This document shows positions 1 to 38,325 of a stretch of DNA of 38,325 bases, one piece after another (within the stretch, counting starts at the first letter, position 1; the number at the start of each line of letters is the position of its first letter). The stretch is from Candidatus Binatia bacterium (lineage in GTDB: Bacteria > Desulfobacterota > Binatia > Bin18). Below the pieces are notes generated by a model that worked only from the letters and a program-made list of their open reading frames with translations, was not told the DNA's origin and did not search any database. A program made the translations under genes and the position numbers. The stretch spans positions 1 to 38,325 of the forward strand of contig JAJDZM010000123.1 of the NCBI GenBank assembly GCA_022824615.1, read 5' to 3'.

Positions 1-2
1 TA

Positions 3-194
3 CCCAAGCCCGTTCGGGAGTCACTCGGTCTGCAAGCCGGGGACCGGGTTCGCTACGTCATCGCCGACGGAGAGGTACGCATTCTGCCCGTGCGTCCCAT
101 CAGCCGGCTGTTCGGCGCTCTGCGGCATGACGGCTCTGCCGTCACGTTGGAGGAAATGGAGCAGGCCATAGCCGGCGGGGCAGGCGAGGGATGA
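3..194 (+). CDS. AbrB/VapB-type antitoxin, C-terminal part (5' end outside window)
   Basis: An open frame enters from the left edge and ends in TGA at 192-194, giving 63 residues. It begins with the swapped-hairpin AbrB pattern (LGLQAGDRVRYVIADGEVRI), followed by a short acidic helical tail (LEEMEQAIAG) of the kind that binds a toxin. The stop overlaps the start of the PIN-domain gene in an ATGA arrangement, the usual translational coupling of vapBC pairs. By family, the protein would neutralise the ribonuclease and repress the operon through its N-terminal DNA-binding fold. The true start and the operator lie upstream of the window. Confidence 0.8.
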   Translation, partial: PKPVRESLGLQAGDRVRYVIADGEVRILPVRPISRLFGALRHDGSAVTLEEMEQAIAGGAGEG

Positions 195-583
195 TCGCAC
201 TCGATACCAACGTTCTCGTGCGGTATCTGGTTCGCGACGCTGTGCAGCAAGCAGACGCAGCCCGTGTGCTCCTGGAATCGCTTACGCCCGAGCGTCTCGG
301 CTACATCTGCCGTGAGGTGATGGTTGAACTTGTCTGGGTGCTGGAACGGGCCTATGGCTTTTCCCGTGACCAGATTGCGGCGATATTGGAAGAACTCGTG
401 GCAACTGAGGGTCTCGTGATTGAGGAGGCCAACGATGTAGCCCGTGCGGCGTTCCGGTATCGGGCGAGTGGCGCTGGATTTTCCGATCTGATGATCCTGG
501 CAGCGGCCGAACGGTCTGGAGCCCAGCCGCTGTACACCTTCGATCAGAAGTCTGCACGGCTTAAGGGTGTGTCGCTGCTGTAG
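191..583 (+). CDS. vapC: PIN-domain ribonuclease toxin, VapC family
   Basis: This 130-residue protein has normal VapC length and the PIN-domain acidic set: D5 in MIALDTN, E46 in VMVELVW, D99 in GFSDLMI and D118 in YTFDQK. These would hold Mg2+ for endoribonucleolytic cleavage, which in characterised VapC toxins targets initiator tRNA or 23S rRNA; the target here cannot be inferred. It starts at the ATG that overlaps the stop of the AbrB-type antitoxin, so the pair is probably translated together. No residue looks damaged, so the toxin is likely intact. A tRNA-Asn gene lies downstream on the other strand. Confidence 0.9.
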   Translation: MIALDTNVLVRYLVRDAVQQADAARVLLESLTPERLGYICREVMVELVWVLERAYGFSRDQIAAILEELVATEGLVIEEANDVARAAFRYRASGAGFSDLMILAAAERSGAQPLYTFDQKSARLKGVSLL

Positions 584-654
584 CGTAGACGCGACAGCAA
601 ATGACGGAAGAGACCGGCTGGCGATATGGAATCGTAAATTGCTCCAGATACGAC

Positions 655-686
655 AAGGCCCCGAGAGGATCGTCCCTCGGGGCCTT
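655..686. terminator. Strong hairpin, possible bidirectional terminator
   Basis: A perfect 11-bp inverted repeat (AAGGCCCCGAG at 655-665 and its complement at 676-686) encloses a 10-nt loop. It lies between the end of vapC (+) and the 3' end of tRNA-Asn (-), so it could end transcription from both sides. There is no clear T-run on either side, so intrinsic termination is inferred from position and stem strength only. Confidence 0.5.
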
Positions 687-725
687 ACGTTCACTGACGA
701 ATCGCCAGATTTGATGGTCAAGGGT

Positions 726-801
726 TGGCTCCTCGGGTTGGACTCGAACCAACAACCCATCGGTTAACAGCCGATTGCTCTGCCGATTGAGCTACCGAGG
801 A
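726..801 (-). tRNA. tRNA-Asn (anticodon GTT), CCA encoded
   Basis: On the minus strand the sequence folds as a standard cloverleaf. The 7-bp acceptor stem is TCCTCGG/CCGAGGA, with discriminator G and a genome-encoded CCA at 728-726. The anticodon arm is ATCGG-CTGTTAA-CCGAT, so the anticodon is GTT (asparagine). The T-arm carries GGTTCGAGTCC. The gene follows recR in the same direction. A short family A palindrome starts 3 bp upstream of its 5' end. Confidence 0.95.
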
Positions 802-804
802 TCA

Positions 805-828
805 AAAGAGTGAACACGTTTACTCTTT
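805..828. repeat. Family A palindromic element, short loop-less copy
   Basis: AAAGAGTGAAC followed by ACGTTTACTCTTT forms an imperfect 24-bp palindrome. It has the outer arms of the family A element found at 1583, 23121, 26627, 33825, 35481 and 37500, but lacks the roughly 20-nt central part. It lies just upstream of the tRNA-Asn gene. Confidence 0.6.
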
Positions 829-879
829 AGGAGCCAGAGCGCTGTTGTAGCAAAGGAAAAAATAAGAGTAAAGGTGGGA

Positions 880-1479
880 TTACATCTCCCGTCGGCCTTC
901 AATCGCTCGGCCGAGTGTGACCGCGTCGGTGTATTCCACATCGCCGCCCATCGGAATGCCGTGGGCGATCCGACTCACCTGGACGCCCAGCGGTTTAATG
1001 ATCTTGGCCAAATACAACGCGGTGGCCTCTCCCTCGACATTGGGGTTGGTCGCAATAATGACTTCTTTCACCGCACCGGAGCGCAGCCGGTCCAGGAGGG
1101 GGGCAATCTTGAGTTCATCCGGCCCAATGCCGTCAAGCGGGGCTAACACGCCGTGCAGGACATGATAGCGGCCCGTATATTCATGCGAGCGTTCGACGGC
1201 CATCAGATCCGCCGGTTCTTCGACGATGCAGATCGACTCGGCACTCCGCTGTGCATCATTACAAATGGCGCACCGGTCGCCCTCGGCCAGCCCGAAGCAT
1301 TCCTGACACAGGGTTGTCTCGGTCTTCACCGCCCAGATGGCCTCGGCCAGGCTTTCGACATAGTCCCGCCCCGCGCCCAGGATGAACATGGCCAGGCGCG
1401 TCGCGGTTTTCTCTCCAATCCCCGGCAGTCTGCCCAACTCTTGGACCAAGCGAGCCAGAGCGGGGGTCAGCGTCGTCAT
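880..1479 (-). CDS. recR: Recombination mediator protein RecR
   Basis: RecR acts with RecO (and RecF) to load RecA on SSB-coated single-stranded DNA in gap repair. The 199-residue protein has the full family layout: an N-terminal helix-hairpin-helix (LGRLPGIGEKTATRLA, about 15-30), a four-cysteine zinc finger (C58, C61, C70, C73), a Toprim domain from about residue 82 (ICIVEE, ATNPNVEGEATALYL), and the C-terminal Walker-B-like part ending with the AHGIPMGGDVEYTD motif. It is the third protein gene after dnaX and ybaB, the conserved order. A GGAGG sits 15 nt upstream of the ATG. The intervening bases are half of a family A repeat, so the element has pushed the ribosome site away or supplied part of the leader. 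Confidence 0.97.
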   Translation of the reverse strand: MTTLTPALARLVQELGRLPGIGEKTATRLAMFILGAGRDYVESLAEAIWAVKTETTLCQECFGLAEGDRCAICNDAQRSAESICIVEEPADLMAVERSHEYTGRYHVLHGVLAPLDGIGPDELKIAPLLDRLRSGAVKEVIIATNPNVEGEATALYLAKIIKPLGVQVSRIAHGIPMGGDVEYTDAVTLGRAIEGRREM

Positions 1480-1481
1480 AA

Positions 1482-1502
1482 AGAGTAAATGTATCCTCCA
1501 GT
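1482..1502. repeat. Family A half-element in the recR leader
   Basis: AAAGAGTAAATGTATCCTCCA matches one arm of the family A palindrome with two changes (consensus AAAGAGTAAACGTGTCC). It begins 2 bp from the recR start codon and contains the only Shine-Dalgarno-like GGAGG (minus strand) before recR. Confidence 0.6.
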
Positions 1503-1503
1503 C

Positions 1504-1565
1504 GGGATTGGGATTTAGGGGTTAGGGATTGGCCTCGATCCCCCAACCCCTAGCCCCTAGCCCCC
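1504..1565. repeat. Family E inverted repeat (TAGGGGTTAGGG type)
   Basis: TTAGGGGTTAGGGATTGG is mirrored by CCAACCCCTAGCCCCTAG, giving an imperfect 18-bp stem around a short loop. It lies between ybaB and recR, next to a family A element. Within the window I see this type only once; repeats of this look are common between genes in several metagenomic lineages. Confidence 0.55.
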
Positions 1566-1582
1566 TCCGCGTCAATGCTCTC

Positions 1583-1635
1583 AAGAGGAAACGTGTCCAG
1601 CCTTTGCCTGTCTGTTGGAGGACACGTTTCCTCTT
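1583..1635. repeat. Family A palindromic element, full copy
   Basis: The arms AAGAGGAAACGTGTCC (1583-1598) and GGACACGTTTCCTCTT (1620-1635) are perfect complements around a 21-nt centre. The right arm abuts the ybaB stop codon (1636-1638), so the hairpin forms immediately after ybaB and could act as a terminator or mRNA-stabilising stem between ybaB and recR. Confidence 0.85.
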
Positions 1636-1953
1636 TCATACGTTCAGCCCGGGAATCTTGAGTCCTCCGGTGACTTTCCCCATTTCAGTGGCCATCATGT
1701 TCTGGGCTTGCCGAATGCCCTCGTTCACCGCGGCAGTAATGAGGTCTTGCAGCATTTCGACATCATCGGCTGAGGCCACCGCAGGGTCAATACGCAGCGC
1801 GACGAGCTCCAACCGGCCGTTCACCGTGGCTGTGACCATACTGCCGCCGGCCGAGGCCTCAACCGTCTTTTTCCCGGCATCCTCCTGAATCTGGGCCAGT
1901 TTGGCCTGCAACTGCTGGGCCTGCTTCATCATATCTCCCATATTTTGTGCCAT
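1636..1953 (-). CDS. ybaB: Nucleoid-associated protein, YbaB/EbfC family
   Basis: The 105-residue product is the usual size for this dimeric DNA-binding family. It carries the N-terminal helix MMKQAQQLQAKLAQIQE, the central sheet (VTATVNGRLELVALRIDP) and the C-terminal helix region AAVNEGIRQAQNMMATEM. The family coats and bridges DNA; its exact role beside DnaX and RecR is not settled. The ATG at 1953 was chosen because GGAGG lies 7 nt upstream and the family begins here; the open frame continues further upstream into the end of dnaX in another frame. The gap to dnaX is 25 bp, so the two are surely co-transcribed. Confidence 0.95.
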   Translation of the reverse strand: MAQNMGDMMKQAQQLQAKLAQIQEDAGKKTVEASAGGSMVTATVNGRLELVALRIDPAVASADDVEMLQDLITAAVNEGIRQAQNMMATEMGKVTGGLKIPGLNV

Positions 1954-1978
1954 GCTGTGTCCTCCACTCTGTCCGTGT

Positions 1979-3736
1979 CTAGCCGGTCCCGCTTGCTCTC
2001 GGTGTCCGCCTCTCCTGGATTTCTCCGCCAAGAATGTCCAGAGCGGTTTTGACGAGCGGGTCTGCCGGGTCTTGGGCGCTCTGGTGCGATGTGTCTCCCT
2101 CACCCTGTGGAGAGATGGGCCCCTTTGTGGCCGGCTCGTGTTTTCCCTTTTGCACCTCAATGGTAAGCTTACGTCCAAAAAACTGCTCGGCGGATTCCTC
2201 CAAAATAGTCCGATTCTCTTGCCGTGATAACTCTTTCAGATAGGGGTCCTTGTCCACGCCAATCTGTAAGACGGTCGAGGTCTCGTCGAGCAAATAGCCG
2301 GCCTTGAGCGCAAAAAAGAGCGAAATTTTCTTACTCCGAACCATGGCCAGAAAACCGTCCCACTGCTCGCCCTGTTCCAGGTGCTCCACTGTGTCGCTCG
2401 CAACGGGAGCCGCCGCGGGAACGGCAGGAGGACGAGGGGTAGAGGCTCGCTTTGAGTCGGTAGAGTCCTTTGAGTCCTTGAGACCCGAAGACCCAACAGA
2501 CCCAATCGACTCAGTAGACCCAATCGACCCAGCCGAGGCGGAAGGCCGAAAGCGCTGCTGTTTGGCCGAGGCTGGACGGCTACCGCTGCTTCCAAATTCG
2601 TGTTGCAACTCTTCCAGTTTGATCAGCGCTTCCTGAATCGGGAGAACCGGCGGCTGGCTGGCCAGCTTGACCAACGCCATCTCAATGACGAGTTGGGTAT
2701 AGGCCGACTTCCGCACGGCTTCTTCCGCCTCTAGTAGAGAAGCAAAGAAGCGCTGGAGATCTTCCCGTGAGCGCAGGGCCGCCTGTTTGCGGACGATCTC
2801 CACCTCGTGATCGGGCAGGTCGGCCAGAACAGACACGTCCGAACTCACCTTGGCCACAACAAGATCGTGAAAATGTTGGAGCAGATCGTGACACAGGCGA
2901 CGCGGGTCATATCCGTATTGGTACAGATCCCCCGTCAGCCGGAGCACCTGAGCCGGGTCTTCTGCCAGGATCGCCCCAACCACCCGAAACAGGGCCTGGC
3001 GGTCGGCCACGCCCAGGGCGTCTCTGACTGCCGCCTCATCAACCCGGCCATTACTCCACGCCACCACTTGGTCGAGGAGCGACTCGGCGTCGCGTAAGCT
3101 CCCGTCGGCCTCTCGCGCGAGCAGGGCCAGCCCGGCCTCATCGCATGCAAAGCCTTCTGCTTGTGTCAGGTGTTCGAGTTGCCGGATGAGGTCGCGCAGG
3201 GCGATCCGCTTGAAGTCGTAGCGCTGACAGCGAGAAAGAATGGTCTGCAAAATTTTATGGGATTCGGTTGTCGCAAAAATGAATTTGACGTGCGCCGGTG
3301 GCTCTTCCAGCGTTTTCAGGAGGGCGTTGAAGGCGGCATTCGAGAGCATATGGACTTCGTCAATAATGACCACCCGGAAACGGCCCTTGGCCGGCCGGTA
3401 CTGCACCCCTTCGGTCAAATCGCGAACGTTGTCCACTCCGGTATGCGAGGCACCATCGATTTCCAGGACATCAATGGCGCTGCCGTTCGTGATCTCCTCA
3501 CACTGGCTACAGGCGTTACAGGGGTCCGGCGTTGGTCCCTGTTCACAGTTCAAGGCTTTGGCCAAGAGCCGGGCGGTGGTTGTTTTCCCCACCCCGCGCG
3601 GCCCGGTAAACAGGAAGGCATGCGCCACGCGCTCGCTGCGGATCGCATTCCGCAGGGTGCGGGTGACATGTTCCTGCCCAATGACGTCATCGAACGTCTG
3701 AGGGCGCCACTTCCGGGCAAGGACGAGATAGCTCAT
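1979..3736 (-). CDS. dnaX: DNA polymerase III tau/gamma subunit
   Basis: The clamp-loader ATPase opens the sliding clamp and tethers polymerase cores. The 585 residues from MSYLVLARKWRP include Walker A G45-T52 (GPRGVGKT), the zinc module C64/C73/C76/C79, Walker B IIDEVH (D126-E127), and the arginine-finger SRC at 168-170. The domain III helices follow, then a low-complexity linker and a C-terminal tau-like domain. The start at 3736 was chosen by family alignment; the frame extends 31 codons further without a family match. Residues about 402-428 are three-residue repeats (GSI, ESI, GSV, DSK, DST) encoded by a family B 9-bp repeat, an insertion in the linker. I see no A-run frameshift site like that of E. 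coli, so only tau may be made. Confidence 0.97.
   Translation of the reverse strand: MSYLVLARKWRPQTFDDVIGQEHVTRTLRNAIRSERVAHAFLFTGPRGVGKTTTARLLAKALNCEQGPTPDPCNACSQCEEITNGSAIDVLEIDGASHTGVDNVRDLTEGVQYRPAKGRFRVVIIDEVHMLSNAAFNALLKTLEEPPAHVKFIFATTESHKILQTILSRCQRYDFKRIALRDLIRQLEHLTQAEGFACDEAGLALLAREADGSLRDAESLLDQVVAWSNGRVDEAAVRDALGVADRQALFRVVGAILAEDPAQVLRLTGDLYQYGYDPRRLCHDLLQHFHDLVVAKVSSDVSVLADLPDHEVEIVRKQAALRSREDLQRFFASLLEAEEAVRKSAYTQLVIEMALVKLASQPPVLPIQEALIKLEELQHEFGSSGSRPASAKQQRFRPSASAGSIGSTESIGSVGSSGLKDSKDSTDSKRASTPRPPAVPAAAPVASDTVEHLEQGEQWDGFLAMVRSKKISLFFALKAGYLLDETSTVLQIGVDKDPYLKELSRQENRTILEESAEQFFGRKLTIEVQKGKHEPATKGPISPQGEGDTSHQSAQDPADPLVKTALDILGGEIQERRTPRASGTG
2452..2532. repeat. Family B 9-bp repeat array inside dnaX
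   Basis: Nine consecutive 9-bp units read, on the plus strand, TTGAGTCGG, TAGAGTCCT, TTGAGTCCT, TGAGACCCG, AAGACCCAA, CAGACCCAA, TCGACTCAG, TAGACCCAA and TCGACCCAG. The first units are inverted relative to most later ones, so the array can fold on itself. Because the period is a multiple of three, it is translated as Gly/Asp/Glu-Ser-X triplets in the DnaX linker. Related arrays lie at three nuo gene junctions. Confidence 0.85.
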
Positions 3737-3798
3737 AGCATGGCCGAGGGTTTGGGAGTTGTCCGGTGTGTTGCGCTGCGCTGTCACTCTACTGTCGT

Positions 3799-4001
<203 letters not shown>

Positions 4002-4168
4002 CAGGGGCGCGTGTGTGGAAGGTTTACCACCTCCCCAGTCCTCCCGCAAGGAAGGGACAGGGTCATGTCGTACTATTGAACGGACGAGTGTGCCCGTACG
4101 AAAAAGCGCACGTCAACGAGAGGCCGCGGCTCCGCGTCTGGGGGAGAGAAATTGAGGGCTTGGGGTTG

Positions 4169-4196
4169 TTGACACCGTGCCGGGCCTCTGTATCTT
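4169..4196 (+). promoter_or_regulatory. Candidate sigma-70 promoter of the nuo operon
   Basis: TTGACA (4169-4174) is followed after 16 bp by TATCTT (4191-4196), a consensus -35 with a 4/6 -10. It lies about 80 bp before nuoA, in the 272-bp gap that separates the divergent tRNA-Ser and nuo transcripts. The rest of that gap shows nothing clear. Confidence 0.5.
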
Positions 4197-4273
4197 GTGC
4201 CGAGGGCACTGAGCAGACGACAACACGACCCTGCACTGCCCATTACCGTGGGCGGAGTTGACACGAGCTTTCT

Positions 4274-4627
4274 ATGGACCAATACGTTCCCGTCCTGATT
4301 GCGCTGATCCTTGGTGGGGTCGTGGCCTTGGTCATGACCTTTGCGAGTACGATGCTCGGCGTCAAGACCCACTCGGCGGTCAAGGATGAACCGTTCGAGT
4401 GCGGTAATCCGCCCAGCGGTTCCGCGTGGGGACGCTTTTCCGTCAAATTTTATCTCGCCGCTATCCTCTTCATTGTCTTTGATGTTGAGGTAGTCTTCCT
4501 CTATCCCTGGGCGGTCGTCTTCCGTCAGTTGGGTCTGTTCGGCTTCATAGCCATGTTACTCTTCGTGCTCGTTCTGGTTGTGGGTTTAGTCTATGAGGTG
4601 AAGAAGGGGGGGCTGGAATCGACCTAG
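4274..4627 (+). CDS. nuoA: NADH-quinone oxidoreductase subunit A
   Basis: NuoA is a small membrane subunit of complex I at the junction of the arms, near the quinone site. The 117-residue product has three predicted membrane helices (about 5-27, 60-82 and 88-110). It carries the family motif FECGNPPSGSAW in the first loop and FDVEVVFLYPWA, whose acidic pair lies on the proton path. It opens the nuo cluster behind the promoter-like site at 4169. The next gene is nuoC, 17 bp downstream, so nuoB is not in its usual place. Confidence 0.96.
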   Translation: MDQYVPVLIALILGGVVALVMTFASTMLGVKTHSAVKDEPFECGNPPSGSAWGRFSVKFYLAAILFIVFDVEVVFLYPWAVVFRQLGLFGFIAMLLFVLVLVVGLVYEVKKGGLEST

Positions 4628-4644
4628 CTAGCCCATAGGCAGAC

Positions 4645-5154
4645 ATGGCTGAAGCAGACATTCTCTCCCATATCGAGACGGCCTTGCCCGGCACGATACA
4701 AGAACAGCACTCCTCGCACGGGAATGATACGATTGTCATTGATCGGGGAGACCTGCCGACTGTTTTGAGCCAGCTCAAGGAGCATCCTGATTTTGCCTTC
4801 AACCTGTTGCTGGATATCACCGGGGTTGATTTTTTCGGGAAAGAGCCGCGCTTCGAGGTCGTCTACCACCTCCATTCACTGACACATAATCATCGCCTGC
4901 GGGTCAAGGTTCGACTCACAGAGGAGAGTGCCGAGCTGCCATCGGCCGCGTCAGTCTGGAAGTCGGCAGACTGGCTGGAGCGCGAAGTCTGGGATATGTT
5001 CGGGATCACGTTTACCGATCATCCAGACCTACGTCGCATCCTGATGTATGAAGAATTCCGCGGCCATCCGCTCCGCAAAGACTATCCAGTCAATAAACGT
5101 CAACCCTTGGTCGAAGAACGCGACCCCATTACCAACCCATGGCATAAAGGGTAA
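4645..5154 (+). CDS. nuoC: NADH-quinone oxidoreductase subunit C (30 kDa)
   Basis: NuoC is a peripheral-arm scaffold subunit that packs against NuoD and contains no redox centre. The 169-residue product shows the 30-kDa signature LEREVWDMFGITF with the following HPDLRRILMYEEFRGHPLRKDYP block (about 110-150), and VDFFGKEPRFEVVYHL earlier. Length is normal for a NuoC that is not fused to NuoD. It starts 17 bp after nuoA and is followed after 6 bp by nuoD. Confidence 0.96.
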   Translation: MAEADILSHIETALPGTIQEQHSSHGNDTIVIDRGDLPTVLSQLKEHPDFAFNLLLDITGVDFFGKEPRFEVVYHLHSLTHNHRLRVKVRLTEESAELPSAASVWKSADWLEREVWDMFGITFTDHPDLRRILMYEEFRGHPLRKDYPVNKRQPLVEERDPITNPWHKG

Positions 5155-5160
5155 CAATCT

Positions 5161-6387
5161 ATGGCGGAAGCCGCGGCCCCTCTTCTTCGTGCGCAAAAAG
5201 ACGTTGCTGAACACGACCCCACCTCTGAAATCATGGAGTTGCAGATGGGACCGTCCCATCCGGCAACCCACGGCACAATCAAATTCAACCTCACCCTTGA
5301 CGGGGAAAAAATACTCAACTGCGCTGTCGAGATCGGCTATCTGCACCGTGGCTTTGAGAAGATGTGCGAGCAGCGCACCTGGAATCACTGCATCCCCTAC
5401 ACCGACCGTCTGAATTACGCCTCACCGCTCATCAATAACGTGGCCTTTGCCTTAACGGCCGAACAACTGCTCGACGTTGAGGTCCCGGAACGCTGCCAAT
5501 ATATCCGGGTCATCATGAGCGAGATCTCCCGGATTACCGATCATTTGACGTGTCTGGGCATGGCGGCTACGGAAGCGGGGGCGATTTCCGTAGGCTTCTA
5601 TCTGATGGAGTCGCGCGAGACCCTATACGATCTGGTCACGGCCGTGACTGGTGCTCGCCTGACGGTCAGCTATGCCCGGGTCGGCGGCGTCACGCACGAT
5701 CTGCCCCACGATTTTGCCGAGCGCGTGCGGGCGGCGTTCGCCGATATGCGGCGCATCCTCAGCGACTGCGACAAGCTGCTGTCCAAGAATCGGATATTTA
5801 TCGATCGCATGTCCGGCGTTGGGGCAATTTCGACAGAGGATGCGATCTCATACAGTCTCACCGGCCCGCTCCTGCGGGCAACCGGTATCCCCTACGATGT
5901 GCGCAAGGCGCAGCCCTACTCCGGCTACGACCGTTATGAGTTTGACATCCCGACGGGTACCCAGGGTGACAATTACGACCGCTTTTCTGTGCGCTTTGAG
6001 GAAATCAGACAGAGCATGCGGATTATTGAGCAGGCCCTGAACGGTATTCCGAGCGGCCCGATTCGGATCGACGACCCGCAGATTACGCTGCCTGAAAAAA
6101 AGCAGGTATACGGTAATATCGAGGGTCTGATGAACCATTTCAAGCTGGTCATTGAGGGGGTCAAAATCCCGCCCGGAGAGGCGTTTCTGAGTGTGGAAGG
6201 CGCCAACGGCGAACTCGGCTTTTATCTCGTCAGTGACGGCAGCGGTCGTCCCTATCGCGTCCGGGTTCGTCCGCCCTGTTTCTTCGGTATGGCGGCGCTG
6301 GGCGAGATGTTACGCGGCTGTCTGATCTCCGACATTATTACGACGTTCGGTATGGTCAATATGATAGGCGGAGAGTGTGACCGCTAA
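5161..6387 (+). CDS. nuoD: NADH-quinone oxidoreductase subunit D (49 kDa)
   Basis: NuoD forms much of the quinone-binding cavity and is homologous to [NiFe]-hydrogenase large subunits, without the Ni ligands. The 408 residues include MGPSHPATHG (about 29-38) and IGYLHRGFEKMCEQRTW; the conserved His in each lies near the quinone headgroup. RPYRVRVRPPCF and the C-terminal GGECDR also fit the family. AAAGGGTAAC precedes the ATG by a few bases and probably serves ribosome binding. The gene is followed by a family B repeat, not directly by nuoE. Confidence 0.97.
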   Translation: MAEAAAPLLRAQKDVAEHDPTSEIMELQMGPSHPATHGTIKFNLTLDGEKILNCAVEIGYLHRGFEKMCEQRTWNHCIPYTDRLNYASPLINNVAFALTAEQLLDVEVPERCQYIRVIMSEISRITDHLTCLGMAATEAGAISVGFYLMESRETLYDLVTAVTGARLTVSYARVGGVTHDLPHDFAERVRAAFADMRRILSDCDKLLSKNRIFIDRMSGVGAISTEDAISYSLTGPLLRATGIPYDVRKAQPYSGYDRYEFDIPTGTQGDNYDRFSVRFEEIRQSMRIIEQALNGIPSGPIRIDDPQITLPEKKQVYGNIEGLMNHFKLVIEGVKIPPGEAFLSVEGANGELGFYLVSDGSGRPYRVRVRPPCFFGMAALGEMLRGCLISDIITTFGMVNMIGGECDR

Positions 6388-6389
6388 TA

Positions 6390-6450
6390 CGGGGTCTATG
6401 GGGTCTTGACCCAACAGACCCAATGGACTCAATAGACTCGACAGACTCAT
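6390..6450. repeat. Family B repeat array between nuoD and nuoE
   Basis: About seven 9-bp units (CGGGGTCTA, TGGGGTCTT, then GACCCAA, CAGACCCAA, TGGACTCAA, TAGACTCGA, CAGACTCAT) start 3 bp after the nuoD stop. The GGGTC units at the left can pair with the GACCC units at the right, so a hairpin would form in the nuo transcript. nuoE starts 20 bp downstream. Confidence 0.8.
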
Positions 6451-6470
6451 AAAAGTGCTGAGAGCAGATT

Positions 6471-6977
6471 ATGGCTGTCCAATTTTCAGCAGAAACGCAC
6501 AAACGATTTGAAGAGGTGCTGACCCGGTATCCAACCAAGCAGGCCGCCATTCTGCCCACGTTGTGGCTGGCGCAGACCGAGTTCGGTTATCTGAGCCCCG
6601 AAGCGATGGAGCATGTCGCTGGTTTGCTCGACCTGTCGCCGGCCTATGTGCAGGGTGTCGCGACCTTTTACACCATGTTCTACAAGGAGCCGATGGGGCA
6701 GTGTCACGTACAGGTCTGCACCAACCTGTCCTGCACCCTGGTCGGCGCTGAAAAAATTGTCCGCTGCCTGGAAGACCGGCTCGGCGTCAAAGTCGGTCAG
6801 ACCACTGGCGATAGGGTGTTTTCACTGAGCGAGGTCGAATGCCTGGGTTCGTGCGGCACCGCTCCCGTTATCCAGGTCAACGACGACTATCACGAGAAGC
6901 AGACCCCGGAGAGTATGCTCAGCCTGATCGATGAGTTGGCAAAGCAGGCCGAATCTGCCTCCACACCAGGAGCCTGA
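6471..6977 (+). CDS. nuoE: NADH-quinone oxidoreductase subunit E (24 kDa, 2Fe-2S)
   Basis: NuoE carries the N1a [2Fe-2S] cluster of the NADH-oxidising module and works as a partner of NuoF. The 168-residue thioredoxin-fold protein has the four ligands C83, C88, C124 and C128 (VCTNLSC and CLGSCGTAP) and the N-terminal helical domain (ILPTLWLAQTEFGYLSPEAME). Its presence implies that NuoF and NuoG exist somewhere, yet the next gene here is nuoH, 14 bp downstream. It follows a family B repeat that separates it from nuoD. Confidence 0.96.
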   Translation: MAVQFSAETHKRFEEVLTRYPTKQAAILPTLWLAQTEFGYLSPEAMEHVAGLLDLSPAYVQGVATFYTMFYKEPMGQCHVQVCTNLSCTLVGAEKIVRCLEDRLGVKVGQTTGDRVFSLSEVECLGSCGTAPVIQVNDDYHEKQTPESMLSLIDELAKQAESASTPGA

Positions 6978-6991
6978 ACGTCAGACGCCGT

Positions 6992-8083
6992 ATGATAGAT
7001 TTTCTCATCACGTTTAGCCTGACCCTGCTGATGGTGCTGATGGTGTTGAATCTCGGTGGGCTGCTGCTGTGGGTAGAGCGCAAAGGCAGCGCGGTTCTGC
7101 AAGATCGGATTGGGGCCAATCGAGCCGCTGTGTTTGGAAAACTCCCCTTTAATCTTGGCATCGTGAACACCCTGGTGGCTGACCCCATCAAGCTGTTTAC
7201 TAAAGAAGACTTTGTGCCTCCGGGGGCGGACAAGCTACTGCACACGCTTGCGCCGGCTATTGGCCTGGTACCCTTATTGGTCACCTTTATTGTGATTCCG
7301 TTTGGCGACGTGCTGATTATCGGCGGGCGGGAAATTACGCTTCAGGCCGCCAATCTGAACATCGGTATTCTGTATGTCTTGGCGATGGTTTCCCTCAGTG
7401 TGTACGGCGTTGTCCTGGGCGGCTGGGCCTCCAATAATCGCTGGGCGCTCTTGGGCGGGATTCGGGGCTCCGCCCAGATGATCTCGTACGAGATTCCGTT
7501 GGGGCTGGCGCTCATCGGCGTTGTCCTTGCCTTTGGCTCGCTGGACTTACAGGAGATTACGCGCGCCCAAGGCGCGCTGATCGGCGGTTGGATTCCGGCC
7601 TGGGGCATTGTCTATCAACCGGTGGCCTTTCTGATCTTTTTGGCCGCCGGAATAGCCGAGAGCAAACGGATTCCGTTTGATCTGCCCGAAGCTGAGTCCG
7701 AGCTGATATCCGGCTATTTCACCGAGTACTCCGGCGCCAAGCAGGCCATGTTCATGCTGGGCGACTTTGTCGAAGCCATTATCGTTGCCGGGCTGATTAC
7801 CACGCTCTTCTTCGGCGGTTGGCAGATCCCGTTTCTGCTGCGCGACGGATTTCATTTTCCGTGGGGCGGCACTCTCGCCCTGCCCTCACTCCTCGTGACC
7901 TTGCTTCAGGTCGGGGCGTTTACGCTGAAGGTACTCTTCTTCTGCTGGCTCCAGATCATGATTCGCTGGACCCTGCCCCGCTTCCGCTATGACCAACTCA
8001 TCAGCCTGGGGTGGAAAATTCTCCTCCCGCTGGCGCTGGCCAACGTTATGCTGACCGCGTTGATTATTCTCCTCTTCGAGTAA
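6992..8083 (+). CDS. nuoH: NADH-quinone oxidoreductase subunit H
   Basis: NuoH is the membrane subunit that lines the quinone tunnel and links it to the proton channels. The 363 residues contain about eight membrane helices, the LLLWVERKGSAVLQDRIGANR motif of the first cytoplasmic loop, LFTKEDFVPP, and the conserved acidic loop SKRIPFDLPEAESELISGY followed by TEYSG. These are the residues coupling quinone reduction to proton movement in known structures. It follows nuoE by 14 bp and precedes nuoJ by 5 bp, leaving no room for nuoF, nuoG or nuoI. Confidence 0.97.
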   Translation: MIDFLITFSLTLLMVLMVLNLGGLLLWVERKGSAVLQDRIGANRAAVFGKLPFNLGIVNTLVADPIKLFTKEDFVPPGADKLLHTLAPAIGLVPLLVTFIVIPFGDVLIIGGREITLQAANLNIGILYVLAMVSLSVYGVVLGGWASNNRWALLGGIRGSAQMISYEIPLGLALIGVVLAFGSLDLQEITRAQGALIGGWIPAWGIVYQPVAFLIFLAAGIAESKRIPFDLPEAESELISGYFTEYSGAKQAMFMLGDFVEAIIVAGLITTLFFGGWQIPFLLRDGFHFPWGGTLALPSLLVTLLQVGAFTLKVLFFCWLQIMIRWTLPRFRYDQLISLGWKILLPLALANVMLTALIILLFE

Positions 8084-8088
8084 ACGCT

Positions 8089-8577
8089 ATGGATTTCGTG
8101 ACCTTCTTTGCCTTGGCTATTCCGTTGGTCGTGATCGCGATTATGGTCATTGCCCATCCCAGTCCGGTCTATAGTGCCCTCTTTCTGGTCCTGACCCTTT
8201 TTCTGCTGGCGGTCTATTTTCTGTTTCTGGACGCTCATATGGTCGCCGCGCTCCAGATCATTGTGTACGCCGGGGCGATCATGGTCCTGTTTTTATTTGT
8301 GATTATGCTGCTCAATTTGCAGAGCGACACCCAGCCGACACCGCGCCACGGCCTGGGCCGGGCGGCCATTATTGGCGGCGTCATCCTGGTGGCGGAACTG
8401 GGTCTGCTGCTGCAACGCTCCTCGTCCGAGCAGGCCGAGAGCGCCCTGCCCGAGAACTTCGGGACGGTCGAAGCCCTGGGGAGTCAGCTCTTCACCACGT
8501 ATCTGCTGCCTTTTGAAATCACCGGCATCCTCCTGTTGGTCGCGGTTGTCGGGGCAGTGGTCTTGGCAAAACGATAG
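8089..8577 (+). CDS. nuoJ: NADH-quinone oxidoreductase subunit J
   Basis: NuoJ is a five-helix membrane subunit next to NuoK; its third helix changes between alpha and pi forms in known structures. The 162-residue product has the expected helices and the conserved stretch LQIIVYAGAIMVLFLFVIML. The start MDFVTFFALA at 8089 was taken because the family begins there and nuoH ends 5 bp upstream; an upstream in-frame ATG would overlap nuoH by about 70 bp. After its stop come an 8-bp family A arm and a family B repeat before nuoK. Confidence 0.95.
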   Translation: MDFVTFFALAIPLVVIAIMVIAHPSPVYSALFLVLTLFLLAVYFLFLDAHMVAALQIIVYAGAIMVLFLFVIMLLNLQSDTQPTPRHGLGRAAIIGGVILVAELGLLLQRSSSEQAESALPENFGTVEALGSQLFTTYLLPFEITGILLLVAVVGAVVLAKR

Positions 8578-8685
8578 AAAGAGTAGATGTATGCGTCTGT
8601 TGAGTCCTTTGCGTCTGTTGAGTCCTCTGAGTCCGACCCAACAGACGCAACACACCCAACACACCCCATAGACCCAATACTCTTT
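8578..8685. repeat. Family B array framed by family A ends, between nuoJ and nuoK
   Basis: The array at 8591-8677 has about ten 9-bp units (ATGCGTCTG, TTGAGTCCT, TTGCGTCTG, TTGAGTCCT, CTGAGTCC, then GACCCAA, CAGACGCAA, CACACCCAA, CACACCCCA, TAGACCCAA). It is flanked by perfect 8-bp inverted ends AAAGAGTA (8578-8585) and TACTCTTT (8678-8685), the outermost bases of family A elements. The structure looks like a family A palindrome whose centre has been replaced by, or expanded into, a family B array. Confidence 0.75.
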
Positions 8686-8704
8686 GAGGGCGACCGAGCG
8701 CACT

Positions 8705-9007
8705 ATGGTTCCAATCAGTTATCACCTCATTCTGAGCGGCATCCTGTTCACCATCGGCGTGACCGGTGTTCTCTTGCGCCGCAATATCATTATTATTTTC
8801 ATGGCGATTGAACTTATGCTGAATGCCGTCAACCTGTCTTTTGTGGCCCTGGCCCGGCATTTCGGCAATATGGACGGACAGATCATCGTGTTCTTTGTCA
8901 TGTCGGTGGCGGCGGCAGAGGTTGCGGTTGGGCTGGCTATTATCCTGCTCGTTTTCCGTGGCCGGGAGACGGTCAATGCAGACGAACTCAACCTGATGCG
9001 ATGGTAA
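8705..9007 (+). CDS. nuoK: NADH-quinone oxidoreductase subunit K
   Basis: NuoK is an MrpC-like proton-channel subunit. The 100-residue product has three membrane helices and the two essential membrane glutamates E36 ([16 protein letters not shown]) and E72 ([12 protein letters not shown]). The start [12 protein letters not shown] matches the family; an ATG 21 bp upstream is in frame but less likely. It is separated from nuoJ by the repeat at 8578-8685 and from nuoL by a family C repeat. Confidence 0.96.
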
Positions 9008-9030
9008 AGCATATGACACAATTACCGAGT

Positions 9031-9098
9031 TGTAGGGGCAGGCCCCTGTGCCTGTCCTCATTCGACATCACGGGCAACCACAGGGGGTTGCCCCTACA
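9031..9098. repeat. Family C inverted repeat (GTAGGGGCAGGCC type) between nuoK and nuoL
   Basis: TGTAGGGGCA (9031-9040) and TGCCCCTACA (9089-9098) are perfect 10-bp inverted ends. Inside are AGGCCCCTGTG and CACAGGGGG, which also pair, so the unit folds as a long hairpin. It has the look of small interspersed repeats seen between genes in many environmental genomes. It supplies an extra in-frame stretch before nuoL that is probably not translated. Confidence 0.75.
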
Positions 9099-9122
9099 TC
9101 GGCGGGGATTGGTGCTGTAGAG

Positions 9123-11033
9123 ATGGAACATCCGCACGCGGCTGAAGTCGTCGTCCAGGCGGTCTCGTACCTGCGCTATATTGTCCTCTTTCCTCTGCTC
9201 GGAGTGGTGTTCAACCTCTTCTTGGGGCCACGCTATGGCCGACAGGTCGTGAACTGGGTTTCGCCGGGTATGGTCTTCCTGGCTTTTTGTTTTGCGTTTG
9301 CGGCCTTTGTCCAACTGCCGGACGGCGGCGCCCTGGTCGATAGTGTCTACCCCTGGATTTACTCAGGCGCCCTACAGGTTGATATTGCGCTGCGGGTTGA
9401 TCCCTTGTCCGGCACCATGATCATGGTCATCACCGGTGTCGGTTTTCTCATCCACGTCTATTCCGTCGGCTATATGGCCCACGACGAGGATGTGGTGCGC
9501 TATTTTGCCTATCTCAACCTCTTCACCACTGCCATGCTGCTGCTGGTGCTGGGCGATAACATCCTGCTGCTCTTCGTCGGCTGGGAAGGCGTCGGGCTGT
9601 GTTCCTATTTGCTCATCGGCTTCTGGTATACCGACGACGAAAAGGCCAGTGCCGGGAAAAAGGCGTTTATCGTCAATCGGATCGGTGATGCCGGTTTTCT
9701 GCTGGGCCTGTTTCTGTTGTTCTGGAGCCTGGGCGCCCACGGCGTCTGGACGCTGTCGTTCAACGAAATCGCGGCGCACGCCTCGGTGTTGCCGGTGACG
9801 ACGGTCACGCTGATCTGCCTGCTCTTCTTTGTCGGTGCGGCCGGCAAGTCTGCCCAAATTCCGCTCTATGTCTGGCTGCCGGATGCCATGGCCGGCCCCA
9901 CCCCGGTGAGCGCGCTCATTCACGCCGCGACCATGGTGACGGCCGGCATCTATCTGATCGCACGGATGCATTTCCTGTATTCCCTGTCCCACACCGCACT
10001 AGCCGTTGTGGCCGTGGTCGGAGCCGTTACTGCCCTGTTTGCCGCCACGATCGCCCTGGTACAGACCGATATTAAAAAGGTCCTGGCCTACTCAACAGTC
10101 AGTCAGTTGGGCTATATGTTTCTGGGGCTGGGGGTGGGCGCGTATGCGGCTGGCGTGTTCCATGTCATGACCCACGCCTTCTTCAAGGCCCTGCTTTTTC
10201 TTGGTGCCGGCAGTGTCATCCACGGCATGAGTGAAGAGCAGGACATCCGTAAGATGGGCGGGCTGAAAAGTAAGATGCCGACCACCTACGGGACGTTTGC
10301 CGTCGGCTGTCTGGCCATTGCCGGGTTTCCGTTCCTATCCGGTTTTTTCAGTAAAGACCTCATCCTGGAACACGCCTTTGGGAGTCCACACGGCTCTCCC
10401 CTGCTGTGGCTGATTGGTACCCTGGGGGCGGGCCTGACCGCCTTCTACATGTTTCGGTTACTCTTCGTCACGTTCTGGGGAGAAAACCGCTCCGACCCTG
10501 AGGTCGCCCGGCATATTCATGAATCGCCCCAGGTCATGACCGTGCCCCTGGTGGTGCTTGCCATCCTGTCTTTGGTCGGCGGCTATTTTACCCTGCCCGA
10601 ACTGCTCAGCCCGCTCTACGGCCATGCCCATCCGCATGTGTCGCTCCTGGTGAAATATCTGCCGACCCTACTTGGCCTGGGAGGTATCGGGCTGGCGTAT
10701 CGGCTGTATGTGCAAGACCCCCCTTTTGTCCCTGGTAGAGGAGGGGCCGACCGCCTCAGCCGGCAGTTCGCTGGCCTGCATCGATTGCTGCTGAATAAAT
10801 ACTATGTTGATGAGTTGTACGAAGCGGCGATTGTCCGGCCTCTGCTGGCTGCTTCGGACTGGCTGTGGAAGGTGTGGGATACGGTCGTTATTGACGGCCT
10901 GGTCAACGGCACGGCCCAGGTGATTCAGGCCAACGGCTCGGTCTTGCGTTTCTGGCAAACCGGTAATGTCCAGACCTACGCCCTGTCGTTCTGTTGCGGA
11001 GCGATCGTTATTCTGGGGTATTATCTGTGGTAA
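9123..11033 (+). CDS. nuoL: NADH-quinone oxidoreductase subunit L
   Basis: NuoL is the most distal antiporter-like proton pump of complex I and carries the long lateral helix. The 636 residues include LFVGWEGVGLCSYLLIGFW, whose Glu lies in TM5, and AGKSAQIPLYVWLPDAMAGP with PVSALIHAATMVTAGIYLIA, which hold the lysine and histidines of the proton path. The start MEHPHAAEVV at 9123 was preferred: the frame is open 25 codons further, but those codons come from the family C repeat. The C-terminal end (VIDGLVNGTAQVIQANG) matches the lateral-helix anchor. The stop overlaps the likely nuoM start. Confidence 0.96.
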   Translation: MEHPHAAEVVVQAVSYLRYIVLFPLLGVVFNLFLGPRYGRQVVNWVSPGMVFLAFCFAFAAFVQLPDGGALVDSVYPWIYSGALQVDIALRVDPLSGTMIMVITGVGFLIHVYSVGYMAHDEDVVRYFAYLNLFTTAMLLLVLGDNILLLFVGWEGVGLCSYLLIGFWYTDDEKASAGKKAFIVNRIGDAGFLLGLFLLFWSLGAHGVWTLSFNEIAAHASVLPVTTVTLICLLFFVGAAGKSAQIPLYVWLPDAMAGPTPVSALIHAATMVTAGIYLIARMHFLYSLSHTALAVVAVVGAVTALFAATIALVQTDIKKVLAYSTVSQLGYMFLGLGVGAYAAGVFHVMTHAFFKALLFLGAGSVIHGMSEEQDIRKMGGLKSKMPTTYGTFAVGCLAIAGFPFLSGFFSKDLILEHAFGSPHGSPLLWLIGTLGAGLTAFYMFRLLFVTFWGENRSDPEVARHIHESPQVMTVPLVVLAILSLVGGYFTLPELLSPLYGHAHPHVSLLVKYLPTLLGLGGIGLAYRLYVQDPPFVPGRGGADRLSRQFAGLHRLLLNKYYVDELYEAAIVRPLLAASDWLWKVWDTVVIDGLVNGTAQVIQANGSVLRFWQTGNVQTYALSFCCGAIVILGYYLW

Positions 11034-12613
11034 GCCTCATTGTTTTCATTCCGCTGCTGACGGCGTTCTTCCTGTTGGCCCTCAATAAGAATGCGGTGGA
11101 GTTGGTCCGTCGAACCGCCTTTGGCGCGTCGCTGCTCACGTTCTTCATCTCGCTCGGCCTGTTCACCGGCTTTGATAGTGAGACCGCCGCGTTTCAATTC
11201 GTTGAGCGCTATGCCTGGATTAGCGAATTCGGGATCGAATACTATGTTGGTGTCGATGGCATCAGCCTGTTCCTCGTCCTGCTGACGACGTTTCTTTCGC
11301 CGCTGGTGATTCTGTCCACCTGGAGCAGCGTTGAACATCGGGTCAGGGAGTATCTCTTTTTCTTTCTCATCCTGGAAACCGGCATGATCGGGACCTTTGT
11401 CGCGGTTGATGTCTTTCTCTTCTACGTCTTCTGGGAAGTCATGCTGATTCCCATGTACTTCTTGATTGGCGTCTGGGGTGGCGAACGGCGCATTTACGCC
11501 GCGCTCAAATTCCTGCTCTACACCATGGTCGGCAGTCTCTTGATGCTGGTGGCCATCCTGTATCTCGCCTATCTGCATAATACTCAGCACGGTACGCTCA
11601 CTTTTGACCTGCTGCGTCTGTACACCCTTGAGATTCCGGTCAGCGCCCAAATGTGGTTGTTCGCCGCATTTGCGCTCTCCTTTGCCATCAAGGTTCCGCT
11701 CTTCCCCTTTCATACCTGGCTGCCGGACGCGCACGTCGAAGCCCCGACCGGGGGGTCCGTCATCCTGGCCGGCGTGCTCCTCAAAATGGGCACCTATGGC
11801 TTTCTGCGTTTTGCCTTGCCGCTTTTCCCCGATGCCGCCCATGCCGCGGTGCCGCTGATTATGGCGCTCTCAGTGGTTGGTATCGTGTATGGAGCGCTGG
11901 TGGCTCTGGTGCAGCCGGATATGAAAAAGTTGGTTGCCTACTCGTCCGTCAGCCACCTCGGCTTTGTCATGCTGGGGTTGTTTGCGTTCAACATACAGGG
12001 GATCGAAGGCGCGCTGTATCAGATGCTCGGCCATGGCCTCTCAACCGGGGCTCTCTTCCTGTTGGTCGGCGTGGTGTATGAGCGCCGCCATACGCGGCTT
12101 ATCAGCGAGTATGGCGGCTTATGGAAACAACTGCCGCTCTTTGCCTCGGTCTTTCTGATTACCATGCTGTCTTCGATAGGCCTGCCGGGCTTGAACGGAT
12201 TTGTTGGGGAGTTCCTCATCCTCTTGGGGACCTTTCAGGCGAACACGCTGGTCGGTGCGATAGCGGTTTCCGGCGTTGTTCTGGGTGCCGTCTATATGCT
12301 GCGTCTGTATCAGCGGGTTGTTTTCGGACCGCTGACGCAGCCGGAGAACGCCAAGCTGACCGACCTGTCCCGCCGCGAGCTAGCCATATTCGTTCCGTTG
12401 ATCGCCCTGATGTTGCTGATGGGCCTCTACCCCAAGCCCTTCCTCAGCCGGATGGAAAAGTCGGTGGAAGCCACCTTGGCGCGGATTCATCAAACCGCCG
12501 ATAATAAGTCGGTAGAGTCGGTAGAGTCCATTGGGTCAGTTGAGTCATTGGGTCGGTTGAGTCTTGACCCAACGGACCCCAAAGACCCAATAGACCTAAA
12601 AGGGGCGAGTTGA
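11027..12613 (+). CDS. nuoM: NADH-quinone oxidoreductase subunit M
   Basis: NuoM is the central antiporter-like proton pump. The 528 residues contain FYVFWEVMLIPMYFLIG (TM5 glutamate), PLFPFHTWLPDAHVEAPTGG and the following SVILAGVLLKMGTYG. GTG at 11027 was chosen as start: GGGGT lies about 8 bp upstream, and it overlaps the nuoL stop in the usual coupled fashion. A TTG at 10994 is the alternative. The last roughly 35 residues are not family sequence. They are Ser-Val-Glu, Ile-Gly-Ser and Asp-Pro-Thr triplets encoded by a family B repeat that has extended the C terminus. Confidence 0.95.
   Translation: MVSLIVFIPLLTAFFLLALNKNAVELVRRTAFGASLLTFFISLGLFTGFDSETAAFQFVERYAWISEFGIEYYVGVDGISLFLVLLTTFLSPLVILSTWSSVEHRVREYLFFFLILETGMIGTFVAVDVFLFYVFWEVMLIPMYFLIGVWGGERRIYAALKFLLYTMVGSLLMLVAILYLAYLHNTQHGTLTFDLLRLYTLEIPVSAQMWLFAAFALSFAIKVPLFPFHTWLPDAHVEAPTGGSVILAGVLLKMGTYGFLRFALPLFPDAAHAAVPLIMALSVVGIVYGALVALVQPDMKKLVAYSSVSHLGFVMLGLFAFNIQGIEGALYQMLGHGLSTGALFLLVGVVYERRHTRLISEYGGLWKQLPLFASVFLITMLSSIGLPGLNGFVGEFLILLGTFQANTLVGAIAVSGVVLGAVYMLRLYQRVVFGPLTQPENAKLTDLSRRELAIFVPLIALMLLMGLYPKPFLSRMEKSVEATLARIHQTADNKSVESVESIGSVESLGRLSLDPTDPKDPIDLKGAS
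12513..12599. repeat. Family B repeat array at the nuoM/nuoN junction
   Basis: Ten units (TAGAGTCGG, TAGAGTCCA, TTGGGTCAG, TTGAGTCAT, TGGGTCGG, TTGAGTCTT, then GACCCAA, CGGACCCCA, AAGACCCAA, TAGACCTAA) run through the last codons of nuoM. Left units TTGGGTC complement right units GACCCAA, so a long stem can form just before nuoN. Confidence 0.85.
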
Positions 12614-12615
12614 GT

Positions 12616-14067
12616 ATGGACATGACACTCCCCGCCGTTAATTGGCTTTCGGTCCTGCCGACCCTGCTCCTGTCCGCGACCGGTATGCTGGCCCTGTTCT
12701 GGGACATCTGGATCAAAGACGATGAGCGTTCTTTGCTCGGCTGGCTGAGCCTGACGGGCATTGTTGTCACGGCGCTGTGCTCCTGGTTGTTGTGGGGCCA
12801 TAACGATGTTGAGTCGTTCAGCGGCATGTTCGCCCTCGATGCGTATGCCATGTTCTTTAATCTTGTCTTTTGTTTGGTCGCGGGTCTGACGGTGTTGATG
12901 TCTCTGAGCTATCTCGAAACCGCAGAGATTCGGCACGGAGAGTATTACGCCCTCATTCTCTTTGCCACGGTCGGCATGACGGTCATGGCTGCCGCCACCG
13001 ACCTCATTTTTATCTTTCTGGGTCTGGAAACCATGTCGATTGCCGTATACGTCCTGGCCGGGATCTGGCGGCAACATCTCACCTCGCATGAAGCGGCGCT
13101 CAAATATTTTCTCCTCGGGGCGTTTGCGAGCGGATTCCTACTATATGGCATTGCCCTGATTTATGGGGCGACGGGCAGCGTGCAGCTCGGACCCATTGCC
13201 GAACACGTCGGCACCCAGGGCTCTTCGCCCTTGCTGTTGATTGGCATGGGCCTCTTGATCGTCGGTTTCGGGTTTAAGGTGGCCGCTGTCCCGTTCCACG
13301 TCTGGACCCCGGATGTGTACCAGGGCTCACCCACAACCGTCACCGCTTTTATGGCGGTAGGGGTCAAGGCCGCCGCCTTTGCCGCCTTTGCCCGGATATT
13401 CCTGCACACCTTGGGCGCGGTCCATGCGGATTGGCAGGGTATTCTGTGGGTCGTAGCCGCCCTTACCATGACGGTGGGAAATATCACCGCGCTTGTTCAG
13501 CACAACATCAAACGCATGCTGGCCTATTCAAGCATTGCTCATGCCGGCTATCTCCTGGTCGCCATGGTGGCCGGTAAGGACTTGGGCGGCGCGGCGCTGC
13601 TGTACTACCTGGTGGCCTATGGGCTGATGAATCTGGGCGCGTTCGGAGTGATGGTCGCTGTTGGGCGCAGGGGTGAGCCGCATGAAGAGCTTGACGATTA
13701 TGCCGGCCTCGGGTTTCGTTATCCGGCCCTGGGGATGGCCATGACCGTGTTCATGCTGTCTCTTACGGGGGTTCCGCCGCTGGTCGGGTTCACCGGCAAG
13801 TTCTATATTTTCAGCGCCGCGGTGCAGGCCGGCTATATCTGGCTCGCGGTCATCGGCGTGCTGAATAGCGTGGTGTCCGCCTATTACTATATTCGCGTCG
13901 TCGTCAATATGTATATGCGTGAGGGCGAGGCTATTGTCGCATTACCCTCCCTCCGTTCCGCGTTAGGGGTGGCCATCCTGATAGCCGCAATCGGCACGGT
14001 GCTGATGGGTGTCTTCCCGTCCGCGTCCATGTCTTTGGCCGGAGCGTCGTTTTTGTCGTTAGGATGA
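12616..14067 (+). CDS. nuoN: NADH-quinone oxidoreductase subunit N
   Basis: NuoN is the antiporter-like proton pump nearest to NuoK. The 483 residues contain FLGLETMSIAVYVLAG (TM5 glutamate), AAVPFHVWTPDVYQGSP and TTVTAFMAVGVKAAAFAAFAR, with the channel lysine, plus about 14 membrane helices, all normal for the family. ATG at 12616 was chosen; AGGGGCGAG lies about 8-15 bp upstream and the nuoM stop is 2 bp away. It closes the nuo cluster. The gap to cobS is short (73 bp), so readthrough into cobS is possible. Confidence 0.96.
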   Translation: MDMTLPAVNWLSVLPTLLLSATGMLALFWDIWIKDDERSLLGWLSLTGIVVTALCSWLLWGHNDVESFSGMFALDAYAMFFNLVFCLVAGLTVLMSLSYLETAEIRHGEYYALILFATVGMTVMAAATDLIFIFLGLETMSIAVYVLAGIWRQHLTSHEAALKYFLLGAFASGFLLYGIALIYGATGSVQLGPIAEHVGTQGSSPLLLIGMGLLIVGFGFKVAAVPFHVWTPDVYQGSPTTVTAFMAVGVKAAAFAAFARIFLHTLGAVHADWQGILWVVAALTMTVGNITALVQHNIKRMLAYSSIAHAGYLLVAMVAGKDLGGAALLYYLVAYGLMNLGAFGVMVAVGRRGEPHEELDDYAGLGFRYPALGMAMTVFMLSLTGVPPLVGFTGKFYIFSAAVQAGYIWLAVIGVLNSVVSAYYYIRVVVNMYMREGEAIVALPSLRSALGVAILIAAIGTVLMGVFPSASMSLAGASFLSLG

Positions 14068-14140
14068 GGCCAGCCGCATCCGTAGCCGCTTTGCAGGCTT
14101 GCGGCAACTCTGGCCGTTTGCGCGCCGGCGGGGAAGTGGT

Positions 14141-14902
14141 ATGCGAGCCAGGATGCTGACCGACTTCCTGACGGCTTTACACTTTCTCACCATCATCCGG
14201 ACGAAAAGAGAACTATCTTTTGATGCAATGGCTTGTCGGCGGTCCGCAGTCTTTTTCCCGCTGATTGGGCTTCTTATCGGTGCATTGGTCTGGGGGGTAG
14301 ACTACTTGCTCCGGCCCGTACTCCCAACGACACTACTGAGCATCCTTCTCGTTGGGTTGCTGGCCGTGGTGAGTCGAGGAGTTCATCTTGATGGGGTGGT
14401 GAAGAGCGCAGACGCGCTGTTTGGTGGCTCGGACCCAGCGCGGGGAACCTCTGCGCGTGGACTGCTTGGCGTCCTGGCCCTTTTTGTTATTCTGGTATGC
14501 AAAGTCCGCGCCTTGGATCTGTTGCTCGGCGGCTATCGAGACATCGCTCTCTTGCTCGGACCTATGCTGGGTCGGTGGGCGTGCGTGGTGATGGCCTATA
14601 GCTCCCGTCCTGCTCGGGACGAGGGGCCAGGCACGACATTTGTGCATGGTGTCCAGTTCAATGAGTTTGCCCTCGCCAGCCTCATCGCTCTGGGAGTCTT
14701 GTTCACGCTGATTGAAATTGCTGGGATTGCGCTGGTTCTGCCCCTGGGCGGACTGATCATCGGCTTTACGCTATTCTGCAATCGTCGCCTGGGCGGCGTC
14801 GCCGGAGACCACTGGGGGGCGATGGCGGAACTCGTCGAGACCGCCGCCTTCTGCCTCTTCGTCCTCCTCGCCAGAGGGGGGACGACCGCTGCCCCCGTGT
14901 AG
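14141..14902 (+). CDS. cobS: Adenosylcobinamide-GDP ribazoletransferase (cobalamin synthase)
   Basis: CobS joins adenosylcobinamide-GDP to alpha-ribazole (or its phosphate) at the membrane, the last assembly step of vitamin B12. The 253-residue hydrophobic protein shows the family motifs SAVFFPLIGLLIGALVWG, GVHLDGVVKSADALFGG (the acidic metal-binding stretch), MLGRWACVVMAY and RRLGGVAGDHWGAMAELVE. The start at 14141 was chosen for GGGGAAG 5 bp upstream; ATG at 14153 is also possible. No other cobalamin gene and no cobalamin riboswitch is seen nearby, so it may serve salvage or belong to a scattered pathway. Confidence 0.92.
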   Translation: MRARMLTDFLTALHFLTIIRTKRELSFDAMACRRSAVFFPLIGLLIGALVWGVDYLLRPVLPTTLLSILLVGLLAVVSRGVHLDGVVKSADALFGGSDPARGTSARGLLGVLALFVILVCKVRALDLLLGGYRDIALLLGPMLGRWACVVMAYSSRPARDEGPGTTFVHGVQFNEFALASLIALGVLFTLIEIAGIALVLPLGGLIIGFTLFCNRRLGGVAGDHWGAMAELVETAAFCLFVLLARGGTTAAPV

Positions 14903-14925
14903 ATAACCGGGGCGATGATGAGGGC

Positions 14926-14954
14926 GGGGAAAGCCTCAACGCGACGCTTTCCCC
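14926..14954. terminator. Hairpin between convergent genes, possible bidirectional terminator
   Basis: GGGGAAAGC (14926-14934) and GCTTTCCCC (14946-14954) form a perfect 9-bp stem with an 11-nt loop. It lies between the stop of cobS (+) and the stop of the small protein gene (-). No T-run follows, so termination is inferred from placement. Confidence 0.5.
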
Positions 14955-14984
14955 ATCCGCTTATGTTGTCAGACCAGGGGGAGA

Positions 14985-15356
14985 TCAGATGTCGGCGCGG
15001 ACAGGAATCTCCGCGCTGAGAGCGACATCAACCAGGGCTTCGCCGTGCTGCGCATAGCGGAGCGTTTGCTCCTCTTTCCACGCCTTGAGCGCTTCACGCA
15101 TCCGGCCAGGATTGATGCCCAGCACGTCACAAATATTTTCAAAAGAGAAGAACCAGAGTCCATCGGTGGAAACAATCCACTCCTCGGCTTCCTGAAAGAG
15201 TCGCCGCTCGTGGGGTTTTTTTGCTAACAGATAGGTCTGGAAACAATGCACTGCATCCTCTAGCATAGCGAGCAGGAGTCGTTTTTCACCCTGTAAGGGT
15301 TTACGCCCGAGCAAGGTAAAGTATTGCTCCGGCAAGAGGGTGTCTGGTTCAAACAT
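14985..15356 (-). CDS. Small conserved protein of unknown function
   Basis: I do not recognise a named function. The 123-residue product (start MFEPDTLLPEQYF) is soluble and mostly helical by appearance. It has a central stretch AEEWIVSTDGLWFFSFENICDVL followed by GINPGRMREALKAWKEEQ, which resembles a small conserved family of environmental and deltaproteobacterial proteins. That second stretch looks like a helix-turn-helix-type pair, but this is only an impression. The start at 15356 has GAGGAGAGG just upstream on the minus strand; a start six codons earlier is possible. It is divergent from the LysR gene (117-bp gap), so that regulator may control it. Confidence 0.75.
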   Translation of the reverse strand: MFEPDTLLPEQYFTLLGRKPLQGEKRLLLAMLEDAVHCFQTYLLAKKPHERRLFQEAEEWIVSTDGLWFFSFENICDVLGINPGRMREALKAWKEEQTLRYAQHGEALVDVALSAEIPVRADI

Positions 15357-15473
15357 AGAGCCTCTCCTCCACAAAAAATTGATGGGTAATGGGGGTCGCG
15401 TGTAGAGGTGGAAAAATAGCGAAAATTCATCTATAAGTAAAGTGAAAAAATCTTCTTTCCATTATTAGTAATC

Positions 15474-16403
15474 ATGCATATTGAAACACTGAAGGTCTTT
15501 TGTGATCTGGCCGAGACAGGCAGCTTTTCGCTTGCCTCCTCAAAAAATTTCATTACCCAATCTGCGGTCAGTCAGCAGATTCGCGGTCTGGAGGAGCGCT
15601 ACGGCAGAGAACTGGTGGAACGCTCGAAAGGAAATGTGCGCCTGACACAGGCGGGTCAGGTCTTGTATGAGGCGGGCAAGGAGATTGTGCAGAAGTATCG
15701 TGAAATCGAAGACGGCATCCAGACCCTCTCACGCTCGGTTGCGGGCACGGTTCGGGTGGCCACGGTCTATAGTGTCGGGCTCTACGAGCTCTCTTCGCCG
15801 CTCAAGCGCTATCTACAGACATTTCCCGACGTCAATATCCACCTGGAGTATACCCGTGTCAATAAAATCTACGAAGATGTCAGTCGCGGTGATATTGATC
15901 TGGGTATTGTCGCCTATCCGAGTAAGCGGCCCCAGATTCGCCTCACCCCGTTCCGGGAGGACCGGCTGGTCCTGATTTGCGCCCCACAACATCGCTTTGC
16001 CTCACTCAAGCGTATCAACATCAAGAAGCTTGATGGCGAGCAGTTTATCGGTTTTGAACGGGATATTCCGACTCGTCGGGCGCTTGACCGTCTTTTCCGG
16101 CGGTACGGGATCAAAGTCCAATACATGATGGAAATGGATAATGTCGAAACGATCAAACGCGCGGTTGAAATAGGCGCGGGGATCGCCATTGTCCCCGAGC
16201 CCTCCGTTTCTCTTGAAGTCAAGAATGAGACCCTCAAGGTCGTCCAGTTTTCCGGCGAAGTCATCATGCGGCCACTTGGTCTTATTTCCAAACGGGGGCG
16301 TCGTTTTACCCAGGCGACCCAAAAGTTTATTGATTTCCTCAACGACAAGCCGGCCCAGCAGTCCCCAGAGTCCTCGGACCAGACTCTCCAAGCCATTGCG
16401 TAA
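15474..16403 (+). CDS. LysR-family transcriptional regulator
   Basis: The 309-residue protein has the N-terminal winged helix-turn-helix (about 1-60: IETLKVFCDLAETGSFS, ITQSAVSQQIRGLEERYG, LVERSKGNVRLTQAG). The periplasmic-binding-protein-like effector domain covers about 90-295 (GTVRVATVYSVGLYEL, GDIDLGIVAYPSKRP, AVEIGAGIAIVPEPSV), resembling the CysB/CbbR branch. LysR proteins usually control the divergent neighbour and themselves from the shared intergenic region; here that is the AT-rich 15357-15473, which contains ATTCATCTATAAGT but no operator I can call with confidence. The effector is unknown. Confidence 0.93.
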   Translation: MHIETLKVFCDLAETGSFSLASSKNFITQSAVSQQIRGLEERYGRELVERSKGNVRLTQAGQVLYEAGKEIVQKYREIEDGIQTLSRSVAGTVRVATVYSVGLYELSSPLKRYLQTFPDVNIHLEYTRVNKIYEDVSRGDIDLGIVAYPSKRPQIRLTPFREDRLVLICAPQHRFASLKRINIKKLDGEQFIGFERDIPTRRALDRLFRRYGIKVQYMMEMDNVETIKRAVEIGAGIAIVPEPSVSLEVKNETLKVVQFSGEVIMRPLGLISKRGRRFTQATQKFIDFLNDKPAQQSPESSDQTLQAIA

Positions 16404-16488
16404 GTGGTCGGGCGATGGACGGGATGCCCTCTCCGTTCTCCTCTTGATGGTCCGTACCCGGATAGGTCAATGCGTTGACATGCGGGAG

Positions 16489-18225
16489 TTACGCTCCGGG
16501 TGACTCGACCCGTGCCGACGCATCCTTCAGGTATTCGGAGAATTCGTAGATTCCATATGCCTCCCGTCCCTGCCACACGGTTCGGGACAGCCCAAAGGTG
16601 ACAGCCAGGGCCGGCCCATCATGCGTATGGCGCACAATGGGAATAGCCGTCAGGGTTTCTCCCTGGCACTCCAGAGATAGCGGGGCAGAGGATGCGAAGG
16701 AGACAGAGAAGCGGGTGGGGCGGCCGTGCTCGAAGGCGTATTCGAGCTTCCAGTCTCCGGGGTCCAGCGGCTGTGGATTGCCGTGCTGATAGACAATGCC
16801 GGCAGAATGCGGCCCGTCAGGAGTTTCGGCGCGGACCAGGAAAATCCCTAGGTCAGACCCAAAGGGTAACGACAATAAACGGCGCGGCAGGAGTCGGTCG
16901 GTTTCGTCAGCTCTGAGCACGTCAACAAAGCCCCAGGCGTTGACCGTATACTCACGGTCCGGAAAAGCCACGCGTCCCTGGAGTTGACAGAGCTGAATAA
17001 GGGCAGGACGGCTGGCATTCATCGTAGGAAACAACAACTGCAGGTCCACTTCGGCCGGCTCTATCCAGGAGGCGGCCAACCCGTCTTCGAGGCGAATGAA
17101 TGCCTGGGGATGGGCAAAGCGCATGAGCGTTCCCCGGTAGCTGATGGAGAGTCCCCTCGGTTGTCGCCGCCACACGCACTGTCCGATCTGCACGTGGCCC
17201 TGGTCCGGGCCGCGCCTGTCTTCACCGGTAAAGAGCACCATCTCAGTCCCGCCGAGAGAGAGGAGTAAGCGTCCGGAATGGACAGATGCCTGAGGGTCAA
17301 ATTCTACGCCTCCCATGACCCCCAAGCCGCTTCTCGGGTCGTGAAAGTGCAAGGCCAAGCGGGTAGGCTCACGCTCCCAGGTCTCAGGCAGTAAAGAATC
17401 GTACGGCGTTGCGTCCTCTGCGGGCGGAGCCCCAAGAAAGGAAAGAGCAGAAAAGTCGCGCTCCCCCTTCCGGTCAGGTCCGGCGCCGTTGTGCAGAGAA
17501 TTGCCTAAGGTCTGGCAAAAGACGCGAACAAAGCGCTCGCGTTCTGGTCCGGGCCAACGCAGACCCACGCCGAGTTCCAACTGGGCGGCGTTAATTTTTC
17601 CCTGCACAGTCAGTTCGGCCAGCGTTCGTATCTGCGTAGAGTCATCGTGCAGGAAGCGCGCGCTGAAGACCTGCATGAAATTATTTTTGGCGGCTGCGGC
17701 ATAGCGTCGTCCAATCGCGACATCGATCTGCTGTTCCTGGGCGGCTTCACAAAAGGGGAGCATGACATCGGAAAAGAACGATACACCCAGCGTCGGTTCC
17801 CCCTTGCCCGCTCGGACCAGTTTTCCTACGCGCTGGCGAAGGCCTATCCCCACATCGCACACGGGCTGGACCACGTTCCAGCCATGAATAAAAAAGACCC
17901 GCACCGAGTCATGCCGCACCGTCAGCGCTGACAGGAGTTCGACCAGGGCAGCGAGAAACCACGGTGCCTCTTGTTTGACCTGACTCACACGGTTCAAGTC
18001 CAACTCGTTGCGGTCGTGCGAGTGGTTGATCAGCGCATAGCTCCGGGTTTGTACGGCTAGGTCGTGAGTGAGCTCGGCCGTATGCAGATCGTTGACCTTG
18101 ATGCTATCGGTAATCGGAGCGTCAGCCGGGCGGCGGCCTCCGTGTGGAGCGACCAGGACGATGGGGACCTCACCGGCAGTAAACGTCATCCACACGGGCA
18201 GGCTGGACTCAAATGAGAACGGCAT
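16489..18225 (-). CDS. N-formylglutamate-amidohydrolase-like protein with beta-rich C-terminal domain
   Basis: The first roughly 200 of 578 residues resemble the zinc-dependent N-formylglutamate amidohydrolase fold: VPIVLVAPHGGRRPADAP, SHDRNELDLNR and VFFIHGWN hold candidate metal or catalytic residues. The second half (from about 280, HFHDPRSGLGVMGGVEF onward) is strand-rich and resembles lipocalin-like or AttH-like domains, but I cannot name it. No signal peptide is seen. A hydrolase acting on an amide is a reasonable guess; the substrate is not inferable. It runs in the same direction as the ketopantoate-reductase-like gene that ends 53 bp upstream. It converges with the LysR gene. Confidence 0.7.
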   Translation of the reverse strand: MPFSFESSLPVWMTFTAGEVPIVLVAPHGGRRPADAPITDSIKVNDLHTAELTHDLAVQTRSYALINHSHDRNELDLNRVSQVKQEAPWFLAALVELLSALTVRHDSVRVFFIHGWNVVQPVCDVGIGLRQRVGKLVRAGKGEPTLGVSFFSDVMLPFCEAAQEQQIDVAIGRRYAAAAKNNFMQVFSARFLHDDSTQIRTLAELTVQGKINAAQLELGVGLRWPGPERERFVRVFCQTLGNSLHNGAGPDRKGERDFSALSFLGAPPAEDATPYDSLLPETWEREPTRLALHFHDPRSGLGVMGGVEFDPQASVHSGRLLLSLGGTEMVLFTGEDRRGPDQGHVQIGQCVWRRQPRGLSISYRGTLMRFAHPQAFIRLEDGLAASWIEPAEVDLQLLFPTMNASRPALIQLCQLQGRVAFPDREYTVNAWGFVDVLRADETDRLLPRRLLSLPFGSDLGIFLVRAETPDGPHSAGIVYQHGNPQPLDPGDWKLEYAFEHGRPTRFSVSFASSAPLSLECQGETLTAIPIVRHTHDGPALAVTFGLSRTVWQGREAYGIYEFSEYLKDASARVESPGA

Positions 18226-18278
18226 GGCGCTACTATAACCGATCTCTACGCAAGACAGAACGTCTCCAAGACGAGAGT

Positions 18279-19256
18279 CTAGCCGCTGACTTCATCAAGC
18301 TGGCGCTCCAGATCTGCAACCGCAATGCTGCCCGGCTTCTGGCCGGTTCGCGCCATATCATTGACAACGTGTTGAAGCAGGGCGTTACAGGGGGTGGGGA
18401 TACCGTGGAGGCGGCCTAGCATAACAATCTCACCGTTTAAAAAGTCAGCCTCAACGGTAGGCAAACCGCGCACCAGACTCTGCCACGACGAACCGCCGGT
18501 CCGGGGGTGACCCTCAATATCGGCGAGCTTGATCTGGGATCGTACCCGCGCTTGTAATTCATCCTCGGGCACAAACTCAATGCCCGCCGCCTGGTAGCAG
18601 GCCAGGGCTTCGGCGCGGAGCGCTCGAATAATTTTTCGTGAGCGTGCCGCAAAGCCGCACGCCGCCTGAAAGGCATTGCGCACATTACTCAGCAGCTTGG
18701 TATATTTCCAGCGCATGATGTCGGGGGCAGGCGTAGCACTAAAACCGCAGGTGGTCAGATCTTGCGTCACCTGGGTGATGAGCGGATCAACCCCGTTGGG
18801 GTAGCATCCGGCATCCAGAATACCGCCAACGGGCTCGGCATGATTCAGCACCAGCCCCGGTTCCAAATAGGTGGCTGGCATCCAGACAACCATGCCGTAG
18901 ACGTGCGTAAATCGGCGAATGGCTAGGCGCTCATTGTCCACCCCGTTTTGACCGCAGACGACGGCAAGGTCCCGGCCTCCCGCGCGCTCAAGGTCGCGCA
19001 GCGCCATTTCCGTATCCTGGGACTTCATCGTCAGCAACACCACATCGTCCGGGCTAAACGCAATCTCCTCGGGATGGCTGACCGCACGGATTGTGAGTTG
19101 AAACGTTTCCTGAGGGGTCTTTAATGTCAGTCCTTTGGATTGGATGGCGTGTAAGTGCTCACCCCGGCAGATCAGAAGCACCTCATACCCGTGCTGAAAC
19201 AGCCGCGCCCCAATGGCCCCGCCGATGCCACCCGCTCCGTAGACGATGTAGCGCAT
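18279..19256 (-). CDS. Ketopantoate reductase family (PanE/ApbA-like) dehydrogenase
   Basis: The 325 residues begin with the NADP-binding motif YGAGGIGG (7-14) and keep the family residues: K78 in LLTMKSQD, CGQNGVDNE (N104), the helix KYTKLLSNVRNA with the catalytic lysine region (184-191), and VEADFLNGEIVMLGR with the substrate glutamate. Family members reduce 2-ketopantoate to pantoate for CoA synthesis, but many are paralogues with other 2-oxoacid substrates. No pan gene is adjacent, so panE is not assigned. It is divergent from the amidohydrolase gene, with 169 bp between. Confidence 0.85.
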   Translation of the reverse strand: MRYIVYGAGGIGGAIGARLFQHGYEVLLICRGEHLHAIQSKGLTLKTPQETFQLTIRAVSHPEEIAFSPDDVVLLTMKSQDTEMALRDLERAGGRDLAVVCGQNGVDNERLAIRRFTHVYGMVVWMPATYLEPGLVLNHAEPVGGILDAGCYPNGVDPLITQVTQDLTTCGFSATPAPDIMRWKYTKLLSNVRNAFQAACGFAARSRKIIRALRAEALACYQAAGIEFVPEDELQARVRSQIKLADIEGHPRTGGSSWQSLVRGLPTVEADFLNGEIVMLGRLHGIPTPCNALLQHVVNDMARTGQKPGSIAVADLERQLDEVSG

Positions 19257-19369
19257 GGGAATCTTCCCCTCCCTCTATAGACTCAGGGGCAGATTTTATC
19301 GTTCACCCATGCGTCTAGACACCCCATACCGCAGGGCGAGCGGAATACTCCCTGCACAGCCCGGTCGGA

Positions 19370-19399
19370 TTGACATTGCCCTGTCAACCACAGGATAAT
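19370..19399 (+). promoter_or_regulatory. Sigma-70 promoter with operator-like palindrome
   Basis: TTGACA (19370-19375) and GATAAT (19394-19399) are separated by 18 bp: a perfect -35 and a 5/6 -10. TTGACA and TGTCAA (19382-19387) form a perfect 6-bp inverted repeat with a 6-bp spacer, so a dimeric repressor or activator could bind over the -35. The amidohydrolase gene starts 27 bp after the -10. Confidence 0.7.
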
Positions 19400-19425
19400 C
19401 ACAGCCACCAAGGAGGGGAGACAGC

Positions 19426-20535
19426 ATGGCACAGGATGCAACACCAAGCGCAATTTTTTCGGCAGACTCGCACACCATAGAGCCGGCGGATCTCTGGGTG
19501 CAACGCGTGGACCGGGGCTTTCGAGACCGGGCGCCGCGCGTCATCAAAGACTATCAAGATAAGCAGGGCAGCTTTTTTGTTGCGGAAGGTCTTGTCCCCT
19601 TTCCCGTGGGTGGCGGGTTTGCCGCGGGTAAGGATCCCAAGGATCTGGCCACCAATCAGAACGTCGGCTACGAGCAGGCGCGTCCGAGCGGTTGGGATCC
19701 GGTCGAGCGGCTCAAGGATCAGGATATCGACGGGGTCGAGGGAGAAGTGCTGTACACGACCCTCGGCATGTTCCTCTTCCACCTCAAAGACGCCAACCTT
19801 CAGTGGGCGTGCTTCCGGGCCTATAACGACTGGATAGCCGAATTTGTCAGTCACGCCCCCCAGCGCCTGATTGGTTTGGGTCTGATTGCCATGCAGGATG
19901 TCGAGCAGGCCGTAGGCGAGTTGCAACGCGTGGCCAACAAAGGCTTGCGCGGGATCATGATCAACGCGACCTCTCCCCGTGAGGTGCCCTACAGCGATGC
20001 CTCCTTTGATGCGTTCTGGGCGGTCGCCCAGGATTTGAACCTGCCGGTCAGCCTGCATATTCTGACCGGCAAGCAAAACATCCGGCTCAAAAAGGGACGG
20101 GTTGCCTCAAATATGTCCATTATTCACGAAGTCCAAAATTCGTTGACCGATCTGATTTATAACGGTGTGTGCGAGCGCTTTCCCAGGCTGAAGCTGGTTT
20201 CCGCAGAAAACGATATCGGCTGGATTGCCCATTATCTGAGTCGTCTGGACATCTCGTCCGAAACGCTCAAGTATGTGGACCCAACCCCGAATACCCTCCT
20301 GCCCAGCGAGTATTTCAAACGGCAGATATATGCCACCTTTCAAGACGACCGGGCCGGAGTCATGACTCATGAGTTGAGCGGTGCCGACAATCTGATGTGG
20401 GCGTCGGACTTTCCCCACCGCGCCTCAACCTGGCCCCGATCACGAGCAGTGATAGAGCAGAACTTTGCCGGCATTCCCGCCGAGATCAGGCGCAAGATTA
20501 CCTATGAGAATGCGCGGCGCTTATACGGATTATAA
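19426..20535 (+). CDS. Amidohydrolase family 2 (ACMSD-like) protein
   Basis: The 369-residue TIM-barrel protein starts with the metal motif FSADSHTIEP (D14, H16), continues with LPVSLHILTG (barrel histidine), and ends with MWASDFPHRASTWP (aspartate of the final strand). These fit amidohydrolase family 2, which includes decarboxylases such as ACMSD and gamma-resorcylate decarboxylase as well as hydrolases. AGGAGGGGAG precedes the ATG by a few bases, and a very good promoter lies upstream. Neighbouring CaiB/BaiF genes suggest catabolism of an aromatic or other acid, but the substrate is unknown. Confidence 0.88.
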   Translation: MAQDATPSAIFSADSHTIEPADLWVQRVDRGFRDRAPRVIKDYQDKQGSFFVAEGLVPFPVGGGFAAGKDPKDLATNQNVGYEQARPSGWDPVERLKDQDIDGVEGEVLYTTLGMFLFHLKDANLQWACFRAYNDWIAEFVSHAPQRLIGLGLIAMQDVEQAVGELQRVANKGLRGIMINATSPREVPYSDASFDAFWAVAQDLNLPVSLHILTGKQNIRLKKGRVASNMSIIHEVQNSLTDLIYNGVCERFPRLKLVSAENDIGWIAHYLSRLDISSETLKYVDPTPNTLLPSEYFKRQIYATFQDDRAGVMTHELSGADNLMWASDFPHRASTWPRSRAVIEQNFAGIPAEIRRKITYENARRLYGL

Positions 20536-20562
20536 AAGGAGCCGGTCTCCACTTCTCCCCGT

Positions 20563-21777
20563 CTAGGTCAGGATATCCTTTTCTCGGAGCGCGGCGATCT
20601 CGTCCTGACTCAGGCCGACGACGTCGGTCAGAACCGCATCCGTGTCCTGGCCCAGGCAGGGAGCCGGACGCCGGATCTCACACGGGGTACGAGACATGGT
20701 CCAGGGTATGCCCATATGTCGGCGGGTACCCACCTCCGGGTGCTCCAGTTCCACAAAATAATCCCGTGCGCCAACGTGCGGGCTGTTGACCATATCTAGG
20801 GCATCGAGCGCCGGATAGGCGGGAATACCGGCGTTTTGCAGCGCCTGGGTGGCCTCGTCCGCCGTGCGTTCCTGAGTCCAGGCCGTGACGATTTCTTCCA
20901 GTGCCGCCTCATTTTCCTTCCGCGCGGCAAGGCTGGCAAAACGTGTGTCCGAGCTGAGCTCGGGCTGACCCATAACCTCGCACAAGCGTTGCCACTCCGC
21001 CTCGTCCCGGACTGACAAGCTGACCCAGCGGTCGTCGCCTTTGGAGCGAAAGACACCGTGGGGGGCCATATGGGGGTCGCGATTCCCCATCCGTTCGGGT
21101 TGGGTGCCGTTCATGCTGTAGTCCATGAGGGCTTCGGGCAGTAACATGATCGCCGCTTCCCACTGGGAGAGGTCGATATACTGGCCCTGTCCGGTTTTTT
21201 CACGGTGGAGCAAGGCAGCCATAACGGCAAACGTGGCATGGACGCCACCGTTGGGATCACCGTAGGAAAAACCCGCCATCATGGGCGGACCGCCGACATA
21301 GCCGGTCAGGGCCGACAGGCCACTCTGGGCGACCTGCGGCGGGCCGTAGGACACAAAGTCTTTTTCCGGTCCGCTCGTTCCATAGCCGGGGAGAGAGACC
21401 ATGATGATGTCGGGCTTGATGCGGCGCAGAACGTCATAGCCCACCCCAAGTTTTTCCATCACCCCGGAGGCAAAATTATTCATCACGATATCGCTCTTTG
21501 AGACCAGCGTTTTCGCAATATCAATGGCTTCCGGGGCTTTCAGGTCCAGGGTGAGGGAGCGTTTGCCCTGGTTGTATTGGTTAAAATAGCCCGCCCGGTT
21601 CACACCCGATTCATTGTCCGGCCAGGGCGGAATAAGACGCGACGGACATAAGCGTTTTGCGCTTTCGATCCGAATGACCTCTGCGCCCAGGTGGGCCAGT
21701 TGCAGGGCACCATAGGGGCCAGCCCAGGCCCAGCAAAAGTCAGTAACACGGATTCCATCCAACGGCGGTCGGCTCAT
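20563..21777 (-). CDS. CaiB/BaiF family (class III) CoA-transferase
   Basis: Class III enzymes move CoA between carboxylic acids through an aspartyl-CoA intermediate. The 404 residues contain the N-terminal AGPYGALQLAHLGAEVIRIES, SLPGYGTSGPEKDFVSYGP, and TGQGQYIDLSQWEA with the catalytic aspartate D202. The C-terminal block GRRPAPCLGQDTD form appears as RRPAPCLGQDTD. Start at 21777 has AAGGAG 6 bp upstream. It lies 22 bp after another CaiB/BaiF gene in the same operon; the two might form a heteromer, as in the known BbsEF and SmtAB enzymes. Substrate unknown. Confidence 0.92.
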   Translation of the reverse strand: MSRPPLDGIRVTDFCWAWAGPYGALQLAHLGAEVIRIESAKRLCPSRLIPPWPDNESGVNRAGYFNQYNQGKRSLTLDLKAPEAIDIAKTLVSKSDIVMNNFASGVMEKLGVGYDVLRRIKPDIIMVSLPGYGTSGPEKDFVSYGPPQVAQSGLSALTGYVGGPPMMAGFSYGDPNGGVHATFAVMAALLHREKTGQGQYIDLSQWEAAIMLLPEALMDYSMNGTQPERMGNRDPHMAPHGVFRSKGDDRWVSLSVRDEAEWQRLCEVMGQPELSSDTRFASLAARKENEAALEEIVTAWTQERTADEATQALQNAGIPAYPALDALDMVNSPHVGARDYFVELEHPEVGTRRHMGIPWTMSRTPCEIRRPAPCLGQDTDAVLTDVVGLSQDEIAALREKDILT

Positions 21778-21799
21778 GATCTTCTCCTTGTGTTTTTTC

Positions 21800-23005
21800 C
21801 TAGACGGCACCGGCTTGCTGAAGCGCGGCCATATCCTGGTCGGTCATGCCCAGTTCGGCATAGACCTCGGCGTTATGCTGGCCCAGACACGGGGCCGGGC
21901 GGCGCAGTTCCCACGGGGTTTCCGAGCAGATATGGGGTGCGCCCGGATAGGTCAGGCTACCCGCTTCGGGATGATCGAGCTGGACAAAAAAGCCGCGGGC
22001 GTTGAGATGTTCGGAGTTCAGCAAATAGCCCATGGTTGAGACCGGAGCAAACGGAATGCGGCGCGCCTGCGCCTTGAGATACAAGTCCTGGACGGTGAAA
22101 TCCTTGACCCAGTCCTGGATGAGCAGTTTGAGCGCGTCCCAACTCTCGCCCCGCTTCAGCCGATCCTCGAAAATCGGCTCCGTGGCCCACTCCGGATTGT
22201 CCATCAGATCAACAAACGAGTGCCAGTGATGCTCCTCCACACAGCAGATGAATATCCAGCCGTCTTTGCATTCCAACAGATCCAGCGGTTGGATCGGTTT
22301 ATGACCCAGCCGCGTCACCGCCATACCGGCATAGGAGGCCATCATGGTGCCGAACTCCGAGATGCCCATCAGGCACTCCTGGACGGAGAACTCGACATGC
22401 TGGCCCAACCCGCCGCGCAGCTTGGCAAACAGGGCACCGAGCGACGCCACTGCGGCATGCACTCCGGCTGTAAATCCGGACTGCTGGCCAAATGCCTTGA
22501 GCGGCGGTAGATGATCGGTGCCCGGCCCTCCGCCGTTCAGAAAGCACAGCCCGCCCGCATTCCACAGGGTGAGGTCGGACGCCTCATACTCCGCGTGCGG
22601 CCCCCGGAGGCCGAACGGAGTAATTGAGGTCATGACCAGGCCGGGGTTGATAGCCGCCAGGCGACCGTAGTCCAGACCAGTGGCCGGCATGTGCTTGGGA
22701 TGGACATTATGGATAAGCAAGTCCGCGTCTTTGACAAGGCGCTGCAAGACCTCTTGGCCCTGGGCCTGTTCCAGGTCGAGTGTGATCCCGCGTTTATTGG
22801 TGTTCAGGAAAAGATAGAGTCCGCTCTTTTCCGCGTGTGGCTCTCCGCCTGGAAACGGACCGCGCTGACGGGCCGCGTCCCCCACGTGCGGTGACTCAAT
22901 TTTAATGACTTCTGCACCCATGTCGGCCATGAGCTTGCTGGCGTAGGCGGCAGAGACCATCTCTCCGCATTCAATGATCCGAAAACCTGATAAGGCACCC
23001 GGCAT
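21800..23005 (-). CDS. CaiB/BaiF family protein with Glu in place of the catalytic Asp
   Basis: The 401-residue product has the family frame: ECGEMVSAAYASKLMADMGAE near the start, SITPFGLRGPHAEYEASD, and RRPAPCLGQHNAEVYAELG at the end. At the active-site motif it reads GQHVEFSVQE: the nucleophilic aspartate is replaced by E205 (codon GAG, clear in the sequence). It may therefore be a non-catalytic or altered subunit of a heteromer with the following gene, which keeps the aspartate. A strong AGAAGGAGGG ribosome site precedes the ATG. It is first in a two-gene operon. Confidence 0.9.
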   Translation of the reverse strand: MPGALSGFRIIECGEMVSAAYASKLMADMGAEVIKIESPHVGDAARQRGPFPGGEPHAEKSGLYLFLNTNKRGITLDLEQAQGQEVLQRLVKDADLLIHNVHPKHMPATGLDYGRLAAINPGLVMTSITPFGLRGPHAEYEASDLTLWNAGGLCFLNGGGPGTDHLPPLKAFGQQSGFTAGVHAAVASLGALFAKLRGGLGQHVEFSVQECLMGISEFGTMMASYAGMAVTRLGHKPIQPLDLLECKDGWIFICCVEEHHWHSFVDLMDNPEWATEPIFEDRLKRGESWDALKLLIQDWVKDFTVQDLYLKAQARRIPFAPVSTMGYLLNSEHLNARGFFVQLDHPEAGSLTYPGAPHICSETPWELRRPAPCLGQHNAEVYAELGMTDQDMAALQQAGAV

Positions 23006-23120
23006 ACTCCCTCCTTCTTTCCGGCCGGCTGGTCGGGTAGCTCCGACACAGCAGAGTCAGACTCTAGTAGGCTGCTGGTGTCACGTCAAGCTTGACTCCG
23101 GCCCAGGCACGCAGTACTCG

Positions 23121-23172
23121 AAGAGGAAACGTGTCCTCCAATTGATACTCGCTGTTGACACGTTTACTCTTT
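23121..23172. repeat. Family A palindromic element upstream of the DUF4911 gene
   Basis: The arms AAGAGGAAACGTGTCC (23121-23136) and TGACACGTTTACTCTTT (23156-23172) frame a 19-nt centre. The right arm ends 11 bp before the start codon of the DUF4911 gene, so the hairpin lies in its leader. Confidence 0.8.
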
Positions 23173-23183
23173 GTGGTGCGGAC

Positions 23184-23459
23184 ATGGAGCTGATCGACAT
23201 TTACTTGCGGGTTGAGCGGGCCGATATTGCGCTCATCAAATGTGTCATTGAGTCCTACGAAGAATTGGGTATTGTCCGCACGATTGACAATACCAAGGCT
23301 ATTATCGTGCTCCTGATCGTACCGGACTTTATCGATGACGCCTGGGCCGCGCTTGAATCGCTGCGTCAGTATATGGACTGGCACCAGGTCCCCCGTCCGA
23401 CCGCGTCTGATGACTGGTTGATGGAGAAGATGCATCCGGAGACGACGGGTGCAGCGTAA
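23184..23459 (+). CDS. DUF4911 family protein
   Basis: This 91-residue protein (MELIDIYLRVERADIALIKC) resembles the DUF4911 family: a small alpha/beta domain with VIESYEELGIVRTIDN, then IIVLLIVPDFIDDAWAALESL. The family has no known function and occurs in deltaproteobacterial and related genomes. The start at 23184 is the first ATG after the family A element; the frame is open upstream through that repeat, which I take as non-coding. The next gene, an 81-residue Cas4-like half, starts 46 bp downstream. Confidence 0.75.
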   Translation: MELIDIYLRVERADIALIKCVIESYEELGIVRTIDNTKAIIVLLIVPDFIDDAWAALESLRQYMDWHQVPRPTASDDWLMEKMHPETTGAA

Positions 23460-23505
23460 GGCGGGTCATCGGCCCATCCTGCTCCGTGTCTCCCCCCGAT
23501 CGACT

Positions 23506-23751
23506 ATGGCCAAACACTCCGAGTGGGTCACCGCAAGTGAAATCGGCACCTACGTCTATTGCGAGGAGGCCTGGCGGCTGACGCATGGACTCAAAATCCC
23601 GCCGGGTAGTGTGCGGGCGCTCCGCCGGGGCACGGAAACGCACGCCGCATGGCAACGGGTTGAACGTCTGACCGCTCGGCTCATGCGAGCCGCTCTCATC
23701 GTGGCGGCTCTCGCCCTGGCCGGTATCCTGCTGCGTGCATACCTATCGTGA
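23506..23751 (+). CDS. Cas4/RecB-like nuclease, N-terminal half with C-terminal membrane helix
   Basis: The 81 residues carry the first motifs of Cas4-type PD-(D/E)XK nucleases: ASEIGTYVYCEEAWRL, with C19 as the first iron-sulphur ligand, and RRGTETHAAW, with the H46 metal-site histidine. It then ends in a membrane helix (about 60-79, RAALIVAALALAGILLRAYL). Arginines before the helix predict a cytoplasmic N-terminus. The remaining nuclease motifs are in the next ORF, which overlaps the stop (TGATG). No CRISPR array or cas gene is seen nearby. The start has no clear ribosome site; a GTG 19 codons upstream is an alternative. Confidence 0.7.
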   Translation: MAKHSEWVTASEIGTYVYCEEAWRLTHGLKIPPGSVRALRRGTETHAAWQRVERLTARLMRAALIVAALALAGILLRAYLS

Positions 23752-24236
23752 TGGTCATCCTGACGCTCCTGCTCAGCCTCTCCGTCCTGCTCTTTGTGGT
23801 TGCCCTCATAGGTCGCCGCCGGGCGGGCTTTGGCTACGGTAAGACCATCAGCCACGATGACGTGCGGCTGTCTTCCGAGCGCTATATGCTCCGCGGGCAA
23901 CCGGACCGCATTGTCCAACGCGGTCGATATTTTATTCCGGAAGAAAAGAAGTCCGGACGACAGATGAGCGAGAGCTATCAAGCCCAACTCGGGGTGTACT
24001 TGGTACTGGTCGAAGAAGAGTACGGCGTCCGACCCCCCTACGGCCTCATCATTTTGAGAGACGGCGAGCGGGTCAAGGTGAAAAACACGCGCCGGCTGCG
24101 CTCACGGGTGACTGGCATTGCGGACCGCATTCGAGCGCATCGCCAGCAACTCGACCAACCCCTCTCCCCACCCACCGCGCCCGCCAAGTGCCGAAACTGT
24201 AGTCAGCGGCAGAATTGCGAGCAGCGGCTGGTGTGA
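23751..24236 (+). CDS. Cas4/RecB-like nuclease, C-terminal half with N-terminal membrane helix
   Basis: The 161 residues begin with a membrane helix (2-21) followed by GRRR, predicting a cytoplasmic C-terminal domain. That domain holds the rest of the Cas4-type motifs: D52 in RGQPDRIV, E65-x-K67 in PEEKKSG, the QxxxY motif Q79-Y83, and a terminal cluster C147, C150, C156 (CRNC then NC). With the preceding ORF all catalytic and iron-sulphur positions are present. Its ATG shares one base with the upstream stop, so translation is probably coupled and two proteins may assemble at the membrane. A single protein through a -1 frameshift is the alternative. Confidence 0.7.
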   Translation: MVILTLLLSLSVLLFVVALIGRRRAGFGYGKTISHDDVRLSSERYMLRGQPDRIVQRGRYFIPEEKKSGRQMSESYQAQLGVYLVLVEEEYGVRPPYGLIILRDGERVKVKNTRRLRSRVTGIADRIRAHRQQLDQPLSPPTAPAKCRNCSQRQNCEQRLV

Positions 24237-24259
24237 AGGATCAAGCCCGTTGCTCAAAT

Positions 24260-24293
24260 TGTCATAGCATACTAGATTTAGTATATCATGACA
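24260..24293. promoter_or_regulatory. Two-part palindrome, likely toxin-antitoxin operator
   Basis: TGTCAT (24260-24265) and ATACTA (24269-24274) are mirrored exactly by TAGTAT (24279-24284) and ATGACA (24288-24293), with spacers of 3, 4 and 3 bases. This long symmetric site overlaps the start codon of the HigB-like gene. Such sites are bound by the antitoxin in autoregulated toxin-antitoxin operons. Confidence 0.75.
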
Positions 24294-24656
24294 GAGGAGG
24301 CTCCATTAAAGCAGGTCATTTGGCTTGGCCCTACCAGGAAAATACTCCAGCGTTTCCCTTTACCTGTGCGGAAAACCGTTGGCTTCGCCCTCTATCACGC
24401 ACAAAAAGGGGCAAAGCATGAATCGGCCAAGCCACTACGAGGCTTTGGAGGAGCGGGCGTACTCGAAGTGGTGGAAGACCATAAGGGGGATACGTACCGT
24501 GCCATCTACACGGTGCGCTTTACCGAGCGGATTTATGTCCTGCATATGTTCCAAAAGAAAGCCAAGCAGGGAATCAAAACGCCAAAACAGGATATCGACC
24601 TCATAAAGCAACGACGCAGAGAAGCTGAGGCGTTGCAGAAGGCAGGCGGAAAATGA
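24288..24656 (+). CDS. HigB/Gp49-like toxin of RelE superfamily
   Basis: The 122-residue protein matches phage-derived Gp49-like/HigB toxins: VIWLGPTRKILQRFPLPVRK, VGFALYHAQKG, GVLEVVEDHKGDTYRAIYTV, and YVLHMFQKKAKQGIKTPKQD. Such toxins cleave mRNA at the ribosome. The reading frame overlaps the downstream XRE antitoxin by ATGA. The family usually begins close to residue 7 (LKQVIW), but no start codon exists there. GAGGAGG lies just after the only ATG, an odd arrangement; the ATG itself sits in the operator palindrome, so the transcript may be nearly leaderless. Confidence 0.88.
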   Translation: MTEEAPLKQVIWLGPTRKILQRFPLPVRKTVGFALYHAQKGAKHESAKPLRGFGGAGVLEVVEDHKGDTYRAIYTVRFTERIYVLHMFQKKAKQGIKTPKQDIDLIKQRRREAEALQKAGGK

Positions 24657-25006
24657 CACGAACAAAGAGTGCGACGAACCCCATTGAATATGAAGAGAGC
24701 AGCGGCAATGTCTTTGCGGACATTGAGCTTCCCAACCCAGAGGAACATCTGGCCAAGGCGGAGCTTGCCTTTCAAATCTGCCAGATAATCCGGGAACGGA
24801 AGCTCACTCAGGTCAAAGCCGCCAAGCTGCTCGGTATTAAGCAGCCAAATGTCTCTGCCCTCATGAAAGGCCATTTGGATGGGTTTTCGGCTGAACGCCT
24901 GTTTCGCTTTCTCAATAAGCTGGATAAGTCCATCGAAATTGTTATCAGGGACAAACCGCGTCAGTCCAAGCATGCCGGGGTACGCGTGGTGGTCGATGCC
25001 GCGTAG
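24653..25006 (+). CDS. XRE-family antitoxin (HigA-like)
   Basis: The 117 residues contain a helix-turn-helix of the HigA-like type (about 45-90: FQICQIIRERKLTQVKAAKLL, GIKQPNVSALMKGHLDGFS, LFRFLNKLDKSIEIVI) after a leader IELPNPEEHLAKAEL typical of antitoxins paired with Gp49-like toxins. It overlaps the toxin stop by four bases. By family it binds the toxin and represses the operon, most likely at the palindrome 24260-24293. The gene looks complete. Confidence 0.9.
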   Translation: MTRTKSATNPIEYEESSGNVFADIELPNPEEHLAKAELAFQICQIIRERKLTQVKAAKLLGIKQPNVSALMKGHLDGFSAERLFRFLNKLDKSIEIVIRDKPRQSKHAGVRVVVDAA

Positions 25007-25050
25007 CGGTTTTTCCTTCTTCGTGCAGGGATATACCGTTTGGACGCCAT

Positions 25051-25317
25051 TCAGTCTCCGACCTCGGGTCCTTTGGGTCGTGCCAACGCGTCGGCGTGCG
25101 CTCTTTCTGGTGTGATGTTCGCCAGCAACTCATCCTCGGTATAGGGAAAACGGAACGCGCCTTTCTCTTGAATAGCCGGCTTGACGATCATGCCCTCTTC
25201 GGTCACATCGACAACAACCTTGGTGCCGGCTTTGAACTGGGGTAAGGCCGCCATAATGCCGGTCACACGCAAGGCTAAGCTGTTCCCCCACTTTTTGATT
25301 TCCGTTTCAACTTTCAT
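25051..25317 (-). CDS. AbrB/MazE-type antitoxin, without intact partner
   Basis: This 88-residue protein begins with the swapped-hairpin motif EIKKWGNSLALRV (about 6-18) and continues KAGTKVVVDVTEEGMIVKP, typical of MazE/AbrB antitoxins, with an acidic C-terminal tail. GGGGGAG lies just before the ATG. No complete toxin gene adjoins it. Upstream a Gp49-like toxin relic ends in a stop overlapping this start, which suggests that this antitoxin once followed that toxin in an operon. It may survive as an orphan regulator. Confidence 0.85.
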   Translation of the reverse strand: MKVETEIKKWGNSLALRVTGIMAALPQFKAGTKVVVDVTEEGMIVKPAIQEKGAFRFPYTEDELLANITPERAHADALARPKGPEVGD

Positions 25318-25528
25318 GACTCCCCCGACTCTTCACTGAGTACGCAGGAAAGTGTATCCGGTGTAGATACGTTTTCAAGACCTCTCTCATACCAATTCGT
25401 TTTTGGATGCCGTGCTTTGACTTCTTCTGAAACGTATGGAGTACGTACACCGCACCGGCCAGCTTCACGGCGTAGACCCCACGGTAAGCATCCGTGTCAT
25501 AATCGGAGACAATCTCTAAGATACCGGC
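25307..25528 (-). pseudogene. Truncated HigB/Gp49-like toxin relic
   Basis: Minus-strand translation gives GILEIVSDYDTDAYRGVYAV then KLAGAVYVLHTFQKKSKHGI, clearly homologous to the intact toxin at 24288-24656. The N-terminal half is missing: two in-frame stops lie just upstream and tatC ends there. After KSKHGI the family similarity stops and the frame runs into a degenerate family A repeat (25347-25376), ending in TGA at 25309-25307 inside the AbrB start. There is no usable start codon. I read this as a decayed toxin cut by a deletion near tatC and altered by a repeat insertion. Confidence 0.75.
25347..25376. repeat. Degenerate short family A palindrome
   Basis: GGAAAGTGTATCC and GGTGTAGATACGTTTTC form an imperfect palindrome resembling family A arms (GAGGAAACGTGTCC) with the centre largely gone. 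It lies at the end of the toxin relic, just upstream of the AbrB-type gene. Confidence 0.45.
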
Positions 25529-25542
25529 CTATCAAAAGGCCA

Positions 25543-26304
25543 TTACTCGTCCTCATTCTCCACCTCCGCCCCTTCACTGGCTTCCTTTCCAAACATATAG
25601 GCCACCCCGATACTGAGCACATACAGCAGGAGCAGCGGGCCGGCGAGGAGCATTTGGGAGATGGCGTCGGGTGGGGTGAGGATGGCGGCCAGGATAAAGA
25701 CGCCGACCGCGGCGTAACGGAATGCGCCGATGAGGGTATGGTGGGTGATGAGACCCACGCGCGCAAAGAAAAAGGCGAAGACGGGCAGTTCAAACGTGAC
25801 CCCAAAGGCGAGCAGCGTTCTGGCCGTGAAGGTCAGATACTCGCTGATCTTTAAGGTTGCCTGTACCCCGATGCTGCGGAACTCTCCCAGAAAAAACGCA
25901 TACGCAATCGGCAGGACGACGGTATAACAAAAGCCGGCCCCCAGCACGAAAAAAAATGAACAGAATATGACAAACGGCCATACGTAACGGCGTTCCTGCG
26001 GGTATAAGCCTGGCGCAACGAACTGCCAGAGCTGGTAGAAAATAGCGGGACTGGCGCCAAAGAGTGCCGCAATAAAAGCGACCTTGATTTTCGTAAAGAA
26101 CGCCTCGGTCGGGCTGGTGCCAATCAGCGAATGGGGGTCGGTCGTGATGTGATGGAGGGGCTGAGCGAGAAAATCAAACAGCACATTGGCAAAGAAATAG
26201 GCTGGCAGAAAGACAATAAAGACGGCGAGCAAAGACCGAATGAGGCGGTTGCGCAGCTCATCCAGATGTCCGGTGAGCGGCATGGACCGGTCGTCATAGA
26301 CCAT
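25543..26304 (-). CDS. tatC: Twin-arginine translocase subunit TatC
   Basis: TatC recognises the twin-arginine signal peptide and organises the Tat pore for folded proteins. The 253 residues have six membrane helices and the conserved LTGHLDELRNRLIRSL near the start, SPTEAFFTKIKVAF, PGLYPQERRYVWPF, and LTPPDAISQMLLAGPLLLLY. The start at 26304 comes 3 bp after the tatB stop; the ATG at 26283 (MPLTGHLDEL) is an alternative closer to some family starts. The C-terminal tail is acidic. Confidence 0.96.
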   Translation of the reverse strand: MVYDDRSMPLTGHLDELRNRLIRSLLAVFIVFLPAYFFANVLFDFLAQPLHHITTDPHSLIGTSPTEAFFTKIKVAFIAALFGASPAIFYQLWQFVAPGLYPQERRYVWPFVIFCSFFFVLGAGFCYTVVLPIAYAFFLGEFRSIGVQATLKISEYLTFTARTLLAFGVTFELPVFAFFFARVGLITHHTLIGAFRYAAVGVFILAAILTPPDAISQMLLAGPLLLLYVLSIGVAYMFGKEASEGAEVENEDE

Positions 26305-26307
26305 GTC

Positions 26308-26607
26308 CTAGTTGTCCCCTCCGGTGCCTGCTTTCTTTTCTGGCGTTTCCGAAGATCGGGGCGAGGCGGAAGAGGCCGTCGGCAGAGTCGTGGAGTTCGG
26401 CTGCGCGTTGCGTTCGGCGGCCCGCATTTCTTCGTCCAGCATGATCTGGGCATTATCGAGCTCTTCGGTGACCCCGCTTGTTGCCCGGCGCAACTCGGCA
26501 AAGGCTTTACCCAAGCCGCGGGCCGCTTCGGGCAGGCGCTTTGGGCCGAGGACGATCAGCGCCACGACCAGAATCACCACCAATTCCGGCATCCCGATTC
26601 CAAACAT
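26308..26607 (-). CDS. tatB: Sec-independent translocase protein TatB (TatA/B family)
   Basis: The 99-residue protein has one N-terminal membrane helix ([20 protein letters not shown]), the hinge [20 protein letters not shown] and an amphipathic helix. A disordered Ser/Pro-rich tail follows. Glu8 in the membrane start and the longer acidic helix favour TatB over TatA, but the assignment between these paralogues is by appearance. It precedes tatC by 3 bp. A family A hairpin lies in its leader, 20 bp upstream of the ATG. No second TatA gene is in the window. Confidence 0.85.
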
Positions 26608-26626
26608 ATTTGCCTCTCGGGTTACA

Positions 26627-26679
26627 AAAGAGTAAACGTGTCCAGCATTGTATGTCTAGTGGAGGACACGTTTACTCTT
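26627..26679. repeat. Family A palindromic element between tatB and the HDAC-like gene
   Basis: AAAGAGTAAACGTGTCC (26627-26643) and GGACACGTTTACTCTT (26664-26679) are perfect complements around a 20-nt centre. The centre AGCATTGTATGTCTAGTGGA is the inverse of that in the copy at 33825, so the loop as well as the arms is conserved. Confidence 0.88.
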
Positions 26680-26690
26680 CGTAGTATAAT
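26663..26690 (+). promoter_or_regulatory. Candidate promoter of the HDAC-like gene, partly inside a family A arm
   Basis: TATAAT at 26685-26690 is a perfect -10. AGGACA (26663-26668, 4/6) lies 16 bp upstream and comes from the right arm of the family A element. If real, the repeat supplies the -35 of the downstream gene. Confidence 0.45.
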
Positions 26691-26761
26691 CGAAAAACCG
26701 GCGCAAGTTATGGACAGGGTACGGGAGAGGAACACTCTCCCGGCCCGGTAAGGAGCGATCA

Positions 26762-27796
26762 ATGTTACAGACAGGCATCGTGCTGGACGCACGCTATCAG
26801 GACCACAACCCAGGTCCGGGTCATCCGGAACGGGCGGAGCGGATCGGTACCCTACTCAGTCGCTTCGCGTCCTATGAGCGTGACGGGTTGAAGCGGTTTG
26901 AGCCCAGACGGGCGACGCATGAGGAGATCGCTTTGGTCCACGACACCAGCTTGATTGGCCAGGTCGCCGCCTCTGCCGGTCTTGAGGCTGCGGCCTTTGA
27001 CGCGGATACTCGCGTGTCCGCACAGTCGTATGAGACGGCCCTCCTCGCCACGGGCGGTCTGTTGACCATTCTGGATGCGGTCATGGAGGGCGAAGTGGAC
27101 AACGGCTTTGCCTTGGTGCGACCGCCCGGCCATCATGCCGAACGCAACCGGGCCATGGGCTTTTGCCTCTTCAACAGCGTTGCGGTTGGAGCGCAGTATC
27201 TGCGGGAACGCTTTGGGCTGAGCCGGATTCTGGTGATGGATTGGGACCTGCATCACGGCAATGGCTCTCAGCACAGTTTCTACGATGACCCTGGTGTGTT
27301 GTACGTCTCGACCCATCAATACCCGTACTACCCCGGCACAGGAGCCGCCGAAGAAGCCGGCCAGGGCAGCGGCGAGGGCTATACCGTCAACCTGCCGCTC
27401 AGCGCCGGCTGGGGAGATGCCGCCATTGTGCCGCTCTTTGAAGAGGTGATCGATCCTATTTGTCGGCAGTTTCAGCCCGAGTTCGTGTTGATCTCCGCCG
27501 GCTTTGACGCCCACACTCGTGACCCCCTCGGCGGTCTGACCGTCACGACAGAGGGCTTTACGGCCCTGGCACGCATCCTCCTGCGCGTGGCGCGAGATCA
27601 GGCCCAGGGCCGTTGTGCCGCCATTCTCGAAGGCGGATACGATCTGGAAGGGCTGGAAACCTCAGTGATCCACGTTCTGGACGAAATGGACGGTACCCGG
27701 CTCGACCAGCCGGTCACCGCCTATGAACGTCAGGGCCTGCTCCCCAACGTCCGGGCCGTACAGCAGCGCCATTGGGAGTTGCCGGCGGCTGGCTGA
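26762..27796 (+). CDS. Histone deacetylase family (acetylpolyamine amidohydrolase-like) protein
   Basis: These zinc enzymes remove acetyl groups from lysines, polyamines or small amides. The 344 residues keep every catalytic motif: RPPGHHAERNRAMGFCLFN (H124, H125), MDWDLHHGNGSQ (zinc ligands D162, H164), STHQYPYYPGTG, SAGFDAHTRDPLGG (D249) and the terminal EGGYDLEGL (catalytic tyrosine). AAGGAG lies 6 bp before the ATG. The natural substrate cannot be told from sequence. The gene converges with the hypothetical gene at 27800, 3 bp after its stop. Confidence 0.93.
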   Translation: MLQTGIVLDARYQDHNPGPGHPERAERIGTLLSRFASYERDGLKRFEPRRATHEEIALVHDTSLIGQVAASAGLEAAAFDADTRVSAQSYETALLATGGLLTILDAVMEGEVDNGFALVRPPGHHAERNRAMGFCLFNSVAVGAQYLRERFGLSRILVMDWDLHHGNGSQHSFYDDPGVLYVSTHQYPYYPGTGAAEEAGQGSGEGYTVNLPLSAGWGDAAIVPLFEEVIDPICRQFQPEFVLISAGFDAHTRDPLGGLTVTTEGFTALARILLRVARDQAQGRCAAILEGGYDLEGLETSVIHVLDEMDGTRLDQPVTAYERQGLLPNVRAVQQRHWELPAAG

Positions 27797-27799
27797 AGT

Positions 27800-28363
27800 C
27801 TACTTCAGGCGGGTTTCAAATTCAGCCTTAAAGCGCTGGACGATTTGGCCTTTATCGAAAGTATATGCGCTATCTTGTTTGATACATTCGAAATAGTCTG
27901 ACGAATCAACCTCTGGCAGATTCCTGCTAAAGAAGTTTCGTGTTTCTTCCAGCATAAACGTTACAAAGTGCGGGATCAGGTTGAGCACTTCGCCTATGAT
28001 GACAGCGTGCTCTCTCTCAGGAGCCCAGAGAATTTTCAAGGGATTCTCGTTGTGTGGACCAAATCCAGACCACCCAAATTTCGGGAAATTCGTCTTCTGC
28101 CGCCATACTCGATACGAGTTAGACTGATAAGTATACAAGCACTGATCCGTTAGAACCACCATGAACAGACTTAATATGAAACGAGGCCGATATTCTTCGG
28201 GAATTGGCGAAAGATCATCTGACACGCTTTCCCAGTTCTCTCCTCCAAAGAATACAACGGAATCATTCCGCATGATGTGGTCGCGAACGATCTGGTTCGG
28301 TCTGCGGAACTCCAATAATCGAAGTTGACTTGGAAATGTATTATAGAAGTAGTCGCGCACCAT
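27800..28363 (-). CDS. Hypothetical protein, partner of a remodelled antitoxin
   Basis: I do not recognise this 187-residue protein. It is soluble by appearance, rich in aromatic residues (MVRDYFYNTFPSQLRLLEF, SYRVWRQKTNFPKFGWSGFG) and lower in GC than its neighbours, which hints at transfer. AGGAGGG touches the ATG at 28363, so GTG at 28360 may be the true start. It follows the fused antitoxin-like gene by 5 bp and is surely co-transcribed with it. A role as partner or effector is inference from position only. Confidence 0.6.
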   Translation of the reverse strand: MVRDYFYNTFPSQLRLLEFRRPNQIVRDHIMRNDSVVFFGGENWESVSDDLSPIPEEYRPRFILSLFMVVLTDQCLYTYQSNSYRVWRQKTNFPKFGWSGFGPHNENPLKILWAPEREHAVIIGEVLNLIPHFVTFMLEETRNFFSRNLPEVDSSDYFECIKQDSAYTFDKGQIVQRFKAEFETRLK

Positions 28364-28368
28364 CCCTC

Positions 28369-28875
28369 CTATCTAACCATTAACAAGCCCGGACTGATTT
28401 CCAAGAAACCAAAGTCAGCCAATGGGTGATACTCGAATCGTCTTCTCTGTCCGATATTCGTCCACCTGGACAGCAACACGAAAGAGTTGCCTAACTTGAT
28501 CTCTGTGGACTCATCCGTCTCTCGCACACCAACTATGTGGTAGACGCGATCCACACCTTCTTCCTCGATCCAGAATGGGGCCAAATACCGTGCGTCATTG
28601 GCCTCTAGTTGGGGAACACCGAGTTGCCGATTTATCCAAACAAGGTCTCCGTGCGATACATCAAGCCGGAATTCTGGAGTTTCTGGGACCACTATAACGT
28701 TAGGCATGTTCTCCTCAACCATACCCTTGGCACGGGCGATGTCGCCCAGCGCCTTGGCAATGAACGCAGCATCCCCATTTGCCTCCTCAAAACATGCCTC
28801 CAGATAAGCAGCCATTTCCTCCGGCGTGCGAAGGTGTTTGGCGACATCGTAGGGAGAAGTAACCGTTTTCGTCAT
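28369..28875 (-). CDS. Fusion: addiction-module antidote N-terminus with unknown C-terminal domain
   Basis: The first 52 of 168 residues match the start of the addiction-module antidote family (SPYDVAKHLRTPEEMAAYLE, then FIAKALGDIARAKGM). In that family the helix-turn-helix comes next, but here it is absent and replaced by an unknown domain (NVIVVPETPEFRLDVSHGDL, PFWIEEEGVDRVYHIVGVRE). The remnant of the matching toxin lies 9 bp upstream. This looks like an antitoxin that lost DNA binding and was spliced to a new domain. A recent recombination or a domesticated protein are both possible. Confidence 0.75.
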   Translation of the reverse strand: MTKTVTSPYDVAKHLRTPEEMAAYLEACFEEANGDAAFIAKALGDIARAKGMVEENMPNVIVVPETPEFRLDVSHGDLVWINRQLGVPQLEANDARYLAPFWIEEEGVDRVYHIVGVRETDESTEIKLGNSFVLLSRWTNIGQRRRFEYHPLADFGFLEISPGLLMVR

Positions 28876-28884
28876 GGTGCGTAC

Positions 28885-28989
28885 CTATAGATTTCGAGCG
28901 AGGCGTAGGGCCGTCTCGATGTCACTAGTCTGAGTGCGTTTATCCCCGCCAGCTAAGAGAATCACGAGCCTTATAAGTAGACATCGATG
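28885..28989 (-). pseudogene. Remnant of a RelE-like addiction-module killer protein
   Basis: The minus strand reads VILLAGGDKRTQTSDIETAL then RLARNL and a TAG at 28887-28885. This is the C-terminal signature of the addiction-module killer family (GGDK.(S/T)Q..DI..A). The catalytic upstream two thirds are gone; residues before RCLLIRL do not match. It ends 9 bp before the antidote-like gene, the normal toxin-antitoxin spacing, so the pair was once intact. Confidence 0.75.
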
Positions 28990-29053
28990 GTGTCTAACTG
29001 CCTCGCAGTTCAAGCCCGCCAACTGAGGCAAGCGGCATAATGTCTCCTCTTAG

Positions 29054-29836
29054 TCACGCCGGCTGGTGTTCTTGCACAAACTCATCCACCAAGCGGTTAA
29101 AAACCACCGGTTGTTCAAAATACGCGGAATGGCCAGCCTTGGGGACGGCCACAAAACGTGCCTGCGGAATACGAGTCGTCATGCTTTGCATGGCGGGCGG
29201 TGGAGCCAGTACGTCTTCTTCTCCAACCACAAGCAAGGTGGGAATTCCGTGCTCAACAATGGGCGTAGCGTTGGTGTGCAAGTTCATCAGCGTTGGAACG
29301 AGATTAGGAGAAATGTGCTGATTCAGAGCTGAGATCTGTTTATAGAGAAAACACAGCGCTGGTTCACGCTCAGGAAAAGACAGGGCGTACGCGCTGGTGA
29401 GAAGCTGGGCCAGATTGCCCTGTGCGCGTTCACGCAGGCTGGCGCGCGTTTGATCGATCTCCGGCGTTTCAATACCCGCGGTGGTGTCGCACAAAATAAG
29501 CGCGCTGGTACGTTCGGGACAGGCCGCGGCAAAGCCGCATACCGTCCAGCCGCCCATGGACTGCCCCACAAGTGCCGCTCTCTGAATCCCAAGATGATCA
29601 AGTAAGCCGGTCAAATCCTCAACAAACGCCTGCGGGCCCGGGCCAGTGGCTGCATCGCGGGAATAGCCGAAGCTCCGATGGTCAAAGGTGACAACCTGAT
29701 ACGTTTTGGAGAGCACCGGAACTTGCTGCCACCAACTGAGATGACTCCCTCCTCCACCATGCGCCAACACCAGGGCTGGGCCCGTTCCGTGGGTTTCATA
29801 ATACAGTTCAATCCCATTGACTGAGGCAAACGGCAT
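29054..29836 (-). CDS. Alpha/beta-hydrolase
   Basis: The 260-residue protein has the standard fold: oxyanion motif LAHGGGGSHLSWW, nucleophile elbow GQSMGG (S93), acid VVGEEDVLAP (D208) and AGHSAYFEQP (H236). It resembles 3-oxoadipate enol-lactonase or BioH-like esterases, but the substrate is unknown. It follows a CaiB/BaiF gene by 9 bp, so it probably works with it, for example on a CoA ester or lactone. It is last in the purC-terC-caiB-hydrolase run. Confidence 0.9.
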   Translation of the reverse strand: MPFASVNGIELYYETHGTGPALVLAHGGGGSHLSWWQQVPVLSKTYQVVTFDHRSFGYSRDAATGPGPQAFVEDLTGLLDHLGIQRAALVGQSMGGWTVCGFAAACPERTSALILCDTTAGIETPEIDQTRASLRERAQGNLAQLLTSAYALSFPEREPALCFLYKQISALNQHISPNLVPTLMNLHTNATPIVEHGIPTLLVVGEEDVLAPPPAMQSMTTRIPQARFVAVPKAGHSAYFEQPVVFNRLVDEFVQEHQPA

Positions 29837-29845
29837 ACTGTCTCC

Positions 29846-31117
29846 CTAGTCCTGTGCCGACCGCTCGGCATGAATCTCTGCGTGCGAGGCGATGACGCGC
29901 TCTGCTTTGAGGTGAGCGATTTGCTGGTCGGAATAGTTGAACAGGCGGCGCAGAACGCTATCCGTATGCTCACCCAGTAGCGGGCCTGGGGCGGCTACGT
30001 GGCCTGGTGTCTTCGAGAGCTTGAATGGCGGTCCGTCGAGTATGATGTCCTCTGTCCCTTCGACTCCGCTCAGGACAGGCTTCCCGTTTTCCTGGGCCGG
30101 CAACTGCGCCCAATAGCCCCGAGCCCGCAGTTGGGGGTCGCGGTCCAAATCTTCCCCGTTGGCAACCACGCCAGCGGCGATACCGGCTTCTTGCAGGCAG
30201 GACATGACTTCTTCTGCCGTATGCTGTTGTGTCCAGGCTTCAATATACCCGTCCAAAGCGTCTTGATGTTGGAGACGGTCTGCAAGGCTGGCAAAGCGTG
30301 CCTCGCGCGTCCAGGCCGGCTGCCCCAAGACACGGCACAGACTCTGCCATTCTGCGTCGGTGAAGACGGCAACCGCGCACCAGCGGTCGTCGCCCTTGCA
30401 GCGATACACCCCGTGCGGAGCCGCCGGGGCTTCCTGGGAACGATTGCCGACCGGCTCACTAGGCGTCTGATTATTCAGAATGTCGAGCAAGCCCGGTCCG
30501 ACCAGGCTGGAAATTGCCTCAAACTGCGCGAGGTCAACGAATTGCCCCTGGCCGGTTTGTTTGCGATGCCACAGGGCCATCAATACGGCCAGCGCGCCGC
30601 TATAGCCGCCGGTCATGTCCGCGTACGAATAGCCCCAGCCGGCCGGCTCGTGACCGGGATGACGCATCTGGAGCGTATAGCCGGACAAGGCCTGGAGCGT
30701 TGGTCCATAGCTGACATAATCCTTGTGCGGTCCGGTATGCCCGAAGCCGGACATGGAGACCGCGATAATATCGGGCTTGATTTTTTTGAGGCTGTCGTAG
30801 TCGAGCCCCCAGTTGCGCATGACCCGTGCGCTGAAATTATCGACCACGACATCCGATATAGCCGCGAGTTTTTGGGCGATCTCAATCCCCCGCGGATCGG
30901 CCATATTGACAACCGTACTCTCCTTGCCTCGGTGCAGATTGCCGGAAAAGCCGCCACGCCGCGTCCCCAGATCGAGCGTATCGCGTCGCTCGATTTTAAT
31001 GACCTCGGCCCCCTGGTCGGCCAGGATACGGACCGCGACCGGACCGGCGACCACCCAAGTGAAATCAAGAATGCGGATGCCTTCGAGCGCGCGCCGGCTT
31101 TTTTGTGAGGGGGCCAT
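29846..31117 (-). CDS. CaiB/BaiF family CoA-transferase with a repeat-coded insertion
   Basis: The 423 residues contain FTWVVAGPVAVRILADQGAE, SMSGFGHTGPHKDYVSYGP and TGQGQFVDLAQFEA, with the catalytic D195. Residues 346-355 (KPVLSGVEGT) are encoded by a family D repeat (30056-30080) in a loop between normal family segments; this peptide is typical of such repeat insertions. The protein resembles the gene at 20563 more than those at 21800 and 34022. It starts 8 bp after terC and is followed after 9 bp by the hydrolase. Confidence 0.9.
   Translation of the reverse strand: MAPSQKSRRALEGIRILDFTWVVAGPVAVRILADQGAEVIKIERRDTLDLGTRRGGFSGNLHRGKESTVVNMADPRGIEIAQKLAAISDVVVDNFSARVMRNWGLDYDSLKKIKPDIIAVSMSGFGHTGPHKDYVSYGPTLQALSGYTLQMRHPGHEPAGWGYSYADMTGGYSGALAVLMALWHRKQTGQGQFVDLAQFEAISSLVGPGLLDILNNQTPSEPVGNRSQEAPAAPHGVYRCKGDDRWCAVAVFTDAEWQSLCRVLGQPAWTREARFASLADRLQHQDALDGYIEAWTQQHTAEEVMSCLQEAGIAAGVVANGEDLDRDPQLRARGYWAQLPAQENGKPVLSGVEGTEDIILDGPPFKLSKTPGHVAAPGPLLGEHTDSVLRRLFNYSDQQIAHLKAERVIASHAEIHAERSAQD
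30056..30080. repeat. Family D repeat inside a CoA-transferase gene
   Basis: CCCTTCGACTCCGCTCAGGA plus CAGGC matches a second copy at 36905-36929 except for the two bases after GACT. It is translated on the minus strand as part of KPVLSGVEGT. Confidence 0.75.
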
Positions 31118-31125
31118 GGGGCAAC

Positions 31126-32070
31126 CTAGACCGCCTCGGAGATATCTTCCTTGGCCGACTCGGAGGGCGGAAAGAGCAGCGAGGCAACGATCGTCGCGGT
31201 CAGGACAAGCGCGATCACGCCCAGAGAGAGGCCAATCGGGATGGGATACACGTCGACCAGGAGCATTTTGACGCCAACAAAGCCCAGCACCACACCGAGG
31301 CCGATGCGTAGGTAGACAAACAGATCGAGCACGCCGGCAATCAGGAAGTAGAGGGCGCGCAGGCCCAGAATGGCAAAGACGTTTGAGGTGTAGACGATGA
31401 AGGGGTCGTCGGTGACGGCAAAAATGGCCGGAATCGAATCGATCGCAAAGACCAAGTCCGTGCTTTCTATGGAAACGAGGACGACCAAGAGGGGGGTGGC
31501 AAAAAGCTTCCCCTGATGCCGGACCAAGAAGTGTTGGCCTTCGTATTTGTCCGTGACCGGCAGCACCCGCCGCAGGAGTCGAATCGCGGGATTATCCTCG
31601 GGGTCGGATTCAGTATCCTCGGAGATGGCAAGCTTGATCCCGGTGAAGATCAGGAAGGCTCCGAAGAGATAGATGATCCAGTGAAAATAGTGTAGCAGCG
31701 TCGCTCCGAGGGCAATGAAAATCCCGCGCATGATGAGCGCGCCCAGAATCCCCCAGAACAGAACCCGATGCTGGTAGGCCAGGGGAACGGAAAAATAGGA
31801 GAAGATCAGCAAGAAGACAAAAATATTGTCCACGCTGAGTGATTTTTCGATCAGATAGCCGGCGAGAAATTCCAGGGCCGGCTCCGAGCCGCTGGTATAA
31901 TAAATCCAGGCGTTAAAAACCAGGGCGAGGCCGATCCAGACCGTGCTCCAGATACCGGCCTCCTTGCGCGACACTTCACGCGCTTCACGATGAAAAACCC
32001 CCAGGTCCAGGAACAGCAAGACGAGAACAATAAGGGTGAAACCGATCCAGAGGCCGATGCCGGATGCCAT
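31126..32070 (-). CDS. TerC family membrane protein
   Basis: The 314 residues form about nine membrane helices with the family motifs EKSLSVDNIFVFLLIFSYF and VSIESTDLVFAIDSIPAIFA, whose acidic residues lie in the membrane and may bind metal, and FAILGLRALYFLIAG. TerC/Alx proteins are linked to tellurite resistance, manganese export and metal loading of secreted proteins. Which role applies is unknown. It sits between purC (16 bp upstream) and a CaiB gene (8 bp downstream). Confidence 0.93.
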   Translation of the reverse strand: MASGIGLWIGFTLIVLVLLFLDLGVFHREAREVSRKEAGIWSTVWIGLALVFNAWIYYTSGSEPALEFLAGYLIEKSLSVDNIFVFLLIFSYFSVPLAYQHRVLFWGILGALIMRGIFIALGATLLHYFHWIIYLFGAFLIFTGIKLAISEDTESDPEDNPAIRLLRRVLPVTDKYEGQHFLVRHQGKLFATPLLVVLVSIESTDLVFAIDSIPAIFAVTDDPFIVYTSNVFAILGLRALYFLIAGVLDLFVYLRIGLGVVLGFVGVKMLLVDVYPIPIGLSLGVIALVLTATIVASLLFPPSESAKEDISEAV

Positions 32071-32086
32071 GCTTATGCTCGTGGGT

Positions 32087-32980
32087 TTAGCCGTCTGTAG
32101 CAGTCAGGTTTTCGTAGATTTCCTGGTAGCGGGAGGCTGCCTGATCGATAATCTCCTGCGGCAGATGCGGAGCGGGGGGGCGGCGGTCCCAGCCCAGGGA
32201 AATCAGATAATTCCGAATAATCTGTTTGTCATAGCTGTCCTGAGATTTGCCGGGCTGATAGTTTTCGATCCGCCAGAAGCGCGACGAGTCCGGCGTAAAG
32301 GCTTCATCAATAAGAATGAGCTGACCATCGCACTGGCCGAACTCGAATTTGGTGTCCGCCAGGAAGAAGCCTTTGGTTTCCGCATAGGCATGGGCGTTCT
32401 TGTACAGGGCTAGGCTGAGGTCCCGCACCTGAGCGGCCAGGTCCGCGCCGATTAAGCGTTCGACTTCCGCAAAGGCAATATTCTCGTCGTGCTCGCCCTG
32501 CGGGGCTTTGGTTGAGGGGGTAAAGATGGGCTCGGGCAACCGGGCGCTCTCCTCTAGTCCTGAGGGCAGCGGAATGCTGCACACGGTTCCACTCGCCCGG
32601 TATTCCTGCCAGCCGGACCCGGCCAGATAACCCCGAACGATACATTCGACCGGTAGCGGTTCCGCTTTTTTGACCAACATGGAGCGACCGGCCAGACTGT
32701 CACGAGCAGACTGAAAAATAGCCGGAAACGTATCCACGTCAACCGAAATGAGGTGGTGTGGCACGATGTCGGTCAGGCGGTCAAACCAAAAGCGGGACAC
32801 CTGGGTCAGGACACGCCCCTTGCCCGGTATGCCTTCGTGCAGCACGACATCAAAGGCCGAGACCCGGTCGGTTGCCACGATCAACAGATAGGCGTCGGTT
32901 TCGTAAATATCACGGACTTTTCCGCGACGGGGTGGAGGGAGTCCCTCGACACTCGTTGTCAGGATAATGGGTTCGTTCAT
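32087..32980 (-). CDS. purC: Phosphoribosylaminoimidazole-succinocarboxamide synthase
   Basis: PurC ligates aspartate to CAIR with ATP in purine synthesis. The 297 residues show the long (yeast-like) form: RGKVRDIYETDAYLLIVATD, RVSAFDVVLHEGIPGKG, VECIVRGYLAGSGWQEYRAS, STKAPQGEHDENI, and LILIDEAFTPDSSRFW with SYDKQIIRNYL. All the nucleotide- and substrate-binding segments are present. It heads a tight run purC-terC-caiB-hydrolase on the minus strand and has 98 bp of leader, where no riboswitch was seen. Confidence 0.96.
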   Translation of the reverse strand: MNEPIILTTSVEGLPPPRRGKVRDIYETDAYLLIVATDRVSAFDVVLHEGIPGKGRVLTQVSRFWFDRLTDIVPHHLISVDVDTFPAIFQSARDSLAGRSMLVKKAEPLPVECIVRGYLAGSGWQEYRASGTVCSIPLPSGLEESARLPEPIFTPSTKAPQGEHDENIAFAEVERLIGADLAAQVRDLSLALYKNAHAYAETKGFFLADTKFEFGQCDGQLILIDEAFTPDSSRFWRIENYQPGKSQDSYDKQIIRNYLISLGWDRRPPAPHLPQEIIDQAASRYQEIYENLTATDG

Positions 32981-33078
32981 GGTGCTGTTTTCTCTCTCCC
33001 GGATAAATACAATACGATCAAAACGGACAATACTGTCATTCTAGCAGACTCACGGTTCTTCTCTACATCCCCCGGAAC

Positions 33079-33960
33079 CTAGCTGTCCTTTTGCTCGGGC
33101 TCAGCCTGCCCGAGCTGAAACGTGACCAGCTCCTTTTGCTCCACAATTTTCTCGCTCATCAGATCGGTGGTGGTACTTTTTACCATGCCGACGCCGGGGG
33201 CGTACCATTCTGTATAGTGAAAACCGCGTCCGCTCGTCCGGACAAGTTTGGTCTCCATCCGCAGACAGGCGGTGTACGCCCCGGCCGCGACCACCACCGG
33301 CTTCTGCTCCGGTCCAAAACGGTAGAGCGTCGAGAGCTGAGCCTCCTCGCCCCATTCGCCGACCCAGACCTCTTGCCACTCCCCACTTGGGGGTGCGCTC
33401 CGGCTGGCGAAGTCGAGCGGCAGGACGGGGGCAAACGATTCGCCTATGGTCCCGGTTGAAATCAAGATCGTGCGCTCATTATTGCCGTAGACATGATTGG
33501 TATTTCGGACCAGGTAGCCCTCATGGGGGTAGTATAAGACCGGCAGGATATCCTTCGGCGCAGTTGGCGTGACACCGGGGTGGGCTTCATCCAGTACCAT
33601 AGCGTTAAGCTGAAGACGGGGGATATGTTGATGTCCCTTCACTTCCACGCTGAGTTCTGCCTCGGTCTCATACCACGCGCCGGACAGCCGATAGACCCAG
33701 CGGCTGCCGAGCCTGTGGGGGAAGAGGGTAGCGACTTGTTGCCAAGCGCTAAAAAGAGGAGCCGTATCCCGCATCTGCCGGTCGAGGGAGGACACGGTTC
33801 CTCTTTCAGGAGAAGCGGTCTCAGAAGAGGAAACGTGTCCTTCACTAGACATGCGATGCTGGACACGTTTACTCTTTTCTCCGGTATGCAGGGTATCTGT
33901 TCGAATGGAAATCAGACTGGCCAGGATGAGAAGACCGACGATCACGGGTATCGGCTTCAC
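33079..33960 (-). CDS. Exported protein of unknown function with repeat-coded insertion
   Basis: The 293-residue product begins with a signal-like helix (MKPIPVIVGLLILASLISI) without a lipobox. The mature part (about 65-285) is strand-rich (HRLGSRWVYRLSGAWYETEA, EWYAPGVGMVKSTT), resembling small secreted or outer-surface proteins, but I cannot name it. Residues 29-46 come from a full family A element and about 52-57 from a half copy; both follow the signal region. The insertion stays in frame and has no stop. Whether the protein tolerates it is inferred from the intact frame. Confidence 0.7.
   Translation of the reverse strand: MKPIPVIVGLLILASLISIRTDTLHTGEKSKRVQHRMSSEGHVSSSETASPERGTVSSLDRQMRDTAPLFSAWQQVATLFPHRLGSRWVYRLSGAWYETEAELSVEVKGHQHIPRLQLNAMVLDEAHPGVTPTAPKDILPVLYYPHEGYLVRNTNHVYGNNERTILISTGTIGESFAPVLPLDFASRSAPPSGEWQEVWVGEWGEEAQLSTLYRFGPEQKPVVVAAGAYTACLRMETKLVRTSGRGFHYTEWYAPGVGMVKSTTTDLMSEKIVEQKELVTFQLGQAEPEQKDS
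33790..33806. repeat. Family A half-element inside the exported-protein gene
   Basis: GGACACGGTTCCTCTTT matches one arm of the palindrome with an extra G. It is 18 bp from the full copy at 33825 and is translated as ERGTVS. Confidence 0.65.
33825..33877. repeat. Family A palindromic element inside the exported-protein gene
   Basis: AAGAGGAAACGTGTCC (33825-33840) and GGACACGTTTACTCTTT (33861-33877) frame the 20-nt centre TTCACTAGACATGCGATGCT. The first A of the element (minus strand) is the third base of codon 28, and the element is read through to residue 46. Confidence 0.88.
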
Positions 33961-34021
33961 TTTGATAGAATCCTTTCGTTTTGTATTGCCCCTGACTATT
34001 CAGACCATGGGGTATTCTAGC

Positions 34022-35218
34022 TCAAATCACGCCAGCCTGCTTCAAGGCTGAGAGGCGGTCTGCCTCAAGCCCGAGCTCGTTGCCATAGACCTCGGTGTTA
34101 TGCTCGCCCAGGAGGGGCGGACGGCGGGCAATGCGCCATGGCGTCGCTGTAAAGTGAATGGGACCGCCAGGGTATCGCACCGTGCGGCCTAACTCCGGAT
34201 GCTCGATCGTGGAGAAAAAACCTCGGTCGTTCAACTGGGGATCGTCCACCAAGGCTTCGGGGGGTCGGACCATGGCATACGGAATGCGCCGGAGTTGGGC
34301 GCCTTCCATGAGTTCGGCCACGCTGTAGTCTTTGGCCCAGTCATCCAGGATATCAAACAGGTGTTCGGCGTGCTCCCTTCGATAGACCAGGTCTTCCCAG
34401 CGTGTGTCCTCAAGGTCCTGAGCTTTCCCGTCGCCCTTGACCCATTCGACCAGCGAGGTCCAATCCCCTAACGAGCAGTGCATGACGTAACCGTCGCGAC
34501 ACCGAGCCACGCGGAAATAGCGACTCCAGTGCAGGCTGCCGCGCCGACTCTCAATGCCCAGCCCCTGATGATAAAACGGCGCGATATGTTCCACCGCCCC
34601 GGCGACGGCTTCCTGTATGCTGACGTCCACCCACTGGCCCTCGCCGAGGCTGTCTCGCGTCAACAGGGCCAATAGCGTACCGATCGCGGCAAAAAAGGCG
34701 GCGCTATGGTAGGCTTGCAGGCCCATAGCGTGCAGCGGCGGCTCATCGGGAAATCCGTTGGTCCAGATCATGCCGCCAAGGGCCTCGGCTACCATGTCCG
34801 AGGAGCGGTAGGAGCGGTAGGGTCCGGTCTGTCCAAAAGGCGTAATCGAGGTGAGCACCAGATTTGGGTTGATCTGCTTCAGTTCGTCATAGCCCAGGCC
34901 GAGTTGGGCGAGAGTCCCTGGTGCGGCTGACTCGACCAACACGTCCGCCTTTGCTGCCAACTGCTTGGCCAACTCCTGACCGGCTGGCTGGTTCAGATCA
35001 AGGGTGATGCCCCGTTTGCTGGTATTATAGAACCAGAAGAGCAGGCTCCGCTCGGGGTGGGGCTGGTCATCGAGAAACGGACCAATGCGACGCGTGGCAT
35101 CCCCCGCCGGTGGCTCGATCTTGATGACATCCGCCCCCATATCGCCAAAGAGTTTGGCGCACATGGCTCCTTTGAGGTCGGTCAGGTCAAGAATCCGCAG
35201 TCCAGCCAAGGCAGTCAT
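34022..35218 (-). CDS. CaiB/BaiF family CoA-transferase
   Basis: The 398 residues from MTALAGLRILDL contain LKGAMCAKLFGDMGADVIKI, SITPFGQTGPYRSYRSSDMV, and GEGQWVDVSIQEA, with the catalytic aspartate D198, followed by RRPPLLGEHNTEVYG. By these motifs it groups with the gene at 21800, although that one has Glu at this position. The start at 35218 was chosen by family; GAGGGAG lies 12 bp upstream. It follows the VWA gene by 22 bp and may be co-transcribed with it. Substrate unknown. Confidence 0.92.
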   Translation of the reverse strand: MTALAGLRILDLTDLKGAMCAKLFGDMGADVIKIEPPAGDATRRIGPFLDDQPHPERSLLFWFYNTSKRGITLDLNQPAGQELAKQLAAKADVLVESAAPGTLAQLGLGYDELKQINPNLVLTSITPFGQTGPYRSYRSSDMVAEALGGMIWTNGFPDEPPLHAMGLQAYHSAAFFAAIGTLLALLTRDSLGEGQWVDVSIQEAVAGAVEHIAPFYHQGLGIESRRGSLHWSRYFRVARCRDGYVMHCSLGDWTSLVEWVKGDGKAQDLEDTRWEDLVYRREHAEHLFDILDDWAKDYSVAELMEGAQLRRIPYAMVRPPEALVDDPQLNDRGFFSTIEHPELGRTVRYPGGPIHFTATPWRIARRPPLLGEHNTEVYGNELGLEADRLSALKQAGVI

Positions 35219-35240
35219 ATCGAAGCGCTCCCTCTCCTCG

Positions 35241-36890
35241 CTACAATTTGACAAACACGTCTCTGGCCTCTGTGCTGGTCAGCTGAGAGACGGTCGTAAT
35301 TTTATCGCTGAAAGGTGTGAGCGAACTCAGTGAACTGGTACCAACATCGATCAGAATCGAGAAGAGCGAGAAGCCGAGCGCGTTCTTTTCTGTGGCAAAG
35401 CGTTCGGCCCAGTTTGCGTGGACCCGACATTCGCCGTCGGTAATAAACACGATATCACCCCGCTGGAAACGCGATTCCCGAAAGAGGGAACGTGTCCTTC
35501 CTTGACGGACAGATGCGGGACACGTTCCCTCTTTGAGACAGCCCAGGGCCGCGTCAAGGGGCTTTTCAAAATCGGTCCCACCGCCGGGGAAGTATTCGGC
35601 CAACTCCAGAACCTTGTCCATGTCCGCTTCATAGCGTACCCGCGTATTGAGATCGACGCTGTACAGGGGCGCGTCCGCGGATGAGAAACAAATCGCCCGA
35701 AACCGGCGCCGTTCGCGCCGGGCAATCTCAAGAAGCGTGAGCGTGAGCGCTTTTGCCCAGACTTCTTTGTCTCCCTGCATGGATGAGCTGCCGTCGAGGC
35801 AGACGATAAGCGGGCCTTTGCCCTGGGCCTCCACCCCGCGCAGGTCATACTGTAAAAGCTCGTTATCCACAAAGCGTCGGATAAAGTCCTGGCGTAACAG
35901 GGGGTGCTGCAAACTCAGCAACTCGTGAGGGAGCAAACGGCTGAGTTCCGCGCCGAGGCCCACCTCGAAGACCTCGTCATTGGTGCGTTCAAAATTTTTC
36001 CGCCGCAGGGCGAGCGCCTGGTGCTTCATTCGCCCGACCATGGTGGCGAGCTTTTTCAGCTTGTCGTTTCCAGCCAGCCGCTTCCCCAGTTCAATCTGGC
36101 GGCCGGGAGAAGATTGGTGGCCTCCACCCACGGCCAGCCCCCACGACTCGGCCTCCTGGGTTGCATCATCGAGATTTTGTGCAACCGTAATTGCTTCTTT
36201 GAGAAAACGATTACGGGTTTCCTGCTGGACACGGGACAGGTCCTGGTTGAGCTGTCTGGCCAGGCGTTGCAGACGGGTGTTTTCCGCCCGCGCCTGGCTG
36301 GCCATACGCTCGGCCGTGTGTTCGAGCATCTCCTTGGCTTCTTGTGAGACGTCCTCCGTAGCGTCCGCTTGTTCAGTGAGTTCTTTTGCATTCTGGGCTT
36401 CGTCGATACGTTCCTGTACCAGCGCTTCTTGCTTCTCTACATTCCAGACATCGAGTAAGTCACGCCGGGTCAATGTCTTTTCAGATTTCAGCAGACGGAG
36501 GGCGCCCTCGCCTAAGAGCACGGTGGCCAGTCCGGCCTGCCCTTCATCCAGGACAGTGGCTTCTCGCAGCAGGTTTGCCAACTCGCCGCTATGCAGCGCG
36601 CTGAGGAGTTCCCGGTTCACCGCCGCGCTGGGGAGTACGTCGTCCGCTCTGAAAAAAACGACATTATATTTGAAGAGCGCGCAAAAAAGGTCGTGCAGAA
36701 GTGCCCGAAAGTGCGGCAGGAGAGAAGCTCCACTCTCTTCAAGGCGCTGTAGAGAGGGAGAGGCGGCGCGGATCTGCTCATAGACCGCCCGGTCATACGA
36801 GTCGCTCTCAACCCAATGCACATTATCCGGCAGAGGGGCTGGGGGAGGGAAGCTGAACCGGGACTTTTTCTTGGCGCGTCGGCGAGGCAT
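35241..36890 (-). CDS. VWA-domain protein, partner of MoxR/RavA ATPase (ViaA-like)
   Basis: The 549 residues have a helical N-terminal part with a long coiled-coil-like stretch (about 155-245) and a C-terminal von Willebrand factor A domain. The domain has the full metal site: D366-x-S368-x-S370 in LDGSSSM, T439 in GGGTDF and D485 in FITDGE. By analogy with RavA-ViaA it acts with the adjacent MoxR ATPase as a chaperone or complex-assembly pair, perhaps on respiratory complexes. Residues 453-470 are exactly one 54-bp family A element, inserted before the IVFITDGE strand. The gene starts 42 bp after the ATPase. Confidence 0.9.
   Translation of the reverse strand: MPRRRAKKKSRFSFPPPAPLPDNVHWVESDSYDRAVYEQIRAASPSLQRLEESGASLLPHFRALLHDLFCALFKYNVVFFRADDVLPSAAVNRELLSALHSGELANLLREATVLDEGQAGLATVLLGEGALRLLKSEKTLTRRDLLDVWNVEKQEALVQERIDEAQNAKELTEQADATEDVSQEAKEMLEHTAERMASQARAENTRLQRLARQLNQDLSRVQQETRNRFLKEAITVAQNLDDATQEAESWGLAVGGGHQSSPGRQIELGKRLAGNDKLKKLATMVGRMKHQALALRRKNFERTNDEVFEVGLGAELSRLLPHELLSLQHPLLRQDFIRRFVDNELLQYDLRGVEAQGKGPLIVCLDGSSSMQGDKEVWAKALTLTLLEIARRERRRFRAICFSSADAPLYSVDLNTRVRYEADMDKVLELAEYFPGGGTDFEKPLDAALGCLKEGTCPASVRQGRTRSLFRESRFQRGDIVFITDGECRVHANWAERFATEKNALGFSLFSILIDVGTSSLSSLTPFSDKITTVSQLTSTEARDVFVKL
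35481..35534. repeat. Family A palindromic element inside the VWA gene
   Basis: AAAGAGGGAACGTGTCC (35481-35497) and GGACACGTTCCCTCTTT (35518-35534) are perfect complements. The 54-bp unit starts at the first base of codon 453 and supplies 18 residues. Both arms share the change GGGAACG, which keeps the stem paired. Confidence 0.9.
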
Positions 36891-36904
36891 GATGATCTTT
36901 CGGA

Positions 36905-36929
36905 CCCTTCGACTGGGCTCAGGACAGGC
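36905..36929. repeat. Family D repeat between the ATPase and VWA genes
   Basis: CCCTTCGACTGGGCTCAGGA plus CAGGC is the second copy of the repeat at 30056-30080, differing at two bases. It fills most of the 42-bp gap. Confidence 0.7.
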
Positions 36930-36932
36930 AGC

Positions 36933-38105
36933 TTAGAGCCTGGCTAATAACTGGCCCTGGATCTCCTGAATTTCCTGTTTTGCCCTTTCAACCTTATCGA
37001 TGGCGCGCCCCACCTCCTGGACGTGTTGGTGGATTTCCTCCACCTTGGTCAGAATATTCCGAATCTTGGTATGCGCCTCAATGATCGCGCGGGCGCGCTG
37101 CTCCGCGTCCTCCCAGGGTCGCTCGGCATAGTCGCGCAATTCCCTGGTCTGAAACAGGAGCTCCTGCACCTCATCCTCATAGCCATGAATCAAGCCATGG
37201 ATCACGGTATGCACGGCGGCTTGCTCTGACGGCTCCTTCCACAAAACGTGTTCAAGAAAGAACACATCGGTTTCGGTGACGCTACGGCGTCCATCCAGAC
37301 AGGCCACGGCTTGCAGCAGCCCGACACTCTGGCGGTAGCGCCGGTCGGACGCCAGAATATCTTGTGTCCGCAGCTCTCGGCGCACCTCGGCGATGACCCC
37401 AAGAACAGTGTCGGGGACGGTGACGGCTTGCGCCTCGGCCTGTAATTGACGCAGTTCGTCGAGGGTCAACGTCGTGCGTTCCGCCGGTCGCCGCGCCTGA
37501 AGAGGAAACGTGTCCTTCTTCGACGGGCGGATGCGGGATACGTTTCCTCTTTGAAGCATGTGCAGAAAGCGAAAGTCCTCCTGGATATAATCCACGGCGA
37601 AGCGCAGCAGAAAGCGGTCGTACAGCGCCAGGAGTTCATCGTCCTCGGGAAGTTCATTGCTGGCTCCGAAGAGCGTCAGGAGCGGCACCGCCGCTGCCGC
37701 TTTGCCATTATGAAATATTCGCTCGTTGATAATGCTGAGGATCGCATTCAAGATCGAGGAGCTGGATTTGAAGACTTCGTCCAAAAAGGCGATATGCGCC
37801 TCGGGCAGTTTGTTGTCCGTGACCCGACGATAATCGTCGGCTTCGAGCGCTTTGAGGCTGACCGCTCCAAAGAGTTCTTCCGGTGTCGTGAATTTTGTCA
37901 GCAACCACTGAAAATAGCGCGCCCCGGTAATACGGCGACACAACTCGTCCGCCAGCATCGACTTGGCCGTCCCCGGAGGGCCGATAATCAGGACGTGCTG
38001 TGAGGCCAATAAGGCCGCCAGCGCGCCGTCGATGAGGGCGTGGCGTTCGAGAAAACGGTGTTGGAGTTCTGCGCGGATTTTTTGCAGTTTTTCTTGCGGA
38101 GTCAC
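36933..38105 (-). CDS. MoxR-family AAA+ ATPase (RavA-like)
   Basis: The 390 residues contain Walker A GPPGTAKS (42-49), FTTPEELFGAVSLKAL, Walker B AFLDEVFKS (D109, E110), sensor I FGASNELPED (N150) and the arginine finger LYDRFLLRF. A lid domain and a C-terminal coiled coil (about 345-388) follow. The length and coil fit the RavA branch, which works with ViaA-like VWA partners; such a gene follows directly. Residues 185-202 are a family A element inserted between the ATPase core and the lid, after YIQEDFRFLHML. The gap upstream holds a 6-bp hairpin (38123-38139). Confidence 0.93.
   Translation of the reverse strand: MTPQEKLQKIRAELQHRFLERHALIDGALAALLASQHVLIIGPPGTAKSMLADELCRRITGARYFQWLLTKFTTPEELFGAVSLKALEADDYRRVTDNKLPEAHIAFLDEVFKSSSSILNAILSIINERIFHNGKAAAAVPLLTLFGASNELPEDDELLALYDRFLLRFAVDYIQEDFRFLHMLQRGNVSRIRPSKKDTFPLQARRPAERTTLTLDELRQLQAEAQAVTVPDTVLGVIAEVRRELRTQDILASDRRYRQSVGLLQAVACLDGRRSVTETDVFFLEHVLWKEPSEQAAVHTVIHGLIHGYEDEVQELLFQTRELRDYAERPWEDAEQRARAIIEAHTKIRNILTKVEEIHQHVQEVGRAIDKVERAKQEIQEIQGQLLARL
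37500..37552. repeat. Family A palindromic element inside the MoxR/RavA gene
   Basis: AAGAGGAAACGTGTCC (37500-37515) and GGATACGTTTCCTCTTT (37536-37552) form the arms, with one mismatch. The centre TTCTTCGACGGGCGGATGCG resembles that at 35498. The element enters at the second base of codon 185 and ends in codon 202. Confidence 0.88.
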
Positions 38106-38325
38106 GAGCCCGGCCCTTTAGCGCTCTCTTCAGGAGAGCAATCCTAGGCTAGCAGATAGGGGGGAGGGCGACAATTCGACCCTGATAACCTGAGTTCGGG
38201 TTAAGCGAGGGGCAAGGGAGGACAAGCGCGGAGGTGGAGGGCAGGTTTCTTGGGCTGATGGCAGTAAGCAATAAGGCCGCAGAGGAGATTGACGAGGCAG
38301 GTGGTGGGACTGCGGTGGCGAGAGT
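38106..38325. other. Non-coding stretch at the window edge
   Basis: No convincing gene is seen in these 220 bases upstream of the MoxR/RavA gene. GCTCTC (38123-38128) and GAGAGC (38134-38139) form a small hairpin in the likely leader. A weak minus-strand promoter-like pair (TTGTCG, 17 bp, TAGCCT) is present but unconvincing. Confidence 0.4.

Follow-up and report, generated by a model that had tools for sequence, protein, structure and literature searches.

Results

The stretch of DNA analyzed here (the window) comprises 38,325 nt of contig JAJDZM010000123.1 from a Candidatus Binatia bacterium. On its reverse strand it encodes a MoxR/RavA-type AAA ATPase (36933..38105; bpMoxR, 3.9e-58), a VWA-domain protein (35241..36890; VWA_2, 1.4e-06), a CaiB-type CoA-transferase (34022..35254) and an exported protein with no Pfam match (33079..33960). 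The first-pass annotation of the window had reported a palindrome inside three of these genes, and both the palindrome and its places are borne out, the exact 54-nt units lying on the forward strand at 37499..37552 in the ATPase gene, 35481..35534 in the VWA gene and 33824..33877 in the exported-protein reading frame. These units correspond to residues ~185-202, ~453-470 and ~29-46, respectively, and the VWA unit falls inside the VWA_2 match (361-487). A fourth in-gene copy, missed by that annotation, is present in the same exported-protein frame as a second, more decayed unit on the reverse strand (33753..33806; residues ~52-69). Three other units were not classed as in-gene: 26627..26680 (reverse; element 26628-26679), 23120..23172 (forward; 53 nt, or 51+2; element 23121-23171) and 1582..1636 (reverse; 55 nt, or 53+2; element 1583-1635). 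The window also holds a 22-nt tip-deleted remnant consisting of arms only (806..827, no strand assigned; arm match 812-828), which adjoins a tRNA gene (729-801), and a single-arm remnant at 1480..1496 (forward).

The hairpin measures 52-53 nt, with arms of 16-17 bp and a loop of ~20 nt, the full unit being 54 nt; in 121 of 133 copies the unit begins and ends as purine-AAGAG...CTCTT-pyrimidine. Four copies of the window form more stable hairpins than their shuffled sequences do (z from -2.1 to -7.3). A genome search places the element at no fewer than 134 distinct places in its own genome (148 covariance-model rows), a lower bound, since the model scored 150 of the 2,559 candidates from a first look; copy statistics are given on 133 of these places, C211:7308 having been left out. 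Because a strict two-arm pattern has 38 forward and 34 reverse matches in this genome, against 0 and 0 for a reversed-pattern control, the family is not a product of chance.

Under a crude codon model, in which wrong-frame scores overlap true ones, 25 of the 133 copies lie in-frame in genes, three copies scored "through?" being kept out of the 25. As had been claimed, AAAGAG, read on the coding strand, starts at codon position 3, 1 and 2 in the exported-protein, VWA and ATPase genes, respectively, which puts the next base at 1, 2 and 3; no stop codon lies inside any of the three elements. The use of all three phases extends to the 25 in-gene copies, where the first A of AAGAG is at position 1 in 12, 2 in 2 and 3 in 11. 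An open frame is part of the in-gene definition, so that openness alone is weak evidence. Length is divisible by three in 21 of the 25 (the other four are exceptions) versus 65 of 105 copies elsewhere (p = 0.037); as the remaining 40 of these 105, none of them classed as in-gene, have other lengths, we rejected the notion of an element restricted to frame-keeping lengths. The F strand is read by 18 of the 25 in-gene copies (p = 0.007 against the open-frame expectation, 0.043 against one half), and G.T mismatches exceed A.C mismatches by 84 to 56 (p = 0.022). Selection on one strand may conceivably account for this strand bias and mismatch excess.

When the host proteins are aligned with their orthologues, as the annotation had advised, those lacking the repeat miss exactly 18 residues. 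A clean 54-bp (18-codon) insertion is found in 3 of 14 MoxR sequences (genomes G000, G004 and G006, the other 11 orthologues being without it), in 6 of 15 VWA sequences (six genomes of the genus; it is absent from G006 and eight other-genus sequences) and in 2 of 11 sequences of the CaiB-type transferase, which is empty in the window and carries the 54-nt unit after about residue 71 in G004 and G006. Empty sites at the DNA level match the 18-residue gaps in the protein alignments. The first exported-protein unit is present in G000, G003 and G004 and absent from G005; the second is present in G000 and G005 and absent from G003 and G004. The 26627..26680 unit is filled in G000-G004 and empty in G005, while G006 differs by a longer stretch.

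Of the surface or linker positions proposed for the extra residues, a linker is reasonable for the ATPase, where homologues show small extra stretches near the site: in sequence alignment one homologue has three extra residues beside it, and the solved homologue RavA has six extra residues about nine residues beyond it. A MoxR fold prediction (13 sequences) gave pLDDT <50 for residues 62-207 and was discarded, sequence alignments being used instead. Pfam matches were obtained for 16 of 18 other host ORFs, with the unit falling within a single domain match in 5; MnmE- and MetH-type genes are among the hosts of in-frame units, and some units sit inside conserved domains, such as those of MnmE and cobalamin adenosyltransferase.

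The net insertion equals the element length plus two in 75 of 86 empty/filled comparisons, in which loci recur across genomes and from which 90 poorly aligned comparisons and two of another size had been excluded. By locus, 15 of 26 give length plus two only, and another or mixed net length is seen at 11 of the 26 loci and in 11 of the 86 comparisons. No excess of direct repeats of 2 nt or more was detected around the units. A 2-bp target-site duplication was rejected as a reading of the plus two, the flanking dinucleotides being different, and a 1-bp duplication, read from identical adjoining bases, was rejected on the empty VWA allele of G006, which already has GG at the junction. Adjoining bases on the two sides of the unit match more often than they should (56 vs 33), and mirrored positions avoid complementarity. 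The target is a weak dyad: of the 133 copies, 80 have G at -5 (p = 1.7e-15) and 67 have C at +5 (p = 5e-8), while just 4 have A at -6 and just 5 have T at +6; only 6 of 16 empty alleles have G at -5.

The element occurs in 10 of 58 genomes, comprising 7 of 7 of its own genus, 2 of 2 of the sister genus and 1 of 42 of the class, the last through one borderline match (E 0.009); none of the 7 other genomes of the family carries it. In a phylum sample of 395 genomes, with 14 candidates scored per genome, the window's own is the single carrier. Both filled and empty alleles are found at 26 loci, mostly between genomes of the genus that are 89-96% identical. For filled copies, the orthologue is the nearest relative in 36 of 62 pairs; another copy is equally close in 10 and closer in 16. 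The orthologue is the more distant at CaiB (11 vs 3), 23121 (4 vs 3) and G001:479510 (6 vs 5), which would make independent gain at the identical base possible at some sites.

The arms of orthologous copies change in concert. In a test of the most divergent pair per locus at 24 of 25 loci, excluding pairs whose arms differ at more than 10 positions, whose loops are inverted or whose lengths are unequal, 10 double-hit positions were observed against 3.07 expected, the highest of 5000 permutations being 8, and 6 of the 10 were fully compensated. The loop is inverted at 2 of 25 loci, the G006 orthologue of the 23120..23172 unit being a case with an inverted loop.

A candidate mobilizer was sought in G006, a single contig with 115 arm matches, where models for Y1_Tnp, IS110, RVT_1 and Resolvase have no match; all four are protein families associated with mobility that leaves no duplication. 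Among 100 listed of the 115 arms, no longer element sharing the unit ends was found. An apparent 1.86-kb element between arms 2729386 and 2731226 proved to be a 50-nt copy and a lone arm; judged by eye, the ORFs between them resemble a MoxR-type ATPase and a hydrolase.

Discussion

We suggest, with a probability of roughly 0.6, that one Candidatus Binatia lineage carries this element as a non-autonomous mobile hairpin, which inserts without target-site duplication, is translated where it lands in genes, and has its arms maintained by template switching. Comparison of filled and empty alleles shows that the unit arrived by duplication-free insertion at sites with a weak preference for two-fold symmetry. 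It may have been moved by a transposase or recombinase that acts symmetrically on the target and is possibly already lost, and the same enzyme may also remove it exactly. Because 54 nt amount to 18 codons and about half of the frames are open, copies in tolerant places leave the gene readable, and in-gene units probably become 18 extra amino acids of their host proteins. Weighing against this account are the lack of mobilizer matches in G006, the comparisons and loci with other net lengths, the low count of G at -5 among empty alleles, the pattern of adjoining bases and the four in-gene copies that three does not divide, as well as the crudeness of the gene model and the choice of the most divergent pairs in the arm test. 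Template switching has been described to homogenize repeat arms and to invert the spacer between them (PMC8604942), and arms changing in concert together with loop inversion are as template switching would produce. After fixation, switching between arms during replication would keep the palindrome near perfect and sometimes flip the loop; the hairpin would therefore persist as a DNA structure even in coding sequence, with no benefit to the protein needed.

Ribosomal bypass has precedents in the mitochondrial byps elements and T4 gene 60, and it might be argued that the units remain untranslated, either because ribosomes bypass the hairpin or because the inserted stretch is cut out of the RNA or the protein. 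The stability of the window hairpins and the placement of some units inside conserved domains would fit such a scheme, but bypass requires neither a length in multiples of three, which is enriched in genes, nor an open frame, which all 6 of 6 filled VWA orthologues have (weak evidence alone, as noted above), and we regard it as very improbable. Set against the tree of the genus, the element is distributed patchily and its empty sites are exact, which would reflect exact loss, recurrent gain or the transfer of short tracts. That short-tract recombination between species, rather than loss or repeated gain, explains the patchiness is an option that we consider somewhat unlikely, although it would make an excision enzyme unnecessary for exact empty alleles. 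At 23121, 11 of 264 flank sites follow the presence split and the local tree groups three empty genomes, so that one event suffices there, and at MoxR a single SNP, 16 bp from the unit, lends support. Yet biallelic flank sites following the split number 4 of 399 at MoxR, 2 of 448 at CaiB and 1 of 335 at G002:32081, the nearest lying at 16, 627 and 331 bp, and the local trees at MoxR and CaiB leave the filled genomes ungrouped.

Two conventional origins also deserve attention. Trans-mobilized families are widespread, and a dyad target is what transposases typically have; with its inverted ends, high copy number and dyad target the unit could be a MITE derived from a conventional DDE insertion sequence, the parent having since disappeared. 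We find this unlikely, given that the units have no target-site duplication and that no parent with these ends appears among the 100 listed of 115 G006 arms. The MITEs NEMIS, ERIC and RUP resemble the Binatia unit as non-autonomous inverted repeats, some fused in-frame to ORFs, but they are listed there with target-site duplications (PMC2229807). A REP-like element dependent on a RAYT/Y1 (HUH) transposase for its movement would likewise be a small hairpin without target-site duplication, and REPs are short, high-copy hairpins found in some cases inside genes and in some in palindromic targets (PMC3733652). However, the Binatia unit is longer (REPs have 20-40 bp), no GTAG or CGTC foot occurs in the flanks of the 133 copies, and there is no consistent Y1 transposase, Y1_Tnp being missing from 5 of the 9 genomes that carry the element (G002 and G004-G007) and present in 7 of 7 element-free genomes of the family; there seems little chance that this is the origin.

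A bolder form of the mobile-hairpin reading, which we put forward tentatively and think rather less probable than its negation, is that the element represents a new minimal class of mobile DNA: a 54-nt hairpin that an enzyme would insert by blunt joining at a target with two-fold symmetry and would excise exactly, leaving no duplication, in a genome without the four families linked to duplication-free mobility, with a codon-sized length and open frames that would make genes a habitat and template switching that would keep a translated hairpin perfect. A search of open-licence papers found no description of this 54-nt family. The likeness to Rickettsia palindromic elements (RPEs) drawn by the first-pass annotation holds in behavior, the host being different and the sequence presumably so: RPEs occur between genes and in-frame in conserved protein genes (PMC2229807, PMC10969869), as the Binatia units do, their translation being the likely outcome. 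The Binatia element behaves like them, yet is shorter and in another phylum. RPEs span 105-146 bp with 12-bp terminal repeats and a target-site duplication marked "?" (PMC2229807), whereas the Binatia unit is 54 nt, mostly stem, without target-site duplication and with a dyad target, and the near relatives of its host are Candidatus Binatia MAGs. Wolbachia palindromic elements may be grouped with RPEs as a close system. Inverted repeats in yeast genes show the same arm homogenization and spacer inversion in coding DNA, but concern short inverted repeats in general (PMC8604942), rather than one repeated insertion family. Nematomorpha mitochondria also keep perfect inverted repeats inside translated genes; there both arms encode conserved residues (PMC6649704), and the repeats would probably not form one inserted family.

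Protein-coding palindromes are best known from Rickettsia, where their means of movement is unknown, and Candidatus Binatia offers a separate lineage in which to approach them. Concerted arms and loop flips constitute a DNA-level process that can rewrite several residues at once and may be mistaken for selection. With 26 loci at which filled and empty alleles coexist, insertion, loss, target choice and the effect on host proteins become directly testable, and the in-frame hairpins may be regarded as a natural experiment in how parasitic DNA reshapes proteins.

The element and its copies inside genes

An inserted hairpin unit of about 54 nt sits in frame within several protein genes. The three copies that the first-pass annotation had recognized, at 33825-33877 (exported protein), 35481-35534 (VWA protein) and 37500-37552 (MoxR/RavA-type ATPase), are confirmed in the window sequence, and a fourth lies at 33753-33806, within the same exported-protein ORF as the first. 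As that annotation had held, the first base of AAAGAG on the coding strand falls at codon position 3, 1 and 2, respectively, and no in-gene copy in the window meets a stop codon in its host frame; in the fourth copy this base is at codon position 2. The hairpin is 52 nt long, with the consensus AAGAG(T/G)AAACGTGTCC, a loop of about 20 nt, and GGACACGTTT(A/C)CTCTT. Loop-less derivatives of 20-22 nt also exist, one at 806-827 of the window and three, sharing one identical 20-nt sequence, in the single-contig genome G006 (L269, 2368026; L272, 2306477; L277, 2410947). The window further holds inverted arrays of 9-bp units (GAGTC.../GACCC...) at 2454-2549, 6392-6458, 8593-8685 and 12506-12607, perhaps a second hairpin-forming repeat family, and a motif of about 30 bp, TTCGACT..GCTCAGGACAGGC, common to 30051-30080 and 36900-36929.

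The residues that the element would encode had been suspected to be extra, and alignment with orthologues bears this out: the insert is found in 3 of 14 MoxR, 6 of 15 VWA and 2 of 11 CaiB-type CoA-transferase sequences, those without it include other genera, and the empty alleles show clean 54-bp gaps at the DNA level. The exported-protein gene has two copies of the element in the window's own genome (G000), the first recurring in G003 and G004 and the second in G005. That inserts are common to separate MAGs speaks against assembly error. One MoxR homologue has three extra residues adjoining the insert site, and RavA has six about nine residues beyond it. In G004 the exported-protein ORF (L083) is shortened downstream, to about 99 codons.

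Across G000, 25 of 133 copies are in frame in genes, 3 are uncertain and 105 lie elsewhere, as called by ORF tests and a crude codon model whose wrong-frame scores overlap the true-frame ones. In-gene copies more often have a length that is a multiple of three (21/25 vs 65/105 elsewhere; Fisher p 0.037) and G at position 6 (16/25 vs 40/105; p 0.025), a base that abolishes the TAA present in the T type. Sorted by strand and by the codon position at which the first A of AAGAG falls, the 25 comprise F1 (8), F3 (10), R1 (4), R2 (2) and R3 (1). The 21 in-gene copies outside the window occupy 18 ORFs, of which 16 have Pfam matches; one MiaB-type, one MetH-type and one YfiO-type ORF hold two copies each, and in five ORFs a single domain match encloses the unit (FAD oxidoreductase, cobalamin adenosyltransferase, the MiaB-type enzyme UPF0004, MltA and MnmE).

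Insertion unit and target

Net insertion equals element length plus two in 75 of 86 well-aligned empty/filled comparisons, drawn from stretches of the seven genus genomes and outgroups and not independent, since loci repeat across genomes; it is 54 for 52-mers, 53 for 51-mers and 51 for 49-mers. Per locus, 15 of 26 give solely length plus two, and the remaining 11 give +1 (4), +3 (2), +4 (1), +5 (2), -5 (1) or a mixture (1). Direct repeats of at least 2 nt in the flanks do not exceed those in shuffles, and the plus two is therefore read as belonging to the unit rather than as a target duplication: what is inserted is the hairpin with one further base per end.

The target sequence surrounding 133 insertions shows weak symmetry (not-A, G, C, Y, N, N / N, N, R, G, C, not-T), most strongly at -5 (G in 80/133) and +5 (C in 67/133), with A at -6 in 4/133 and T at +6 in 5/133. 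Where the genus offers an empty allele of net plus two (16 loci), that allele mostly has C at +5 (12/16), not-A at -6 (16/16) and not-T at +6 (15/16), but G at -5 in only 6. The junction-adjacent bases are identical in 56 of the 133 G000 copies vs 33 expected (GG 23, CC 20, GC 1), and in these copies mirrored positions avoid complementarity.

Copy number, range and mobilizer search

A strict two-arm pattern matches G000 38 times forward and 34 times in reverse, the reversed-pattern control giving 0 matches there. Counted genome-wide with a covariance model trained on 40 copies, the element yields 148 matches in at least 134 distinct places, a lower bound with 150 of 2,559 candidates scored. 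Among 58 related genomes it occurs in 7/7 of its own genus and 2/2 of a sister genus; the remaining genomes of the family give 0/7, and 42 from the class give a single borderline match; in a phylum sample of 395 genomes, at 14 candidates scored per genome, it appears in G000 only. The consensus had no blastn match in phage and plasmid collections. Most of the named near relatives are Candidatus Binatia MAGs (including OX638322.1, OY282457.1 and MPMI01000023.1), several presumably of sponge origin.

None of the Y1_Tnp, IS110, RVT_1 and Resolvase models matches in G006, and their distribution does not follow that of the element. Among the 100 arms listed of 115 in G006, none belongs to a longer element sharing these ends; the other 15 have one mismatch each and lie, by list order, beyond 2.88 Mb. 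On this 4.62-Mb contig, 48 of the 70 sites from those 100 arms fall between 2.0 and 3.0 Mb.

Patchy presence across the genus

Set against the genus tree, ((G006,(G001,G002)),(G004,(G000,(G003,G005)))), the filled MoxR site (G000, G004, G006) and CaiB site (G004, G006) require either exact loss, more than one gain at the same base, or transfer. SNPs in the flanks rarely follow the presence split (4/399 at MoxR, 2/448 at CaiB, 1/335 at a locus where G002 and G003 alone are filled). Those that follow it number 11/264 at the window copy 23121-23171, not classed as in-gene, where one event is enough because the local tree puts the empty genomes together. Copy-to-copy distance favours descent for MoxR between G000 and G006 (1 vs 5) and at the G002/G003 locus (3 vs 5), ties for MoxR between G000 and G004 (5 and 5), and does not favour descent at CaiB (11 vs 3), 23121 (4 vs 3) and G001:479510 (6 vs 5). 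At L174:2001 and its G003 orthologue, one site holds very different loops (distance 10, another copy being at 3), which would reflect either replacement or independent gain.

Relation to known systems and changes after insertion

No description of this hairpin family was found in the open-licence literature searched. REPs bear GTAG or CGTC tags, RAYTs going with the GTAG ones (PMC3733652). RPEs are described as 105-146 bp and in frame in Rickettsia genes, with the target-site duplication marked "?" (PMC2229807; PMC10969869). The parallel drawn in the first-pass annotation holds in that our element works like an RPE, but we do not file it as one, because it differs in size and host from RPEs as published descriptions give them.

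After insertion, paired arm changes exceed shuffles among 40 genome copies (14 cells vs 4.8), and over 24 orthologous filled loci, each represented by its most divergent pair, 10 positions changed on both sides vs 3.07 expected, 5000 permutations peaking at 8; six of the 10 are fully compensated, and one-side changes number 28. The copy in the VWA gene has paired arms that differ by species (GGGAAC/GTTCCC, GGAACC/GGTTCC, GGGACC/GGTCCC), with pairs decayed in G003 and G005. Loop inversion is seen in G006 at 2 of 25 loci. Arm homogenization and spacer inversion are the two outcomes named for template switching in PMC8604942, and in showing both the element resembles the products of that process.
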